This document shows, piece by piece, positions 1 to 64,000 of a stretch of 64,000 nt of DNA. The stretch's first letter is position 1. Each line of letters opens with the position of its first letter. Below the pieces are notes generated by a model that did no database searches, had not been told where the DNA came from, and saw only the letters and a list, made by a program, of their open reading frames with translations. Origin of the DNA: Bacteroidales bacterium (GTDB lineage: Bacteria > Bacteroidota > Bacteroidia > Bacteroidales > UBA932); NCBI GenBank assembly GCA_017630215.1, contig JAGBVR010000011.1, forward strand, positions 1 through 64,000, read 5' to 3'. The translations under genes and the position numbers were made by a program.

Positions 1-475
1 ACTTCAGTAGAACTGACCGAAGGAGATGCAACCGTCCTTACCGCAACAGTGAATCCTTCTAACGCATCGAACAAGAACGTCTACTGGACCTCGAGCGACC
101 AGTCGGTAGCAACCGTAGATAATGCAGGACAGGTGACCGCTTTGAAGGCCGGTTCAGCGACGATTACCGTCACCACCGAGGACGGCGGCAAGACCTCAAC
201 CTGCCAGGTAACAGTAAAGGAAAAGATCTACCCAGTAACCGGAGTTACCCTCGATAGGACTTCAGTAGAACTGACCGAAGGAGATGCAACCGTCCTTACC
301 GCAACAGTGAATCCTTCTAACGCATCGAACAAGAACGTCTACTGGACCTCGAGCGACCAGTCGGTAGCAACCGTAGACAATACCGGAAAGGTAATTGCCG
401 TCAAGGCCGGTTCGGCAACGATCACCGTCACCACCGAGGACGGCGGCAAGACCTCAACCTGCCAGGTAACAGTAA
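1..475 (+). repeat. Tandem 258-bp repeat coding two BIG2 domains
   Basis: The unit starting at 1 recurs at 259 (period 258 bp, 86 codons). About the first 117 bp and the last 50 bp of the unit are identical in both copies. A central stretch of about 55 bp (roughly 125-180 and 383-438) differs at many positions. This pattern fits recent duplication or gene conversion between domains. The array probably continues upstream of the window. Confidence 0.9.
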
Positions 476-549
476 AAAAGCCAAGCCATGGAGTTGATAT
501 TGGAGATTGGGAAGATGATGGCAGTGACGACGGAGGAATAGCATCATAA
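1..549 (+). CDS. BIG2 (Ig-like) repeat surface protein, 5' end outside window
   Basis: The frame is open from base 1, so the gene starts upstream; the first ATG in the window (49) is internal. The visible 182 residues hold two bacterial Ig-like group 2 (BIG2) domains, each with the pattern L(D)RTSVELTEGD, WTSSD, VATVD and a closing VTV strand. They are followed by an acidic, Gly-rich tail (DWEDDGSDDGG) and a stop. BIG2 domains are extracellular beta-sandwiches found in adhesins and carbohydrate-active lipoproteins; no catalytic domain can be seen in this piece. The gene ends 22 bp before the next lipoprotein, so both probably belong to one transcript. The N-terminal part, and so the true function, is not visible. 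Confidence 0.85.
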   Translation, partial: TSVELTEGDATVLTATVNPSNASNKNVYWTSSDQSVATVDNAGQVTALKAGSATITVTTEDGGKTSTCQVTVKEKIYPVTGVTLDRTSVELTEGDATVLTATVNPSNASNKNVYWTSSDQSVATVDNTGKVIAVKAGSATITVTTEDGGKTSTCQVTVKKPSHGVDIGDWEDDGSDDGGIAS

Positions 550-571
550 CTGATAAATAATATACAATGAT

Positions 572-3500
572 ATGAAACTAAAAAAATTAGCATTAATCTT
601 AGTCGCACCGGCATTAATGCTCAATTCATGTCTGACAGAACCTGATTTTGAACCGATTCAAGACGGATCCATTCCTATTAACCTTGATGGATCAATTGAT
701 CAGACACAAACAAAAGTAAATGCTCAAGGTTTTGAGGATGGAGACGGACTTGGTCTTTATGCTGTCAACTATGAAAATGACAATCAGACCCCTGGAGTGT
801 TATTGGATAAAGGCAATCAGGTTGACCATGTAAAATATGTTTTTGATGAAAAACAATGGAAATGGAAACCTGTACGCACTGTATATTATCATGACATTAA
901 TACCAATGTCGATCTGTATGCCTTCTATCCACATGCAGAGCCGTCAAGTGTATCAGCATACAATTTTGAAGTACAGAAGGATCAGAGTACCCCAAGAAGA
1001 TCAGGAAAACTTGGAGGTTATGAATCATCGGACTTTCTGTGGGGTAAATCTGTAAATGTAGTACCGACCGAGTCTGCTATAAAGGTCAAGCTGCACCATA
1101 TGATGGCTGGAGTTCAAATAGTCATCAAGGAGGGTACTGGCTTTGAGGTTGCAGGAGATTTTGCTTTATTAGAGAAGAAGGTAATCGTCACCAATACAAC
1201 ACGTAAAGCTTCAATTAATCTCGCAACAGGTCAGGTAACGCCAGTAGGCGCTGCTCAAGCAACAGGTATTGTGATGGCACCTCAGTCTGATGGTTCATTC
1301 AGAGCTGTGGTGGTTCCGCAGTCGGTAGATGCAGGAACTCAATTATTCAGTATTACCATAGAAGGCGTGACTTATTCATTTAAGAAAGATGTTTTATATG
1401 AATATGTCGCCGGTAAACTTAGTCAATTCACTATAACAGTCAACCGCAAGACACACTCAGGAGAATACGAACTTATTCTAGGAGAATCGCAGATTGTTGA
1501 TTGGAAGGAAGATCTTAATACTCACGAAGGTGAAGCCCGCCAATACTATTGTGTTTATTGCGAGGAGCCAGGAACCCTGGGTCGTGTCATTAAGGCATCG
1601 AATAAAAATCCAGATAAAATCAAGAACCTTAAAGTCAGCGGTAATATAGGCGCAAGCGACTTTTACTTCATGAAAGACTCTATGGCATTATTACAGTCTA
1701 TTAATCTGAAAGAATCTAAAATATGTGCACAGACAATTGGGATATCGGAATATCATCTTGCAGATGAAATACCTAGTGTTGCCTTTCACAATAAAACTAA
1801 TCTGGTAAATTTCGTGTTTCCAGAACGAGTAGATAAGATTGGATATGGTGCATTCTATGGTTGTATTCTTCTTTCAGGTTCGATGATTATTCCAGATGGA
1901 GTGAAGGACATCGATGATCATGCTTTTAATGGGTGTGCAACAATCTCCTCTCTTGTGTTACCGGAGGGATTGGAAAGAATCGGATATTGTGCATTCTATT
2001 GTTGTAAGTCGTTGTCGGGTAGTCTGATGCTTCCAGAGTCACTAACAACTATTGGCAGTAACGCATTCTGGAGCTGTTACGGATTTTCTGGATCGTTGAT
2101 ACTTCCAGAAAACCTTTCAATCCTCGAAAGTAATGCCTTTACAGATTGTTCCGGCTTTACCGGCGATCTGAAAATTCCGGAATCTTTGAAAAGTATCGCG
2201 AGTGGTACGTTTAAAGGTTGTTCAGGCTTAAACGGTCAGTTGATTATGCATGATAACTTGCAGCTATTTGATGGCTATTCTGGTGCTTATTATACGATAG
2301 GTTATGACGGCTCTATATTTGAAGGCTGTAATTTCCAAGGAGAGCTGAAACTGCCGTCATCATTGACATATATACCTAATAGGTGTTTCCAAGGCAATGA
2401 TTTCTCTTCTATTGCAGAATTACCAGAAGGCCTTTTAGGAATAGGTGCAGGTGCTTTCAGTGATTGTACTCGTTTAAGTGGAAAATTGGAATTCCCAGAA
2501 TCGTTAGTATCCCTGGATGCAGGTGCGTTTAGTGGATGTTCTCAGTTACAGGAAATTATTTTACCCTCAAAACTTGATGTTATTGGTCAGATGGCATTTA
2601 GTGGATGTGTTGGCATGAGTAAACTTATTTCTAGAGCAGAGATACCTCCTATCTTGCAGTCCTATGTTTTTGACTCTGTACCGAAAGATAACTTTACTGT
2701 TGAAGTACCAGAAAAGTCTGTTGACAGGTATCGCACGGATTCGCAATGGGGTGAGTTTAAAAGAATTGCTGCCCACCAAGACTTTTCTATCAGCAGACCT
2801 CGTTTAAGGGCCTTGAATGCTGCTAAATCAAAAACTTTTGTTTTACGTGCTCCGGCTGATCTGGATTGGTCTATAGAATCTAAACCTGAGTGGATCAGTG
2901 TTGAGCCGTCGAGTGGTACAGGTAAGACTGAAGTTACTGTTTCTATTGCAGAAATGACAGATGCTGATGTTTCTGTATTTGAGCAAGAACTAATAGATGA
3001 AAGTGGATATAATTATGGAACGCGTTCATATGATGGGCGTGCTGGTGAGATTGTCTTCTTGCTGGAAGATAAAGATTATCGGACAACAATGAAGGTAGAA
3101 CAGTTCGATTATGAGTATTCTGACGGTGATGTAGTTAAATTAAATACTGCTACCAAGGGTAATGGAGTCAATCTTGTTTTTCTTGCAGACTGTTACGATG
3201 CCAAAGATATAACTGATGGAGCATATCTGGTAGATATACAGGAGGCTTATTCATATTATTTTGATGTGGAGCCGTACAAGACTTATAAGGACTATTTCAA
3301 TGTATATGCGGTCTTCGGTGAGTCTGAAGAAAGTGGCATGGGAACAGTGAATACCATACGTGAAGCTAAATTCGGCAGTCAGTATTCTCTTGATGGCATT
3401 TCTCCAGATTTTGCAACATGTTACGAATATGCACAAAAGGCAGACAATAATCTGATTCCAGCTCAGACCTTGGTGGTATTAGTAGAGAATACTACAGATT

Positions 3501-4114
3501 ATGGCGGTATCTGTTATATGTGGGGTGACGGTACTGCTATTGCATGCTGTCCTAAGTCAAGAGATGCTTATCCATATGATTTCAGAGGCATAGTCCAGCA
3601 TGAAGCCGGAGGTCATGGCTTTGGAAAACTTGCTGACGAATACATTTACCACAATGCATTTATTGAGACATGCACTTGCCTTTGCTGCCAGCATCTGGAT
3701 GACTTGTTATACGGTAAAAGTCTAGGCTGGTATCGTAATATAGAAGTGACAAGCGATATGCACGAGGTGGGATGGTCTCATATGATATTCAATCCGCAAT
3801 ATTCAGATGTGGTGGATATATATGAAGGTGGATTCTACCACTCAAGGGGTGTATATCGCTCTGAGCCTACAAGTTGCATGAATAATAACATACCATATTA
3901 TTCTGCAATTTCCCGACAGGCTATTGTCGAAAGAATAATGGATTATGCAGGTGAGGAATTTGATCTTGAAGATTTCTATGCAAAAGATAGCAATGAATTA
4001 GGAACGACAAGAACCAGGTCGTTCGTCGAGGATATGCAGGTTGTTCCATTGTATGATAATGGAAAGCAGAACGCCCCAGTATATATGGGTATGAAACCGG
4101 ATTTTTTAAAATAA
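572..4114 (+). CDS. Surface lipoprotein: fimbrillin-like, LRR_5, BACON and M64 peptidase domains
   Basis: This 1180-residue lipoprotein has a type II signal peptide with the lipid-accepting Cys at residue 20 (MLNSC). A fimbrillin/Mfa-like region (about 25-310) with the typical FEDGDGLGLYAVNY segment follows. Then come BspA-type LRR_5 repeats (about 385-720; IGxxAFxxCxxL pattern), a BACON-like domain (about 740-800; SKPEWISVEPSSGTG) and an IgA-peptidase M64 domain (about 850-1150). The putative zinc motif is HEAGGH at 1010-1015 followed by LADE; note HExxxH, not HExxH. M64 enzymes are secreted metallopeptidases; the fimbrillin and LRR parts probably handle surface assembly or binding. The paralogue at 4999-8607 has the same domain order. 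The gene lies in a four-gene + strand cluster. Peptidase activity is inferred from family membership only. Confidence 0.85.
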   Translation: MKLKKLALILVAPALMLNSCLTEPDFEPIQDGSIPINLDGSIDQTQTKVNAQGFEDGDGLGLYAVNYENDNQTPGVLLDKGNQVDHVKYVFDEKQWKWKPVRTVYYHDINTNVDLYAFYPHAEPSSVSAYNFEVQKDQSTPRRSGKLGGYESSDFLWGKSVNVVPTESAIKVKLHHMMAGVQIVIKEGTGFEVAGDFALLEKKVIVTNTTRKASINLATGQVTPVGAAQATGIVMAPQSDGSFRAVVVPQSVDAGTQLFSITIEGVTYSFKKDVLYEYVAGKLSQFTITVNRKTHSGEYELILGESQIVDWKEDLNTHEGEARQYYCVYCEEPGTLGRVIKASNKNPDKIKNLKVSGNIGASDFYFMKDSMALLQSINLKESKICAQTIGISEYHLADEIPSVAFHNKTNLVNFVFPERVDKIGYGAFYGCILLSGSMIIPDGVKDIDDHAFNGCATISSLVLPEGLERIGYCAFYCCKSLSGSLMLPESLTTIGSNAFWSCYGFSGSLILPENLSILESNAFTDCSGFTGDLKIPESLKSIASGTFKGCSGLNGQLIMHDNLQLFDGYSGAYYTIGYDGSIFEGCNFQGELKLPSSLTYIPNRCFQGNDFSSIAELPEGLLGIGAGAFSDCTRLSGKLEFPESLVSLDAGAFSGCSQLQEIILPSKLDVIGQMAFSGCVGMSKLISRAEIPPILQSYVFDSVPKDNFTVEVPEKSVDRYRTDSQWGEFKRIAAHQDFSISRPRLRALNAAKSKTFVLRAPADLDWSIESKPEWISVEPSSGTGKTEVTVSIAEMTDADVSVFEQELIDESGYNYGTRSYDGRAGEIVFLLEDKDYRTTMKVEQFDYEYSDGDVVKLNTATKGNGVNLVFLADCYDAKDITDGAYLVDIQEAYSYYFDVEPYKTYKDYFNVYAVFGESEESGMGTVNTIREAKFGSQYSLDGISPDFATCYEYAQKADNNLIPAQTLVVLVENTTDYGGICYMWGDGTAIACCPKSRDAYPYDFRGIVQHEAGGHGFGKLADEYIYHNAFIETCTCLCCQHLDDLLYGKSLGWYRNIEVTSDMHEVGWSHMIFNPQYSDVVDIYEGGFYHSRGVYRSEPTSCMNNNIPYYSAISRQAIVERIMDYAGEEFDLEDFYAKDSNELGTTRTRSFVEDMQVVPLYDNGKQNAPVYMGMKPDFLK

Positions 4115-4129
4115 TAGGGAGGAAATGAA

Positions 4130-4999
4130 ATGAAAAGATTTTATATATTATTCGCTTCAATAGCTGCGTTAATGTCTTGCAATAATATTGATGTAGAAGT
4201 TCAGGATGAGATCATATTCAATATTGGAATTGATACGAAAGCAACCTCATCTTCATTTGAGTCGGGAGATAAACTTGCCCTCTATGCTGTGGAGTATTCG
4301 ACAAATGATGTTCCACAGCTGCAGATAGGAGGTAATTTTATCAATAATGAGAAACTGACCTATGATGGATCCGTATGGACTCCTGCGAATAAATTATACT
4401 GGAGCGATAAGCCTTGTGACTTTTATGCAATATATCCGTATCTGGACCTTACATCAGTAGATGAACATTATTTTGATATTGTTGTAGATCAGAGTGCTCT
4501 AGAAACTCAAGATGAGCTTAGTGGATATGAAGCCAGCGATATTATGTTTGCAAAAGCTGAAAATGTTTCTAAAAGCGAAGGAACAGTAAATCTTCGATTC
4601 AGTCACCTTATGTCAAAGTGTGTAGTTACAATAACAAAAGGTGAGACATTTGAAGGAGAAATACCGGATGATATTGTAACTCATATATATAATACGATTA
4701 CTTCTGCAAAATTGAATTTTGCGAAAGGTTCTGTTGAAAAGGATGCGCTTGCAGCAAGGAAGACCATTACAATGAAGAAAGTTTCAAATGAAAGATTTGA
4801 AGCAATAGTAGTTCCTCAGAACATAGAAAGGCGCACCCCTCTCATAGAGATTACAATGGGAGGAATCGCGTATCTTCTTGAGACCAGCCTGTCATTCAAG
4901 CCAGGTTATGTGCATACAATCAATTTGATTCTGAACACATCCCCGGATCAGGAAAAGATTGAAATTTCGATTGATGCTTCAGTTGGTGAGATGAACTGA
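4130..4999 (+). CDS. Fimbrillin (Mfa-like) family lipoprotein
   Basis: This 289-residue lipoprotein has its lipobox Cys at residue 17 (ALMSC). The rest matches the N-terminal fimbrillin-like region of its two large neighbours: FESGDKLALYAVEY, a YWSDKPCDFYAIYPY stretch, and LRFSHLMSKCVVTI. It is a stand-alone fimbrillin-like module without LRR or peptidase domains. It may be a pilus or surface-layer subunit, or a partner of the large proteases. It starts 15 bp after the previous stop, behind an unusually good Shine-Dalgarno sequence for this phylum (GGGAGGAAA at 4117-4125). Its stop shares one base with the next possible start (TGATG at 4997-5001), so translational coupling is likely. Confidence 0.8.
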   Translation: MKRFYILFASIAALMSCNNIDVEVQDEIIFNIGIDTKATSSSFESGDKLALYAVEYSTNDVPQLQIGGNFINNEKLTYDGSVWTPANKLYWSDKPCDFYAIYPYLDLTSVDEHYFDIVVDQSALETQDELSGYEASDIMFAKAENVSKSEGTVNLRFSHLMSKCVVTITKGETFEGEIPDDIVTHIYNTITSAKLNFAKGSVEKDALAARKTITMKKVSNERFEAIVVPQNIERRTPLIEITMGGIAYLLETSLSFKPGYVHTINLILNTSPDQEKIEISIDASVGEMN

Positions 5000-7900
5000 T
5001 GGATTTAGGAAATTGTAACTGTATGAGAGTAATATATCATATAATACTACATGTTACATTTGCAGTAATGCTTGTATCATGCCTTTCTGAACCTTACCTT
5101 GATCCGGTTCAGGAAACTGGCATTCCTATTAACTTTGATGCTTCGATAAATCATACACAGACTAAGGTCAATGCTCAAGGTTTTGAAGATGGGGATGCTC
5201 TCGGAATGTACGCCGTAAATTATGTGGAAAACAACACAACTCCAGGCATCTTACAGCCTGCGGATAATCAGGCAGATCATGTAAAATATATATTTGACGA
5301 AAGTAAGTGGACTTGGAAACCGGTGTATCCTGTCTACTATCAAGATATTAATACAAATGTGGATATATATGCCTTTTATCCCTATGACGAGCCAGCAAGT
5401 GTATCAGCATATAACTTTGAGGTTCAGAAAGACCAGAATACTCCTAAGAGAAATGGGAAATTAGGCGGATATGAGGCGTCTGACTTTCTTTGGGGCAAGA
5501 CTGAAAATGTAACTCCTACCGAATCATCAATAAAGGTACGACTTGACCATATGATGTCAGGAGTGCATGTAATATTAAAGGAGGGAACGGGATTTGAGGC
5601 AGCCGGGGATTTTCCCCTTATTGAGAAGACGGTCCTGGTAACTAATACAACACGCAAGGCTTCCATTAATCTCTCAAATGGACTTGTAACCCCTGTTGGT
5701 AGTGCACAGACTTCTGGTATTGTGATGGCGAAGCAGTCGGATGGCACATTTAGGGCTGTTGTAGTGCCTCAGACGGTAGCAGCCGGATCTCCATTGTTCA
5801 ATATTACAATAGGAGGAGTTGCTTATGACTTCTTGAAGGATAATGCTTATGAGTATATCGCCGGTAAATTGAGTCAATTTACAATAACAGTAAATCGTAA
5901 GATGCCTTCAGGGGAGTATGAATTTATCCTGGATGATACTCAGATTGTTGATTGGAAGGAAGATATCAATAATCATGAAGGTGAAGCACGTCAATACTAT
6001 TGTGTCCAGTGTGATGAACCAGGAACATTGGGACGTCTGATTAAAGAGGATAGAAAGAACCCGGATAAAATCAGGAATTTAAAGGTGTCGGGTACAATTC
6101 AGGCAAGTGACTTTTATTTCATGAGAGATTCAATGGCCTTGTTGCAGTCTGTAAATCTTAAGGAGGCTGAGGTTTTTGATGCATATGCATATTACTGCTC
6201 GGATAATGATAATTTACTAAATGGATATGTAAATCACTATTTCAGTGAGAGTAAGACATTGAGTGAAATTCAGGAGATATATCCAAATGTTTTTGATATT
6301 TATGAGGTTCGAGAGAATGTGTCAGAGATACCAGACATGGCTTTCTGCAACAAATCTGAATTAGTCAACTTTGTGTTTCCAGAAGCAATAGAACGAATAG
6401 GAATTGCTTCATTTTATGGGTGTAATCTGCTTGCAGGTGACCTTATAATACCCGATGGAGTAAAAGTAATTGATAATCGTGCTTTCAAAAATTGCAACAG
6501 TATATCATCTCTTTTGTTGGCTGATGGTGTAGAAGGTATTGGTGAAGAGGCTTTTATGGATTGTAATTTGTTGTCTGGGCAATTGTTGTTGCCTGATTCT
6601 ATAACATATATCAAGAAGTTTGCCTTTGCATCTTGTCGAGGTTTATCAGGACCTCTGGTTTTACCTGAGAATCTATCAATACTTCAACGCGGAGCATTCA
6701 GCAGCTGCAGCGGTTTTAGTGGAGATTTAATAATTCCTGAAACATTAACTATTCTTGAAAGTCAGATTTTTGAAGAGTGTATAGGTTTTAATGGTCGACT
6801 AATTCTTCATGATAATATTGTTCAATGGGATGATGAGACTAGTAATGGATGTATGTTTGAGGGATGTAGTTTTCAAGGAGAATTGAAACTTCCAAAATCG
6901 TTGAGTTATATCCCTCGGAGATGTTTTATAGGTAATGGTTTTTCATCTATTGCAGGTTTTCCTGAAGGTCTTATCGGTATCGGAGAGAGAGCTTTTGAAA
7001 GATGTAGCAGGTTGCAAGGAAATATTAATCTGCCTGAATCATTGGTCTTGTTAGGAGAGCGAGCTTTTGCTGGATGTGCATTGCTTGAAGGTATAGTATT
7101 ACCTTCAAATCTTTCAGTTATAGGAGCAGAAGCCTTTGCTGGGTGCTCATACTTGAATAATCTTAGGTCTATGTCCTCTGTCCCTCCTGCAATAAGCTCA
7201 GGGGCATTTAATGGAGTCGCAAAAGATAATTTTACAGTTGAAGTGCCACATAATGCATTAGCTCTCTATCGTTCAGATCCTCAGTGGAGTGAGTTTAAGA
7301 GAATATCCCCATATTATGATTTCTCTCTTGACCGATCTCTTATAAGAACCTTGAATTCGGAAGAGTCACGGACCCATGTTCTTCGAGTACCGGCTGGACA
7401 GCCTTGGTCAGTAGAAAGCAAGCCGGATTGGATTACAATTGAACCAGCCAGCGGTATTGGAAAGACCGAAATTACTGTTACATTCCAAGAGTTGAGGTCA
7501 GAAGATGCTTATTCTATTCAATATGATGATAGAGACGATTATGGGAATGTCTATGCAGGGTATTCTAGTGGACGTGAGGGCGAAATTGTATTTCTGTTAA
7601 ACGATAAAGATCATCGAATTAATGTTGATGTGCAGCAGTTTGATTATCAATATGGTGATGGCAGCGTTATAGAGTTGAACAATGCTACAAAAGGTAATGG
7701 TGTTGATATCGTATTTATTGCTGATGGCTATGATGCTAGTGAAATTGCATCAGACAAATACATGCGTGATGTACGTCAGGCATATGACCATTTCTTTGAT
7801 ATAGAACCGTATAAAAGCTATAAAGATTATTTTGATGTCTATGCAGTCATTGGTGTGTCAAAAGATAGTGGAATAGGAACAGTAAATACAATCCGTGATG

Positions 7901-8607
7901 TTAGATTCGACAGTCAATATTCTCCGGGCGGACTAAGTATTGATTCGGATATTTGTTATGAATATGCCAGAAAGGTCTATGACGGTATTGATCTAACTCA
8001 GACCCTTATCGTCTTGGTTCAAAATACAACTGATTATCCTGGTCAGACATTTATGTCAGTAGATGGTTCTGCGATAGCATGTTGTCCAAAATCAAAGAAT
8101 GCATATCCTTATGATTTTCGAGGTATTGTTCAGCATGAAGCTGGTGGACACGGTTTTGGAAAACTTGCTGATGAGAATATTTATTTTAACGATTGGATTC
8201 AGAATACATCTGCCTATGATGCATTTATGCTAGGTAAGAGTCTTGGCTGGTATAAGAATCTGGATGTGACAGGCGGAGTTAATGAGGTGGGATGGTCACA
8301 TCTGATCTTTAATCCAAAGTATTCAAATACAGTGGATATATTTGAAGGAGGATATTATTATACTAGAGGAATTTATCGTTCAGAACCGACAAGTTGTATG
8401 AATAATAATATCCCATACTATTCGGCGATATCCCGTCAGGCAATTGTAGAAAGGATAATGGAGTATGCCGGAGAAATATTTGATCTGGATGAATTCCTCG
8501 AAAATGATGTACACTCCGCAATCATCCCGACAAAATCGTCAGAAGATATGACATTGTCATATCAACAAAATACCAGACATTGTTCTCCAGTTATAATACG
8601 AAATTGA
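4999..8607 (+). CDS. Surface lipoprotein: fimbrillin-like, LRR_5, BACON and M64 peptidase domains (paralogue)
   Basis: This 1202-residue paralogue of the 572-4114 product has the same domain order: fimbrillin-like, LRR_5 repeats (about 440-750), BACON (about 780-840), M64 (about 890-1180). The zinc motif HEAGGH is at 1046-1051, followed by LADE. The start at 4999 overlaps the upstream stop, but the ATG at 5023 gives a cleaner lipoprotein signal (MRVIYH...LVSC) and may be the real one. The two paralogues diverge most in the LRR part and just before it, where this copy has an extra stretch of about 25 residues. This suggests that binding specificity has changed while the protease was kept. A strong hairpin right after the stop closes the cluster. 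Confidence 0.85.
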   Translation: MDLGNCNCMRVIYHIILHVTFAVMLVSCLSEPYLDPVQETGIPINFDASINHTQTKVNAQGFEDGDALGMYAVNYVENNTTPGILQPADNQADHVKYIFDESKWTWKPVYPVYYQDINTNVDIYAFYPYDEPASVSAYNFEVQKDQNTPKRNGKLGGYEASDFLWGKTENVTPTESSIKVRLDHMMSGVHVILKEGTGFEAAGDFPLIEKTVLVTNTTRKASINLSNGLVTPVGSAQTSGIVMAKQSDGTFRAVVVPQTVAAGSPLFNITIGGVAYDFLKDNAYEYIAGKLSQFTITVNRKMPSGEYEFILDDTQIVDWKEDINNHEGEARQYYCVQCDEPGTLGRLIKEDRKNPDKIRNLKVSGTIQASDFYFMRDSMALLQSVNLKEAEVFDAYAYYCSDNDNLLNGYVNHYFSESKTLSEIQEIYPNVFDIYEVRENVSEIPDMAFCNKSELVNFVFPEAIERIGIASFYGCNLLAGDLIIPDGVKVIDNRAFKNCNSISSLLLADGVEGIGEEAFMDCNLLSGQLLLPDSITYIKKFAFASCRGLSGPLVLPENLSILQRGAFSSCSGFSGDLIIPETLTILESQIFEECIGFNGRLILHDNIVQWDDETSNGCMFEGCSFQGELKLPKSLSYIPRRCFIGNGFSSIAGFPEGLIGIGERAFERCSRLQGNINLPESLVLLGERAFAGCALLEGIVLPSNLSVIGAEAFAGCSYLNNLRSMSSVPPAISSGAFNGVAKDNFTVEVPHNALALYRSDPQWSEFKRISPYYDFSLDRSLIRTLNSEESRTHVLRVPAGQPWSVESKPDWITIEPASGIGKTEITVTFQELRSEDAYSIQYDDRDDYGNVYAGYSSGREGEIVFLLNDKDHRINVDVQQFDYQYGDGSVIELNNATKGNGVDIVFIADGYDASEIASDKYMRDVRQAYDHFFDIEPYKSYKDYFDVYAVIGVSKDSGIGTVNTIRDVRFDSQYSPGGLSIDSDICYEYARKVYDGIDLTQTLIVLVQNTTDYPGQTFMSVDGSAIACCPKSKNAYPYDFRGIVQHEAGGHGFGKLADENIYFNDWIQNTSAYDAFMLGKSLGWYKNLDVTGGVNEVGWSHLIFNPKYSNTVDIFEGGYYYTRGIYRSEPTSCMNNNIPYYSAISRQAIVERIMEYAGEIFDLDEFLENDVHSAIIPTKSSEDMTLSYQQNTRHCSPVIIRN

Positions 8608-8609
8608 AT

Positions 8610-8640
8610 AAGGGTTGGCTAAAGACATTAGCCAACCCTT
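8610..8640. terminator. Rho-independent-type hairpin after M64 gene
   Basis: A perfect 13-bp inverted repeat (AAGGGTTGGCTAA / TTAGCCAACCCTT, loop of 5) starts 2 bp after the stop of the 4999-8607 gene. There is no long T run, as is common in Bacteroidetes. It could also end transcripts arriving on the minus strand. Confidence 0.75.
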
Positions 8641-8655
8641 ATACATATCCTACAC

Positions 8656-8701
8656 TCTCAGTAGAAACTTCAACCGCACAAGCAAATCTTAACCTATCAT
8701 A
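8656..8701 (-). pseudogene. Third, strongly decayed remnant of a GGGtGRT-type gene 3' end
   Basis: Read on the minus strand, this 46-bp stretch matches the 3' end of the fragment at 10210-10386 and of the fragment at 10852-10908, with the shared core GCTTGTGCGGTTGA. It contains indels and has no usable reading frame. It is the most worn of three such copies within 2.3 kb. The match was made by eye; an alignment should confirm it. Confidence 0.5.
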
Positions 8702-8739
8702 GGGCAGTTAGCAATTTCTATTCATAGTGGTCAGTAAGA

Positions 8740-9612
8740 TCATCTGCATTCCAAAACGATGCGACGGTATGATGTCAGTGTGGGTTTTCCGTTATCGGTG
8801 ACTTTAAGTATGATATGGAAGGTCTTTCCTTTTGCATCATCGGGAATCATTATGGTCTGAACAAGCTTTGACTGAAGTATGTCAAGGGCTCCTTTGTAGG
8901 TGCCCGGTTCCTTGTAATATATCCATTCATAAGTCATGTCATTTCCATCCGGATCATATGAACGACTTGCATCAAGCTTCAATGAGCGTCCTGCTTTAAC
9001 CTTTTTATAGAGTATATCTTTACCTGCCTCTTTTCCAATGACCGCAACAGTGTGATGGTTAGCGCCTTCATAGCCGGCAGTTACCGTCCATATCATCCTT
9101 GCAGCGAAATCATTGTATATCTCCTGCTTCCAGATATTAATCGCATTTCCTCCTTCCGATGAAGCAGGCAACATATAGTATGGATCGTACTGTGTCTCAT
9201 CGAGATTGCTTCTGACAACCCAGTCCATTGAGCGGATTCCTTCTCTTTCTTTAAGGTCGAACCTGCCTCCCCATCCTCCGAAATCAGAATGTTCGGGAAC
9301 ATTCAAGCCATTGTCATAACAGTAGAAGAACGAAGGGCTGTCTCCTTCTGTAGCCCATATCCGGTTTGGATATACCTGACCTAAAGGACCGACATTCTGC
9401 ACATTATACCTCGTCCATTCATCATCAGGGGCCCAGCCGTAGATCTCCTTGTTTCGGATATAAATCAGGTCCGGGAAATTCCTGACGATCCAGGCACCTG
9501 CATCGTCCTGTCCCAGCACATCATAGACCCTTATCTTGTTGATAAACTGCGCGAGCTCTTCAGGAGTCCTGGTGTCCCTTACCTTTATCAACGCTTGAGC
9601 CAAGGTATTCAT
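8740..9612 (-). pseudogene. DUF1593 (nucleoside-hydrolase-like, Sde182-type) protein, C-terminal part after in-frame stop
   Basis: This 290-residue frame holds the second part of a DUF1593 protein, a family of secreted proteins with a nucleoside-hydrolase-like fold and a C-terminal beta domain. Visible marks are ANHHTVAVIGKEAG and a SRSYDPDGNDMTYEW Ig-like segment. It starts at MNTLAQALIKVRDTRT, which in the family normally sits inside the enzyme domain after a Trp-Gly-Gly. Upstream, and in the same frame, the N-terminal part (9619-10026) runs into TAA at 9619-9621. The gene is therefore split by a nonsense codon, not by a frameshift. Translation could restart at 9612, but without the N-terminal Asp-rich active-site motif the product should be inactive. 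Confidence 0.75.
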
Positions 9613-9618
9613 ACCGGA

Positions 9619-10026
9619 TTAGGCAGATATCCACACAGGACGAGGGTCATCTTCATCCACGACCTTGATTATCCATTCCGATCCCTCGCTGTCCTTGCCT
9701 TCCCCTGTACCCTTCATTGCAGCTTCCTTCTGTCCTTCCTTTACAATGGACCTCAGGTAGTCGGCAGTAGGGAAATCCTTGCTGTGGACTATGAGATTTG
9801 ACTGTACACTCTCATATCTGTCAATGATTCCATTAATAAGATCAATCGCTCCTTGGCCATAAGGCACCCAGGCGTGCTGTGATATGAATCCTTCCAGTTC
9901 GATCTGGTCAAGCGTCACCAGCAGATGCACCAGCGATTGGGTGTCATCCGGATCTGAACCTCCTATATCAGACATGACTATGACTCTGGTCTGGGCAGAA
10001 CCCGATATGAAGACTGTCAAAAGATT
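9619..10026 (-). pseudogene. DUF1593 protein, N-terminal part, truncated at both ends
   Basis: This frame encodes RVIVMSDIGGSDPDDTQS, the Asp-rich metal and substrate motif of the nucleoside-hydrolase-like fold, and runs to DPRPVWISA before an in-frame TAA. Only the last part of a signal peptide (LLTVFISGSAQ) precedes it. The frame stays open up to 10170, but there it crosses unrelated sequence (a terminator copy and a dispersed repeat), so the original start codon is lost. The gene is thus broken twice: its promoter and start were deleted, and a stop sits in mid-domain. Confidence 0.7.
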
Positions 10027-10124
10027 GTTCCGTCCATGAAATAAGGTATTCCCGTGGACAGCTTGCTGCAATTGATGGCACCGGCCAGAAAAAGGGGCGT
10101 CTTTATGGCCGCAAAGGTGATAAC

Positions 10125-10154
10125 AAAAAAGAGACACCCCCGAAAGGATGTCTC
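10125..10154 (-). terminator. Terminator hairpin, minus-strand copy of a three-copy element
   Basis: On the minus strand this reads GAGACATCCTTTCGGGGG then TGTCTC and a run of T. It is the inverted copy of the hairpins at 11010-11038 and 11661-11690. It would end a transcript coming from the GGGtGRT fragment at 10210-10386. Confidence 0.7.
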
Positions 10155-10171
10155 CGTAAATATTTGGCAAT

Positions 10172-10200
10172 GAGATTCCTCGGCTACGCTCGGAATGACA
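10172..10200. repeat. Possible dispersed REP-like repeat
   Basis: The stretch GATTCCTCGGCTACGCTCGG and the following AATGACA resembles short intergenic repeats scattered through many Bacteroidales genomes. Only one copy is present in this window, so the call rests on recollection of such repeats and should be checked by genome-wide counting. Confidence 0.35.
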
Positions 10201-10209
10201 TTGACCAGA

Positions 10210-10386
10210 TTACTTATTCAGTGCAGTAGCAACGTCAACCGCACAAGCAACTGTACAACCTACCATTGGGTTGTTACCGATGCCGAGGAATCCCATCATC
10301 TCAACGTGTGCTGGAACTGATGAAGAACCTGCGAACTGTGCGTCAGAGTGCATACGACCCATAGTGTCGGTCATACCGAAATTGTA
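10210..10386 (-). pseudogene. C-terminal fragment of a GGGtGRT-family protein
   Basis: The last 59 codons read FGMTDTMGRMHSDAQFAGSS and continue to MVGCTVACAVDVATALNK and a stop. This matches the conserved C-terminus I know from GGGtGRT proteins, which are full-length proteins of about 330 residues. The frame continues 16 codons upstream (to 10434) into unrelated sequence with no further match. About 80% of the gene is missing. The sequence of the remaining part is intact, so the truncation looks fairly recent, unlike the copies at 10852 and 8656. Confidence 0.7.
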
Positions 10387-10546
10387 CGATTTTTTTGCTA
10401 GCCGGTACAAAGATAGGCCATGACCCAAGCTCATTAGGAGCAGGCTAATGAGTCTAGTGAATTTTGGAGCAGAAATGCACTAGATACCCCTGAATTCCAG
10501 GGCATCAAGAGCATTTTCATAGGGAAAGTGCACTAGATACTATATG

Positions 10547-10581
10547 AAAAAAGACTCCCGGAGCAATTCCAAGAGTCTTTA
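10547..10581 (-). terminator. Terminator of the small Cys-rich gene
   Basis: The inverted repeat AAAGACTC / GAGTCTTT (10550-10557 and 10573-10580) is followed by a T run when read on the minus strand. It lies 12 bp after the stop of the 10593-10787 gene. Just upstream, the 12-mer TGCACTAGATAC occurs twice (about 10485 and 10529). Confidence 0.65.
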
Positions 10582-10592
10582 ATCATATGCGA

Positions 10593-10787
10593 TTATCGAG
10601 TCTGACGATATTGTCCGTGGGCACCACATTTAGGGCATCCTCTATTCAGACTCGGCAGAACATACTTATAATAACAATGATGGCACACAGTCATACCGCA
10701 TTTTGGACACTGGTAATAAACTGTACAATTGCAGGCTCCACTTGATGTACCTGGGCAATTGCGGCCATAGCATTTATCGCATGTCAT
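10593..10787 (-). CDS. Small Cys-rich putative zinc-ribbon protein
   Basis: This 64-residue product begins MTCDKCYGRNC and contains CxxC-type pairs (CDKC, CPKC, CHHC, CPKC) plus isolated Cys and His. This is the pattern of a small zinc-binding protein. The frame is open upstream to 11000, but that part crosses the antisense GGGtGRT remnant (10852-10908) and a repeat-like stretch, so I place the start at 10787. A terminator follows it. The gene sits in debris and has no evident native promoter, so it may itself be a remnant. Function unknown. Confidence 0.45.
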   Translation of the reverse strand: MTCDKCYGRNCPGTSSGACNCTVYYQCPKCGMTVCHHCYYKYVLPSLNRGCPKCGAHGQYRQTR

Positions 10788-10851
10788 AGGGCGGTATCTT
10801 ACTTGCTGACGGCAGTCGCCACGTCCACAGCCACGGCTACAGTACAACCCT

Positions 10852-10908
10852 ATGGTAGGTTGTACTGTAGCTTGTGCGGTTGACGTTGCTACTGCGCTTA
10901 ATAAGTAA
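10852..10908 (+). pseudogene. 18-codon GGGtGRT C-terminal remnant, inverted relative to 10210 copy
   Basis: On the + strand this reads MVGCTVACAVDVATALNK and a TAA stop. That is the same C-terminal peptide as the fragment at 10210-10386, with several silent base changes. It therefore forms an inverted repeat of about 57 bp with that copy, about 590 bp apart. As there, a copy of the GAGACATCC...TGTCTC terminator lies downstream (11010). Confidence 0.7.
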
Positions 10909-11009
10909 CCGACGACAAACCGAGTGCAATCAAGCTTGCTTGTTTTGCCGAGGTGCGAAGGAGGAAAACTAACGAAGTTTGTTAACCGAGTAAATCTCAA
11001 TACTTTATA

Positions 11010-11038
11010 GAGACATCCTTTCGAGGGTGTCTCTTTTT
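11010..11038 (+). terminator. Terminator hairpin, second copy
   Basis: GAGACATCC, loop TTTCGA, then GGGTGTCTC and a T run: a 9-bp stem with one G-U pair. The 29-bp sequence is identical to that at 11661-11689, so the gene at 11130-11651 lies between direct repeats. Confidence 0.75.
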
Positions 11039-11098
11039 GTTTACCTTTCCAGCTTGCGCAGTTGTCTGCATCTTATAGGAAAATTTAAAAAAAGAATT

Positions 11099-11106
11099 TA
11101 CCTTTG
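11099..11106 (+). promoter_or_regulatory. Bacteroidetes -7 promoter box
   Basis: TACCTTTG fits the TAnnTTTG -7 consensus and lies 23 bp before the start codon of the 11130 gene. No clear -33 TTG at the usual distance was seen. Confidence 0.6.
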
Positions 11107-11129
11107 CTTGAACTCTAAAATGTTTAACT

Positions 11130-11651
11130 ATGAAAAGAATTTTACTTATTGCAGCCATGTTGTTTGCATCGGCTCTTTATGCTTCTGCTGAATATAGCAG
11201 ATATTATGTCACCGAAACTGTCACAGGTCGTGATGGCATGTATTGCATTCGTATAGACTGGGATGAAAAACTTTACGAATTGGAGGGTGATGGTAATGAA
11301 GGCGAAATCAGGAATTTGAAAGAGGATGGTAATAAGCGTGCTTTTGATGTTTATTTCGATGAGGGATATGGTACCAAGAAGAAGGTGTTGTCAGTCGTCT
11401 TTATAACAGAGGGCAAGGATACATTCACGATTACAACGATAACTCCTTCAAATGAAAAATCTGTTTATAAATGCTCCTCGAAAGATCCTTATGGACATGA
11501 CGATTCGGGATCATCTTTTATAGAGGGAAAGATTGGTGAAAAAGCAAATGCACTTAAGAATGCTATCGGAAAAGGTATCAACAAGGGTATCGATGCAATG
11601 AAGCAGAAAAAGGAAGCAAAGAAAGAAGCTAAGGAAAACAGTAACAAGTAA
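11130..11651 (+). CDS. Small secreted protein of unknown function
   Basis: This 173-residue product has a type I signal peptide (MKRILLIAAMLFASALYASA, cleavage likely before Glu21). A beta-rich middle part follows, and the last 40 residues form a charged, Lys/Ala-rich helix (KKEAKKEAKE). It is probably periplasmic. I do not recognise a family. It has its own -7 box (11099) and its own terminator (11661). Identical terminator copies on both sides would allow deletion or duplication of the whole unit by recombination. Confidence 0.7.
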   Translation: MKRILLIAAMLFASALYASAEYSRYYVTETVTGRDGMYCIRIDWDEKLYELEGDGNEGEIRNLKEDGNKRAFDVYFDEGYGTKKKVLSVVFITEGKDTFTITTITPSNEKSVYKCSSKDPYGHDDSGSSFIEGKIGEKANALKNAIGKGINKGIDAMKQKKEAKKEAKENSNK

Positions 11652-11660
11652 TAGATTATG

Positions 11661-11690
11661 GAGACATCCTTTCGAGGGTGTCTCTTTTTT
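11661..11690 (+). terminator. Terminator hairpin, third copy
   Basis: The same hairpin as at 11010, followed by TTTTTT, 9 bp after the stop of the 11130-11651 gene. Confidence 0.8.
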
Positions 11691-11703
11691 GTGCCACCTC
11701 CGC

Positions 11704-11833
11704 GTCCAGAAAAACAGCCCTTTTTCTGGACGGAGCACTCAGTTTACCCTTCACATCCATAAAAAGGCCCTGTTTTATGGACAGCACCAGGAATTTCATC
11801 ACTCTGTCCATAAAAACGCCCATTTTTATGGAT
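11704..11833. repeat. Three consecutive A/T-stem palindromes
   Basis: There are three hairpins about 50 bp apart: GTCCAGAAAAA/TTTTTCTGGAC (11704-11731), TCCATAAAA/TTTTATGGA (11756-11781) and TCCATAAAAA/TTTTTATGGA (11807-11832). The loops are C/G-rich and all contain GCCC. The third is preceded by TCATCACTCTGTCCA, a 15-mer that recurs at about 14336-14350. The stems share the TCCA ends, so this is a repeat family rather than three chance terminators. Function unknown. Confidence 0.6.
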
Positions 11834-12058
11834 AGGACGAAATCGCGCGCCCAATGCGTAACTTATCCGATGGGTTGAATAGCAAGAAGCCTCGCAATTC
11901 TCACGAACAGCAAGGCCCTTACAATAAAAATTAACTAATTAGACTGTCTTATACAAACGTCCCTTTCTATGTGCTGATTGCACATGTATTTCTATTCTTA
12001 ATCAGGTTAAATTAGTTTACCTTAGTTGCAGAATCCAGAACGGCCTGTGCGGCGCTAA

Positions 12059-12175
12059 GAATTTGACGACTTTGTAAATAGATTTCCTTCTGACAAGAAA
12101 ACCGAATTCGATTACAAGCATATTCTCATAAGTCCTCTTACATCAGAAGATTTACAGGCAATATTCAAAGAATAA
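12059..12175 (+). pseudogene. 3' remnant of a paralogue of the 24464-25321 gene
   Basis: Thirty-nine codons in frame, ending EFDYKHILISPLTSEDLQAI then FKE and a stop. These match the C-terminus of the protein at 24464-25321 (SEFDHKHFLLSPLTKEGLQQ then IFRK). Nothing upstream matches the rest of that protein. It lies in a 617-bp stretch (11652-12268) that otherwise holds only a terminator and the palindromes; I see nothing more in 11880-12058. Confidence 0.65.
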
Positions 12176-12268
12176 GATATTATGGCTCAATTATTGATAT
12201 GGGCGCTTGACAATGCTCGGGGATTCTTAGGGTGATCTTCATAATTCAAGAATGAATATCTGCAATAT

Positions 12269-12976
12269 ATGGCGAGGAAAAGATTAAATTTATACAGAGA
12301 CAAAACTCCGGATGCTCCGGTAAGCAATCTGACGATATTGGGTTATGCGCTACCTTCAATAGGTATATTCCTTCTGTTGACGGTGCTTATTGCAGATCCA
12401 TTTATTGGTTTATTGAGCATATTGCAATATGCGTGGTGGCTGGTCCTGATCCTGATCATTTCCGCACCCATTGTCTTCTTCAGGTCTTTGAAGAAAGGGG
12501 GCATCCTTAGAAGGACTGTACTCCGCCTTTCGGCCATCAATCTTATCGTGCTGATGCTGTTTTTATTTGTGAGGATGCCTGCATATACTTGTGATGCCGT
12601 AGAGATGGCAAGGCATTATGACCGGAAATCTGAACAGTTTGACGAATTGGTGACATATGCCTATTCTGCATCTTTCCAACAGAAACCGGCCAAGCTCAAA
12701 AGACTTCTCAGAAAAACCGGATGCAGATCCATTGATACTTCAGACCCGGAATATTGTGAATTGGAATACAAGCATGTCTGTTTCGATTCATACAGTTATA
12801 GGATATATCGGGCGCCGATGTCTGATGAAGCTGTCAAGGAATATTCAGAGCAGTATGAATTTATTCCGCATAACAGCAGAATGGTAATGAAGTATAGCGG
12901 AGGTGCTACAAGCGAGCTGGGATTCCCATATTCACAACGTGAAAGATACTATAAGAAATATCCGAGATCCGAATAA
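12269..12976 (+). CDS. Membrane protein of unknown function
   Basis: This 235-residue protein has three hydrophobic segments in its first half (about 23-45, 52-71 and 88-104). A soluble C-terminal domain rich in Tyr and charged residues follows (CELEYKHVCFDSYSYRIY). No motif or family is recognised. It stands alone on the + strand, tail to tail with the SUFU-like gene that ends at 13037. With the following small membrane-protein genes it forms an accessory cluster in which SUFU-like and similar immunity-type families recur. Confidence 0.65.
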   Translation: MARKRLNLYRDKTPDAPVSNLTILGYALPSIGIFLLLTVLIADPFIGLLSILQYAWWLVLILIISAPIVFFRSLKKGGILRRTVLRLSAINLIVLMLFLFVRMPAYTCDAVEMARHYDRKSEQFDELVTYAYSASFQQKPAKLKRLLRKTGCRSIDTSDPEYCELEYKHVCFDSYSYRIYRAPMSDEAVKEYSEQYEFIPHNSRMVMKYSGGATSELGFPYSQRERYYKKYPRSE

Positions 12977-13036
12977 GTGAATTCCAATAGGCAGAGCGGT
13001 TTGAGTGTATGATAATGTTATTCCTGTCTTTCCTTG

Positions 13037-14248
13037 TTAAGATTTCATTCTGTTGAGGAACACCTCCATGACGTCACAGTTTTCGGAATAGATCTTATCA
13101 ATAAGGTCGGAGGTACTGGTCTCTTTCTTATAGTCGAGCTCTTCAGAAGTAAGAGTATGAATCAAATAAAAGCTGACACTCTTGCCACTTGACAAGTCTG
13201 CATATCGCATCGTGTCGAAATCAGGGGCAGGGCAGGTAAGCAATACGCTGTTATACGGTCTGTCTTCAGTCAGTAATTTTCCTTCTCCTGGACCTATTGT
13301 ATGCCCGTAACCAAGCCAGGATTCAGTCCATATAGGCAATCTGGCGGTGTCTTTCAGCATTCTGAACGGCCAATAATACCTTTCGTCCTTGAGGGATACG
13401 TCATCTAATTTCCAATCCGCGGGTAAGTAAACGACATATTCAGCCCTATCCGGCAGGCCATAAGTAATGCGGGTCTCATCACCAATGTTCATTGGACAGG
13501 CTCCAGCTCCAATGGTGCATAAAGTTATATAATTTCGGTCTTCCGAGGCAGGAATCATTGCAATGTCCAGATGCACGTCAGGTGAAACGATTTCATGAAG
13601 CACATTCTCGAATGCACCGAAATGCTCTGAGATATAATCTTCAATCTCCTTTTCCTCATTCTCGGAATACAGCATCAATCCGGCCTTTTCCTCCGGATTC
13701 TTCAATGCTTCAGCCCAAAGGTAAGCTATCTGATCTTTGAATCTCAGTGCATCTTCGACCATAATATAAATGAGCCGGCCTCCGTCCTGTATGTCTTTCC
13801 TGTCTTTAATCTGGACGGATATGAAATCGGAGTAGAATCTGACAGCTTCAATATCTATCCATCTTGGATTTGAAACCGTTATGTATCTTCCGCATTCGTC
13901 ATAGGTCGCCACCTGTGTGACTCCATCTTTGCTGATGACCGGAAATATTCCGGATTCCTTGAATGAGCTATATTGCCTGTTCATCAGGAAAAACAGGCTT
14001 CCCTTTAGTATAAGTAAGATTAAAAAGGCAACTAGGAGAATATTGAATTCAGAATGCACCAAATCATATATTGCGGCCGTCACCAAGATGATGGCATAGA
14101 AAATATTTGCTTTTGGAAAAACAAAAAGGTTGTCGTATAAAGCTCTGCCTAGAAACTTCAGCCTGCTCTGAGGTATATCAAACCTGATGTCTTCTTCAAT
14201 CCTTACTCCTTTGACGTAAGGCAATTTTTTGTGAGATAGTTTTTCCAT
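13037..14248 (-). CDS. Membrane-anchored SUFU-like domain protein
   Basis: This 403-residue protein has two membrane segments (about 47-62 and 67-89). A spacer of about 110 residues follows, then a C-terminal domain with the pattern of suppressor-of-fused (SUFU) family proteins: DVHLDIAMIPASEDRNYITL, AEYVVYLPADWKL, WPFRMLKDTARLP and GYGHTIG. Bacterial SUFU proteins are often immunity proteins of polymorphic toxin systems; that role is an inference here. It is a clear paralogue of the 25326-26546 product over its whole length. Unlike that copy, it is not followed by an intact 24464-type gene; only 33-117 bp remnants of that family lie nearby (12059 and 14790). It is divergent from the 14438 gene. 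Confidence 0.7.
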   Translation of the reverse strand: MEKLSHKKLPYVKGVRIEEDIRFDIPQSRLKFLGRALYDNLFVFPKANIFYAIILVTAAIYDLVHSEFNILLVAFLILLILKGSLFFLMNRQYSSFKESGIFPVISKDGVTQVATYDECGRYITVSNPRWIDIEAVRFYSDFISVQIKDRKDIQDGGRLIYIMVEDALRFKDQIAYLWAEALKNPEEKAGLMLYSENEEKEIEDYISEHFGAFENVLHEIVSPDVHLDIAMIPASEDRNYITLCTIGAGACPMNIGDETRITYGLPDRAEYVVYLPADWKLDDVSLKDERYYWPFRMLKDTARLPIWTESWLGYGHTIGPGEGKLLTEDRPYNSVLLTCPAPDFDTMRYADLSSGKSVSFYLIHTLTSEELDYKKETSTSDLIDKIYSENCDVMEVFLNRMKS

Positions 14249-14413
14249 GACTGATCTTTGCTGAATCTTAATATTGATCTTCTATACGCTTCTCCAAATT
14301 TAGGGAGACTTTTCAAGATAAGCAACAAAAGTTTTCATCACTCTGTCCAAGAACAGCTCTGTTCCGCGTGATGGGTGCAATACTGATGTCATTGCAGTTA
14401 GGATAAATATGTG

Positions 14414-14421
14414 TAAATTTG
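14414..14421 (+). promoter_or_regulatory. Bacteroidetes -7 promoter box
   Basis: TAAATTTG fits TAnnTTTG. The ATG at 14423 lies only 1 bp behind it, so transcription would start after that ATG and translation must use a later one (14438 or 14474). Confidence 0.55.
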
Positions 14422-14437
14422 CATGGATAATTCTGTT

Positions 14438-14782
14438 ATGGAGAAGAAACATAAAAAGAAAAATACACTCCCGATGGAGAAGGCTTCTGGTTATGGGTTG
14501 ATTTTCATATTGACTCTACTGGTTTTGTGGATCACTTTAGCGATTACATCGCATTCTGGAAGTAAGTATTCTGGAAAGACATACGGGGAGGTTACTGATA
14601 TTTTCTTTGTGATGCCAAACATGTCAGGACGCTGGGATAGGAAGAGCGAAGTTTCTTTTTCCGTTAACGGGCAGACATATAAAATACACGTTGATGGTCC
14701 GGCGTCAATTCAAATAGGTGACAGTTGTAAAGTGAAATATCGTCCCAAGAGGCCAGTCGATGCGTTTGTTGAATGGTATTGA
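14438..14782 (+). CDS. Small membrane protein, DUF3592-like
   Basis: The product has about 114 residues: a Lys-rich N-terminus, one membrane helix (LIFILTLLVLWITLAI) and a soluble domain with GEVTDIFFV and VSFSVNGQTYKI. This is the G-x-V-x ... V-x-Y/F-x-V-x-G-x-x-Y pattern of DUF3592-type membrane proteins. ATG 14438 is preferred over 14423 because a -7 box ends at 14421. No function is known. It begins a + strand set of three membrane proteins (14438, 14860, 15396). Confidence 0.5.
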   Translation: MEKKHKKKNTLPMEKASGYGLIFILTLLVLWITLAITSHSGSKYSGKTYGEVTDIFFVMPNMSGRWDRKSEVSFSVNGQTYKIHVDGPASIQIGDSCKVKYRPKRPVDAFVEWY

Positions 14783-14789
14783 TGTCAAA

Positions 14790-14822
14790 TCAGAAGAGTG
14801 ACAGGCAATATTCAAAGACTAA
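14790..14822 (+). pseudogene. 33-bp remnant of the 24464-type gene 3' end
   Basis: These 33 bases match the last 33 bases of the remnant at 12059-12175 at 28 positions, including the CAGGCAATATTCAAAGA core and the final TAA. An in-frame TGA interrupts it. It is another worn copy of the same gene end. Confidence 0.5.
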
Positions 14823-14859
14823 TGCAGAATAAGAGTTATATGCTTAAAAGATAAATACT

Positions 14860-15381
14860 TTGGTGGTGAAAAAGATCAAGAAAAGTGATAAGCCTGTAGT
14901 CTTTACAGGACGCAAGGGAGCGATATGGGGAATCGTGCTTACCTTGGTCCTGGCTGCGGTGATTGCCTGTTGCTTTACTGCTCCTTTCGAACCTGAGGGA
15001 GCGTGGCTCAGATGGCCCTTGGGGATTCTCTTTTTATTGACGGGGCTTTGGTTCCTGTTCTTTTCATATGCCAATCTGAATGCCCGTGTCATTCTGACAA
15101 AGGAATCCATTTCCATGACCGGAGCTGTGCGTGATTTTGAGGAAGGATTGTTTGCCGATTCCAAGGTCGCGCTGAAACAACTTTTTCAGGTGAACCGTCA
15201 AGTGGAGTTGAAATGGTCTGAAATCGAAAAGATTCAAAGACCTGGCAAACGTCTGGGATTGTACTTCTATACAAAGTCAGGCCAACGTTACCTTCTCGAT
15301 GCATTTTTCTTTGATATTAAGTTCATGCCTGCACTCAAAAGGTATATGAAATACGAGACTGTTTACAACAAGTGGTGGTAA
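14860..15381 (+). CDS. Membrane protein with PH-like C-terminal domain
   Basis: This product of about 173 residues has two membrane segments (about 24-44 and 53-71). A soluble part follows with NARVILTKESISMTG, LKWSEIEKIQRPGKR and LGLYFYTKSGQRYLLD, a pattern like bacterial PH (bPH) domains. The start is TTG 14860 or GTG 14863/14866; no ATG fits. The stop overlaps a frame that leads into the next gene, so the two are probably co-transcribed. Function unknown. Confidence 0.55.
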   Translation: MVVKKIKKSDKPVVFTGRKGAIWGIVLTLVLAAVIACCFTAPFEPEGAWLRWPLGILFLLTGLWFLFFSYANLNARVILTKESISMTGAVRDFEEGLFADSKVALKQLFQVNRQVELKWSEIEKIQRPGKRLGLYFYTKSGQRYLLDAFFFDIKFMPALKRYMKYETVYNKWW

Positions 15382-15395
15382 AATATAACAGAAAT

Positions 15396-15800
15396 ATGAT
15401 AATGGAAGAGTCTAAATCAATCAGGGTACGCGGCGCGTTACGTGCGGCTGAAGCGGCAGTACTGTTCTCGGGAGCTTTTGTAGAACTGTTACTTTTAATA
15501 ATTGACAAGGAAATACTTCCTGTTTTTGCTATACTCATAAGTGCCTGTATGGCATCTCTATGCTTCTTTTCATGGCGCTCGGCGAAATACTTTTTAAGCA
15601 AACTTGATAAAGTGACGGCCCAGGATCTCATATTCGTTTTTGTCAAGCTGTCAATCTTAGTAGCAGTAATATTGTTTGTCGATCCTTTACGAGAATTTCT
15701 GGCAGATCTTGTCTGGATGACTTCTGCGCTCATAATCACTTTCATCCTTCAGCTGGCGGGGCTATGTGTGGGGTATTTTACCGGTCGGAGTTCCAAGTGA
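15396..15800 (+). CDS. Small four-helix membrane protein
   Basis: This product of about 134 residues has four hydrophobic segments (about 15-35, 38-58, 75-95 and 102-125) and short charged loops. The frame is open from 15372, but that start overlaps the upstream gene; ATG 15396 (or 15402) follows it cleanly. No family is recognised. A strong hairpin at 15848 ends the unit. Confidence 0.55.
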   Translation: MIMEESKSIRVRGALRAAEAAVLFSGAFVELLLLIIDKEILPVFAILISACMASLCFFSWRSAKYFLSKLDKVTAQDLIFVFVKLSILVAVILFVDPLREFLADLVWMTSALIITFILQLAGLCVGYFTGRSSK

Positions 15801-15847
15801 TTGTAAAAATAAAGAGTTTCTGATATTCTGATTTTCCGGCATAATAA

Positions 15848-15884
15848 AAAAGTCTGTCACATGCTGATGATGTGGCAGACTTTT
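15848..15884. terminator. Bidirectional terminator between convergent genes
   Basis: A 15-bp stem AAAAGTCTGTCACAT / ATGTGGCAGACTTTT with one mismatch and A and T runs on both flanks. It serves the + gene ending at 15800 and the - gene ending at 15935. Confidence 0.85.
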
Positions 15885-15934
15885 CTGATAGTCTTAAAGT
15901 ACGTAATCGTACCGTAGATTTGAGATGCATATCT

Positions 15935-18403
15935 TTATTCGCATTCTACGAGCACAGGAGTGCCAAGCGGACGGAAATCTTCTGGAAGTATTCCACATGA
16001 TCGGGTAGCTATATCAGACTGATTCTTGATTATTGTCAGATTCTTGTCGAACTGAATGAAATCATCCAATGATGCTTTGAAACTTGATGCACCGGTACTC
16101 TTTGTCTGCCTCATAACTCTATACCAGATGGCCCATCGTGATATGGCATTGAAGAATTGGCCGTTAGCAGCTAACTGGCTGTTCATGATGCTGTTGTCGG
16201 TAGGTCTGCAGAATAAGGAGGTATAAGTATAGGCTCCATTGTAGAGACCGAGACCCTCTGTCGATCTGTAGCTGTAAGAGTTGTCCAGAAGTTCAGTCCA
16301 ATATACACTGCTTTCTGTCGTGTATTCCCAGTCCAGGCCACTCCATCTCTGCGCCTCTTCTGCAGTCCAATATTCATTCACATTTCTATAGACTCCGTAG
16401 TCATGATAGTCTCTGAGATTGTACCATTCTCCGGTATTGAATCTGGTCAATGAATAGCTTGAATACTCATCAGCTAACTTGCCGAATCCGTGACCTCCGG
16501 CCTCGTGCAGCAACGTATATTTGCATTCGCGACCTGTATTGTCGCTTCCCAATGAACAGTATGCTATCGAGTAGCGGTCTGCGTAATCTTCGGTCCTGCT
16601 GGCTCTCCATGCTAAATAGCAGGTGCCGGCATAGCATTTTACATTAGGCAGAACTATTATCAAAGCCTTGTGAGCGCGGTCATAGGCGTCGTAGTACCTG
16701 CATTCGGTGCCGCCAGCTCCTCCCTTCATCTGGATAGCCTGTGTCGCATATTCCAGTACGAGATCATCGTCACCGCTGATGGATGTGGATCCGGGGGTGA
16801 ATGTGGTGCCTAATCTTGTATCGGCATTTCCCTGTGTGGCTCCGTTCTGGCTTCCCCATGAACCGTAGTATGGTACAGCATCATGTTCGTCTTTTGACAA
16901 GACATTGATGTAATACACGTTGAAGTATTCCTTCAATGCCGTATACGGCTCGATGCTGAAGAAATCTTCATATGCCTGCCTCATCAGCCTGTCATAGTTT
17001 CCTCCCGGCACGAAATGTCTCTTGCTGAAGCCGTCGCCCATAATTACAATATCGGTACCGCTTCCTAGGGTAGCTTCCTGAAGTACGACAATTCCGTTTT
17101 CCGGGTCATCAAATCCATCAATAGGACCCATGTCCACTTCGGAATCGATGAATGGAGAAGCCTTCTGATGAATCAATATCTTTACTGAGTCATATTCACC
17201 CTTGAATGTGATTTCTGCTTCTCGTGCCGGCATTCCGGGAGCGTTTGCGGATATTCCCAATATGATGTTGTCAGTTCTGACAGCACGTGTGTCGGTATGA
17301 GAAACCCATGACCGGGCATCGGAAGGAATCTCGACAGTGTAAGTCTGATCCGTGGTAAGCTGTACTTCTACATATCCACCGGTTCCGTCAAGTTCGTAGT
17401 AATCACACTTGGACGACATGCAGTGGCCCTGGTCGAAATCTCCCTCGAACATAATGGCCTTCATGATGGTGACATCATTTTCTGAAGCGAAAAGTATGAT
17501 TTTTCCCTCAGCCAAGGTTTCCGGCGCTTTGATGATGACCCCGCCCTTGTGTGATGTCTCTTGTGTAATGCTGGCACTCCAGCCGTGTTCACCTACGCAG
17601 GTAATCTCCGCATTGCCAAAACCGCCACTGATATTGTATTCTACTTTAAATGTCGATCCTGCGGTGACATCAGAAGGAATCTCACCTAATTCAATGCTTA
17701 AGCTGCACAGGCGTGGAAGATCTATGACGGTTCCATCTGCCATAGTAAGATATATGAACTTATCGTCGTAACGGACAGCAGATAACAGCAGGTCGCCGTC
17801 AATTCCGTCAGCCGGCCCCATCTCGTTCCAGTTTTTCCCTCCATCATATGACAGGAACCAATATCCATTCTCAATCTTGAATGAAGGAGTGACGTCATCA
17901 TTGCTTATAGCCGGAATCTTATTGCCTTTTCCGTCTGTGAGCCATTCTCCGTCAAGTGTCCAATACCATTTGCCGTCGCTATCCTGTTTTACGGAAATGA
18001 CCGGCTTGTGAGCGTTCACTCCGTCGGCTCCGTCGGCTCCGTCGGTTCCATCGGTTCCGTCAGTACCATCTGCACCATCTTTTCCATCACCGCCATTCTT
18101 TCCTTCAGTTCCGAAATATAGCCTGTATGATTTTCCGTTCTGGAAGAAGAGTTCGTATCCACACACTTCGCCGTTCTCCTTGATGGCAGATATGGAAGTA
18201 ACCAGATTCCTGTCTTGAAGCAGGGTCAGTACTTCTTCCAAAGAAACAATGTTTTCATTGATCTGTCTGCAGCGTGCTTCGAGCTTTGCTACGGCATCAT
18301 TCTGCTTTTGGAACTCATCCTGAATCCAGGAATCGTCATAAAAGCTGCATGAATATGCCATTATGACAGCAGGGATAATATATATCAATCGTTTCATATC
18401 CAT
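15935..18403 (-). CDS. M64 peptidase lipoprotein with PL29-N (DUF4988) and collagen-like segment
   Basis: This 822-residue lipoprotein has a lipobox at Cys19 (or Cys17 if ATG 18397 is used). A coiled-coil segment and DUF4988/PL29-N domain follow (about 22-225; KQDSDGKWYWTLDGEWL and FLSYDGGKNW). It is interrupted by a collagen-like GxDGxDG run (about 102-127). A beta-sandwich/BACON region covers about 240-420, and an M64 peptidase about 430-790 (TDIVIMGDGF, FFSIEPY, EYFNVYYIN). The zinc motif is HEAGGH at 633-638, followed by LADE. It is likely a secreted metallopeptidase at the cell surface. It starts 8 bp after the related gene at 18412-20169, and they form one operon. It shares the protease domain, but not the LRR domain, with the 572 and 4999 proteins. 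Confidence 0.8.
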   Translation of the reverse strand: MDMKRLIYIIPAVIMAYSCSFYDDSWIQDEFQKQNDAVAKLEARCRQINENIVSLEEVLTLLQDRNLVTSISAIKENGEVCGYELFFQNGKSYRLYFGTEGKNGGDGKDGADGTDGTDGTDGADGADGVNAHKPVISVKQDSDGKWYWTLDGEWLTDGKGNKIPAISNDDVTPSFKIENGYWFLSYDGGKNWNEMGPADGIDGDLLLSAVRYDDKFIYLTMADGTVIDLPRLCSLSIELGEIPSDVTAGSTFKVEYNISGGFGNAEITCVGEHGWSASITQETSHKGGVIIKAPETLAEGKIILFASENDVTIMKAIMFEGDFDQGHCMSSKCDYYELDGTGGYVEVQLTTDQTYTVEIPSDARSWVSHTDTRAVRTDNIILGISANAPGMPAREAEITFKGEYDSVKILIHQKASPFIDSEVDMGPIDGFDDPENGIVVLQEATLGSGTDIVIMGDGFSKRHFVPGGNYDRLMRQAYEDFFSIEPYTALKEYFNVYYINVLSKDEHDAVPYYGSWGSQNGATQGNADTRLGTTFTPGSTSISGDDDLVLEYATQAIQMKGGAGGTECRYYDAYDRAHKALIIVLPNVKCYAGTCYLAWRASRTEDYADRYSIAYCSLGSDNTGRECKYTLLHEAGGHGFGKLADEYSSYSLTRFNTGEWYNLRDYHDYGVYRNVNEYWTAEEAQRWSGLDWEYTTESSVYWTELLDNSYSYRSTEGLGLYNGAYTYTSLFCRPTDNSIMNSQLAANGQFFNAISRWAIWYRVMRQTKSTGASSFKASLDDFIQFDKNLTIIKNQSDIATRSCGILPEDFRPLGTPVLVECE

Positions 18404-18411
18404 TCATTGAA

Positions 18412-20169
18412 TTAATTGAACGCATGTCCGCATATAGTAGAATACTCTTTTCCTTTGTATTCGTACGTCGCCTTGCATTTCGGCGCTTTATATGACTTTC
18501 CTAGAGTGATTACCCAGCCGGAATTTCTTCCTGGGGCAATAGTGTCTTCCACTGCCATACGGTTGCTTTCCTCTCCATAAGCATCTACTATCTGGAGGTA
18601 TTTCACATAGACTTCAGCAGAGCTGTTGTTGTAGAAATACCAGCTCAGTTTAGTGCCGGAGTGAACATATCCGTCACTATAGCTGATGTTGGTTGCTGAT
18701 CCTTGCTTGAGGTAGATATAGTCGGAGATATTGCCTACTGTTACAACACATTCTGCTGAATGCCTGTAGTCTGCAGTCATTGCTTTAATCGTGGCTGTAC
18801 CTTCTGAAATGGCAATTATCTTACCTTCCTGGCTTACCCATACTATGTCAGAATCTGATGATGTCCATACCACATCCTGATTTCCGGACAAGACATTCGC
18901 AGTAAGGTAATCTTCCTCACCTCTGAACAGCATCATATTATTCTTATTCAGAGAAATCAAGCTTCCCTGACATACCTCTACTGTCTTTACTGTTCCACAA
19001 TAAAGGTCCTTGAATAAAATCATGGCAGAACGAGTAGAAATGCCTTGTGGCAATGCGTCATATCTGAATGTTACGGATTCGTTTCTGATGGTTTTTGTGT
19101 CCAGGTGACGGATCCACGAAGCGGTAGTTTCTATTTCGTAATCAAAATTGGTCGAAAGACTTATTGTGAAATCACCGCCTTTGGCAGATAAAACTGCGGA
19201 ATCATCAGCAATTCGGCAGATTCCCTCGACGAATGTCAGTGATCTGACTATTGTCTTGGTGCCATTGGATGCGATTACTATTACCTTACCTTCCGATATG
19301 TCCTCAGGAGCATAAATCGTGATAAATCCTTCTGATGGTGAGTTCGCCACTACCTTGGCATTCCAAAGTCCTTCTGACATTGTTATTACTTCAGGATTAT
19401 CACCGGCGCCTTCCAGCCTGTATGGAATATTTAGAGTGCAAAGTGGAAGGCATGGGATATCCTCTGAAATACCAAGGTCTATAGAGAATGATGATGCCTT
19501 TGCGATAGTTATGGTATTTCCATCAATAAGAGTGATATAGACATAATCGTCATCCTGCTTGATCTCCTTGAAATATGATGTGCCATTTTCTCCTGTAGCT
19601 TTGCCAAGCTTTGACCATGTGTAGCCGCCATCATATGAGACATACCAGTAAAGTTCTTCTATCTTAAGCATAGGCGCAAGATCTGTTCTTCCGGTAGTGC
19701 TGATTTTGTTTCCTTCCTCATCCAGCATCCACTCTCCATCGATAGTCCAGTACCATTGGCCGTCAGTATCCTGCCTTACGCTGATTTCCGGTATATACCC
19801 ATCCTTGCCATCTGCTCCGTCCTTACCGTCGGTACCATCCTGTCCGTCCTTGCCATCAGTACCATCCTGACCATCCTTACCGTCAATACCATTATAGATG
19901 CATATTTCCTTTCCACTTACGAACGATATCTTGTATCCGATGGTCCTGCCACTTTCCGTAAGCGTTGTGACATCAGATATGAAGTCGTTTGAACTGATAG
20001 CTTTGATTATATCTTCCAATGCCTTGATGTCGGAATTAAGGCCATCGCATACTTCTTCCAGATCCTTGATCCTTTCTTCCAGTTCTGTGAATTCATCTTT
20101 GATCCACTGATCGTCATATTGGCAGCCTGCAGCTGCAATAAGTGCAAAAAACAGAAATAACTTTTTCAT
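18412..20169 (-). CDS. PL29-N (DUF4988), BACON and BIG2 domain lipoprotein
   Basis: This 585-residue lipoprotein has its lipobox at Cys16 (AAAGC). A coiled coil and DUF4988/PL29-N domain follow (about 18-200), with a collagen-like GKDGQDG run at about 95-125. Then come BACON-like domains (about 310-400), a BIG2 domain (about 405-490; VVWTSSDSDIVWVSQEG) and a beta C-terminus. No catalytic domain is visible, so it may be a binding partner of the M64 protease in the same operon. The frame is open to 20247, but ATG 20169 gives the proper lipoprotein signal. The strongly repetitive GxDG codons (19797-19880) could slip during replication. Confidence 0.75.
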   Translation of the reverse strand: MKKLFLFFALIAAAGCQYDDQWIKDEFTELEERIKDLEEVCDGLNSDIKALEDIIKAISSNDFISDVTTLTESGRTIGYKISFVSGKEICIYNGIDGKDGQDGTDGKDGQDGTDGKDGADGKDGYIPEISVRQDTDGQWYWTIDGEWMLDEEGNKISTTGRTDLAPMLKIEELYWYVSYDGGYTWSKLGKATGENGTSYFKEIKQDDDYVYITLIDGNTITIAKASSFSIDLGISEDIPCLPLCTLNIPYRLEGAGDNPEVITMSEGLWNAKVVANSPSEGFITIYAPEDISEGKVIVIASNGTKTIVRSLTFVEGICRIADDSAVLSAKGGDFTISLSTNFDYEIETTASWIRHLDTKTIRNESVTFRYDALPQGISTRSAMILFKDLYCGTVKTVEVCQGSLISLNKNNMMLFRGEEDYLTANVLSGNQDVVWTSSDSDIVWVSQEGKIIAISEGTATIKAMTADYRHSAECVVTVGNISDYIYLKQGSATNISYSDGYVHSGTKLSWYFYNNSSAEVYVKYLQIVDAYGEESNRMAVEDTIAPGRNSGWVITLGKSYKAPKCKATYEYKGKEYSTICGHAFN

Positions 20170-20232
20170 ATTTTTATAATTTAAGGTGGTAAAGTTAGAA
20201 AAACTTCTTAAACGATTATAGAATCTTTTCGC

Positions 20233-20240
20233 TACATTTG
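20233..20240 (+). promoter_or_regulatory. Bacteroidetes -7 promoter box for the small peptide/LRR operon
   Basis: TACATTTG fits TAnnTTTG. It lies 57 bp before the 20298 start, within the divergent intergenic region. Confidence 0.55.
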
Positions 20241-20297
20241 CGCGCATTATCTGCCACAGAAGTGTCTGTGATGGATGTTTTGTTAAATTTAAAAATC

Positions 20298-20432
20298 ATG
20301 CATTATTGTTCGGAACATATTTCTTATGATTCCCCGAGGATGGAGATCATAATGGTTGAATTGGAAAATATTATCGCTGCAAGCAGTTCAAATCTGGAGA
20401 ATCCTACAGAAGGAGAAGAGTCTGACTGGTAA
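20298..20432 (+). CDS. Small acidic peptide of the Bacteroidales pre-operon type
   Basis: This 44-residue product (MHYCSEHISYDSPRMEIIMV, then an acidic tail with IIAASSS and GEESDW) resembles short Bacteroidales proteins with an S/TP-x-ME/VE-V...SS...DxW layout. Those are often encoded directly before fimbrillin or other surface lipoproteins. It follows a -7 box (20233) and ends 16 bp before the 20449 gene, so it is the first gene of that operon. The role of such peptides is not known to me. ATG 20298 is chosen because the upstream part of the frame lies before or at the transcription start. Confidence 0.5.
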   Translation: MHYCSEHISYDSPRMEIIMVELENIIAASSSNLENPTEGEESDW

Positions 20433-20448
20433 TTTAACGTGAGTCCGT

Positions 20449-22995
20449 ATGAAGAATGTATTATCACGATTGTTTATGTTGGCAATCGCAGTTTGTGCTT
20501 GTACGCAGGAGGAGGCTCCTGTGCCACAGCCTGAGTCTGCAGAAGGAAGGGTATTTGAAGCTGCATTTGAGGACACTGCGACCCGTACTTATATCGAAGC
20601 CGGTAACCTGCTGCGATGGAATGCCGGAGACCGTATTTCCTTGTTTGACGGAAACACTCTGAACCGTCAATATCAGTTTGACGGAGAGACCGGGGACAAT
20701 TCCGGAACCTTCTCGATTGTGGACAAACCGTATGGGACAGGCAATGCCTTGAGTGCCAATTATGCGGCATATCCCTATTCTTCTGATGTGAAGATTACGG
20801 AAGCCGGAGTCATTACGATGACCTTTCCATCTCGTCAGATATATGCGGAGAATTCATTCGGGCAAGGGGCCAATCCGATGGTGGCCGTGACCAAGGATAC
20901 GGATGATACGTTCTTGAAATTCAGAAATATAGCAGGGTATATCAAGCTCCAGTTATATGGAGATGATGTCACCGTGAAATCAATATCATTGACAGGCAAT
21001 GATCATGAAGGACTTGCTGGTAAGGCATCGGTTTCCACTGCTGATGTCGATGAACCGGTGGCAACAATGTCTGACAATGCCGAGGAAACGATCCTTCTGG
21101 ATTGTGGTGAAGGCGTGAGGATAGGTTCGTCCGCTCAAACTGCCACGGCATTCTGGATAGTCGTTCCGCCTCTTACATTTGAAAAAGGCTTTACTGTCAC
21201 CGTTACGGATACCGACGGACGCGAATATGTCAAGTCGACTTCCGGCCGAATCATTATCAGTCGCAACATCATTAAGCCAATGGCAGCATTTGAAGTGGAA
21301 ATCCCTGAAGCAGATGCAATGCCGAATAACCGTATCTGCTATGCTGCAAGGACTCAGATTATACCATATCGTTCGGGAACAGAGGTTTTCGGTGCCGAAA
21401 TAATTTCAAATGAATGGGATGATGAGACAGGCACCGGTGTGATTACTTTTGATTCGGACGTTACGATGATCGGGGATATGGCATTCTATGGTTATAATAC
21501 ATATTGCAGTTCACTCAGAAGCATCGTTATTCCGGATAGCGTAAAGTCAATAGGGAAAAGGGCCTTTGAAGAGTGCCGCGAACTTGAATCAGTAACAATG
21601 GGACAAGGTATCACTTCTATTGGAGATGCGGCTTTTGATACATGCTTCAATCTCACCAGCATAACTATTCCTGAAAGCGTGACCAGGATCGGAGAGGGTG
21701 TTTTCTACTGTTGCTGGAGCCTTAAAGAAATCAAGGGTAAGTTTGCATCAGAGGATGGCTGTTGCCTGATCGTTGATGATGCCCTTTATCTGTTTGCTGC
21801 TGATTGCGGACTTTCGGAATACGCCATCCCGTCGGGTGTGACTTCAATTGAATATGGTGCCTTTGCTGTTTCCAAACTCACTCGGATAACCATTCCTGAT
21901 ACAGTGACCGAGATCAAGCAACAGGCTTTCAGTGATTGTTATAGCCTGCAGTCCATCACAATCCCAAATAGCGTGAATGTAATAGGCGACCATGCTTTTA
22001 TGTATTGTGACAGACTTTCTGAAGTTGATCTTGGAAATGGTGTGGAAATTATTTCGGAGAGTGCATTTTACGAATGTGCAAGACTGGAGAGGATCACCAT
22101 TCCGGAAAGTGTGTCGGAAATTGGAGACTATGCATTTTTCCATTGCTCATCATTGTCTGTAGTAAACATTCAAGCCTCAACCCCTTTTAAGTTATATGCA
22201 GATACATTCATGGATTGTAGCAGTGATCTGGTAATCTATGTGCCGTTAGAAAGTCTGGATATCTTTAAAAATGCAGAGTATTGGAAAGATTTGAAGCTGA
22301 AGCCGGGATTATGTCCTGACAACCAGATATGGTATATATCGGAAGATGGAAATGTCATAAATCCTGAAAATAATGCATTTCCCACAGGTATTGTTTCCAA
22401 TGTTTACGAAAATGGCAAGGGAGTCATTACGTTTGAGTCAGCCCTGACTTCAGTTGGGAAGCAGGCTTTCGAGGACTGCAAGTCGTTGACAAGTATTACA
22501 TTGCCTGCTACAGTGACCAAGATTGACAACCGGGCGTTTTATCGATGTCTTGCATTGACAGACATAATGCTTCCTGAAGGTGTGACGTTAATTGGACATG
22601 AGGCATTTTTTTATTGTGTTTCAATGAAAAATATAGACTTGCCTGAAAGTCTGACGACAATCCATCCTTATGCATTTTATATGTGCCAATCTCTTGAAAG
22701 TATTGAAATACCTGATAATGTGACTGTGATCAGTGATCATCTCTTTTATTATTGTGATTCTTTGAAAGATGTAATCATCCCCGCAGGGGTGACTGATATC
22801 GGTGACTATGCATTTGCATACTGCTCTTCAATGAGCAAGCTCAAGTGCAGGGCAGGTACTCCACCGGCGCAAGGATATGGAGTGTTTAATAAAGTACCGT
22901 ACTATTCTTGTACTCTGATGATTCCTAAAGGAAGTAAATCCAAATATCAGGCTGACTCATATTGGAAAATCTTTGCAACGATCCGAGAAGAGTAA
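20449..22995 (+). CDS. Fimbrillin-like and BspA-type LRR_5 surface lipoprotein
   Basis: This 848-residue lipoprotein has its lipobox Cys at 18 (AVCAC). A fimbrillin-like domain follows (about 30-285; TRTYIEAGNLLRWNAGDRIS, GYIKLQLYG). Two blocks of LRR_5 repeats (about 330-600 and 660-830; FxxCxxLxSITIPxSVTxIGxxAF pattern) are separated by a linker (PDNQIWYISEDGNVINPENN). BspA-type LRR proteins bind host matrix or other cells. Unlike the 572 and 4999 proteins it has no BACON or peptidase domain. It is transcribed with the 44-residue peptide gene upstream, divergently from the PL29-N operon. Confidence 0.8.
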   Translation: MKNVLSRLFMLAIAVCACTQEEAPVPQPESAEGRVFEAAFEDTATRTYIEAGNLLRWNAGDRISLFDGNTLNRQYQFDGETGDNSGTFSIVDKPYGTGNALSANYAAYPYSSDVKITEAGVITMTFPSRQIYAENSFGQGANPMVAVTKDTDDTFLKFRNIAGYIKLQLYGDDVTVKSISLTGNDHEGLAGKASVSTADVDEPVATMSDNAEETILLDCGEGVRIGSSAQTATAFWIVVPPLTFEKGFTVTVTDTDGREYVKSTSGRIIISRNIIKPMAAFEVEIPEADAMPNNRICYAARTQIIPYRSGTEVFGAEIISNEWDDETGTGVITFDSDVTMIGDMAFYGYNTYCSSLRSIVIPDSVKSIGKRAFEECRELESVTMGQGITSIGDAAFDTCFNLTSITIPESVTRIGEGVFYCCWSLKEIKGKFASEDGCCLIVDDALYLFAADCGLSEYAIPSGVTSIEYGAFAVSKLTRITIPDTVTEIKQQAFSDCYSLQSITIPNSVNVIGDHAFMYCDRLSEVDLGNGVEIISESAFYECARLERITIPESVSEIGDYAFFHCSSLSVVNIQASTPFKLYADTFMDCSSDLVIYVPLESLDIFKNAEYWKDLKLKPGLCPDNQIWYISEDGNVINPENNAFPTGIVSNVYENGKGVITFESALTSVGKQAFEDCKSLTSITLPATVTKIDNRAFYRCLALTDIMLPEGVTLIGHEAFFYCVSMKNIDLPESLTTIHPYAFYMCQSLESIEIPDNVTVISDHLFYYCDSLKDVIIPAGVTDIGDYAFAYCSSMSKLKCRAGTPPAQGYGVFNKVPYYSCTLMIPKGSKSKYQADSYWKIFATIREE

Positions 22996-23147
22996 TCCGT
23001 TTATGCGGAGAGTGGCGTTTCTCTATAAAGATACGCATCACCCTGCCTCGGCACGGGAGGTTTTGCCGACTATCCTAGGATTGCGGCATTCTTGATTCTA
23101 TTCTGCGTCCGTCACTTTGCAGGACTATGTGTGGGAAGTTGTTCTGA

Positions 23148-24155
23148 TCAGAATCTGAAGAACTGAAGGTTTTCCAAGCCGGGTTTCAGCTGACCCTGCT
23201 CGATTTTGTGAATGATCTCCACGACCTTGTCATTCATCGGGGTAGGGCATCCCACCTTTCGGCCATAGTCTGAAACAGCTCCGTTGATGGCATCCACCTC
23301 GGTCAGTTTGCCTTTCTCCAGATCCTGGAGCATACTCGCCTTGAGACGTGCATGCTTGCGTATGGCTATCGGAATGATGAAGAAAGAAACAGCCTTCTTG
23401 AGGCCTCCTTTGTAATCGAGAAGCTTGACAATATCCTTTCCTTGGACAGGCTCGATCCGGATTCCTCCCTTTGCACATACGTCGATGCATTCTTTGATAA
23501 GAGCCTGCACGATGCGGCGGGATTCCTTCGGGCCGGCAGCTTCTCCGAAAGTACATCCGAGGACGGCACTCATACCCGAGAATGCGGCATTGATAAGAAG
23601 CTTGCTCCAGCGGGTACCGATGAAATTCTCTTCCACATCGACTGTGCCCATCATCTCCAGCAGTTCCTTGACCTTGTCGAAGTGCCTGCTTCGTTTAGCA
23701 GATATCGATCCCAATGAGAATGACAATGCATCCGGCTCGCTGGTCAGCTCGCAGAGTCCAGGTCCCTGCATGGTCGCCCCCCAGGCTACAGTGCATCCCA
23801 GCACTCTTTCCTCTCCCAATATATCCGCGATCAGCATTTCCGGAAGGCCATTCTGGAATGTTACTAACACACCATCCTGTGCGAGGTAGTCCTTCAGCAT
23901 CTGCACGACTTCCTTGTTGTTCTGCTGTTTGGTCATCAGGAAGATGATATCGTATTTTCCTGACATATGATCCGGAGTATATGCTGTCACTTTCTGGATG
24001 AATTCCATTGTTCCCACTACCTTCGCCCCTTCTGCGTTCAATGCTTCTACGTGGGCTTTATTACGGTTTATAAGTTCGATAGGCTCTCCGGCCTTGTTGA
24101 TGAATGCTCCTAAGATTGTGCCCAGTGAACCGGCACCGTATATTGCTGTGCGCAT
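23148..24155 (-). CDS. panE: Ketopantoate reductase family protein (PanE/ApbA)
   Basis: This 335-residue product has an N-terminal NAD(P)-binding Rossmann motif (MRTAIYGAGSLGTILGAF, GxGxxG at 7-12) and a C-terminal helical ApbA_C domain with the conserved Lys/Ser-rich segment RWSKLLINAAFSGMSAVLG. Ketopantoate reductases (EC 1.1.1.169) convert 2-dehydropantoate to pantoate for coenzyme A synthesis. The protein is somewhat longer than the typical 290-310 residues, and many paralogues of the family have other substrates, so the pantothenate role is likely but not certain. The frame is open to 24200, but the GxGxxG strand fixes the start at 24155. Confidence 0.75.
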   Translation of the reverse strand: MRTAIYGAGSLGTILGAFINKAGEPIELINRNKAHVEALNAEGAKVVGTMEFIQKVTAYTPDHMSGKYDIIFLMTKQQNNKEVVQMLKDYLAQDGVLVTFQNGLPEMLIADILGEERVLGCTVAWGATMQGPGLCELTSEPDALSFSLGSISAKRSRHFDKVKELLEMMGTVDVEENFIGTRWSKLLINAAFSGMSAVLGCTFGEAAGPKESRRIVQALIKECIDVCAKGGIRIEPVQGKDIVKLLDYKGGLKKAVSFFIIPIAIRKHARLKASMLQDLEKGKLTEVDAINGAVSDYGRKVGCPTPMNDKVVEIIHKIEQGQLKPGLENLQFFRF

Positions 24156-24262
24156 ATTATTCCTTGTTGATAGGTTATTAATGTCTTGTAAAGGTAGCAA
24201 CTTATTTTAAAAAAAGTATCTTTGTCTGAAAAGTATCAAACCGTATTTTAAGGTAACTGTTT

Positions 24263-24487
24263 ATGGGAAATTTAATATTTGGCATTTTAGCCCTTTTAAT
24301 GGGACTTTTAACCATTTATCTGAGAGTCTTCAAGAATTCCAAAGGACTGGGCAAACTTGAAACTATGAAAGAAGCTTATGGCGAGAAACTTGGTCTTGCC
24401 ATACACATAATTTCATATACCGTTGTGCCTATTGCAGTCGGTATCGTTATGATAGTGAAATATTTACTTGCGGAAAATCTGCTGTAG
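24263..24487 (+). CDS. Small membrane protein of unknown function
   Basis: This 74-residue protein has two membrane helices (about 3-22 and 47-68) joined by a basic loop (KNSKGLGKLETMKEAYGEKL). Its last 24 bp overlap, tail to tail, the end of the 24464 gene. No family is recognised. Confidence 0.55.
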   Translation: MGNLIFGILALLMGLLTIYLRVFKNSKGLGKLETMKEAYGEKLGLAIHIISYTVVPIAVGIVMIVKYLLAENLL

Positions 24488-25321
24488 CCCTTCTTTGGTC
24501 AAAGGACTCAGAAGGAAATGCTTATGGTCGAATTCGGACTTCTTCTCTGACGGGATTCCTGCGATGAAATCATTGTATTCCATCCTGCTGGATTTCTCTC
24601 CCGGGAAGAGGTCCGGTACCATTACATATGATTTCCTGCATATGTGTTCCTGTCCTTGATTAGTGAACCTTACATCAGGCTCATATGGCAGGATGATATG
24701 CCCGTCCGCAAATGCCACATACACCGAACTGAAGATTCCTTCAATCTGGCCGAACAACGCTACGGAAAGATAAGCTTCGTGCCTCTGTCTCTCATGAAGG
24801 TATTTTCCGAAACTTTCTGCTTCATCGCCGAAACTCTCAAGCTGGTCGATAGGGACGCATATCGGCAGCATGGCACCGAAGATTGTGACATATTCCTGCG
24901 CATTGAACAATTCGCGGGAATTTCTCAGCAGACTAAGATTCGCTTTCCTGTTGAATTCCATCGAAGCCTCTGTTTCTGAGAGATCAGTCTTATCGCCTTC
25001 GATCAGGATATGTTTTGATTTCCAAAGCCTGGCTATTTTTGCGGCCAGCTCGAAAATCATCTTCACATCACGGTCTGCCGCCGGCAGATTCAATGCAAGG
25101 TGGATTTCCTTGCTGCTGTCGGCGCCAATGACTTGAATGCCTCTGCAGATACAGTCATTGTCATAAACGATGAGCGGTCCTCCGCTTTCGAGGCTGCCTT
25201 TAGCCAAGCGGGCATGTTCATCCAATGTGCCGTATGACCAATTGTCATTTCCAATGATTTCGGAAATGCTTAGCGGCTTCTTGAACAGCCGCGAGTTCCT
25301 TACTGATATTTCAAGTGCCAT
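24464..25321 (-). CDS. Uncharacterised protein, possibly DUF4299 family
   Basis: This soluble 285-residue protein has no signal peptide or membrane helix. Its N-terminus (SVRNSRLFKKPLSISEIIG, then NDNWSYGTLDEHA) and mid part recall DUF4299 proteins; that family call is tentative. It starts 4 bp after the SUFU-like gene 25326-26546, so the two are co-transcribed and probably work together. Its 3' end has decayed copies near the other SUFU-like gene (12059-12175, 14790-14822), so the pair was once duplicated. The pairing of a SUFU-like protein with this family suggests an immunity or effector-neutralising role, by inference only. Confidence 0.5.
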   Translation of the reverse strand: MALEISVRNSRLFKKPLSISEIIGNDNWSYGTLDEHARLAKGSLESGGPLIVYDNDCICRGIQVIGADSSKEIHLALNLPAADRDVKMIFELAAKIARLWKSKHILIEGDKTDLSETEASMEFNRKANLSLLRNSRELFNAQEYVTIFGAMLPICVPIDQLESFGDEAESFGKYLHERQRHEAYLSVALFGQIEGIFSSVYVAFADGHIILPYEPDVRFTNQGQEHICRKSYVMVPDLFPGEKSSRMEYNDFIAGIPSEKKSEFDHKHFLLSPLTKEGLQQIFRK

Positions 25322-25325
25322 TCCC

Positions 25326-26546
25326 TTATCTTCTGAGTCGGTTGATTATGATTTCCATTTCATTACACCCTTTCGGGAAAATCCTTTCCAGAAGGGCTGC
25401 GGTGCCGTTCTCGTTCTTGTATTCCAGTTCTTCCTGCGTTATCGGGAATACATGGTGGAAGAGGATGGTCTTGCCGCTGCTGAGGTTGCATTTGTCTTCG
25501 CGTGTGGCCACTAACGGAGCCGGATAGGTCAGTATTGCGCTGTTGTAATCATATTCTTCAGAGTATGGTTCGCCGTCTTCCGAGCCCACGGTATGGCCCA
25601 TTGTAAACCATGTCTGGCTCCATACAGGTATCCTGGCTGTATTCTTCAGAAGCCTTATCGGCCAGTAGTTGGCTTCATCCTTCAGTGACTCTTCATCCAT
25701 CTTCCAGTCAGAGGGCAGGTACAGGATGTACTCGGAGTGTTCGGACAGGTGGTATTCTGTACGTATATCCCTTTCTATATCCATTCTGTATGCGCCTGCT
25801 CCGATAGTGCATAAAGTGTAATAGTCGCGGTCTTCCTGCGGCGGGATCAATGCTACATCGAGATGAATGTCAGTTGAAACGACCTCGTGCAGTACATTCT
25901 GAAAATCTCCGTAATCCTCTTTTATGCATTCTACGAGCTGGTCTTCGTCCTTTTCTGAATACAGAATTAGTCTTACGTCATCAGGATTGCATGGGGCCAA
26001 TGCATTTTTCCAGAAGTACAGCATGGTGTCTTTCAGAGTCTGAACATCATCTGACCAAAGATATGCCAGAGCTATGTCATCCTTGAAGGCATTCTTGTCT
26101 TTAACCTCCACAGTGATGAAGTCCTTGTATACTCTGACGGCCTTTATAGCCTCCCACTTCATAGTAGAGAGTCTGAGGAACTTCTTGCCTTTGAGGTAGC
26201 TGAGGTACATGTGGTTGATGCCCTCCGGGGTGACGACTGGAAATACACCGGCTTTGCCGTAGGAGCGATAAAGCTTCGCCAGATTATTTCCAAGACCTAT
26301 TTTAAGAAGGACGATCACTGCTACCAGCTTGAGCGGCTTGCCGATATCTCCTGTTGCAACTGCAAGGGCAATCGCTCCCACAAACAGTATGAGATAAATG
26401 ATATTCGCTACCGGAAATGTAAACAGATTGTCCCACATGGCACCTTTCAGGAAGGTTTTCAGGTCAGAGGGCATTTCTGTCCTTATATCGCCATCTGTCT
26501 TTATCCCGTCAACGTCGGGCAGATTCTTATAAGTGTATTTCTTCAT
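25326..26546 (-). CDS. Membrane-anchored SUFU-like domain protein (paralogue)
   Basis: This 406-residue protein has membrane segments at about 45-64 and 69-87. A spacer follows, then a C-terminal SUFU-type domain: DIHLDVALIPPQEDRDYYTL, SEYILYLPSDWKM, WPIRLLKNTARIPVW and MGHTVG. It is a full-length paralogue of 13037-14248. The 24464-type gene follows it at 4 bp. In bacteria the SUFU superfamily is linked to polymorphic-toxin immunity (known of the family); no toxin gene is visible in this window, so an orphan immunity role is an inference. Confidence 0.7.
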   Translation of the reverse strand: MKKYTYKNLPDVDGIKTDGDIRTEMPSDLKTFLKGAMWDNLFTFPVANIIYLILFVGAIALAVATGDIGKPLKLVAVIVLLKIGLGNNLAKLYRSYGKAGVFPVVTPEGINHMYLSYLKGKKFLRLSTMKWEAIKAVRVYKDFITVEVKDKNAFKDDIALAYLWSDDVQTLKDTMLYFWKNALAPCNPDDVRLILYSEKDEDQLVECIKEDYGDFQNVLHEVVSTDIHLDVALIPPQEDRDYYTLCTIGAGAYRMDIERDIRTEYHLSEHSEYILYLPSDWKMDEESLKDEANYWPIRLLKNTARIPVWSQTWFTMGHTVGSEDGEPYSEEYDYNSAILTYPAPLVATREDKCNLSSGKTILFHHVFPITQEELEYKNENGTAALLERIFPKGCNEMEIIINRLRR

Positions 26547-26694
26547 GGCATCTGTTGATTGATTAATTTATACAAAGCTAAGTATTATATAAATAGAATC
26601 AATAGCTAGCATAGGAAATAATTGAAATATGAGAGAGCTGTATTCGTTTTCTCCTGGAATCTCATTATATTTACGCATCTTAACTTTTCGAAGT

Positions 26695-27366
26695 ATGAAT
26701 AAAAGCTTATTGGTACAAGCCCTCGCAAAGTTCATGGCTGGTATTATACTCATGGGGCTTCTGATATTTATCCCGGCAGGCTCTGTTTGGTACTGGCAGG
26801 GGTGGCTTCTGATGGGAGTGCTCTTTGTCCCGATGCTGACCGTCGGTTCTGTGCTTGTTGTCAAAAGTCCCGAACTTCTTCGCAAACGTTTGAAATCCAA
26901 GGAGGAGAGTAAAGAACAAAAGGCAGTTGTCGCTATTAGCGGACTTCTATTTGTTGCGGCATTTATTATGGCTGGGCTGAACTGGCGTTTTGACTGGTTG
27001 ATATTGCCGGACTGGGCTGTATGGGCTGCCGCAGGAGTATTCCTGCTCTCTTATATCCTTTATGCGGAAGTGCTCAGAGAGAATGCTTATCTGTCCAGAG
27101 TCATTGAAATCCAGGAAGGCCAGAAGGTGATCGATACAGGACTTTACGGAATCGTACGGCATCCTATGTATATGGCAACGACCCTTTTGTTTCTTGCGAT
27201 GCCTTTGGTGCTAGGGTCATTGATCTCATTTGTGATAATGTTTGGATATATCCCTGCAATAGTTAAGCGTATCAAGAGTGAAGAGGCACTTCTTCAAGAG
27301 GGACTTGAAGGCTATGCTGATTATATGAAGCATGTCAGATACAGGCTTGTTCCATTCATCTGGTAA
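26695..27366 (+). CDS. Isoprenylcysteine/phospholipid methyltransferase-like membrane protein
   Basis: This 223-residue protein has five to six membrane helices and the C-terminal signature TGLYGIVRHPMYMATTLLF followed by an acidic EEALL...YADYMKHVRYRLVP tail. This is the ICMT/PEMT-type S-adenosylmethionine binding motif (RHPxY). Such bacterial enzymes methylate lipids or small hydrophobic thiols; the substrate is unknown. The frame is open from 26629, but ATG 26695 directly precedes the first helix. It is followed at 21 bp by the TolB/isomerase fusion gene. Confidence 0.7.
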   Translation: MNKSLLVQALAKFMAGIILMGLLIFIPAGSVWYWQGWLLMGVLFVPMLTVGSVLVVKSPELLRKRLKSKEESKEQKAVVAISGLLFVAAFIMAGLNWRFDWLILPDWAVWAAAGVFLLSYILYAEVLRENAYLSRVIEIQEGQKVIDTGLYGIVRHPMYMATTLLFLAMPLVLGSLISFVIMFGYIPAIVKRIKSEEALLQEGLEGYADYMKHVRYRLVPFIW

Positions 27367-27387
27367 AAACTACTAAACTATATAACC

Positions 27388-29130
27388 ATGAAACTCAGAA
27401 TCAATCTTGTCGGCATTCTCGTTCTTGCGGGAACTTTCATCGCTGCTGCACAATCTTCCACCAAAGTGATCAGCTGTCTGGAAGTTTATGATCTTGAAAC
27501 ACGTACACATCAGATCGTGAAGGAATTTCCATTCCTGATAGAAGCTCCGAATTGGACTCCTGATGGTAAGTGGCTGGTAGTCAATAAGGATGGTCGATTG
27601 TATAAGGTCGCTCCGGACGGCTCGACTGATCTTGCCGAGATCAATACAGGTTCGATCAATCAGTGTAATAATGACCACGTGATTTCAGCGGACGGCAAGT
27701 GGATCGCACTCAGCAGCAATGATCCAGCAGAAAAGGGATGGAATTCCTATGTGTACAAGGTACCGTTTGAAGGAGGGGAACCAGATAAGATTACACCGAT
27801 AGGTCCAAGCTATCTTCATGGCATCAGCCCTGATGGAAAGACCATTGCCTATTGCGCATTCCGAGGTCCGGAGAATGAAGCGGATGTCTATGCAATGCCG
27901 ATAAAAGGAGGAAAGGAAGTGCGTCTGACCGATGCGCCCGGTCTTGATGACGGTCCAGAGTATAGCATGGACGGCAAGCATATCTGGTTCAACAGTGTAA
28001 GGACAGGCAGGATGCAGGTATGGCGCATGAAGACCAATGGCAAACAGCAGACCCAGATGACATTCGACAAGGATATGAATTCATGGTTTCCTCATATTTC
28101 TCCTGATGGCGAGAAGGTGGTTTACATAGCATATCATGATTACGAACTGGCTCCTGGCGATCATATCGCCAATCTGAATGTCCAGCTAAGGATGATTCCA
28201 GCTTCTGGCGGAGAGCCTGAAGTGCTGGTGGAACTCTTCGGTGGACAGGGTACGATCAACGTCAATTCGTGGAGTCCGGACAGCCGTAAGTTTGCATATG
28301 TAAGCTATCGTCTGGAAGAAGAGATCACAGCTCCGAAGAGAGAAATGGCCATTCAGCTCTATTCTGCGCGTCAGCTCATAGGAACGCCTGAACTTTTCGC
28401 GAAGAACCATAAATATGTGCTCGGACGCCTTGCCCAGATGGGTTATACCGGAGCTGAGGCTGCAAGCTATGACAATGGCCGTTTCTCAGGAATGGAACCA
28501 GAGGATTTCAGAGCTGTCCTGAATGAGGCCGGACTGAAGTTCATGTCGTCTCATACTACCAGACCGCTTACGGCAGCTGAACTTGCTTCCGGAGATTTTA
28601 CCGAAGCTCTCAAATGGTGGGATCTATGCATAGAGACTCATAAGAAGGCCGGTGTGCCAAGACTGGTGATGTCGTATTCTCAGAAACTTTCGAATGAGCA
28701 GGAGCTGAAGGTAATGGCCGAATATCTCGATGCTATCGGTGCTAAATGCAATGCTTCCGGCATTCGTTTCGGCTATCATAACCATGCACACGAATTCGAA
28801 AAGATCGGTGATACTACGATGATGGATTATTTCATCTCTAATACTGATCCTGAAAATGTCTTCATTGAAATGGATGTATATTGGGCCGTAGTCGGTGGCG
28901 CTGCTCCTGTGGAATATATGCAGAAATACCCTGGTCGCTTCGAAGTACTCCACATCAAGGATAAGAGGGAAATCGGACAGAGCGGAATGGTAGGTTTCGA
29001 GCCGATTTTCCGTAATTTCGATAAGGCTGGCACCAAGGCATTTGTCGTGGAAATGGAAGAAGCCAGCACGCCGAATATTCTCAAGGGACTTCGTGAAAGT
29101 GCCCTCTATCTCAGAAATGCAAAATATTGA
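27388..29130 (+). CDS. Fusion of a TolB-like beta-propeller and a sugar isomerase/epimerase TIM barrel
   Basis: This 580-residue exported protein has a signal peptide (MKLRINLVGILVLAGTFIAA). The part from about 25 to 310 is a six-bladed TolB/WD40-like propeller with repeated SPDGK-type strands (WTPDGKWLVVN, ISPDGKTIAYC, SMDGKHIWFNS). From about 315 to 580 it is a xylose-isomerase-like TIM barrel (AIQLYSARQLIG, MGYTGAEAASY, GYHNHAHEF, FIEMDVYW, HIKDKRE). The His/Glu/Asp residues of the metal site are present. These two modules are usually separate proteins; here there is no stop or frameshift between them. A Gfo/Idh oxidoreductase gene follows at 70 bp, the common partner of such isomerases, so a shared sugar or inositol-type pathway is likely. 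Confidence 0.75.
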   Translation: MKLRINLVGILVLAGTFIAAAQSSTKVISCLEVYDLETRTHQIVKEFPFLIEAPNWTPDGKWLVVNKDGRLYKVAPDGSTDLAEINTGSINQCNNDHVISADGKWIALSSNDPAEKGWNSYVYKVPFEGGEPDKITPIGPSYLHGISPDGKTIAYCAFRGPENEADVYAMPIKGGKEVRLTDAPGLDDGPEYSMDGKHIWFNSVRTGRMQVWRMKTNGKQQTQMTFDKDMNSWFPHISPDGEKVVYIAYHDYELAPGDHIANLNVQLRMIPASGGEPEVLVELFGGQGTINVNSWSPDSRKFAYVSYRLEEEITAPKREMAIQLYSARQLIGTPELFAKNHKYVLGRLAQMGYTGAEAASYDNGRFSGMEPEDFRAVLNEAGLKFMSSHTTRPLTAAELASGDFTEALKWWDLCIETHKKAGVPRLVMSYSQKLSNEQELKVMAEYLDAIGAKCNASGIRFGYHNHAHEFEKIGDTTMMDYFISNTDPENVFIEMDVYWAVVGGAAPVEYMQKYPGRFEVLHIKDKREIGQSGMVGFEPIFRNFDKAGTKAFVVEMEEASTPNILKGLRESALYLRNAKY

Positions 29131-29147
29131 TAATTAACTTGATATCT

Positions 29148-29185
29148 CTCCCGGTTACAAATCCTCCAGTGGTTGTGGCCGGGAG
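29148..29185 (+). other. Intergenic hairpin
   Basis: CTCCCGG (29148-29154) pairs with CCGGGAG (29179-29185), with an inner ACAA/TTGT helix. There is no T run. It may be a weak terminator or an RNA-processing element between the fusion gene and the oxidoreductase gene. Confidence 0.45.
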
Positions 29186-29200
29186 TTCATATGTTGAAGT

Positions 29201-30196
29201 ATGCTTAGATTTGGAGTAGTAGGAACAGGAAGGATCAGTGACTGGGTGCTCAAGGGAGCGGCCCAGGATTCCAGAATCGCAGTGACTGCAGTCTGCTCAA
29301 GGACTTCAGAGGCTGCTAAGGCTTTTATAGACCGCAATCCATTGGCAAAGGACGCAAAAATATATACATCTGTGGATGAGATGGTCTTGGATCCGGAAGT
29401 GGATGCAATCTATGTCGGTACTCCGAATCAGACCCATTGTGAATATACTCTCAAGGCGCTCAATGCCGGCAAGCACGTGCTCTGCGAAAAGCCGTTGGCG
29501 CTGAATGCCGCTGAAGGACGAAGGATGATAGAGGCTGCCAAAGCCAGCGGATGTCTTCTTATGGAGGCAATGGTCTCCACACTGAATCCAAACTTCCGTG
29601 CTCTGGCAGACCGTATCGCCACAATTGCCCCTGTGCGCCAATACAGTTCATATTTCTGCCAGTATTCTTCCAAGTATGAGGCATTGAAAAGGGGAGAGGT
29701 GGCTACATCATTCAAGCCGGGGACAGCTGGTGCCTTACGTGACGTGGGCGTATATACGTTGTATCCTATGGTGGCATTATTCGGCAAGCCGTCCCGCATA
29801 CAGGCTAATATCCAGACTATTACCACTCCTGAGGGCATTTCTGATGTCCAGGGTAGTGCTTGTCTGGGATATGATGGAATGGATGCAGTTCTGGCCTGGT
29901 CCAAGACATACGACAGTTTCCAGCCGACTGAAATCGCAGGAGAAAAGGGTAATCTGATATTGGACGAAATCCATATTGCCCGAAAGGCTGAAATTGTCCC
30001 TCATGCTGCGCCAACTTCCGGACAGGGACCTAAGCCAGGTCGTACTCTTGTCTGTGAAGGACTTCCTTTCAATGAGTATTATTACGAGTTCAAGGAATTC
30101 GCAGACCTGATAGAAAAAGGCCTGAAGGAATCCTCGTGGAATTCACATCAGACCTCTCTTTCAGTTCTGGAGATAATAGATGAACTGTTGGATTAA
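29201..30196 (+). CDS. Gfo/Idh/MocA family oxidoreductase
   Basis: This 331-residue protein has the N-terminal dinucleotide motif RFGVVGTGRISDW (GxGxxx) and the family's HVLCEKPLA signature (Lys of EKP). A C-terminal substrate domain covers about 125-331. These cytosolic NAD(P)-dependent enzymes oxidise or reduce sugars, inositols and related compounds. No signal peptide is present. It probably acts after the TIM-barrel isomerase encoded just upstream, though that product appears exported while this one is cytosolic. Confidence 0.8.
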   Translation: MLRFGVVGTGRISDWVLKGAAQDSRIAVTAVCSRTSEAAKAFIDRNPLAKDAKIYTSVDEMVLDPEVDAIYVGTPNQTHCEYTLKALNAGKHVLCEKPLALNAAEGRRMIEAAKASGCLLMEAMVSTLNPNFRALADRIATIAPVRQYSSYFCQYSSKYEALKRGEVATSFKPGTAGALRDVGVYTLYPMVALFGKPSRIQANIQTITTPEGISDVQGSACLGYDGMDAVLAWSKTYDSFQPTEIAGEKGNLILDEIHIARKAEIVPHAAPTSGQGPKPGRTLVCEGLPFNEYYYEFKEFADLIEKGLKESSWNSHQTSLSVLEIIDELLD

Positions 30197-30215
30197 TTCT
30201 TCTTTCCGGAAGAGT

Positions 30216-30818
30216 TTACCACTTTTCATAATGAATGTTCTCCGGTTTCCACTTGTCCTTTGGCTGTGTGGTACCGTCGTGATGTCCGATCGGAATAGCG
30301 CACAGTGGCTGCACATTGCCAGGTAGGCCAAGGAATTCGCCGAGTGGTCTGGCAAGTTCCATGTTCGGATAGACTCCTGTCCATACAGCTCCCAGACCCA
30401 GAGCTTCTGCACTCAGAAGTATGTTCTGTACTGCTGCCGAGCAGTCCTGCTGCCAGTAAGGATTATCCTTTCCGTCGAACCATGTGGTCTCGCCGCAGAC
30501 TACGATTGCAAGTGGAGCCTGCCTGAGCATTTTTGCATAAGGAAGGATTTCGGCCATTGCGTCGAGATGTTCACGCTCTGTGATGACGACAAATCTCCAT
30601 GGCTGATAGTTTACTGCTGTAGGAGCTGCCATTGCGGCTCTGAGCATTGATTCGATGTTTTCGTCTGATACCGGTTCTGAAGTGAACTGGCGTACGCTTT
30701 TTCTGTTGTGGATGTTTTCCAGAACGGCATCTGCCGCATTTCCTCCGGTGTTTGAACAAGAATTCATAGTGCTTAGTGTCAATGTCGCTAAGGCGATAAG
30801 TAAAAGTTTGGTTTTCAT
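30216..30818 (-). CDS. Nitroreductase-family protein with lipoprotein signal
   Basis: This 200-residue protein has a lipobox Cys at residue 21 (STMNSC). The FMN-dependent nitroreductase fold follows: IHNRKSVRQFTSEPV, AAMAAPTAVNYQPWRFVVI, EALGLGAVWTGVYPN. Nitroreductases are normally cytosolic since they use NAD(P)H, so a lipidated, exported version is unusual. Its ATG overlaps the stop of the DNPH1-like gene by 4 bp; it is the last gene of a three-gene minus-strand operon. It converges with the Gfo/Idh gene (20 bp apart). Confidence 0.8.
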   Translation of the reverse strand: MKTKLLLIALATLTLSTMNSCSNTGGNAADAVLENIHNRKSVRQFTSEPVSDENIESMLRAAMAAPTAVNYQPWRFVVITEREHLDAMAEILPYAKMLRQAPLAIVVCGETTWFDGKDNPYWQQDCSAAVQNILLSAEALGLGAVWTGVYPNMELARPLGEFLGLPGNVQPLCAIPIGHHDGTTQPKDKWKPENIHYEKW

Positions 30819-31219
30819 ACTATTGTGTTTAGGATATTATAGATTTCATCTTCGGCTTCGTATGGGTGGATGTGGAAATAAGGATTGCCGGTGAGCATGG
30901 CGGATAACTGTGTCTTGCTTCTGTCGTAGAAGATATGGCATGGCTTTCCGATCTTCTCTGCGTAAGCCATTTCGTATCCTACCCCCAGGGAAGGACAAGT
31001 GCATTCCGCAATCACGATGTCGCTTTCGCGCAGCCATGCTGTGTCCTCATCATATATGTCAATGTCTCTTTTCCCCTGTTCCATAAGGTTCAGATGAGGG
31101 CTTCCTATATGTTCGGTGAGGACAATGTTGTCCTTCTGCATGTATTTAATGAGTCTTCCGTACAGTTCGGCGTCAATCCTGCCTCCTCGTATCGATCCTG
31201 CAAAATAAATCTTCTTCAT
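30815..31219 (-). CDS. DNPH1/Rcl-like 2'-deoxynucleoside 5'-phosphate N-hydrolase
   Basis: This 134-residue protein has IYFAGSIRGGR at the N-terminus and AECTCPSLGVGYEMAYAE at 71-88, which match the nucleotide-binding loop and catalytic Glu region of mammalian DNPH1 (Rcl). Tyr5 and Glu72 are the candidate active-site residues. DNPH1 splits 2'-deoxynucleoside 5'-monophosphates into base and deoxyribose 5-phosphate, cleaning the nucleotide pool. The frame is open to 31426, but homology and the 4-bp ATGA overlap with the LMW-PTP gene fix the start at 31219. Confidence 0.75.
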   Translation of the reverse strand: MKKIYFAGSIRGGRIDAELYGRLIKYMQKDNIVLTEHIGSPHLNLMEQGKRDIDIYDEDTAWLRESDIVIAECTCPSLGVGYEMAYAEKIGKPCHIFYDRSKTQLSAMLTGNPYFHIHPYEAEDEIYNILNTIV

Positions 31220-31707
31220 AGTCTTATCTTCTTCAGCAATCCATTGCATCCAGCCAGAACATCCTGGTATGTCTGTTCGAAATCTCCTGTATACCAAGGA
31301 TCTGCGACATCGCGGCTCAGTCCTGCGAATTCCATCATCATATGTACCTTGCCTGTGATTTCCGAACCTTGCAGTGCCTCTCCGGCTGCGATTTCTGAAT
31401 AATCGCCGACTATTCGTGTGAGCCATCTGAGATTTGACCTGTCCATAACTACAACGAGGTCTTGTTCATTGAATTCTTCAATGGATATCTTATGGGCGCT
31501 ATGGTTGCCGAAACGCACTCCCTTCTCGCGAAGTTTTCTCTGTGCAGGAGGATAGATCGGGTTGAACCATTCCTCATCGGAAACTGCTCCCGATGAAATC
31601 TCGAAATGCCTGGCCGCGCCGGCTTTCTCCACCAGATCCTTCATTACGTATTCAGCCATCGGGCTTCTGCATATGTTGCCGTGGCATAGAAACATTATCC
31701 TGATCAT
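31216..31707 (-). CDS. Low-molecular-weight protein tyrosine phosphatase
   Basis: This 163-residue protein has the P-loop CHGNICRS (CX5R; Cys8 and Arg14) close to the N-terminus and the acid/base Asp in DPWYTGDF. It is the full family length. These cytosolic phosphatases remove phosphate from tyrosine or arginine residues. It is first in an operon with DNPH1-like and nitroreductase genes, joined by 4-bp overlaps. Confidence 0.85.
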   Translation of the reverse strand: MIRIMFLCHGNICRSPMAEYVMKDLVEKAGAARHFEISSGAVSDEEWFNPIYPPAQRKLREKGVRFGNHSAHKISIEEFNEQDLVVVMDRSNLRWLTRIVGDYSEIAAGEALQGSEITGKVHMMMEFAGLSRDVADPWYTGDFEQTYQDVLAGCNGLLKKIRL

Positions 31708-31749
31708 AAGTTATACTCTCAATGTATTGGTTTGGGATTTCGTGGTCGA

Positions 31750-34032
31750 TTATTTGAACAGAAGCTTGCAGACCTCGGTGATGTAGTCCCTGCAGTTCAT
31801 CCAGGTGTGGCCTCCGCCGGGATACATTGTGGTGTGTCTGATGCTGCGGTCTTTGAGATTTCTCTCTAACTGAAGGGATGACTGATACAGAAAATCAGAT
31901 GTTCCGCAGCTTAGCCAGAGAAGCTTGAGACTATCATTCAGCTGCTCGGCTTTTGCATATGTTCCATTTTCGAAATTGGATGAAATTTCCGGACCGAATA
32001 TAGCAGGTGCGAAAGCGCATACATAGTGGAACTTGTCCGGATTGCCAAGTCCGCATGCTAATGTCTGGCGACCGCCGAGCGAGAATCCGGCAATGGCTCT
32101 GCTGTCGGCATCGCTAAGAACATTATAATTTGCTTCGATGAACGGAATCACTGATTCTGTGAACTCCTCTGTAGTCAGTTCTGTATCCATCGGATTGTAC
32201 ATGCTGGCCTGGCCGCGGCGGATCATCTCCGGATACGGATTCGCGTATGGCATTACGACGATCATCTTCTTCGCAAGGCCGGCTGCAATGAGGTTATCCA
32301 GAATATTATTGATCCTTCCTACCTTGAACCAAGTCTCGTATGTGTCTGTCATTCCGTGGATCAGATACAGCACTGGATATTTTTCTGATGATGCGGGGTC
32401 ATATCCTGCAGGAGTGTAGACCACTACCGGCCTGTCAAAACCGACAGCCTTGGATGTATAATATGTATAGCTGATCTTTCCGTGAGGGACATCCTGGAGA
32501 TCCTGCCAGTCAGGCTGAGGGCCTTTCACATCGGCAAGACTGTATTTGAATCCTTCGTTAGGGAAGATATGCATGTTTTCAGGATCGGCTATCTTGGTTC
32601 CGTCTACAACGAAAGCATATGGATAGATGTCAGGCTGCTTGGGAGTGACATTTATCGACCATACACCCTCGTCATTCTTTGTCATTGGTCTTGTTCCTTC
32701 GAACATCTGGCATTCGAGATCGACATTTTCGGCCTGAGGAGCGCGCAGGCGGAATGTCACGCTTCCGTCCTTGTTATACTCCGGTGATATGATTCCTTTA
32801 GGAAAGAGACGCGCCATTACTTCTGGCGTAAGCCTCTGCTGGTCAGGCTTTGCAGCTGGGGCTGAAGGCTCTGCAGCCTTCCTTCCTGCCTTCGGCTTTG
32901 ATGCCTGAGCTTCCTTCATTGCCTTTTCAGAAGCCTCCTTGTCGAATAGGAGAGGGAAGGTCTGGCTGAGGAAATGACGGGCGTTCATCCAGGTATGTCC
33001 CATCTTGTCTGTAGTGAAGTATTGGATGTTTTCGATGCCTTTGCTGTCGAGGAATTCCATGTATTCCTTTGCGTTTCCGTAAAGGAAATCGTCGGTTCCG
33101 CAGCCGAGCCAGAAGAGGTTTATCTGTTTGTTTGTCTTCTTAGCCTTGTCATAGACTGTAGGGATGTTCATACTTGTAAACGAACTGTATGAACAGAGAT
33201 AAGAAAATTTGTCAAGGTTGTTCAGACCGAATGAAAGTCCCTGGTTTCCTCCACGTGAAAAACCTCCTATAGCTCTGCTGTCACGGTCGTTGATGGTCCT
33301 GTAATTGGCCTCTACATATGGCATGAGGTCGTTCAGGAGATCCTTGCTGAACTGGTCTCCCTTGGTGAAGTCGAATGTTTCTGCAGGATTATACTTGGCG
33401 GGATTGCCGTAAGGGAGGACGATGATCATTTCCTTGGCCTTGCCCTGGGCGATGAGATTGTCCAGGATCAGATTCATCTTTCCTACCTTGAAATATACTT
33501 CTTCAGTGTCGGTGGTGCCGCTGATAAGATAGAATACCGGATATCTTCGGTCGGGATGCTTGTCGTAAGTCGGTGGTGTATATATTATTGCATTGCCGAA
33601 AAGACCCAATGTCTCCGAATGATAGTTCACATAATCCACCTTTCCGTGTGGTACGGACTGCAAGTCGTGGTCCATCGGCACATCGCCTCGGAAATCGATC
33701 ATAGAGTTCTTGAAACCTTCGTTAGGGAACCAGTCAGGACACTGGGGGTCCATGACTCCGATTCCGTCCACCTCGAAGCAGTATGGGTAGATGTCAGGGG
33801 CGACCGGACCGAGAGTAATGCTCCACACACCGTTCTCTCCCTTGGTCATATCTTGCTTGGGAGCGAACTGTGCGCTTATCTTCACATTCTTCGCCTGGGG
33901 CGCAGAGATGTTGAAGGTAACGGTATTGTCGGGGTTAACTACGGTAGAAGGTGTATGCGGTCCCATCTGGGCTGACGCAGAAATGCAAAGTGCAAGGGAA
34001 GCCAATGCCGGCAGAAAGAATCTTGTTTTCAT
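31750..34032 (-). CDS. Secreted tandem esterase (two CBM48-like/CE1-type esterase units)
   Basis: This 760-residue protein has a type I signal peptide (cleavage after SASA, about residue 21). It consists of two homologous halves, each with an N-terminal E-set/CBM48-like domain (about 30-110 and 415-495) and an alpha/beta-hydrolase esterase domain (about 125-365 and 515-760). The nucleophile elbows are GFSRGG (Ser259) and GFSLGG (Ser651), and the catalytic His candidates are His346 and His742, each followed by TWMN. A Pro/Ala/Lys linker (about 375-400) separates the halves. Such enzymes are feruloyl or acetyl-xylan esterases acting on plant cell wall polymers; the exact substrate is unknown. 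Two active sites in one chain may act on different esters. Confidence 0.8.
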   Translation of the reverse strand: MKTRFFLPALASLALCISASAQMGPHTPSTVVNPDNTVTFNISAPQAKNVKISAQFAPKQDMTKGENGVWSITLGPVAPDIYPYCFEVDGIGVMDPQCPDWFPNEGFKNSMIDFRGDVPMDHDLQSVPHGKVDYVNYHSETLGLFGNAIIYTPPTYDKHPDRRYPVFYLISGTTDTEEVYFKVGKMNLILDNLIAQGKAKEMIIVLPYGNPAKYNPAETFDFTKGDQFSKDLLNDLMPYVEANYRTINDRDSRAIGGFSRGGNQGLSFGLNNLDKFSYLCSYSSFTSMNIPTVYDKAKKTNKQINLFWLGCGTDDFLYGNAKEYMEFLDSKGIENIQYFTTDKMGHTWMNARHFLSQTFPLLFDKEASEKAMKEAQASKPKAGRKAAEPSAPAAKPDQQRLTPEVMARLFPKGIISPEYNKDGSVTFRLRAPQAENVDLECQMFEGTRPMTKNDEGVWSINVTPKQPDIYPYAFVVDGTKIADPENMHIFPNEGFKYSLADVKGPQPDWQDLQDVPHGKISYTYYTSKAVGFDRPVVVYTPAGYDPASSEKYPVLYLIHGMTDTYETWFKVGRINNILDNLIAAGLAKKMIVVMPYANPYPEMIRRGQASMYNPMDTELTTEEFTESVIPFIEANYNVLSDADSRAIAGFSLGGRQTLACGLGNPDKFHYVCAFAPAIFGPEISSNFENGTYAKAEQLNDSLKLLWLSCGTSDFLYQSSLQLERNLKDRSIRHTTMYPGGGHTWMNCRDYITEVCKLLFK

Positions 34033-34215
34033 AAAGAAATCGTTTTATGGTTTAAAACTAATAAAAAATCCGTATTAAGCCAAGTGAAAGAGGGCGGGAA
34101 ACAGTAAATTGCGTGAGAATGTACGGATTTGAACAGATATTGATATGGCTTGAGGATGATATTTGCTTATGTCAATGATTATACGTATTTTTATGAATCA
34201 CTAATTTTGAAGATT

Positions 34216-34665
34216 ATGTTAAAGATTGGAGACAAGATGCCTGATTTCGAAGTAGTGGATCAGGACGGAAACAAGGTAAGTTCAAAGGACTTCATTGGTA
34301 AAAAGACAGTGGTGTATTTTTATCCGAAGGACAATACAAGCGGATGCACTGCGGAAGCTTGCAGTATAAGGGACAATTTTGAGGCTTTGATTGCCAAGGG
34401 ATACAATGTCGTCGGCGTCAGCAAGGACAGTGCTGCATCGCACAGAAAGTTCATCGAAAAATATGACCTTCCATTTACTCTTTTATCCGATACTTCCACT
34501 CTGATGCTCCAGGCTTTCGGGGCATGGGGAGAGAAGAAGATGTATGGAAAGACAGTCCTTGGTACTATTCGCCGGACCTTCATCTTCAGTGAAGATGGAA
34601 TTCTTGAAAGAATAATTGAAAAAGTCGATACCAAAAACCACGCAGACCAGATACTTAATCCATAG
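34216..34665 (+). CDS. bcp: Thioredoxin-dependent thiol peroxidase (Bcp/PrxQ)
   Basis: This 149-residue peroxiredoxin has YFYPKDNTSGCTAEACSIRD, with the peroxidatic Cys in GCT and the resolving Cys five residues later. This is the atypical 2-Cys PrxQ arrangement. It reduces peroxides in the cytosol using thioredoxin. The frame is open from 34150, but ATG 34216 gives the normal N-terminus (MLKIGDKMPDF). The CotH-type gene starts on the very next base after its stop, so the two are read together. Confidence 0.9.
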   Translation: MLKIGDKMPDFEVVDQDGNKVSSKDFIGKKTVVYFYPKDNTSGCTAEACSIRDNFEALIAKGYNVVGVSKDSAASHRKFIEKYDLPFTLLSDTSTLMLQAFGAWGEKKMYGKTVLGTIRRTFIFSEDGILERIIEKVDTKNHADQILNP

Positions 34666-36507
34666 ATGAAGAGAATGTCATTTTTATTTGCTGCCATGGC
34701 GGCAATCTTTTCTATCGCGGCTTGTCGGGAGGATCTTCCGGAGCCGCCTCCTTTTGTCTCAGATGTAGCGCTTCTTTCCCAAGGCGATGTCCTCATGGCG
34801 TACAAGGAAGTCTCTGAGTTTGATTTTGAAGTGCAGCCTCCTCAAGCGGAATTCGTATATGACGTGTCGGATCCGGAGTGCGAGGTCAGTGTAGTTTATG
34901 TGGATGCTTTCGGACAAGGGACGAGTCCTTCCGGCCATTTCAATGTGCGTAGTATAGACCGTTTGTCGGAGGGTGACGGAAGATATAGGGTGAAACTCCA
35001 GGATAAAGGCAGCGATTCCGGATATGAATCCCGGATGGTACTGAAGATCGCGCGGAAGGATGGTGAGGGCAAGGCCAATGCCGTTTATTCGGCACCTTTT
35101 ATGGTACGTCAGGAAAAGGCCCCGCTCTTTACTTATATGGGTTTTCTTAAAAAGAATAATCAGTCCGCTGTCTATGAGGATGTTACATTTGATGTGTCTT
35201 CTGGAAATGCAGTGGTTGCCACTCCTTTGATTTCAAGTCCTGAACTGGTGGCGACATTTGAAAGCAGGGGAGCGAAGGTGTATGCAGACGGTGCCGAGAT
35301 AATCAGCGGGGAGACCGTCATTGATTTCTCGAAGCCGGTGGTATTTACTGTGAAATCCAGGATTGAATACACATTCAAGGTAGAAGTCATTTATTCCGGA
35401 CTTCCCGTGGTCTTTGTCGAGACCGCAGGCGGGAAAGATATACCGAGCAAATGGGAAGATTGGCTGTCAGGCTCCAAGGTAACCATATACAATCCAGACT
35501 GGACCATCGATTATGAAGGCGGTACGGGTGTGCGCGGACGTGGAAACAGTACATGGGGCTATCCAAAGAAACCTTATGCACTGAAATTGGACAGCAAGGC
35601 TGAGATTCTTGGCATGCCCAAGCACAAGAGATGGGTGCTCCTGGCCAATTGGATGGACCGAACCCTTATGCGTAACAGCGTTTCCTTCGAACTGGCATCC
35701 CGTTCGGGGCTCGCCTATACTCCGAGGGGAGAGTTTGTGGAACTGTTCGTCAATGGAAAGCATAAGGGCAATTATTTCCTCTGCGAGCATATCAAGGTGG
35801 ATGAAAACCGTGTCAATATCGATGAACTCGACGAAGATGAGACTGATGGGGGGTATATCCTGGAATTGGATTCGTATTATGATGAGGCATTCAAGTTCCG
35901 TTCTCCAGTGAGAGATCTTCCGTATATGTTCAAGGATCCGGATGAAGTAACTGACGATCAGTTTGAATTCATGCGGAATTATGTCTCGGAACTGGAGAAT
36001 GCTCTCTATGATGACACCCGTTTTGCATCCGGAGAGTATATGGATTTTATTGATCTTGAGTCTTTTGCAGACTGGTGGATCATTATGGAGCTTACCGGTA
36101 TATGGGAGCCTAACCACCCGAAAAGCACATATATGCACAAGGATAAAGGAGGAAAGCTTGTTATGGGGCCGGTCTGGGATTTTGACTGGGAAACATATAC
36201 TCCCAAGACTTGGTTCAGTATCAATGAATCCCTTTATTACAAAAGACTTTTCCAGGACCCTCGTTTTGTGAAAGTTGTTAAGGAACGCTGGGAGATGAAT
36301 AAGGCCGATTATCAGACTCTTCCTGAGTATATCAGAGAAGAAGCTGCCAGAATCAGGAATTCCGACCGCATGGACAGTCCGATGTGGCCGATCACTCAGT
36401 GGGTCAATGGAGATGAGAATATGTCTTTTGATGATGCTGTCAGCAGGATGGTCACTGTCTATGAAGATAGATATGATTGGATGGATGATGCGGTTCGGCG
36501 CTTGTAA
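34666..36507 (+). CDS. CotH-kinase family lipoprotein
   Basis: This 613-residue lipoprotein has its lipobox Cys at 20 (IAAC). N-terminal beta domains (about 30-235) are followed by a CotH domain (about 240-600): GVRGRGNSTWGYPKKPYALK, WVLLANWMDRTLMRN and GPVWDFDWE. The last motif carries the Asp residues of the metal-binding loop known from spore-coat kinase CotH. Bacterial CotH-type proteins are secretory-pathway protein kinases or polysaccharide-associated proteins; the target here is unknown. Another CotH-type gene follows at 43 bp with its own promoter. Confidence 0.8.
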   Translation: MKRMSFLFAAMAAIFSIAACREDLPEPPPFVSDVALLSQGDVLMAYKEVSEFDFEVQPPQAEFVYDVSDPECEVSVVYVDAFGQGTSPSGHFNVRSIDRLSEGDGRYRVKLQDKGSDSGYESRMVLKIARKDGEGKANAVYSAPFMVRQEKAPLFTYMGFLKKNNQSAVYEDVTFDVSSGNAVVATPLISSPELVATFESRGAKVYADGAEIISGETVIDFSKPVVFTVKSRIEYTFKVEVIYSGLPVVFVETAGGKDIPSKWEDWLSGSKVTIYNPDWTIDYEGGTGVRGRGNSTWGYPKKPYALKLDSKAEILGMPKHKRWVLLANWMDRTLMRNSVSFELASRSGLAYTPRGEFVELFVNGKHKGNYFLCEHIKVDENRVNIDELDEDETDGGYILELDSYYDEAFKFRSPVRDLPYMFKDPDEVTDDQFEFMRNYVSELENALYDDTRFASGEYMDFIDLESFADWWIIMELTGIWEPNHPKSTYMHKDKGGKLVMGPVWDFDWETYTPKTWFSINESLYYKRLFQDPRFVKVVKERWEMNKADYQTLPEYIREEAARIRNSDRMDSPMWPITQWVNGDENMSFDDAVSRMVTVYEDRYDWMDDAVRRL

Positions 36508-36522
36508 GTCAGCAAAAATTCT

Positions 36523-36530
36523 TACCTTTG
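36523..36530 (+). promoter_or_regulatory. Bacteroidetes -7 promoter box
   Basis: TACCTTTG with a CTTG at 36501-36504, 18 bp upstream, fits the -33/-7 layout. It lies 20 bp before the 36551 start. Confidence 0.65.
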
Positions 36531-36550
36531 CTCCCCTTTAAAATAAATTT

Positions 36551-38770
36551 ATGAAGCGAATATTACCATTGCTGCTGGCCATCGGGCTGGTTTTCATCGG
36601 ATGTCAGGAGGAACCTGTAGCTCCTGGTGTAAATGGAAAATCTTTTAATGTCAGTGTAGAGTCTCTTTCTGAAACCCGTACGGAATTAAGTCAGGACAAT
36701 AAGGTACTTTGGTGTGAGGGAGATCAGATAATTGCATTCGAAGCGAATACGATAGGATCGAAGTACAAGATCTCGTCCGCGGCTGTCGGAAATACTTCTG
36801 GTACCTTCGAATTTGTGGAGACTGTATCCAATAAGGATGTTGCAGAAGCTCCTATGGCGGCCAATGTCGCATATTATCCGTTCGACAAATCGGTCGTATG
36901 TACAGAGATGTCTACCGGTACATATGTTCTTGAGGAAGTGGAACTTCCTGAACATCAGACGTATGCAGAGGAGTCATTCGGCCCGGAAGCTTTCCCTATG
37001 GTGGCTGTCAGCAAGGCAGAAAGCCGCGATCTTATGTTCCGCAATGTCTGCGGAGCGATTATGTTCCAGATAAAGGGTGATGTGACTGTCACTTCCATCA
37101 ATCTTAAAGGCCACAATGCTGAGGCACTTTCCGGAGAAGCTGAAATCACCGCGTATTCTGACGGAAGCGCTCCTGAAATCGAGATGAAGTCCAAAGCTCT
37201 GACAGGTGTCAGCCTGAATTGCGGAAACGGAGTGAGCCTTTCAAAGACCTCTGCAACGGAATTCATCATTGCTGTCCCTCCTACAGTCTTCAGCAAAGGA
37301 TTCACTGCCGTGATCAATTCGTCAGAGGGAAAGTCTATGGAGTTCACTACTGACAAATCCAATACGGTCAGCCGTTCTTCGATTCTCAAGATGCCTGAAA
37401 TTACTTTCGAAGACGGGGACAAGACCTTCCAGTCTGTATTCATCAATGATCCCGGTATTGCATATGTATGGGATGAGAATGTGATTCCGGAGATTACCAT
37501 TCACATGACAAAGGATGAGTGGAACAAGCTTCTTAAGAGATATGATGAGTTTGATCATAATGTAGATTATTTCCATGCTGACTTTACATACAAGAAGGGT
37601 GACGAGGTTCATTTCATCGAGGATGGTGGAGTGAGACTTCGTGGAAATACATCCCGCAGAAGACCTGAAGGAAACAGAGGACAGAATCATAATTCGGTGA
37701 ATCCGGACTGGCACCACTGTCATTTCGGAATCAACTTCCGCAAGTTCCACAAGGACAATGACCACACTATAAACGGCATCCGTAAGGTTAACCTCAAGTG
37801 GTTCAAGGATGATCCGTGCTATGTGCGTGAACTTTACAGCTATGACCTTTTCCGCAGATATGGTATCTGGACTGCCGCTCATGATATTTATTGTAGGGTT
37901 TGGCTGGATATCGAGGGAGATAAGGAGCCGGCATATTATGGTGTGTATGAGATGATCGAGCCTGTAGATGATAAGTTCGTGGAGAAGCGTATTGACGGTA
38001 TGTTCGAGAGCGAGGACGGCTTCCTCTGGAAGTGTGTATATGGAGTGGGCGGACCTGCGGATCTCAGAAGTGCCGATGACAATTCCAACAGATTCAACTG
38101 GGATCAGGATAATGGCGTCAATTATACTTATGAGTTCAAGGGCGATGAAGAGGATTTTGCTGCGGCTAAAGAACAGCTTCGCGACTTTATCCTGAAATTG
38201 ACAGGAAAGAATGACGACAGTTTCTACAAATGGATAAACGAGGTCTGCGATGTGGAACTCCTTCTCAAGACTTATGCTGTGAATGTCGCCCTCGGAATGT
38301 GGGATGATATGTGGAACAACGGAAATAATTATTATCTGTATTTCAATACTACGGACAAATATGCCTACAAAGTCTTCTTTATCCCGTATGACTATGATAA
38401 TTCCATCGGTACAAGTTCCAACTGCGGAGTCCAGAGTGATGCCGGACGTCAGGACCCATACAACTGGGGTGACAGCGGTCTTCTGATGGAAAGAATGATG
38501 AAGTTCGACGATTTCAAGCAGATTTACAAGGATGCCTTGAAGGAACTCGTCGATCCGGCTAACGATCTCTTCCATATGAATGCCAGCGTGCCGAGAATCA
38601 AGGCTTGGCAGGAAAGGATATCACCGTATATCAGCAATGATACTGGTGAAGATATGAAGATTGAAGATAAACCTGCATACTGGGGAAATCATGGTGAATA
38701 CCGTCTTATGGACACTGGGAACAATAACTTCTTCAAGGTGAAGACGGAGACCATCAACAAGATGAGATAA
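36551..38770 (+). CDS. Fimbrillin-like and CotH-kinase lipoprotein
   Basis: This 739-residue lipoprotein has its lipobox Cys at 18 (VFIGC). A fimbrillin-like N-terminal domain (about 28-290) resembles that of the 20449 product: LSETRTELSQDNKVLWCEGDQI, then VSKAESRDLMFRNVCGAIMF. A CotH-kinase domain follows (about 300-735): ITIHMTKDEWNKLL, GVRLRGNTSRR, and FFIPYDYDNSIG with the Asp motif. The fimbrillin module thus occurs in this window alone, with LRR, with M64 peptidase and with CotH kinase, as a common surface-display or assembly domain. The N-terminus is preceded by a strong -7 box (36523). Confidence 0.8.
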   Translation: MKRILPLLLAIGLVFIGCQEEPVAPGVNGKSFNVSVESLSETRTELSQDNKVLWCEGDQIIAFEANTIGSKYKISSAAVGNTSGTFEFVETVSNKDVAEAPMAANVAYYPFDKSVVCTEMSTGTYVLEEVELPEHQTYAEESFGPEAFPMVAVSKAESRDLMFRNVCGAIMFQIKGDVTVTSINLKGHNAEALSGEAEITAYSDGSAPEIEMKSKALTGVSLNCGNGVSLSKTSATEFIIAVPPTVFSKGFTAVINSSEGKSMEFTTDKSNTVSRSSILKMPEITFEDGDKTFQSVFINDPGIAYVWDENVIPEITIHMTKDEWNKLLKRYDEFDHNVDYFHADFTYKKGDEVHFIEDGGVRLRGNTSRRRPEGNRGQNHNSVNPDWHHCHFGINFRKFHKDNDHTINGIRKVNLKWFKDDPCYVRELYSYDLFRRYGIWTAAHDIYCRVWLDIEGDKEPAYYGVYEMIEPVDDKFVEKRIDGMFESEDGFLWKCVYGVGGPADLRSADDNSNRFNWDQDNGVNYTYEFKGDEEDFAAAKEQLRDFILKLTGKNDDSFYKWINEVCDVELLLKTYAVNVALGMWDDMWNNGNNYYLYFNTTDKYAYKVFFIPYDYDNSIGTSSNCGVQSDAGRQDPYNWGDSGLLMERMMKFDDFKQIYKDALKELVDPANDLFHMNASVPRIKAWQERISPYISNDTGEDMKIEDKPAYWGNHGEYRLMDTGNNNFFKVKTETINKMR

Positions 38771-38845
38771 AAATTTTCCACGGAAAAAATCGTTTTTACA
38801 CCAAATTTGTATAAGACGTTTCGTAGCACATTTAAATTAGTGGTT

Positions 38846-40078
38846 ATGAAACGTCTTAAATTAATTTTGGGAGCTGCGGCTCTTGCAGCTGTCGCTTTGA
38901 CAGCATCACCTGCGGTCAATGCGCAGGAAAACGGAAACAGGGATGAATACGGTAAGATCGTCAGAGGCCCTTATCAGACAAATTCCTTCGGCGACAACTG
39001 GTTCATCGGAGCCGGCGGCGGTATCAACGTCTTTCTGAATGACGGCTACAAGACCAATATCGGTCCAAGTATCGATGCCGGAGTCGGTAAATGGTTCACA
39101 CCTGCGGTCGGAATGCGTGTCGGATATTCCGGTCTGAATACAAACTACTGGGCAGACCAGCCTTCGGTGCTAGGTCGTACTCTCGATAATGATGAAGGCA
39201 GATACCAGCAGAAATTCGGATATATGTATATCCATGGCGATTTCCTGTGGAACATTTCAGATGCCATAGGAGGATATAAGGAGACGCGTTTCTGGAATTT
39301 CGTACCTTATCTCCATGCCGGATATTTCAGAGCATATGGGCTTGATGGTGCTGATTATGACAATAATGAAATTGCTGCCGGTGCCGGACTTCTCCATAAT
39401 CTCCGTCTGGCTGAAAGGCTCGATCTCATTGTGGATATGAAGGCGATCATTGTCAACGGAAGAGTTAACGGTTCTGATGGAGTGGCGTTGCTTCCTTCTG
39501 TTACAATGGGACTTGCAGTCGATATGGGATGGCCTGGTTTTGTCCGTACCTCTACAGTCATAGGTGCGTTGGAGGCCGCTACAGTGGATCAGATGGCTGC
39601 CCTTGAAGCAGCCGCAGTAGCCCTCGAATTAGCAAACGCTACGCTCGAACAGGAAAATCTCAATCTTCAGAACAAGAATGCAAACCTTACCGAGCAGGTC
39701 AATAATCTGAAAAAGAACACTGCGCTCATGAAATCAGCGGACTTCTACAAAGAACTTTCTCCTGTGACTGTTTATTTCAATATCGGAAAGTCCACTCTGA
39801 CGGTAGATGAAATGCATCATCTGGATTACATAGCTAAGAATATTCTTGCAAAGGCAGACAAGCAATCCAAGGTTTATATTACAGTCATGGGATCTGCTGA
39901 CAGCAATACGGGTAGTCAGAAACGCAATCAGACACTCAGTGAGGCCCGCGGTAAATATGTCGCTGATATTCTTGCATCGAAATATGGTATCTCCAAGGAA
40001 CGCATGGTGGTAAAATCCGAGGTCGTGAAGGCCGATGCGGATCCGGAGCTGGACAGAGCTGTCAAGATTGCCTTCTAG
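38846..40078 (+). CDS. OmpA-family outer membrane protein
   Basis: This 410-residue protein has a signal peptide (MKRLKLILGAAALAAVALTA, cleaved at NAQ-E). An N-terminal beta-barrel (about 45-235; alternating strands such as NWFIGAGGGINVF) is followed by an Ala/Glu/Asn-rich coiled coil (about 245-295) and a C-terminal OmpA peptidoglycan-binding domain (about 305-410; VYFNIGKSTLT, LSEARGKYVADIL). It ties the outer membrane to the cell wall and is usually abundant. The frame is open from 38807, but ATG 38846 gives the signal peptide. Confidence 0.9.
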   Translation: MKRLKLILGAAALAAVALTASPAVNAQENGNRDEYGKIVRGPYQTNSFGDNWFIGAGGGINVFLNDGYKTNIGPSIDAGVGKWFTPAVGMRVGYSGLNTNYWADQPSVLGRTLDNDEGRYQQKFGYMYIHGDFLWNISDAIGGYKETRFWNFVPYLHAGYFRAYGLDGADYDNNEIAAGAGLLHNLRLAERLDLIVDMKAIIVNGRVNGSDGVALLPSVTMGLAVDMGWPGFVRTSTVIGALEAATVDQMAALEAAAVALELANATLEQENLNLQNKNANLTEQVNNLKKNTALMKSADFYKELSPVTVYFNIGKSTLTVDEMHHLDYIAKNILAKADKQSKVYITVMGSADSNTGSQKRNQTLSEARGKYVADILASKYGISKERMVVKSEVVKADADPELDRAVKIAF

Positions 40079-40098
40079 GCTATTTCATGAAAATGAAT

Positions 40099-40137
40099 AA
40101 GGAGATGCGCTCAATCTATGGGACATCTCCTTTTTTT
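40099..40137 (+). terminator. Terminator after the OmpA gene
   Basis: AAGGAGATG (40099-40107) pairs with CATCTCCTT (40124-40132), followed by a T run. Confidence 0.85.
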
Positions 40138-40141
40138 ATGT

Positions 40142-40149
40142 TATATTTG
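40142..40149 (+). promoter_or_regulatory. Bacteroidetes -7 promoter box for purT
   Basis: TATATTTG fits TAnnTTTG, 51 bp before the purT start and directly after the upstream terminator. Confidence 0.6.
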
Positions 40150-40200
40150 CCAGATATGTTCATTGTGAACCAGCTATGAAAATTTAAAATAGATTCAGAT

Positions 40201-41385
40201 ATGACAAAGATCGGAACTACATTCACAAAATCGGGCAAGAAGGCCGTCCTCTGCGGATCAGGTGAGCTCGGAAAGGAAGTTGCACTCGAACTCCAGCGTT
40301 ACGGAGTGGAGGTAGTCGCACTTGACAAATATGCCAATGCACCGGCAATGCATGTCGCTCACTCAAGCCATGTACTTTCAATGCTGGATGGCGATGCTCT
40401 TGAGGCTGTTATCAAGCAGGAGGATCCGGACTACATAATTCCGGAAATTGAGGCGATAGCTACTGACAGACTTGTAAAGCTCGAAGAAGAGGGATACAAT
40501 GTGATTCCGACAGCCAAGGCAACACGCCTTACAATGAACCGTGAGGGTATCAGACGCCTCGCAGCAGAGACTCTCGGACTGCCGACATCTCCATACAGAT
40601 TTGCTCAGACCAGAGAAGAATTCGATGCAGCGGTAGCTGAAATAGGTATCCCATGTGTTGTGAAGCCTGTCATGAGCTCATCAGGACACGGGCAGAGCAC
40701 CATCAAGTCAGAAGCAGACATCGATAATGCATGGAAGGTATCACAGGAAGGTGGTCGTGCCGGAAGCGGCAAGGTCATTGTGGAAGGTTTCGTAAAATTT
40801 GATTACGAGATAACTCTCCTGACCGTACGCCATTGCGCTGGAACTACATTCCTCAAGCCAGTAGGACATCATCAGGTGGATGGTGACTATCGTGAGTCGT
40901 GGCAGCCGCAGGCTATGTCCCCTGCAGCTATCGAGAAGGCTGAATATATAGCAAAGGCCATTACAGATGCCCTTGGCGGTTATGGTATCTTCGGTGTCGA
41001 ACTCTTTATCAGAGGTGAAGAAGTAATCTTCAGCGAAGTGTCTCCTAGGCCACATGATACGGGAATGGTGACAATGATCTCGCAGGATCAGTCTGAGTTC
41101 GGTCTTCATGCACGTGCAATCCTCGGTCTCCCGGTACCGGAAGTGAGATTCTACGGACCATCAGCTTCCAAGGCCATTGTTGTAGAAGGTAACACAAAGG
41201 AATACGAATTCTGTAACCTTGAAGAAGTGCTTGAAGAGCCAGGTGTGCAGATCCGAATCTTCGGCAAACCTGAAATCGCAGGTCACCGTCGTGTGGGCGT
41301 CATTCTCGCTACAGCTGAAACAGTGGAAGATGCCCTTGCAAAGGCAGAGAGAGCATATGCCAAGCTTGAAGTAAAGGTTTACTAA
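40201..41385 (+). CDS. purT: Formate-dependent phosphoribosylglycinamide formyltransferase
   Basis: This 394-residue ATP-grasp enzyme is at the normal length of PurT: N-terminal preATP-grasp ([21 protein letters not shown]), ATP-binding lobe ([16 protein letters not shown]) and catalytic segment ([28 protein letters not shown]). It formylates GAR with formate and ATP in purine synthesis (cytosol). It stands as a single gene between a promoter (40142) and a strong hairpin (41401). No riboswitch was seen in its short leader. Confidence 0.92.
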
Positions 41386-41400
41386 AAGAATACCTGAATA

Positions 41401-41437
41401 ATAAATCTGACCGGTCTGATATTCCGGTCAGATTTAT
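41401..41437. terminator. Bidirectional terminator
   Basis: A perfect 14-bp stem ATAAATCTGACCGG / CCGGTCAGATTTAT lies between the convergent purT and HAD phosphatase genes. Confidence 0.9.
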
Positions 41438-41447
41438 ATTGTAATTT

Positions 41448-42287
41448 CTATTTTGATTTGGCAAGTTTCGCCAGATCAAAATCTGCCTTTATCTTGTCAA
41501 TGATAGCGCAGACTAATTCATACGTCCGGCTTTCCCTTGTGTATCTGGCCGGGGTGATGAAATTGACCCTGTGCTGGCGTAGCAGCTTCTTTGCTACATT
41601 CACCTTTTTCTTGATGTCGGGATTATATACGGCAATCGAGTTTCCACCAAACATCTTGACGATCTTCATGCAAGGCACGTCTGTCTCACCGTCTCCAAAA
41701 TAGATCATATGCGGGAAAGGAATCCTCTTATTGTCTTCTTCCTTGCTCTCATTCACTTTCTTGTTGTCACGGATACTCAGGATACCCTTGTTGATCTTGA
41801 AGAGGAATTGGGTCTTGGCCGTATAGTCCACAGCCACTCCGGGCCATTCCGCCTCTCCTTCTTCGTTATAAAGGAACGAACAGGCGAAAATCTTCTTGAA
41901 TTCGTGTCCGATCTCTGTACCTTCGATCATCTCGGCAAGTCCAGATGAATTGATGTAATGCTCGACCTTTACACCTTTCGATTTGCCGTATTCATTGACC
42001 AGACCGAACCAATCCTTCACACCCTCGAACAGTTCCACCGACTCTCCGAACTTCTTGAAATCTTCCCTTCGAAGCTTGATGCCAGCTTTTCTTGCCTCGT
42101 CGTACATCAGCTTCATATAACTGAGAATGTTGCTCGCATCCTGGCCCAAAGCTATCTCGTCACTTTCCTGCCAGAATTCCTGAGGCTTCTTGCCGATAGC
42201 CTGAATGAATCCAAACTCCTGCATGTTACCTGGCGACAATGTGCCGTCAAAGTCGTAAATTAAGGCTACAATTGGTCGATTTTTCAT
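41448..42287 (-). CDS. HAD-family phosphatase (phosphoserine-phosphatase-like)
   Basis: This 279-residue protein has the HAD motif I VALIYDFDGTLSPG near the N-terminus, a Ser in INSSG (motif II) and a late YFGDGETDVPCMK (motif IV with the Mg-binding Asp pair). It resembles the phosphoserine-phosphatase branch, but the substrate is unknown. The start at 42287 is fixed by the family N-terminus; the longer frame upstream (to 42374) overlaps the divergent promoter region. Confidence 0.75.
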   Translation of the reverse strand: MKNRPIVALIYDFDGTLSPGNMQEFGFIQAIGKKPQEFWQESDEIALGQDASNILSYMKLMYDEARKAGIKLRREDFKKFGESVELFEGVKDWFGLVNEYGKSKGVKVEHYINSSGLAEMIEGTEIGHEFKKIFACSFLYNEEGEAEWPGVAVDYTAKTQFLFKINKGILSIRDNKKVNESKEEDNKRIPFPHMIYFGDGETDVPCMKIVKMFGGNSIAVYNPDIKKKVNVAKKLLRQHRVNFITPARYTRESRTYELVCAIIDKIKADFDLAKLAKSK

Positions 42288-42379
42288 AGTGTGAATCAAT
42301 TTTAATACAATATTTGCCACAAAAACTCGCCTTTCGCCACAAATATAATAAATTCTACACATGCATGAGTGCATTTCAT

Positions 42380-42387
42380 TACTTTTG
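42380..42387 (+). promoter_or_regulatory. Bacteroidetes -7 promoter box
   Basis: TACTTTTG fits TAnnTTTG, 43 bp before the acyl-CoA ligase start at 42431. Confidence 0.6.
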
Positions 42388-42430
42388 CAAACGAAAAAAT
42401 CAAACCGCTGTAAAATATAAGCAAATTACG

Positions 42431-44065
42431 ATGAAACACTACTTTACAAGACTTGAAGAAGCTATCAAGACCGGCTGGGATCGTCCGGCATTAGGCAATT
42501 TCCGTGGTGAAGTTTTCACATTCGGCCAGCTGGCGACACAGATAGCTAAATTCCATCTTTTCTTTGATGCTATAGGCCTTAAGAAAGGTGATAAGGTAGC
42601 GCTCTGCGCAAAGAACTCAGCACGATGGGGAGTCACTTTCTTTGCGGCCAATACATATGAAGCTGTGCTTGTTCCTATCCTTGCCGACTTTCATCCGGAC
42701 AGTGTGAATTCTCTGGTAGATCATTCAGAGAGCAAGGTGCTTCTTGCAGATACTGACATCTGGAACAAGCTTGATATCGCGCAGATGCCGACAATCAAGG
42801 CAGTCATCTCATCAAGTGATTTCTCTCTTCTCTACTCGGCAGACGAGAAGATCAATGAAGTGAATGATAAGCTCGACCAGCTTTTCGCAGAAAAGTATCC
42901 GAACGGATTTTCGGCCTCTGATGTCGCATATCCTATCGATAATGACAAAGAACTCGCTATCATCAATTATACTTCAGGTACGACAAGTGCCCCTAAGGGA
43001 GTTATGCTGCGTTATGAATGTCTGTCGGCAAATGTGGAGTTCGGTCAGAAGAGACTTCCTTCATATCCCGAAGACAAGATTGTTTCAATGCTCCCGATGG
43101 CTCACATGTACGGCATGATGTTCGAGCTGATCTATCCGCTATGTGGCGGTTCTTCTATTTATTATCTTGGTAAGACTCCTACTCCAGCACTCCTTCTGGG
43201 AGCTATGGCAGAAGTGAAGCCATACCTTGTGATTACAGTGCCTCTCGTTATGGAGAAGATCTTCAAGAGTAAGGTGGCGCCAGTGATAAATAAGCCGATA
43301 ATGAAGGTCATCACTTCGATTCCAGGTCTTAATCAGGTTATTTTCAAGAAGATCCGCAACACACTCCTCAGTGCTTTCGGTGGTAATGTCCGCGAAATCG
43401 TGATGGGTGGTGCTGCACTCAACCCTGATGTGGAGAAGTGGTTCAGAAAGTTCAAGCTTCCGTTCACAGTAGGCTATGGTATGACAGAGGCCGCTCCTTT
43501 GATGGCATATGAGGATTGGTGGGACTTTGTTTCAAAATCTTGCGGAAAGGCTGTGGACAGCGTTCAGGTCCGTATTGATTCTGACGATCCATATAATAAG
43601 GTGGGAGAAATCCAGGCTAAGGGATACAGTCTCATGACCGGATATTATAAGAATGAAGAGGCTACCAAGGCTGCATTCACCGAGGACGGATGGATGCGTA
43701 CCGGAGACCTTGGACTCATCGACAAGAAGGGCAATATCTTCATTAAGGGACGCAGTAAGAATATGATCCTTTCTGCAAACGGCCAGAATATCTATCCTGA
43801 AGAAATCGAAGCGACTGTCAATAACCAGCCATATGTAATCGAGTCTGTTGTCATCGACAGAGGACCAAGACTTGTAGCTCTTGCATATATGGACGCAGAG
43901 AAAGCAAAGACGGATGGGGTAGACCTGGAGGCATATAAGGTACAGCTTATGAATGAGGTCAATAAGTCCATGCCAGCTTACAGCAAGATCAATATCGTGG
44001 AGTATATGGAACAGCCGTTTGAGAAGACTCCGAAGATGAGCATCAAGAGATTTATGTATAAATAA
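42431..44065 (+). CDS. AMP-dependent synthetase/ligase (acyl-CoA synthetase-like)
   Basis: This 544-residue ANL-superfamily enzyme has the P-loop INYTSGTTSAPKGVML, the A5 motif GYGMTEAAPL, the A7 motif MRTGDLG and the late A8/A10 part KNMILSANGQNIYPEEIE. It activates a carboxylate with ATP and likely transfers it to CoA. The branch resembles bacterial long-chain fatty acid CoA ligases; the substrate is not certain. The start is placed at 42431, because the frame upstream crosses the -7 box. Confidence 0.82.
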   Translation: MKHYFTRLEEAIKTGWDRPALGNFRGEVFTFGQLATQIAKFHLFFDAIGLKKGDKVALCAKNSARWGVTFFAANTYEAVLVPILADFHPDSVNSLVDHSESKVLLADTDIWNKLDIAQMPTIKAVISSSDFSLLYSADEKINEVNDKLDQLFAEKYPNGFSASDVAYPIDNDKELAIINYTSGTTSAPKGVMLRYECLSANVEFGQKRLPSYPEDKIVSMLPMAHMYGMMFELIYPLCGGSSIYYLGKTPTPALLLGAMAEVKPYLVITVPLVMEKIFKSKVAPVINKPIMKVITSIPGLNQVIFKKIRNTLLSAFGGNVREIVMGGAALNPDVEKWFRKFKLPFTVGYGMTEAAPLMAYEDWWDFVSKSCGKAVDSVQVRIDSDDPYNKVGEIQAKGYSLMTGYYKNEEATKAAFTEDGWMRTGDLGLIDKKGNIFIKGRSKNMILSANGQNIYPEEIEATVNNQPYVIESVVIDRGPRLVALAYMDAEKAKTDGVDLEAYKVQLMNEVNKSMPAYSKINIVEYMEQPFEKTPKMSIKRFMYK

Positions 44066-44096
44066 CATATATCACGAGTACTATTCTTAAACCATG

Positions 44097-44131
44097 GGCG
44101 GTCTGATTCTTTAGGTCAGGCCGCCTTTCTT
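44097..44131 (+). terminator. Terminator after the ligase gene
   Basis: GGCGGTCTGA (44097-44106) pairs with TCAGGCCGCC (44116-44125), followed by TTTCTT. Confidence 0.85.
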
Positions 44132-44206
44132 ATGTCTGAAGCCCTTTCTTCTCTCATGGTAGGAACGTATGAATGTAATGTGGGTGCCAATATATGATTT
44201 CCGACA

Positions 44207-44293
44207 GTGACTAATATGTCAAAAAACTGACATTTCGTCAGTATTGTACGATTGGAACATAATTTGACTATATGGGCTCGTCCTTCGGGACGA
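44207..44293 (+). promoter_or_regulatory. htpG upstream region: TGAC/GTCA palindromes and a UUCG leader hairpin
   Basis: Several TGAC and GTCA half-sites lie in a row: TGAC (44208), TGTCA (44217-44221), CTGAC (44227-44231) and GTCAG (44237-44241). The last two form CTGAC-N5-GTCAG. About 35 bp further, TCGTCC-TTCG-GGACGA (44278-44293) makes a 6-bp stem with a UUCG tetraloop followed by CCTTTTTG, in the htpG leader. The first part may be a stress-related promoter or operator and the second an mRNA stabiliser or attenuator. Both roles are inferred. Confidence 0.45.
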
Positions 44294-44324
44294 CCTTTTT
44301 GAATATAAATTTAAAGAAAAAAAT

Positions 44325-46322
44325 ATGGCAACAACAGGAAAAATCGGAGTAACCACCGAGAATATCTTCCCGGTGATCAAGAAATTTCTTTATTCTGACC
44401 ACGAAATCTTCCTAAGGGAACTTGTGGCAAATGCAGTGGATGCGACCCAGAAGATGAAGGCTCTTGCTGCATCTGGAGAATATAATGCAGAACTTGGTGA
44501 GCTCGCGGTGCGAATCGAGCTGGACGAGGCCGCAAAGACTCTCAAAGTGATTGATAACGGTATCGGTATGACCGAGGAAGAAGTCGATAAATATATCAAT
44601 CAGATTGCATTCTCATCAGCTGGGGAATTCCTCGAGAAATATAAGGACCAGCTCAGCAGCATAATCGGTCACTTCGGTCTTGGATTCTATTCGGCTTTCA
44701 TGGTAGCTGAGAAAGTAACCATCGAGACGCTTTCTTGGAGAGATGGAGCAAAGGCTGTCAAGTGGACTTGCGACGGATCTCCAGAGTATGACATGGAGGA
44801 GTGTGACAAGGCTGACAGAGGTACTGTGATTACACTGTATATTGCAGATGATGAGAAAGAGTATGCAGAGAAAAAGCGTATCGAAGGTCTCCTGAACAAG
44901 TATTGCAAGTTCATGCCTGTACCGGTAGTCTTCGGTAAGGAACAGCAGTGGAAGGATGGTAAATACGTTGATACAGAGAAAGATAATGTGATCAATAAGG
45001 TGGAGCCGCTTTGGGCCCGCAAACCTGCTGATCTGAAGGAGGAGGACTACAATGAATTCTATCGTGCATTGTACCCTATGGCAGAGGAACCTCTTTTCCA
45101 TATTCATCTTAATGTGGATTATCCGTTCAATCTCACTGGTATCCTCTATTTCCCTAAGATCAAGAACAATGTTGAGATCTCTCGCAACAAGATTCAGCTC
45201 TACTGCAACCAGATGTTCGTCACTGATTCTGTGGACAATATCGTTCCTGACTTCCTTACTTTGCTTCATGGTGTGATCGACTCACCGGATATTCCGCTGA
45301 ATGTGTCGCGTAGCTATCTTCAGAGTGATGCCAATGTTAAGAAGATTTCCAGCTATATCACCAAAAAAGTTGCGGACCGCTTGGACGAAATATTCAAGAA
45401 CGAACGTCAGCAGCTGGAAGAGAAATGGGACAACCTCAAGCTTTTCATCGAATACGGAATGCTTTCAGATGAGAAATTCTGTGATAGAGCGATGAAGTTC
45501 TGCCTTCTCAAGAATACCGAGGGCAAGTATTTCAGCATCGAGGACTATAAGAAGGCTGTGGAGTCAGAGCAGACAGATAAGGAAAAGAAGGTTGTATTCC
45601 TTTATGCGACAGATAAGGAAAGCCAGTATTCTTTCATTGAGACTGCGAAGGCTAAAGGTTATGATGTCCTCCTTCTGGACTGCCAGCTTGACAGTCATTT
45701 CGTGAACCTTCTCGAGACCAAGATCGAGAATGCACGCTTTGCCCGTGTCGATTCTGACAGTATTGACAATCTCATTCCAAAAGAAAAAAAAATCCGTCCG
45801 GAGCTCTCGGAGGCTGATCAGGAAGATCTTTCAGTAATCTTCCAGGCTGTGCTGCCGAAGGAGAATCAGTATTATGTGCAGGCTGACAATCTTGGTGAGA
45901 ATGCTGCTCCTATTCTCATCACTCAGAGTGAGTTCATGCGTCGCTATCGCGAGATGTCAGCAATGGGTGGCGGAATGAATTTCTATGGAGAGATGCCTGC
46001 GATGTATAATATCACTGTCAATATGCAGAATCCTCTTGTGGCTCGTATCATGACCTCAAAGGCTGCTGATGTAGCTCCCGCACAGGTAATTCCTGATGCT
46101 GCAGAAGATGCATCAGAGGATGTGAAGCGAACAGTTACCGAGGCGAAGGAGACAGCTGCAGCGGCTCATAAGTCTGATCTTGAGGCATTTGCCTCAGACA
46201 ATGAGATCCTGAAACAGATCACAGACCTCGCATTGCTGGCTAACGGTATGCTTAAAGGAAAAGACCTCAGCGACTTCATTGCGAGAAGTGCCAAGGTCGT
46301 GGAAGATGCTTATCTGAAATAA
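44325..46322 (+). CDS. htpG: Hsp90-family chaperone HtpG
   Basis: This 665-residue protein has the N-terminal GHKL ATPase motifs ELVANAVDATQKM, DNGIGMT and GHFGLGFYSAFMV, a middle domain (about 235-480; PLWARKPADL, LNVSRSYLQ) and a C-terminal dimerisation domain. Between the middle and C-terminal domains lies a stretch rich in Met and Ala, and the C-terminal part is Glu/Ala-rich. It is a little longer than E. coli HtpG (624), as usual in this phylum. It is an ATP-dependent cytosolic chaperone, probably heat-induced (see upstream palindromes). It is a single gene, ended by the inverted repeat at 46321. Confidence 0.92.
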   Translation: MATTGKIGVTTENIFPVIKKFLYSDHEIFLRELVANAVDATQKMKALAASGEYNAELGELAVRIELDEAAKTLKVIDNGIGMTEEEVDKYINQIAFSSAGEFLEKYKDQLSSIIGHFGLGFYSAFMVAEKVTIETLSWRDGAKAVKWTCDGSPEYDMEECDKADRGTVITLYIADDEKEYAEKKRIEGLLNKYCKFMPVPVVFGKEQQWKDGKYVDTEKDNVINKVEPLWARKPADLKEEDYNEFYRALYPMAEEPLFHIHLNVDYPFNLTGILYFPKIKNNVEISRNKIQLYCNQMFVTDSVDNIVPDFLTLLHGVIDSPDIPLNVSRSYLQSDANVKKISSYITKKVADRLDEIFKNERQQLEEKWDNLKLFIEYGMLSDEKFCDRAMKFCLLKNTEGKYFSIEDYKKAVESEQTDKEKKVVFLYATDKESQYSFIETAKAKGYDVLLLDCQLDSHFVNLLETKIENARFARVDSDSIDNLIPKEKKIRPELSEADQEDLSVIFQAVLPKENQYYVQADNLGENAAPILITQSEFMRRYREMSAMGGGMNFYGEMPAMYNITVNMQNPLVARIMTSKAADVAPAQVIPDAAEDASEDVKRTVTEAKETAAAAHKSDLEAFASDNEILKQITDLALLANGMLKGKDLSDFIARSAKVVEDAYLK

Positions 46323-46343
46323 TATAGTCTGCCAGACTATATT
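46321..46343. terminator. Inverted repeat between htpG and folE
   Basis: AATATAGTCTG / CAGACTATATT, an 11-bp perfect inverted repeat with one central base, lies between convergent genes. It overlaps the last base pair of the htpG stop. Confidence 0.7.
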
Positions 46344-46354
46344 ATTTCAGTGGA

Positions 46355-46942
46355 TCATCGGATCAAGTTGAGGAATTCGTTGCGGGTACGCTCGTCGCGT
46401 AGGAAGATGCCGCTGAAGGCCGATGTGGTGGTCATCGCATTGGCCTTCTGAACTCCTCGCAGAGTCATGCAGGTATGTGATGCCTCGATGACTACGGCCA
46501 CTCCAAGAGGATTCAATGTATCCTGGATACAGTCACGGATCTGAGTGGTAAGTCTCTCCTGCACCTGCAGCCTGCGGGCGAATGTCTCCACCACGCGTGC
46601 TATCTTGCTCAGTCCCGTGATCGTTCCGTTGGGGATATAAGCCACATGAGCTTTGCCGATGAAAGGCATGACATGATGCTCGCAAGTCGAATACAGCTCG
46701 ATGTCCTTCACAAGGACCATCTGTTGATATTCCTCTTTGAACATGGCGCTTTTCAGAATTTCGGCGCCATCCTGATGCGAACCGTGTGTAAGGAACTGCA
46801 AAGCCTTTGCAACTCTCTCGGGAGTCTTTACAAGTCCCTCTCTTTCAGGGTCTTCTCCCAGAAGTCTGAGGATCTCCTTGTAATGAGCAGCGATGGCCTC
46901 TGTAGTTTCCTTATCGTATCTTTCTTCTTTAATATATGCCAT
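46355..46942 (-). CDS. folE: GTP cyclohydrolase I
   Basis: This 195-residue enzyme has the zinc ligands Cys87 and His90 ([10 protein letters not shown]) and Cys158 (SHTCMTLRG), plus the conserved [20 protein letters not shown] segment. It makes dihydroneopterin triphosphate from GTP, the first step of folate and pterin synthesis. A -7 box for it can be read on the minus strand at 46980-46987 (TATTTTTG). Confidence 0.93.
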
Positions 46943-46979
46943 TTTGCAAAGTATTTGTAGTAGTCAGTTAAAATTTGTG

Positions 46980-46987
46980 CAAAAATA
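46980..46987 (-). promoter_or_regulatory. Bacteroidetes -7 promoter box for folE
   Basis: The minus strand reads TATTTTTG, 37 bp before the folE start. Confidence 0.45.
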
Positions 46988-47020
46988 ACAAAAAGAACTT
47001 CATCATTTAGTTTTTTTATC

Positions 47021-47028
47021 TATATTTG
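47021..47028 (+). promoter_or_regulatory. Bacteroidetes -7 promoter box
   Basis: TATATTTG, 63 bp before the DUF2795 gene start. Confidence 0.6.
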
Positions 47029-47091
47029 CGCCCCCAAAAAGGAATTGTGTACAAAATTATTGATTATTAATAATTTAAACTTTATAGAACT

Positions 47092-47313
47092 ATGTATTGG
47101 ACACTTGAACTTGCATCTAAGCTTGAGGATGCACCATGGCCAGCAACAAAGGAAGAGCTCATCGACTACGCAGTCCGTTCAGGAGCATGGGCAGAGGTCG
47201 TAGAGAACCTTGAAGAACTCGAGGATGACGGCGAGATCTACGAAAGCATCGAAGACATCTGGCCGGACTATCCTACTAAAGATGACTTTTTCTTTAACGA
47301 GGAGGAGTATTAA
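47092..47313 (+). CDS. DUF2795 family protein
   Basis: This 73-residue acidic protein (MYWTLELASKLEDAPWPATK, then EELIDYAVRSGA and an EDDGEIYESIEDIWPDYP tail) matches the short conserved DUF2795 proteins of Bacteroidetes. It is probably cytosolic and nucleic-acid or ribosome related, but its role is unknown. Codon use is that of a highly expressed core gene. It is the last gene before the accessory island. Confidence 0.75.
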   Translation: MYWTLELASKLEDAPWPATKEELIDYAVRSGAWAEVVENLEELEDDGEIYESIEDIWPDYPTKDDFFFNEEEY

Positions 47314-47348
47314 TAGTCAACTATCCTGATTTTCAGGTAGATACACTT

Positions 47349-47380
47349 ACCAAGGGCGATTCTTAGGAGTCGCCCTTGGT
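47349..47380 (+). terminator. Terminator after the DUF2795 gene
   Basis: ACCAAGGGCGA / TCGCCCTTGGT, an 11-bp stem with a 10-nt loop, followed by GCGTTTT. Confidence 0.8.
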
Positions 47381-47421
47381 GCGTTTTGACCGCATCTGGC
47401 GGCATTTCGTCGAATTCAGAC

Positions 47422-47468
47422 TTACCAAGATTTTTACCAAATAGTTACCATTAAATTTGTAACGGTAA
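47422..47468 (+). repeat. Phased TTACCA repeats before the recombinase gene
   Basis: TTACCA occurs at 47422, 47434 and 47445 (steps of 12 and 11 bp). A further copy lies at 47347, and the inverted half GGTAA at 47464. A -7 box TAAATTTG lies at 47452-47459. The spacing of about one helical turn fits a protein-binding array: recombinase arm sites, an autorepressor operator, or part of the attachment site. Confidence 0.5.
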
Positions 47469-47478
47469 TAGTTGTATT

Positions 47479-48792
47479 ATGAGTAAGGTGAAAACGAAGA
47501 TTCCAAGTGGGAGTCTGACACTTCTGACAAAGCCAAATGCGGCGGGAGAGTGCGCAGTATATCTGCGCTATTACCTCGGTAGTTACATTAAGAAATCTAC
47601 CGACATCTGGGTCAATCAAAAAGATTGGGACAGTAAAAGACAATGTGTGAAGTCTTCAGCGAAGAACGCTGCGCGCATTAATGCAAGACTCTATGACATC
47701 AAAGGAGAAATCGACAAAGCGCTTCTTGATTACGATGGTCTGATAACTATTGATGTCATACGCTCGATTATGTGCGGTGATGACAATAGCGAAGTTCAGC
47801 TTCATTCGATCAAAACCTGCTTCATCGAATATGCCAGGTATGTCAATGATATGAAGTATACCAAAAAAGCATATGGGTATTCCAGTTGGTATAACAAGGT
47901 AAAATATATTGATGCATTTGAAACATTCATCAAACACTTTCTCAAGAAGAAGCGCTTTACACTCGAAGATCTCAATGTCAGCATTTTCGACGAATACATT
48001 AAGTATAAATACGAAGTGCGTAAAAACAAAGCGCCAGAAGCCGTTAATAAATCCTTGGTGCCTTTATATGAAGCAGTAAAGAATGCAACTGTTTGCGGGA
48101 TTATTCCCCCTCAGGTGTCAGCCCCTATATGTGATAACTTTGTACCGACACGAGAAGTGGAGTATGATCCAGACTCAGAACACGACGATAAAGTCAGATA
48201 CTTGACCGACCAGCAAATTGAAGAGTTAAAAGTGTATCAATCCAAGTTGAAGCATCAAAGAAGTTATGAGATTATGGATTATTTCTTCTTTTCGTATTAT
48301 GCCTGTGGTATGCGCTTGTCCGACCTTATGACCCTTGAATGGAAACACATCGATTGGGATGCCCGAGTAATAAGGAAAAGACAATTCAAGACAAAAAGAT
48401 TCCCAGACGTACTGCCCCCTTTATGCGAACCAGCTTTAAAGATACTTCGCAAATGGGAAAAATATGGAAGGAATAAACGATTCGTATTTGATATGCTTCC
48501 TGAAGACTATGATCTAAAGGATCAAAACAGATTGTTTATGGATCGTAACTCGAAAGATAAAACGATAAACACCTCACTTAAGGGTGCCCGACTGTATCTA
48601 GGTATAAGTACATCTTTATCAATCCACGTTGCCAGGCATTCGTTTGCGGTACGAGCAATCAATAAAGGTATCTCAGTATATCTTGTCAGTAAGTTATTGG
48701 GACACACATCTATTCTTTCAACAGAGAAAACCTATGCAAGGTTCATCAAAGAAAAAGTAGATAATGACACAAAGCTTTTATTCGAATTCTAA
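47479..48792 (+). CDS. Tyrosine site-specific recombinase (integrase)
   Basis: This 437-residue recombinase has an arm-type N-terminal domain, a SAM-like core-binding domain (about 110-210) and a catalytic domain (about 250-430). The catalytic residues are Arg in CGMRLSDL, Lys in FKTKR, the HVARHSF box, His in LLGHTS and the nucleophile Tyr in EKTYARF. This is the type used by Bacteroidetes integrative elements. It marks the start of an AT-rich accessory island. No tRNA gene or att duplicate is visible at this border, and the other end is beyond the window, so whether it integrates the island is inferred. Confidence 0.88.
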   Translation: MSKVKTKIPSGSLTLLTKPNAAGECAVYLRYYLGSYIKKSTDIWVNQKDWDSKRQCVKSSAKNAARINARLYDIKGEIDKALLDYDGLITIDVIRSIMCGDDNSEVQLHSIKTCFIEYARYVNDMKYTKKAYGYSSWYNKVKYIDAFETFIKHFLKKKRFTLEDLNVSIFDEYIKYKYEVRKNKAPEAVNKSLVPLYEAVKNATVCGIIPPQVSAPICDNFVPTREVEYDPDSEHDDKVRYLTDQQIEELKVYQSKLKHQRSYEIMDYFFFSYYACGMRLSDLMTLEWKHIDWDARVIRKRQFKTKRFPDVLPPLCEPALKILRKWEKYGRNKRFVFDMLPEDYDLKDQNRLFMDRNSKDKTINTSLKGARLYLGISTSLSIHVARHSFAVRAINKGISVYLVSKLLGHTSILSTEKTYARFIKEKVDNDTKLLFEF

Positions 48793-48795
48793 CCC

Positions 48796-48822
48796 TCAGC
48801 CACCACAACGGTGGCTGATTTT
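48796..48822 (+). terminator. Terminator after the recombinase gene
   Basis: TCAGCCACC / GGTGGCTGA, a 9-bp stem with loop ACAAC, followed by TTTTC. It lies 3 bp after the stop. Confidence 0.85.
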
Positions 48823-48931
48823 CATTAAAATAAATCTTTACTACCATAAGATGAATTTTAACCTCCCCTCAAAAGAATAAGAAAAGTGCAATGATTATAA
48901 AAAAAGAAAAAGTTTCCAGCATTTCACCACA

Positions 48932-48939
48932 TAAATTTG
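48932..48939 (+). promoter_or_regulatory. Bacteroidetes -7 promoter box
   Basis: TAAATTTG, 42 bp before the 48982 start. Confidence 0.5.
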
Positions 48940-48981
48940 CCGGTTCCCTCGACTCTCCTATAACTTCACACGAAAAAAGAT

Positions 48982-49824
48982 ATGGAAGAAGCAATCGCAA
49001 TCATCATTGCCACTATTGTCATACTCATCTCCAACTGGCGAATCAGTAAGTGGAAGAAAGAAGCCGCCACTGCATACTTCATCATCGGCCAGAAAGCCAC
49101 CACTTCTGAAGAACGCGAATGGGCTTACCGCAAAGCCTTCAAATACGGTCACACTAAAGCAAAACTATTCTACATCTATGCAGCTGCCAACACATTCAGC
49201 GGACGCAAACCATTAACTCCATTCACCATTGCCACAGACAAAGGCGAAAACCCCATCGTTGCCATATTCTACGACTATTATATCCGCGCTAAACATCTAC
49301 CTTACGCCAGCAACATCCAACAAGAAATCACACAGAGAGTCCTTGAACTCAAAGATGGTTTCACCCCCTCATCAGACCTATACTCAGAAGCCCTACGAAC
49401 ACTTGAAACCTATTTCAACGAGAATTGGAAAACTCCACAAGGACCAACCATCATCTTTATGCCCTGCAGCAGCGAACAAGCCTACTTTAATCGTTTCGCC
49501 ACACTTGCCCGGAGCCTAAGTCAAAGATATCATTACAATACTGCTATCGACGCAATCCAATACACCGACACTCGTAAAAGCAAACATCGCAGTCAGAACC
49601 GCGACGCTATAGAATCCGCATCAAACATAGTAATTTCGCCGAAGATCATCGGCAAGCAGGTTATAATAATAGACGATGTGATCACAACCGGCGACAGCCT
49701 TCACCAATTCGCAAAAGAACTCCGCACCTACGGAGTTACAATCAAGGCTGCTGTCTTTCTCGCCCAGACTGCAAAATATCCGACAGATAAAAAACTATTT
49801 CGTGAAATTAGAAAGATTACTTAA
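48982..49824 (+). CDS. Membrane-anchored phosphoribosyltransferase-domain protein
   Basis: This 280-residue protein has an N-terminal membrane helix (IAIIIATIVILI). A helical, Sel1/TPR-like stretch follows (about 25-75), then a linker and a C-terminal type I phosphoribosyltransferase domain (about 145-275) with the PRPP-binding loop VIIIDDVITTGDS at about 226-238. ComF-like proteins share this loop. Substrate unknown; in a recombinase-bordered island it may act on nucleotides during defence. Its last 8 bp overlap the convergent gene 49817-50227. Confidence 0.6.
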   Translation: MEEAIAIIIATIVILISNWRISKWKKEAATAYFIIGQKATTSEEREWAYRKAFKYGHTKAKLFYIYAAANTFSGRKPLTPFTIATDKGENPIVAIFYDYYIRAKHLPYASNIQQEITQRVLELKDGFTPSSDLYSEALRTLETYFNENWKTPQGPTIIFMPCSSEQAYFNRFATLARSLSQRYHYNTAIDAIQYTDTRKSKHRSQNRDAIESASNIVISPKIIGKQVIIIDDVITTGDSLHQFAKELRTYGVTIKAAVFLAQTAKYPTDKKLFREIRKIT

Positions 49825-50227
49825 GTACGGAAACAAAAGACTTCGGCAAACACACATTCTCCAACCCTACAGTTCCAGCAAACAAAGGGGCAATGTCCTT
49901 ATCCCTGAATCCGGCAATTCCGCATCCGATACGGGTCACATAAAAGAACAGCTCCGGATGTTCACCAGCAAAAGCAATGAACTCATCCACGTATGGCTTG
50001 ATCGTTTCTACCCTACCTTGCATAGTAGGAATCGCATAGCTCTGCCCACGAAGTCCGACACCACATCCCATCACAGCACCAAACTTCTTGAAAGCCACAT
50101 ACGCAGCTCCACCTCCGTGCATCCCTGCCAGATTGCTTCCGAAAACAAACACCTCATCTTCGCGAAGCTCCTCAATCATATCCGGCGTATGCTCTGGCCT
50201 CTCTATTCCTTTATATAATATAGCCAT
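49817..50227 (-). CDS. A1S_2505-like phage-type protein
   Basis: This 136-residue protein has EVFVFGSNLAGMHGGGAA and GLRGQSYAIPTM, the hallmark stretches of a small phage and prophage family (A1S_2505-type non-structural proteins), with a macro-domain-like look. It may bind or process ADP-ribose-like nucleotides; that is inference. The family name is from memory. It converges with and overlaps the phosphoribosyltransferase gene by 8 bp. Confidence 0.6.
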   Translation of the reverse strand: MAILYKGIERPEHTPDMIEELREDEVFVFGSNLAGMHGGGAAYVAFKKFGAVMGCGVGLRGQSYAIPTMQGRVETIKPYVDEFIAFAGEHPELFFYVTRIGCGIAGFRDKDIAPLFAGTVGLENVCLPKSFVSVLK

Positions 50228-50350
50228 TGTTTTTTATCTTGATCCGTCACAAATTTTGCAAATATTTGTGACAATTGCAATGTGGCAATGATATTTTACC
50301 ATACGTGGAAAAAGGAGGAATGCCCGATGGCACCCATCTTGAAAATAGAA

Positions 50351-50547
50351 TAATAAAGAAGCGTGGGCGCAAGCTTATCCATCCTGGGGCCCTGAGAATG
50401 CCCAATCGCCGATAAGTTCAGCCCACGCTAATGCGTAGGCATTTACTGAACTTATCCGGAGGCGAACGATCTTGAAATTTCTCAGGTTTCAGGTTGCCCG
50501 AATAAATAGCAAATGCTAACTATGAAAATGTTATCTTTTACCTATGT
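50351..50547 (-). ncRNA. Putative pseudoknot ncRNA, copy 1 of 3
   Basis: A minus-strand transcript of about 197 nt is predicted, with the -7 box TACCTTTG at 50554-50561. Helix A is GATAAGTTCA/TGAACTTATC (+ strand arms 50447-50456 and 50411-50420). Helix B is GCGTGGGC/GCCCACGC (50421-50428 and 50361-50368). The 5' arm of B lies inside the loop of A, next to the 3' arm of A, so both can form only as a pseudoknot. Within the loop of A is a small hairpin AATGC-CTAC-GCATT. The 3' end after helix B is T-rich (TTCTTTATT). No protein frame fits. Copies 2 and 3 lie at 54315 and 58025. Confidence 0.65.
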
Positions 50548-50576
50548 ATATCGCAAAGGTAAGAATTATTTTGAAA

Positions 50577-50888
50577 TCAGTTACATATCTCCTCACCTGG
50601 AACAACATCCAGTATCGAATCCACGTAACTCATTTCCAGATGGAAATCCTCAGGAACTGAAATCCCTATCTCCACTAAAAAGTCATACACTCCAGTCCAC
50701 TCTTCTCTCCCACAGGAGATTGAAGCCACTCTCGTGATAATATAGAAGAGTTCTGTCACACATTCCTGTCTGGCAGACTCTGCAGACGAAACATCAGGTT
50801 CCATCTCACTCAAAAGGCCTATGGCCGCATCTAACGCAAGGCACACAGCCCGGCCTTTCGTCAGGATCAAGTAATCTTTCTTGTTCAT
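50577..50888 (-). CDS. Small hypothetical protein
   Basis: This 103-residue soluble protein (MNKKDYLILTKGRAVCLALD) appears mostly helical and acidic. No family is recognised. The frame is open to 50912, but ATG 50888 is preferred. It is driven by the shared-box promoter P1 (51023-51069). The leader of about 128 nt contains a terminator-like hairpin (50954-50983), so the gene may be controlled by attenuation. Confidence 0.5.
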   Translation of the reverse strand: MNKKDYLILTKGRAVCLALDAAIGLLSEMEPDVSSAESARQECVTELFYIITRVASISCGREEWTGVYDFLVEIGISVPEDFHLEMSYVDSILDVVPGEEICN

Positions 50889-50953
50889 TAGTCTTAATTT
50901 AAAGGTTACCAATCCCGCCGGCGGCTATAATAATGTATATACATTTCAACAAA

Positions 50954-50983
50954 AAGCCTGTAAATCCTAAGATTTACAGGCTT
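50954..50983 (-). terminator. Terminator hairpin inside the leader of the 50888 gene
   Basis: AAGCCTGTAAATC / GATTTACAGGCTT, a 13-bp stem with loop CTAA, followed on the minus strand by TTTTTG. It lies downstream of the nuclease-helicase gene end (51178) but also between promoter P1 and the 50888 start. It may end the operon, or act as an attenuator of the small gene. Confidence 0.75.
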
Positions 50984-51022
50984 CGAATAGATTCCCTGTG
51001 TTATCTAGAATCAACCTACTCA

Positions 51023-51069
51023 CAAAGTTACTATTGTATAATATGGAAAACGAATATATCCGCCTTACA
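51023..51069 (-). promoter_or_regulatory. Shared-box promoter P1
   Basis: The box TGTAAGGCGG (minus strand, 51060-51069) lies exactly 29 bp before the -7 box TAACTTTG (51023-51030). A TTCG-containing -33 region is between. It faces the 50888 gene. Confidence 0.6.
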
Positions 51070-51177
51070 CCTTGAACTAATAACCTTACAATATGAGAGT
51101 CAATTCATTGATAATTAGATTATGCCTAAAGTTTTATATTTAGATACATATTGACAATCTTACATAGTGAGGAATTG

Positions 51178-52713
51178 CTATTTGTGCACTAATAATTGAT
51201 GACATCTCTCGAGTATTGCTTCATTATTTAATATCACTAAATGGATATTTTTTCGAGCTCTGGTCAAAATCTGATATAACATTCGTTCCTCATCATAATA
51301 GTCCCCGTTCCTAAAAGTTAATTTACCATTAGTGTCATAATACATATTTGGTAATACTACGGCAGCCACTTTATCAAACTCCTGTCCCACTACTTCATGT
51401 GCACTCAATTCACATATCGACATAATACTTTCATAATGCGCCCTATTATATGCATGATGATTTGGAGTAAATCGAGGAATAACATAACCCCTAGCTTTAA
51501 GATGACCTATAATATTATAGCATTCTATCGCGTTATTACAATACGTTACATTAATATATTCCGGGCTAACTGACATACATTCTATTCGATTATTAAATAG
51601 CCCTTTTATAAAATTCTCAACATTCTTATTAGTTCGAATCTTCCCTGTGAGCTTATAATGATGCTGTTCATCTACGACAGTTTTAATTTTTGCTTCATTA
51701 CCATTGTTAAGCTCATTTCTATGGAGACGTTGTAATGCATCATAGCATATTACGCATTTTATTCCTAATGCTTCTGCGGCTGACAAAATCTCACCCAAAT
51801 GATGACAGCGCTGCGCTTCATCTATTAATATAATATCTGCAGAATCAAAATCCCAATAGGAACGTGTTACACTTATGTATTTATAGTATGCTTTGGAAGG
51901 TTTTATAGTCCATTTAGTAATATCAATTAATGTGCGCTGTCCTGGATTTAAATTGCCACTATGAACTACGGCTGTCCTCACTCCATTAGATTCTAGCTCC
52001 TTCACAATATCATAAAGTAATAACGTCTTGCCAGTTCCGGCCCCGCCCTCTATAGCATAGCACATAAATCCAGAATCTTCTTCTATACTTCGCAATATCT
52101 TATTCTTAATTTCTTCTTGTTGTCTATTCAGGAAGTATTTACTATCCAAAAAATCTTGTGGAGAATTAAAAGGTGACACCAGATACTTACTCGGTTCAAA
52201 TAAACAATCTAATTTCGAATCTTCGATCGGCGTATTTGAAGTAGAGAAATTCTTTAATGCTTTACCGACAGCTTTATTGTCCGTAATAACTAGTTCTCCT
52301 ACTTCATTCAAAGTATAATATACTTTATTTTGGGCTTCAAATGCAAATAGTTCAATACTCTTGCCTAGAGAACTTAAATAATACTGATTTCTCAATAGTT
52401 GCTTGAGTATTTTCGCTTCTGGTACGGGCTCACTTTTAAATTCGATATTAACGATAGACTTATCTCCTATCCATAATGCGTCGAACTCCTTTCCTATTTG
52501 AGGAATTTCATAGCCAAGGTAACAGGCATCAGTTATTATATATATATCCTCCGGATCCTCAAAGAGATTACACAAGTCTTCAATAAAAGTTCTCACACTG
52601 TATGGCTCTTTCGATTTAAGTGTCACCCCGTGAATTGTGCACCACTTTTTAAAGAAATCACTATTCATTGATGCGCTACAGGCAGCTACTTGCTTTAAAT
52701 TAATTGATTTCAT
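51178..52713 (-). CDS. Nuclease-helicase fusion (PD-(D/E)XK-like domain plus DUF2075-type ATPase)
   Basis: The product has 511 residues. The N-terminal part (about 60-125) has EFDALWIGD, then IEFKSE (Asp78, Glu91, Lys93) and a Gln-containing helix, the pattern of NERD or related PD-(D/E)XK nucleases. The P-loop helicase part follows, with Walker A GGAGTGKT at 223-230, Walker B IILIDEAQ at about 294-301, and late motifs VVGQEFDKV and YQILTRARK. This is like DUF2075 helicases. The frame is open to 52806, but ATG 52713 leaves a 16-bp gap after the dGTPase gene, so the two form an operon. Such nuclease-helicase proteins are common in phage defence; function here is inferred. Confidence 0.7.
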   Translation of the reverse strand: MKSINLKQVAACSASMNSDFFKKWCTIHGVTLKSKEPYSVRTFIEDLCNLFEDPEDIYIITDACYLGYEIPQIGKEFDALWIGDKSIVNIEFKSEPVPEAKILKQLLRNQYYLSSLGKSIELFAFEAQNKVYYTLNEVGELVITDNKAVGKALKNFSTSNTPIEDSKLDCLFEPSKYLVSPFNSPQDFLDSKYFLNRQQEEIKNKILRSIEEDSGFMCYAIEGGAGTGKTLLLYDIVKELESNGVRTAVVHSGNLNPGQRTLIDITKWTIKPSKAYYKYISVTRSYWDFDSADIILIDEAQRCHHLGEILSAAEALGIKCVICYDALQRLHRNELNNGNEAKIKTVVDEQHHYKLTGKIRTNKNVENFIKGLFNNRIECMSVSPEYINVTYCNNAIECYNIIGHLKARGYVIPRFTPNHHAYNRAHYESIMSICELSAHEVVGQEFDKVAAVVLPNMYYDTNGKLTFRNGDYYDEERMLYQILTRARKNIHLVILNNEAILERCHQLLVHK

Positions 52714-52729
52714 CAGATATTTCAGCGTT

Positions 52730-54061
52730 CTATTTATTATCTTTTCTTTTATATGTGATAGAGTCAAATGAAACTCCGAAATGCTTTTCATACAATGAAA
52801 TAGCATAGGTATCCATCATACCGGCAATATAATCTATTACAGCCCTATGAAGCATTTCATCTGTTTTAGGACGATAATCCGGCGGAAGAAGATTATGCTT
52901 AATGTTATATTCTTTATCTATGAACATTTCATATAAGCCCTCAATAACTTCCTTGCCTCTTCTTTCATATAGCACAATTGTATCACTCCTATTTATACAA
53001 TCAAATGTTATTTTCTTAAGAGAATGCACCAATTTCTCACAAGAATTGAATCCAAGTTCATATGTAGCCTTAGTCCCATGTTCTTTCCTCATAGAATCAG
53101 ATATCTCCACAAGAGAAATATCCCTAATGAATGTATCTGTCAATGATGATATTAGCGACTTCCTAAAAATTTGCGAGTACTCTTGTATAGTTTCACGAGA
53201 TTTTATGGCTGATGCTTGTATCTTTGCATCAGAAACGCATTGTTGAAAGACCTTAATTATTGGATCGCCATTAAGTTTCTTACCAAGTATATATTCAAAC
53301 TCATCAATATTGAAACATCCTAATGATAACGCATCTTCTAAATCATGTACAGCATAGGCAATTTCATCGGCTATATCAATAATCTGCACATCTAAAGTTC
53401 TGACTTCTTCCAACCCAGCCTCTTCACGAATGCTAGCTAAGACATCATAATCATCTTTATACATGAACTTCTCAAGTCCTTTGTCTTGCTCTTCATTAAC
53501 AATATACTTATTGATTCCTAAAAGCGTTCTGTATGTAAGATTTAATCCTGTACAACTTGGCAGTTTCTTTTCTAATGTCCGCAGAACTCTATAATTCTGA
53601 GCATTACCTTCAAAACGATTACAATCGCTTAATTTGTCAAGTACTCTTTCACCACAATGTCCAAAAGCAGGATGGCCGATGTCGTGTGCTAAAGCAGCAG
53701 CTTCGATAACATAAAGATCCGTACTGCTATTATACGCATCACCTTTAAGTATTAAGCCGATTTGTGAGGCAATAAATCTTGCAATTTGAGACACCTCTAG
53801 ACTATGAGTTAAACGATTCCTAAAGAAAGCATCTGTCTGAATGCCAAGAATCTGCATCTTTCCCTGTAAACGTCTAAAAGACGACGAACACAGAATACGA
53901 GTATAATCGCGGTGAAAATCATTCCTTGGCCTGACACCGACAATATTGTCACCGTGTTCCCTGCGATTCAGAATCTCATTACTAGTTCTTTTATACAAAT
54001 CATGGAGGAAGTCACGTGCCACCTCAGTATCAAGATTAGTTAATAATACATTGTGTTCCAT
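52730..54061 (-). CDS. dgt: dGTPase (HD-domain deoxynucleoside triphosphate triphosphohydrolase)
   Basis: This 443-residue protein has the HD metal residues His86, His126 and Asp127 (AAALAHDIGHPAFGHCGE) and a later Asp in IIDIADEIAY. The N-terminal RDYTRILCSSSFRRLQGKMQ matches Dgt. It splits dNTPs (dGTP preferred in E. coli Dgt) into nucleoside and triphosphate. In defence systems such enzymes starve phage of dNTPs (known). It is the first gene of an operon with the nuclease-helicase. Promoter P2 (54169-54225) and a leader of about 100 nt precede it. Its AT-rich codons differ from those of the core genes before 47400. Confidence 0.8.
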   Translation of the reverse strand: MEHNVLLTNLDTEVARDFLHDLYKRTSNEILNRREHGDNIVGVRPRNDFHRDYTRILCSSSFRRLQGKMQILGIQTDAFFRNRLTHSLEVSQIARFIASQIGLILKGDAYNSSTDLYVIEAAALAHDIGHPAFGHCGERVLDKLSDCNRFEGNAQNYRVLRTLEKKLPSCTGLNLTYRTLLGINKYIVNEEQDKGLEKFMYKDDYDVLASIREEAGLEEVRTLDVQIIDIADEIAYAVHDLEDALSLGCFNIDEFEYILGKKLNGDPIIKVFQQCVSDAKIQASAIKSRETIQEYSQIFRKSLISSLTDTFIRDISLVEISDSMRKEHGTKATYELGFNSCEKLVHSLKKITFDCINRSDTIVLYERRGKEVIEGLYEMFIDKEYNIKHNLLPPDYRPKTDEMLHRAVIDYIAGMMDTYAISLYEKHFGVSFDSITYKRKDNK

Positions 54062-54168
54062 AAATAATGTGTTATTGATTTCTGGTTACTTAATACAATG
54101 CATAATAAATTATAGTGGCCTATAGAGGCATCATAATCATTACGGATTTATTACAAAATTGGATACTA

Positions 54169-54225
54169 CAAATTTACTAACTCCTTTTTTCTTACCCTTA
54201 AATTTCGACAAGAAATCGCCTTACA
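54169..54225 (-). promoter_or_regulatory. Shared-box promoter P2 (dgt operon)
   Basis: The box TGTAAGGCGA (minus strand, 54216-54225) lies 39 bp before the -7 box TAAATTTG (54169-54176). Confidence 0.6.
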
Positions 54226-54314
54226 CATTTATTCGTAAATAGTTGTGGAATAGTAATATATGACAAAATAGAAAATAAAATTCTTACAGAAGCCTAAAAC
54301 GCGAGATCCACTTG

Positions 54315-54524
54315 ATAATATACACGAAGCACGGGCACTACCTGTGCACATCCTCACGGGTCTCGACTCCCTTCCGATGGTACAAAACAGGCAGGCCCGC
54401 GCAGAACGCAGGCGCTAATGCCCGTTGTACTCGTATCGGAAAATTAATTGTCGAGATTAGAGGATCGAGTATAACAGCAATAACGCAGTTATTGTATGTA
54501 TTGTTCTTAGTTTTACCTTGCTGA
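54315..54524 (-). ncRNA. Putative pseudoknot ncRNA, copy 2 of 3
   Basis: A minus-strand RNA of about 210 nt is predicted, with the -7 box TATCTTTG at 54531-54538. Helix A pairs CCGAT and GTACAA (within 54425-54439) with TTGTAC and ATCGG (54374-54385), with a bulge. Helix B is GCGCGGGC/GCCCGTGC (54395-54402 and 54329-54336) with one G-U pair. The arms follow the same order as in copies 1 and 3 although the base sequence differs. The loop of A contains GCATTAGCG, shared with copy 1. Confidence 0.65.
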
Positions 54525-54682
54525 ACTTTGCAAAGATAAGGAAAAATCGCATAAGCACAACACTTATTTCATAACATTGACGAACAAATCGAGAGCAAGA
54601 TCTTGCCGGCTGAGACTGTGAAAGATTGGGCTAAACAATAAGCCGTATACCAGTCTAATAATCATCACATTACGACAATCTC

Positions 54683-54729
54683 TGTAAGGCGAATTTATTT
54701 GCACACCATATTATATATAAGTAACTTTA
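54683..54729 (+). promoter_or_regulatory. Shared-box promoter P3
   Basis: The box TGTAAGGCGA (54683-54692) lies 29 bp before TAACTTTA (54722-54729). A TTTG at 54698-54701 serves as the -33 element, 20 bp before the -7 box. The start codon at 54762 follows. Confidence 0.65.
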
Positions 54730-54761
54730 TCATTAGCAAACAACACCTTATTATATATAGT

Positions 54762-55349
54762 ATGGACTACTTCATCCTGATCATAATTATCCTGGTCATT
54801 CTCTCATTGGGAATGGTCATCACTTCAATAGTTATATTGCGCAATATCAAGAAGACGAGACACTCACCAGCTGACACCATCAAGCCTATAGTGGACCAAC
54901 TGGCTGCAATCCACAAGGATCTCGATACAATCAGGAGAAACTCTGTCAACACAGAAAGAAACATCGCTACAATAAAAAACGGCATCAACACTATAAATGC
55001 ATCCCAAATAACAGACTATTATCTTTCACAGACCCTCAGCCTAAAACGCTCCTGGGATAATCTCTCCACATACACTGGGCTTTTATCAAAAGTCCGTCAC
55101 CTCAGCACTACCGACTCTGAGGACATACTATACAGACATATATACTCTCTGGTGCAAGATACAGAAACCATCGCTTCGCAGATAAAAGCAACGTGTGACA
55201 TATCAGCTCAACCAAAACGGAGAATGCTGGCCTCGCTCAAGATAATGTATCAAGGTACCATCTTACCGATTATAGAAGAAGTCATACCAATCATAGATAC
55301 CGAGCTCCAGAGCACATTGGATAAACTCAAAAAAGCCCTGAACAAATAG
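54762..55349 (+). CDS. Membrane protein with coiled coil
   Basis: This 195-residue protein has one N-terminal membrane helix (YFILIIIILVILSLGMVI) followed by long helices with coiled-coil patterns (PIVDQLAAIHKDLDTIRRNS). It has no known domain. The frame is open from 54699, but ATG 54762 lies just behind promoter P3. The gene may provide a membrane scaffold for other island proteins; that is inference. Confidence 0.6.
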   Translation: MDYFILIIIILVILSLGMVITSIVILRNIKKTRHSPADTIKPIVDQLAAIHKDLDTIRRNSVNTERNIATIKNGINTINASQITDYYLSQTLSLKRSWDNLSTYTGLLSKVRHLSTTDSEDILYRHIYSLVQDTETIASQIKATCDISAQPKRRMLASLKIMYQGTILPIIEEVIPIIDTELQSTLDKLKKALNK

Positions 55350-55607
55350 CAACTGTCAAACTTTTAACACCACCGAAAGACTTTAATCTTCATCACAAGC
55401 TTAAATGGCTGATATACAATATACTTCCATCACGCAATGAAAGACGGCAGATTTGCAGGTCAAACTTTGAATGATTAACTTTGTCATCCCTGATGCAGGT
55501 AACAATATTCTCGACTACTTGTTACACGCGCAGATATGCTACAGTATCACCAAGATGCTGTAGATGCGTGACCTTATAAATAACCGAGAACATACTTTAT
55601 CTGCTAT

Positions 55608-57305
55608 ATGAGAAAACTTATCACGATTCTAATCCTCACTTTGACCGCTATCTCCTGCGGCAAAATCAAAGACGCCCACAACACCCTTAATGATATTGAG
55701 ACGTTCATTAACGAACGGCCTGATAGTGCCCTGACGATCCTTGATTCATTCGACACGTCTCTCCTTGAGAACAAAAGCATTTGGGCCCACCACTCGCTTC
55801 TCCACGCTCAAGCCAAAGATAAATGCTATATTGATGAGACCGATGATTCGTTGATGACTCAGGTAGTAAACTACTACGAGGGCAAACGAGACAAAGAGAA
55901 ACTCTTCAAAGCATACTATTATCTCGGCCGTATCCAGCATAATGCTGGCAACTACACTGAATCTATGCTTTCATACACCAGAGCGGAGCAACTGACAAAT
56001 GAGATTGAAGATGATTTTAGTAAAGGGTTATTATATGCTCAGCTTGGAATGTTGCATCTTGAATATTATGATTATGACAGAAGTTTAGAAGCCTACACAT
56101 ACGCTCTAGGCAATTACATTTTAAGTAATAAAGTCACTCATCAGTATTACACTAAACTGAATATAGGTCACGTATATCATGAACAAAAATTATACTCCCA
56201 AGCGGAGGAAATGTATAAACATGTGCTAGAGTGGGCATATGATAACAATATAGATTATCTGTGTGTCGAAGCAATTGAGTTCCTAATTACTTTATATGAT
56301 GAAACAGATAGAACGCAATTAGGCATAGAATTACTTAATAGTAAATATGGGGCAAGGTGCCCTGAATCCTTATATACTATTAGAGCCAAAGCTTACGAAG
56401 CTGCTTTATTAGGAAATAAACAGGCTAATGAGATTATTGAAAATAATGCCTGGATGCTATCTAAAACGATTACAGACACTATAAATAACTATTATTATCA
56501 ATATCGGATTCACAAACTACTGGGTAATTATAAAGAGGCCTCGGTTATATATGAGAACATATACCATATTCAAGACACCCTAACCGTTGCCGCATATAAA
56601 CGGCCTCTGCTCACTACAAAAAACAGTTATTTGCAGGCAGAAAATGATTATATGCAATTAGTATTAAGGAGCAATAGAGCCATATTGGCTTTTATTGTAT
56701 TTATAACACTATCTGTAATAATAGGATTGTGTATTCTATTCAAGCGTAGGCTCGATTTAAAGCAGACTGAAATTATCAGGTATGTAGAAATCGCTAAAGA
56801 TATGGAGCATACACTAATTTCTAAAACAATAGAAGTCGAGAAAATATCCAAAGAGATGGGAGTGCTAGATAATGAGTTAAGAAATAGTAGCAATGAGATC
56901 GCGAGTATGATGAGAAAACAGTACGAACTACTCAACAAATTAACAAATACATATTATGAGACTCATGTATGTAATAAAGACAAAGAAGCTATATACAAAC
57001 AAGTAAGTACGGAAATTAAGAGACTGGGATCAGACCATAAGGCAATTCAACAATTAGAAGCATTGGTAAACCGTTATCAAAGTAACATCATGCAGGTAAT
57101 CAGACATAATCTACCTAATATGAATGATATAGACTATGTAATATTGTGTTATTTATGTGCCGGATTTTCTGCAAAAGCAATTAGCATATTCACAGGAGTT
57201 ACGACAAACTACATTTACGTTAAGAAGTCTAGAATTAAAGTTGAGGTTATGAAGCTCAGCCCAGAAATACGAGACTTGATTTTGACAGCAATATGCTCAC
57301 AATAA
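55608..57305 (+). CDS. TPR membrane regulator with C-terminal LuxR-like HTH
   Basis: This 565-residue lipoprotein-type protein has its lipobox Cys at 17 (AISC). TPR repeats follow (about 95-330; YLGRIQHNAGNYTESMLSYT). Then come one membrane helix (about 357-376, AILAFIVFITLSVIIGLCIL), a coiled coil (380-470) and a C-terminal helix-turn-helix (about 500-560; DYVILCYLCAGFSAKAISIF). This layout, a periplasmic TPR sensor with a cytosolic HTH, is typical of Bacteroidetes membrane regulators. The -7 box TAACTTTG lies at 55477-55484. Codon and base composition shift from GC-richer to AT-rich at about 56010, inside the gene, which suggests mosaic origin. Confidence 0.7.
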   Translation: MRKLITILILTLTAISCGKIKDAHNTLNDIETFINERPDSALTILDSFDTSLLENKSIWAHHSLLHAQAKDKCYIDETDDSLMTQVVNYYEGKRDKEKLFKAYYYLGRIQHNAGNYTESMLSYTRAEQLTNEIEDDFSKGLLYAQLGMLHLEYYDYDRSLEAYTYALGNYILSNKVTHQYYTKLNIGHVYHEQKLYSQAEEMYKHVLEWAYDNNIDYLCVEAIEFLITLYDETDRTQLGIELLNSKYGARCPESLYTIRAKAYEAALLGNKQANEIIENNAWMLSKTITDTINNYYYQYRIHKLLGNYKEASVIYENIYHIQDTLTVAAYKRPLLTTKNSYLQAENDYMQLVLRSNRAILAFIVFITLSVIIGLCILFKRRLDLKQTEIIRYVEIAKDMEHTLISKTIEVEKISKEMGVLDNELRNSSNEIASMMRKQYELLNKLTNTYYETHVCNKDKEAIYKQVSTEIKRLGSDHKAIQQLEALVNRYQSNIMQVIRHNLPNMNDIDYVILCYLCAGFSAKAISIFTGVTTNYIYVKKSRIKVEVMKLSPEIRDLILTAICSQ

Positions 57306-57398
57306 TCACACATATAATCATCGTTAATACATGTGTAAGATAATGACATATAAAATTATTTTTAATCACCTGTTTAACAACTGTTTAGCGTAGCACAC

Positions 57399-57455
57399 TG
57401 TAAGGCGAATATTTGTAATTTTTATTCGACATTAAGATGCCAATGAGTAACTTTG
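57399..57455 (+). promoter_or_regulatory. Shared-box promoter P4
   Basis: The box TGTAAGGCGA (57399-57408) lies 39 bp before TAACTTTG (57448-57455). The start codon is at 57477. Confidence 0.65.
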
Positions 57456-57476
57456 CACTGATAAAAACAACATCTT

Positions 57477-57875
57477 ATGAAGAAAGTATTATTAATATTT
57501 TTTGCGTTTCTACTTAGTATAAATGCGATCACATGCTTGGCTAACAATGTAGCTGATAACGAAGAAATCAAGCCATCGACATACGAGCCTATTGTTGTGA
57601 GAAAAGAACCCACCAACTTCCACCGCTCCCTCGAAGCCCCAATCTTCGCCTACTATGCAGCTGGCACAATCAACCTTGACTTCGTCGAGAACCTTGGCGC
57701 AGCCACAGTAGTAATTCAGAACCTCACAGCGGGCGCCCAGGTAGCAGAACTTATCGACACAGGAATGGGTAATGTTGTAATAGACATTGACAGCATCCTT
57801 ACAGTAGGCAACTACTATATGACTATCACCACAATGTCCGGTGATGTATACTACGCAGAGTTTACTCTTGAATAA
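57477..57875 (+). CDS. DUF3244-like exported protein
   Basis: This 132-residue protein has a signal peptide (MKKVLLIFFAFLLSINAITC, possible lipobox Cys at 20). A single beta domain follows: FHRSLEAPIFAYY, AATVVIQNLTAGAQV and a final YYMTITTMSGDVYYAEFTLE. These strands fit the DUF3244 family of small Bacteroidales exported proteins. The 3' two thirds use GC-rich codons unlike the 5' part. The terminator at 57966 ends the gene. Role unknown. Confidence 0.65.
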   Translation: MKKVLLIFFAFLLSINAITCLANNVADNEEIKPSTYEPIVVRKEPTNFHRSLEAPIFAYYAAGTINLDFVENLGAATVVIQNLTAGAQVAELIDTGMGNVVIDIDSILTVGNYYMTITTMSGDVYYAEFTLE

Positions 57876-57965
57876 AATTGTATAACTGACCCAATTTTCA
57901 TACTTTTGTCATTAAAGACTTGCAGGTCCTTATATGGCAAAACTTAAACAACACACAATTCAACA

Positions 57966-58002
57966 ATAAGGCGGCCTGGATCTTATTCCATAGCCGCCTT
58001 AT
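57966..58002 (+). terminator. Terminator after the DUF3244 gene
   Basis: ATAAGGCGGC (57966-57975) pairs with GCCGCCTTAT (57993-58002), followed by an AT-rich stretch. Confidence 0.8.
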
Positions 58003-58024
58003 ATATTTCAGGTAATACTACTTT

Positions 58025-58219
58025 ATCAAAAGAAAGCGTGGGCGCCATCGTCTCTGTATATCCTCTGGTCACTACTCCTCCGATAATACAGGCCGATACG
58101 CCCACGCAAATTGTGGACGTAATTGCCTGTCGTGCACGTATCGGAATTAGATGTAGTGAATGAGGATCGAGCCAGACAGCAAAAACGTTGTATGTCTATT
58201 CCGTTCAAATTATCCTTGA
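58025..58219 (-). ncRNA. Putative pseudoknot ncRNA, copy 3 of 3
   Basis: A minus-strand RNA of about 195 nt is predicted, with the -7 box TATATTTG at 58226-58233. Helix A is CCGATACG/CGTATCGG (58137-58144 and 58093-58100). Helix B is GCGTGGGCG/CGCCCACGC (58099-58107 and 58036-58044). The A 3' arm and B 5' arm touch, sharing two bases, so the helices compete or stack as a pseudoknot. CTCGATCCTC near the 5' end is shared with copy 2. The 3' end is TTTCTTTTG. Confidence 0.65.
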
Positions 58220-58239
58220 ACAGCACAAATATATATCTT

Positions 58240-58608
58240 TTTCTCAACATATCCTTAAACTTTTTTATTTCTGTTCATCTTCACTTCACTATATCTAATG
58301 CCGATTAGATCATATGGAAGCAATAAAGCACATTCCGTGCAATTATCGTCCAACTCAATAAAATAAGAGCAGGCCTTTAAGTTCAATGGACATCACAGGA
58401 TAGTGAACTTTTGCTTCCTGCATAAAGCTAACGACTTAAACTTTTATTATAACCCCCAATTCCCTAAGCGCTAAGTCTCTTCATACGAGCACATTCGATC
58501 CTGAACACCTTATTACACGGGTTCTTACACACTTTAACAGTAGTTGTAAGAAATTAATTAACTCACAATTTATATTAGCTTAATTATCAATAGTTTACCC
58601 AACACTAA
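58240..58608. other. Intergenic stretch without recognised gene
   Basis: This stretch lies between ncRNA copy 3 and promoter P5. I see only a short inverted repeat (AAGTTCA/TGAACTT, about 58380-58404) and AT-rich sequence; there is no supported gene. Confidence 0.5.
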
Positions 58609-58655
58609 TGTAAGATGATTTTTATTGCAGAACCTGTATGATATTCGTAACTTTG
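58609..58655 (+). promoter_or_regulatory. Shared-box promoter P5
   Basis: The variant box TGTAAGATGA (58609-58618) lies 29 bp before TAACTTTG (58648-58655). TTG at 58625-58627 sits 20 bp before the -7 box. The giant NTPase gene starts at 58692. Confidence 0.6.
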
Positions 58656-58691
58656 ATTACATCAATTCACCATAAAAACTATAACCGTAAA

Positions 58692-61600
58692 ATGGATAAA
58701 GACAGCTTGCATAGTGATCTTCACAGAAGATTTTCATCGAGAGTAAAGTCTGTAACCCTCCATCTGGGAAATTTCCAGTATAACCATAAGGATAATCCGG
58801 AAAGAGAGGATCTTTATATTCATAGAGAGCAACAGGAACGCAAACTCGAGAGTTGGTTACTGAATAAGAACAAATCTGGATCATACCTTGTTACTGGATA
58901 TCGTGGTATGGGTAAGTCCAGTCTGGTCAACCATGTTCTTGATAGGATTGTTAGGCCCCTGAACGCAAGGGTAGAACGGGTTTGGAATGCTTCTATCATA
59001 TTGATGGCCATAACCTTCTTTTTCGGTTTTATGGAATTCTGGATCGCTGGTGCGATTACTTTATCCTTATTTCTTGCCTGCTTCTTTATCGTTATTGGTG
59101 ATCAGAACTACCCTTCAGCAAAATTCAAGGACGAAATCTCGAATTTTGCTCAATACAATACACTTGGTTCCAAACGACTTAGAAAGTTACTATCAAGTGC
59201 AGATACTACACAGCAGAGTTATAAACGCATCAAGATCAAGATTAATCTCGGTAAAGAGATAATGAATGAACGCGATGTGTTATGCCTAATAACTGGACAT
59301 ATCAAAAACAAATACGAAGAATACTTAAATGCAGGCCATAACAAACCTTACTGGATGTACCTGCGACACCTTTGCGCATTTAGTTTAGCAACAATAATAC
59401 TAAAATTATCATTAGTCCCATTTGGAAACTCTATTAACAGTTATTTCTGCTGCAAGTATGCCATCGGCAGATTTGTTCGTAAAACATATGAGATAATCGG
59501 AGATAATCCCGTCACAAAAGCAGTCGCTGTTATAATTGTGCTTTTAGGGCTTACCTGGTTAGCATATAAACTCTTTGACCGAATTATATCACTCTTTGAT
59601 TATTCTCAGAAGAGTCTAAAGAAACTGACAGACCTTTCAGATCGCCTTTCGTCCTCTATTAACGAATCTGACGGAAATATCCCTAATCTGTCAAACAGTT
59701 TTCTGAACATATCTTTATTTGGTAGGAGAAATCGTGAGATACCTTCGGCTGATATTCGCGATATAGAAGCCGAACTTATTGAAATCATCAATACTATCAA
59801 CAGCAGGTTCTGCATACCGGCCAATCGTGTCCAGTTTTTCATTGTATTGGATGAACTTGATAAAGCCGAACAGAAAGACAGCTCTGACTCAAATATTCAA
59901 GAGTCTGAGCTGACCCCTCCTGAGTTTTCTTCATCTATAGATGGATTCACGGAGGGTAACTCAAACACAGAAAGGCGAAAAGTCGTCCTGCAGATGCTTG
60001 GCAATATGAAGCTCTTTTTGACTACTGCAAGTGCCAAGTTCATCTTCATATCCGGTAGAGAATTATACGATGCATTTCTGGCAGATATCTCAGACCGTGA
60101 ATATGCCATCAGCAGTATTTTCAGTGGCGTGTTGAACGTAAGTAGTTTCTTGTATCCAGAAAGAGAACAGTCAGACATAAGTTCTCTCACAGAACAATAT
60201 GTTGCAGAAACCTTATTGCCTGATAATTATCTATTGAAGAAAGCCCAAGAAAATGCGCTTAAAAACGGAGTGATAAAAAAGGAGATTCCATCACTTCGCT
60301 GGTATATCCAGTATTTGACAGAGTTGGCTGAAAAAGAAGGGCTTTCCAAAGAAGATTTGAGATTCAGAAAAGAAGAAATAAGACACATAACAATCTTCCT
60401 TAAAAACTTCATTGTTTATCTGTCGCACGTCAGCAATGGAGCACCCAAAAAGATCGTCTTATATTTTGAAAAATATATCAAACGCAAGGAAGATTTGGTC
60501 ACATATTACGACTGGCCAGACAATATAGAATGCGGCGTGAGGAAGAATTACGCTTTGTATTTCACACCTGAAGACCAACAGAAAATTGGTTTCATCTCAT
60601 ATTTGGCAGCTCCTATTATGGATGTCATAACCAACAATGTAAGTAATTATGATGATAAACTTCTTGTTGAAGCCTCTTTCCTTATCGATCATTTGTTCAA
60701 ATTTCACGGTAGAGGATTCTCTTGGCGCAACATTGAGTTAACGCCAGAACTGTTGGATGTTAACAAAACTCCAGAACTAAGAGACTTTATTACATCTATT
60801 ATGGAGTTTATGCAGCAACTGCATATTTCATCAATTCTGGTAGGTCTGTTCCAATTTAAATTCAGGAAAAGAATATCAGAAGAGTTATCCTATATCTCTC
60901 GTGTCTCGGATGAAGCAGCAGCAATGTTCAACTTCACACTGAATGAGTCTCATCCTGTTAAGCAATACTATGCTAAGCTTCTGAACTATTACCTGAATAT
61001 CAGTCAGAAATCCGACCCATCTGGCACAAATAATATGTATGGCGACGTCATTTCTCGTATACATATTTCATTAGCCAATCTGTATTTTATGGAGGAAAAT
61101 TATAGCAGGGCTCTTCAGGAATACAGGTGTGCAATAAACTATCTTGACCGAGTTATTAATCCGGATTCTCAGGAATCATTGTCTTCTATTATTACACGAG
61201 TCAGATGTATGCTCAAAATGGGCTTGACTTGTGAGTACAGCAAGAACTACGAGACAGCATATGTTATTTATTGTAATTTGGTGGATGCAGTCATCTCTGT
61301 AAGAGAGGTAGATGAAAGGCAATTAGGACTTCACTTAGTTGACAGATGGACTGACGACTGGAGAATCAAACAACCTATGGTTGTTGACCTTGGCGTAAAT
61401 AATGGTGTTTATCCATATAGATATGCCTGGAGTAATGGTAATGAGAAATATATGCACCATATATACAATTTAGTTTGGGATGATAGCTGTATAACCACTA
61501 CAAATAGCAGTGGACAGAAACTCTCAAACCCTCGATATGGTGCAGCAGAATATAGCCTAGACTTTGATCATTTAATCTCTGGGTTCTCGAAAAACTTATC

Positions 61601-64000
61601 TCCAGAAAAAAGCCACTTTATCGCAAAATTATCTTTGTTTGAAGATGTCAGACTTATTTACAAGGCGATTCTAGCAAAGCTATTTATTATTGAAAAGATG
61701 AATTTGAGTGGCATAACACAATCAAATATTGAAATTGCTGAAGCAGAGTTCAAATATCTCCATAGAACTACGAATTTAAAAGAGAAGTTTTTTATATCCG
61801 CGGACTTTTTTAATGAGTTGGGAAAAATATTATTTTATAAAAATAGTCTTAGTTTACTTTCTCAATCAAAGCGAGATAGTTGTAAAGAGACATTGCGCTC
61901 AGCATTATATTGGTGGAATATTGACCTATATGCCTTTATCGATGAGTTCTGTTTCTATATTAGAGACAATGATAAACTGAAACGAAATTATAAAGATGCA
62001 GTAATTATCAAAGAATCAATAATAGATTTTTTTAATACATATAAAATAGCCTCTATTCCGGAAGGGGTTCAAATTTCTGAATTATCTGATATTTTTAAAT
62101 ATATAAAAGAAAGCCCAGAACTTAAAGCATTAAGTAATATTCAAAGAACTATTATTATAGATTATCTCGATTATATTGCTTCTATAAAATATGTAATCCA
62201 ACAGGGATCCAAAGAAGAATTTTCGTGGAAAAAGATAAATACCTGCTGTAAATTAAGGAGGCTGCATAAGGAGAAATCCTGGAACATACCATGTTACGCC
62301 TGTAAATATATCAACAAGAGTCTAAAGATTCTTATAGATCATATGTTTGTAGATGTTGAGAATAATTCACTAGAAGCAGATATTGATTTGGGAACAAAAT
62401 CAGTATTCTTGTTACGTTATTCTTTTAGAAAGTATATACGATATCAGCGTGTAAATCATTTGAGATTGTTAGCATCAAATGCTGTAGGTATGGGAAATGT
62501 ATTATACAGTTGTTCTAAAGACCACGGTTTCTCAAATACAATCATTTCGTTGATATATACAATGTTATTAAGCGGCAAAGATGATGTAAAAGAGGCTTAT
62601 ATACATAATCTTGGCGGCCATAGAATCACGAAAATTGACAGAGCCATGCTCTATTATCTGGTAGGTTATCGTTATTACACTATAGCACAACAACACAAAG
62701 ATGCAGCAGATTGCCTAATTAAAATACTTAAAGTCATTAATGAGGTTATTACCAATATTAACTTTCATAAAAAAGGAAGTAAAGGTTATAAGAAAGTTCG
62801 ATCAAGGATCATTAATTGTCAAAAGTTATATTTTGAGAATATATCATCTAGCACACACGAGCCACAGAATTTACTTGAGGCGCTATTTATCCGCATATCG
62901 AAATGTGTTGCGGCTCAATATGGGTATAGCCCAATTTCTGAAATGTACGATTATAGATGGCTACTACATATGAATAGTAACGAAGATATTGATTTGAGAC
63001 GTCTTCATACTTATACTGAATTAAAAGAAAGCATATGGCTCATATATGATAGTAAAATTAAATTATTTAACCTTAAAGCTTATCAAGAAGGAAAGTGCCA
63101 AAATTTTCAATCTAAAAATAGTACAATTAAAGTAATGAGAGATTGCATCAGTTCTGCATACCAACACTTTACTGTGTTAGGACAGACTTCTTGCACCTTT
63201 CATAATGATATATTTTCTAATTATGCACGTTTTAGGTTAACAAAATCAATTTTAAAAGATGTTTTGGGGCAAGATCCTATGGTGAGTCAAAGGAACTCAT
63301 ATAATTACAACAATGATTATGCCGTTAAATTTATATGCCTGCTCAAGGATTATTTGCTTGATAGCCAGATATATCCAGAAAGACTTGATAGTTTAATCTT
63401 TAATATTACTCCAGACTGCAACCATCGGCTAAGTTTAATTGAATTCATTCTGGAAGATGCAATTGTGTGCTTAACTGAAATTATATACACGCTAACCCCA
63501 TATAATCATATATCGTCATTTACTAATAGTTTTATTGCAGAAGTATATGCTCAGTTGTGGGAATATTCAAAGATGTACGAAACTTTAGATATGTTATATG
63601 ACTATGTAGAGCATAAGGATGATAATTATGACGAACTGTTTAATGTTTGGTATGACATTCAGCCGTCAAATAATTATTTGAACTTAAAGAAAACATTAAA
63701 AGAATTCTGCTCGGCTATAACTCGCATCAAGATTAATCGTAAATATGGCGACCTTAAAAGTCAGTTTTTTACGAGATTGCGTCATAACATTGATGATCGC
63801 ACATTACATCATGTCATAAGTAACTATGCCGCTGAAATGTCATTAAAATATTATTCTCTTTCCGAATCAAATCATTCCGAAGGAGAAGCATACAAAAACC
63901 AGATACATTGCAATTATATACTCAATGACGATCTTGGCAATGACACATGGTTCTTTAATACTGCAATTGAACGATATCGCTTACACATGAATTATATTCA
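58692..64000 (+). CDS. Giant membrane P-loop NTPase with TPR-like C-terminus (KAP/STAND-like), 3' end outside window
   Basis: The frame is open from ATG 58692 to the window end: 1769 codons without a stop. Walker A GYRGMGKS lies at 69-76 and Walker B FFIVLDELD at about 381-389. Between them are membrane segments at about 101-117, 119-136, 220-245 and 276-294. Membrane helices inserted between the Walker motifs are a mark of KAP NTPases, a family that includes the phage-exclusion protein PifA. From about 760 on, helical TPR-like repeats appear (SRIHISLANLYFMEENYSRA), as in STAND defence proteins. Promoter P5 precedes it. It is likely a membrane-bound sensor ATPase for phage defence; inferred. 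Confidence 0.65.
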   Translation, partial: MDKDSLHSDLHRRFSSRVKSVTLHLGNFQYNHKDNPEREDLYIHREQQERKLESWLLNKNKSGSYLVTGYRGMGKSSLVNHVLDRIVRPLNARVERVWNASIILMAITFFFGFMEFWIAGAITLSLFLACFFIVIGDQNYPSAKFKDEISNFAQYNTLGSKRLRKLLSSADTTQQSYKRIKIKINLGKEIMNERDVLCLITGHIKNKYEEYLNAGHNKPYWMYLRHLCAFSLATIILKLSLVPFGNSINSYFCCKYAIGRFVRKTYEIIGDNPVTKAVAVIIVLLGLTWLAYKLFDRIISLFDYSQKSLKKLTDLSDRLSSSINESDGNIPNLSNSFLNISLFGRRNREIPSADIRDIEAELIEIINTINSRFCIPANRVQFFIVLDELDKAEQKDSSDSNIQESELTPPEFSSSIDGFTEGNSNTERRKVVLQMLGNMKLFLTTASAKFIFISGRELYDAFLADISDREYAISSIFSGVLNVSSFLYPEREQSDISSLTEQYVAETLLPDNYLLKKAQENALKNGVIKKEIPSLRWYIQYLTELAEKEGLSKEDLRFRKEEIRHITIFLKNFIVYLSHVSNGAPKKIVLYFEKYIKRKEDLVTYYDWPDNIECGVRKNYALYFTPEDQQKIGFISYLAAPIMDVITNNVSNYDDKLLVEASFLIDHLFKFHGRGFSWRNIELTPELLDVNKTPELRDFITSIMEFMQQLHISSILVGLFQFKFRKRISEELSYISRVSDEAAAMFNFTLNESHPVKQYYAKLLNYYLNISQKSDPSGTNNMYGDVISRIHISLANLYFMEENYSRALQEYRCAINYLDRVINPDSQESLSSIITRVRCMLKMGLTCEYSKNYETAYVIYCNLVDAVISVREVDERQLGLHLVDRWTDDWRIKQPMVVDLGVNNGVYPYRYAWSNGNEKYMHHIYNLVWDDSCITTTNSSGQKLSNPRYGAAEYSLDFDHLISGFSKNLSPEKSHFIAKLSLFEDVRLIYKAILAKLFIIEKMNLSGITQSNIEIAEAEFKYLHRTTNLKEKFFISADFFNELGKILFYKNSLSLLSQSKRDSCKETLRSALYWWNIDLYAFIDEFCFYIRDNDKLKRNYKDAVIIKESIIDFFNTYKIASIPEGVQISELSDIFKYIKESPELKALSNIQRTIIIDYLDYIASIKYVIQQGSKEEFSWKKINTCCKLRRLHKEKSWNIPCYACKYINKSLKILIDHMFVDVENNSLEADIDLGTKSVFLLRYSFRKYIRYQRVNHLRLLASNAVGMGNVLYSCSKDHGFSNTIISLIYTMLLSGKDDVKEAYIHNLGGHRITKIDRAMLYYLVGYRYYTIAQQHKDAADCLIKILKVINEVITNINFHKKGSKGYKKVRSRIINCQKLYFENISSSTHEPQNLLEALFIRISKCVAAQYGYSPISEMYDYRWLLHMNSNEDIDLRRLHTYTELKESIWLIYDSKIKLFNLKAYQEGKCQNFQSKNSTIKVMRDCISSAYQHFTVLGQTSCTFHNDIFSNYARFRLTKSILKDVLGQDPMVSQRNSYNYNNDYAVKFICLLKDYLLDSQIYPERLDSLIFNITPDCNHRLSLIEFILEDAIVCLTEIIYTLTPYNHISSFTNSFIAEVYAQLWEYSKMYETLDMLYDYVEHKDDNYDELFNVWYDIQPSNNYLNLKKTLKEFCSAITRIKINRKYGDLKSQFFTRLRHNIDDRTLHHVISNYAAEMSLKYYSLSESNHSEGEAYKNQIHCNYILNDDLGNDTWFFNTAIERYRLHMNYI

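What the first reader, a model, noticed from the sequence alone, without database searches (positions are those of the whole stretch)
50351..58219. Three copies of a minus-strand pseudoknot RNA with their own promoters
Loci 50351-50547, 54315-54524 and 58025-58219 each have a TAnnTTTG box on the minus strand followed, 183-195 nt later, by the end of a helix (B). Helix B's 5' arm lies in the loop of helix A, directly beside or close to the A 3' arm. The base sequence of helix A differs between copies (GATAAGTTCA; CCGAT plus GTACAA; CCGATACG), yet its partner arm changes with it. The same holds for helix B (GCGTGGGC, GCGCGGGC with a G-U pair, GCGTGGGCG). Compensatory change in both helices, constant order and constant length argue strongly for a selected RNA. 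I cannot assign it to a known RNA class. The three copies alternate with the island's defence-type genes.
Basis: partly seen in the sequence, partly recalled or inferred. Interest (0 to 1): 0.88.

Follow-up and report, generated by a model that had tools for sequence, protein, structure and literature searches.

The report
Widespread two-state leader RNA in Bacteroidota
The three odd stretches are real copies of a large, apparently uncatalogued RNA family of Bacteroidota bacteria whose strands can pair in two competing ways, like a molecular switch, usually just in front of genes for secreted or surface proteins or for DNA-restriction systems.

Summary
The three window copies (c1 50356-50521, c2 54327-54493, c3 58034-58195, minus strand) belong to one RNA family; c3 is the weakest call. 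The own genome holds three more copies. Covariance models hit 117 of 400 genomes of the genus, 142 of 398 of the family, 114 of 295 of the order and 52 of 395 of the phylum, and 14-24 places in four genomes picked for high copy number. No Rfam 15 family reaches its gathering score on the element.

A U-run ends the RNA, and the next gene is usually on the same strand about 55 nt on. Downstream genes are mostly secreted-looking, or restriction-modification (R-M) genes in the set found with model R2. In R-M loci a second M-like element near the start codon can pair with F (31 of 34 against 5 of 31).

Best reading: an attenuator-like bistable leader; trigger unknown. c2 and c3 look free-standing.

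The parts
50554..50561 (-). c1 -7 promoter-like box TACCTTTG
   Evidence: pattern position
50356..50521 (-). c1 RNA (subfamily that in relatives precedes R-M and other genes)
   Evidence: R2 135.1 bits E 2.7e-29; R3 119.1 bits E 2.4e-17; both models contain c1; R1, without c1, 17.3 bits E 0.0055
50498..50516 (-). c1 segment F (pairs M)
   Evidence: sequence; helix
50478..50486 (-). c1 loop L1 (kisses L2)
   Evidence: sequence; covariation
50433..50459 (-). c1 segment M (pairs F or T)
   Evidence: sequence
50410..50428 (-). c1 segment T (pairs M or tail)
   Evidence: sequence
50391..50398 (-). c1 loop L2 (kisses L1)
   Evidence: sequence
50361..50370 (-). c1 tail GCGCCCACGC, followed by TTCTTTATTATT
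   Evidence: sequence
49817..50227 (-). 136-aa gene 129 nt 3' of c1; no Pfam family at E 0.01
54531..54538 (-). c2 -7 box TATCTTTG
54327..54493 (-). c2 RNA (second subfamily)
   Evidence: R1 162.1 bits (in training set); R3, without c2, E 4.8e-5, 9.5e-4 in whole genome
52730..54061 (-). HD plus HD_assoc gene (dGTPase-like, name recalled) 265 nt 3' of c2; a TAAATTTG box lies in the gap
58226..58233 (-). c3 -7 box TATATTTG
58034..58195 (-). c3 RNA (second subfamily), no same-strand gene follows closely
   Evidence: R1 155.9 bits (in training set); 71% identity to C23 copies; R3, without c3, E 0.044, 0.86 in whole genome

Best explanation
A Bacteroidota-wide structured RNA, about 165 nt in the modelled core, that acts mainly as a cis-acting, two-state (attenuator-like) leader. 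Four segments F, M, T and tail lie in order. In state OFF (inferred), F pairs M and T pairs the tail directly before a U-run, forming a long terminator hairpin; hairpins K1 and K2 in the two domains kiss through loops L1:L2. In state ON (inferred), M pairs T, which frees F and undoes the T:tail stem, favouring read-through into the gene about 55 nt downstream. In R-M loci the freed F can also pair with a second M-like element M' that otherwise pairs with the start-codon region, so that termination and translation would be switched together. SHOWN by computation: the family, the competing pairings and their covariation, the U-run, gene co-orientation, F:M' complementarity, and the 5' box in most loci of the genus and family. 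INFERRED: transcription, termination, direction of control. UNKNOWN: the trigger (protein, metabolite, RNA, temperature or chance). c2, c3 and the C23 copies are probably free-standing products of the same switch, as nearby genes have their own boxes or none follows.
For: Covariation scan of 80 sequences (97 collected, 17 dropped as >93% alike or of odd length), alignment made without structure: most of the top-ranked pairs lie in L1:L2, outer P1, F:M, M:T apical, T:tail and K2; the rest are not base pairs. On 28 diverse sequences, state A has 88.2% of cells paired against 38-46% when slid, state B 89.1% against 37-44%; no shuffle of 500 reaches either covariation score. The same T bases serve both partners: at seven M-T-tail positions both pairs are standard in 65 of 78 up to 80 of 80 sequences, e.g. 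GTA 37, ATA 17, GCG 14. TAnnTTTG within 80 nt 5' in 75 of 86 loci of sets 1-2 against 66 of 1492 background windows; first downstream ORF same strand 77 of 79, within 150 nt 67 of 79, no box in 65 of those 67 gaps. Order-level sets 3 and 4: same strand 26 of 26 and 24 of 25; named-genome sample 79 of 86. U-run in 141 of 145. F:M' z<-2 in 31 of 34 R-M loci, 5 of 31 others. G-U 721 against A-C 131 in the helices. Prefix folding: F:M forms first and is lost by 112-120 nt.
Against: No transcript, termination or ligand data. P2, the part of M:T that competes with F:M, covaries weakly in the 80 sequences (one of nine pairs in the top 1%), and at one F-M-T position only 19 of 78 keep both pairs; the apical part of M:T is compatible with F:M and competes only with T:tail. 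In pseudoknot-free folding the finished RNA is the rod and T:tail never appears; two-domain plus kissing is only about equal (median -2.5 kcal/mol, 54 of 80 favour it, no loop penalty). In the rod the tail can still form a short hairpin before the U-run (61-84% paired), so both states might terminate. The box thins out away from the genus: 46 of 46, 29 of 40, 17 of 30, 8 of 26 in sets 1-4, 38 of 83 in the named sample. Set 1 is full of related R-M loci (27 distinct first-25-residue starts among 42), so its counts are not independent. G-U excess is partly column make-up and absent from L1:L2 and K1 (8:8, 17:17). c2 and L004a/L036 genes have their own box; c3 has no gene. Downstream genes are diverse. 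Shuffles do not model phylogeny.
Confidence: 0.55

Rival explanations
1. A free-standing small RNA with its own promoter and intrinsic terminator that acts in trans, F being the seed that pairs with M-like elements at start codons; the neighbouring gene is only the nearest target.
For: Box at 5' in 75 of 86 loci of sets 1-2 and U-run at 3'. c2 and L004a/L036 genes have their own box, c3 has no gene. F is free in the rod and complementary to M' before R-M start codons.
Against: First downstream ORF same strand in 77 of 79 and 79 of 86, with gaps clustering near 55 nt and no box in 65 of 67 gaps: expected for a leader, not for a free sRNA. Outside R-M loci F rarely has a target there (5 of 31).
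Confidence: 0.26
2. A ligand-binding riboswitch of a new class: K1-K2 kissing loops form the aptamer and F/M/T/tail is the expression platform.
For: Kissing architecture with conserved GGU...ACC closing pairs and GAAA...UUUC stem, alternative stems and U-run as in terminator riboswitches (recalled).
Against: Loop sequences L1 and L2 vary as long as they pair, unlike a binding pocket; downstream genes share no evident pathway.
Confidence: 0.12
3. A DNA element (cruciform recombination or REP-like site, possibly moved by HUH/RAYT-like transposases or a cassette integrase) that only looks like RNA.
For: Dispersed, up to 24 places per genome, sometimes near contig ends and next to toxin-like ORFs; HUH-like ORF beside L027 and similar ORFs upstream of L082 and L084 (identity recalled from the SNHIHEIV-type motif, no Pfam match for the L027 one). 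R1 also matches the opposite strand of c3, L004b and L005 at 34-51 bits, so the element is partly palindromic.
Against: R3 finds only the sense strand in the window and four related loci and nothing at 20 RAYT loci (R1 best E 0.32). G-U 5.5 times A-C overall, above the 2.5-4 fold that column make-up alone gives in the F:M, M:T and T:tail helices. Strand-specific U-run and gene orientation.
Confidence: 0.07

Closest known systems
Transcription attenuators of the 1:2/3:4 versus 2:3 type (trp-like leaders)
   Same: Four consecutive segments, competing pairings, last stem abutting a U-run, gene close downstream.
   Different: No leader peptide noticed by eye; each half carries a subhairpin and the two kiss; one family before very many unrelated genes. 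Attenuator anatomy is recalled, not tested against a model.
Orphan riboswitch / terminator-type riboswitches
   Same: 5' leader with alternative stems and terminator-like end.
   Different: No ligand or coherent regulon seen; loops variable.
abiF RNA (RF03085)
   Same: Structured RNA near Abi_2 genes; one of our loci (L004) carries both.
   Different: 37-nt model, separate place (L004 8256-8292); no match to our RNA.
GUCCY-hairpin motif (Weinberg 2010, PMC2864571; seen only as a row of the paper's Table 1)
   Same: Bacteroidetes; our tail often contains GUCCY (AGUCCCACGC).
   Different: Could not be compared: its alignment is not held and the table gives no Rfam number; partial overlap is not excluded.
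Kissing-hairpin regulators
   Same: Covarying loop-loop pairing L1:L2.
   Different: Here intramolecular and combined with a strand-exchange switch (recalled comparison).

Membership tests
Any Rfam 15 family | match at gathering score over the RNA | tested here: not met
   Searches (window; 40 loci): none reaches gathering over the element. Far-below-threshold overlaps only: mir-7180 at L079 1479-1553 (25.9 of 78 bits, E 0.32) and IscS1_thermometer antisense to c2 (19.3 of 58 bits, E 4.7)
abiF RNA RF03085 | CM match over the element | tested here: not met
   only at L004 8256-8292, outside our copies
Transcription attenuator (1:2/3:4 vs 2:3) | mutually exclusive conserved pairings | tested here: met
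   strong for M:T apical against T:tail, weaker for M:T P2 against F:M
Transcription attenuator (1:2/3:4 vs 2:3) | U-run directly after the last stem | tested here: met
   141 of 145
Transcription attenuator (1:2/3:4 vs 2:3) | gene directly downstream, same strand, no other promoter | tested here: met
   for most relatives examined (only one promoter motif was sought); not met for c2 and c3
Transcription attenuator (1:2/3:4 vs 2:3) | regulated termination | not testable with these tools
   needs transcription assays
Riboswitch | conserved ligand pocket and coherent regulon | tested here: inconclusive
   regulon diverse; pocket not identifiable
Riboswitch | ligand binding | not testable with these tools
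   none
REP/RAYT element | presence at RAYT transposase loci | tested here: not met
   no credible copy at 20 RAYT loci (R1, R3)
Cassette/attC-like DNA hairpin site | selection on a folded DNA strand rather than RNA | tested here: inconclusive
   G-U excess argues for RNA but is partly due to column make-up
Type III toxin-antitoxin RNA | constant neighbouring toxin gene | tested here: not met
   neighbours vary:

The most novel reading that the evidence does not exclude
A phylum-wide RNA strand-exchange switch gives bistable or stochastic ON/OFF expression of accessory surface proteins and restriction-modification systems: an RNA counterpart of phase variation. In R-M loci a single freed strand (F) would lift both termination and start-codon block, so that the methylase comes on in one step.
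Probability: 0.25. Interest if true: 0.93.

Novelty: new variant of a known kind. Interest (0 to 1): 0.84.

Why it matters
A structured RNA found across Bacteroidota, in some genomes in 14 or more copies, yet absent from Rfam 15 (its abundance was not compared with that of other RNAs). It offers a testable rule for how these bacteria control accessory secreted proteins and DNA restriction systems, whose ill-timed expression could be harmful, and a case in which selection seems to keep competing RNA folds in the same bases.

Tried and rejected
abiF RNA and Abi_2 partner: abiF is a separate element in L004, and Abi_2 was seen only at L004 and, as a fragment, at L030. RAYT/REP element: an HUH-like ORF flanks L027, and RAYT matches occur in 13 of 18 genomes searched, but no credible RNA copy lies at 20 RAYT loci (R1 best E 0.32; R3 none). 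DNA cruciform or attC-like site: G-U bias and strand-specific signals speak against it, not decisively. Leader-peptide attenuation: no short conserved ORF was noticed 5' of F by eye (no formal test). F:M' as a family-wide rule: fails outside R-M loci (5 of 31). Tail-only short hairpin as the sole terminator: paired in 61-84% with little covariation. Plasmid carriage: no match to one order-level copy; phage: one partial match, MT835758.1. The RNAalifold fold of six close copies misaligned the 3' part; it was used only to build R1. Control of R3 on other phyla was not run.

Papers seen: PMC2864571 (found passages, including Table 1), PMC7366714 (found passages), PMC11109978 and PMC8632094 (term counts only, all zero); all others as search listings only. 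Novelty searches: open-access library only; subscription papers and supplements not seen.
Full report
WHAT WAS CHECKED. The three loci were read and folded: z-scores -4.03, -4.55 and -4.63, with none of 200 dinucleotide shuffles folding as well in any case. A DNA search of the window's own genome with c3 gave two more copies, 325 bases apart on contig C23, at 71% identity; of 100 further genomes, one of the same genus (G039) carries relatives.

THE FAMILY. Model R1 (six close copies) hit 11 of 200 genus genomes at E<=0.01, two of them its own sources, and gave c1 17.3 bits. R1 also matched the opposite strand of c3, L004b and L005 at 34-51 bits, against 154-170 bits on the sense strand, so the element is partly palindromic. 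c1 proved to belong with the divergent hits: it shares a 5' stretch with L010, L012, L014, L015 and L017. Model R2 (those five and c1) hit 117 of 400 genus genomes and 142 of 398 family genomes in 22 of 25 genera, both at E<=0.01. Model R3 (28 diverse sequences, including c1 and the C16 copy) hit 114 of 295 order genomes in 80 of 183 genera and 52 of 395 phylum genomes in 26 of 171 genera, at E<=0.001. The draws overlap, and in large searches the tool scores few candidates per genome with stricter filters, so counts of genomes and copies are lower bounds. The own genome (58% complete) has seven places at E<=1: C16 (1.9e-18), c1 (2.4e-17), C23 (3.5e-4 and 0.003), c2 (9.5e-4), C50 (0.04, uncertain) and c3 (0.86). 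Searched in the window and four related loci only, R3 finds ten places, all on the expected strand: c2 4.8e-5, c3 0.044. No Rfam 15 family reaches its gathering score on the element in the window or in 40 further loci. Two far-below-threshold chance matches overlap it: mir-7180 at L079 (E 0.32) and IscS1_thermometer antisense to c2 (E 4.7).

THE STRUCTURE. From 97 sequences collected, 80 were kept (dropped: more than 93% alike, or outside 130-190 nt) and aligned by MAFFT without any structure. A covariation scan over all column pairs put at the top pairs of these helices: L1:L2 (consensus columns 35-41 with 121-127), outer P1, F:M (5-23 with 59-78), M:T apical (77-84 with 89-96), T:tail (89-107 with 139-157) and the GGU-ACC stem K2. 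Other high-ranking pairs are not base pairs and probably reflect shared ancestry. What excludes what: T:tail excludes M:T; F:M excludes P2 of M:T (61-69 with 99-107) but not its apical part. P2 is the weakest helix: of nine pairs one is in the top 1% and a second in the top 3%, though 77-99% of cells pair. On alignment A9 (28 sequences), state A (F:M, T:tail, L1:L2) has 88.2% of cells paired (slid controls 38-46%), 24 of 31 pairs with change on both sides, covariation score 0.483 against 0.245 in shuffles. State B (M:T, L1:L2, outer P1) has 89.1% (slid 37-44%), 22 of 27 pairs, score 0.603 against 0.272. No shuffle of 500 reached either score; the shuffles ignore phylogeny. Within single molecules the shared bases fit both partners: at seven M-T-tail positions both pairs are standard in 65 of 78 up to 80 of 80 sequences, with changes such as GTA, ATA, GCG; at seven F-M-T positions in 19 of 78 (the outermost), then 59 of 78 up to 74 of 79. 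Loops L1 and L2 sit in the hairpins K1 (UUGAAA...UUUCAA) and K2 (GGU...ACC), so they can kiss while F:M and T:tail are formed. G-U pairs outnumber A-C oppositions 721 to 131. By helix: F:M 5.3, P2 4.8, apical 19.4, T:tail 7.5, but 1.0 in L1:L2 and K1. Column make-up alone would give about 2.5-4 in the first four. This argues for RNA of this sense, moderately.

ENERGETICS. Prefix folding of nine sequences (c1, c2, c3, L061, L066, L121, L109, L129, L145): mean F:M pair probability is 0.33-0.99 at 80 nt and falls to 0.04 or less at 112 nt, in L066 at 120 nt; M:T ends at 0.42-1.00, lowest in c3 and c2. That model allows no pseudoknot and never shows T:tail. Adding the L1:L2 duplex energy without penalty, the two-domain state is about equal to the best nested fold (median -2.5 kcal/mol; 54 of 80 favour it). 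So the states may be close, and kinetics or a partner could decide; this is inference.

CONTEXT. Sets 1 (49 loci) and 2 (40): of 86 with enough upstream DNA, 75 have a TAnnTTTG box within 80 nt, against 66 of 1492 background windows; of 79 with enough downstream DNA, the first downstream ORF is on the same strand in 77 and starts within 150 nt in 67, and 65 of those 67 gaps have no box. ORFs were called by script, and set 1 holds many related R-M loci (27 distinct starts among 42). The box thins out: 46 of 46, 29 of 40, 17 of 30, 8 of 26 in sets 1-4, 38 of 83 in the named-genome sample. Gene orientation does not: 26 of 26 and 24 of 25 in sets 3 and 4, 79 of 86 in the named sample, 67 within 150 nt, gaps clustering near 50-57 nt (of 115 stretches, RNAs without a recognised tail or 500 nt downstream were left out). 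A U-run lies at the 3' end in 141 of 145. Downstream proteins look secreted by a simple N-terminal rule in 1 of 30 of set 1, but 16 of 25, 16 of 24, 16 of 23 and 50 of 65 of sets 2-5, against 155 of 456 other ORFs. Set 1, found with R2, is dominated by methylases (23 of 30 unique): EcoRI_methylase PF13651 followed by GmrSD_N/HNH at L029 and look-alikes, and a second methylase-like pair (no family search). Over all sets 25 of 156 unique downstream proteins bear the methylase motifs.

THE R-M EXTENSION. Between U-run and start codon of these R-M genes lies a conserved element (such as GGATAAGTCGCAAGTGCC or GAATAAATCAAATGCC) that resembles M and can pair with the sequence around the start codon (by eye). 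F pairs with this gap better than with its shuffles (z<-2) in 31 of 34 R-M loci, against 5 of 31 other loci (first run, 34 of 65 in all).

THE WINDOW'S COPIES. c1 has a same-strand 136-aa gene 129 nt on, with no exact box in the gap. c2 lies 265 nt before an HD-domain gene that has its own TAAATTTG box; c3 has no same-strand gene nearby; the C23 copy L004a precedes a TPR gene with its own box. So in the window itself only c1 resembles the leader arrangement; c2 and c3 are better read as separate transcripts.

CONCLUSION. A real, widespread RNA family that Rfam 15 does not hold (firm); a conserved two-state switch (well supported, P2 least); a cis-acting attenuator-like leader in most relatives (inference, 0.55); trigger unknown. 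Novelty in print was checked only in an open-access library; the GUCCY-hairpin motif of PMC2864571 could not be compared.

Noticed in passing
L004 8256-8292 (own genome C23): An abiF RNA (RF03085, E 2.9e-6) upstream of an Abi_2 gene (L004 7344-8237), beside two tandem copies of our RNA: two different structured RNAs at one defence-type locus.
   Followed up: partly
L027 9634-10563, and ORFs upstream of the RNA in L082 and L084: HUH/RAYT-like ORFs (motif like SNHIHEIV, recalled; no Pfam match for the L027 one, the other two not searched) divergent from the RNA by 101-231 nt.
   Followed up: partly
R-M loci among L057-L105, gap between U-run and ATG: Start codons of EcoRI-methylase-type genes often lie in AAGCGCAGCTTATGG, which can pair with an upstream ATAAGTCGC: a possible translational control of R-M genes.
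   Followed up: partly
window 50240-50280: Inverted repeat TTGTCACAAAT...ATTTGTGAC just 5' of the 136-aa gene: looks like an operator.
   Followed up: no
window 55608-57875, L004, L035, L036: Second-subfamily RNAs recur beside TPR-protein genes and small secreted-looking proteins (the window one matches DUF3244 only at E 0.003, below cut-off).
   Followed up: no
window 51178-54061: Minus-strand pair of a protein with a Schlafen-group helicase domain and an HD/HD_assoc protein: defence-like, function not tested.
   Followed up: no
L171 1963-2092: Group II intron domain match (RF01999, E 4.2e-10) near one RNA copy.
   Followed up: no
phage record MT835758.1, 3089-3195: Partial match (74.5% identity, 54% of the query, E 7e-7) to an order-level copy of the RNA: the family may travel on phages.
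   Followed up: no
L162 (G075), L177 (G814), L191 (G817), L170 (G835): PIN-domain-like or PemK-like toxin ORFs (names recalled from sequence look) end 39-86 nt upstream of the RNA, recalling gene-cassette arrays.
   Followed up: no
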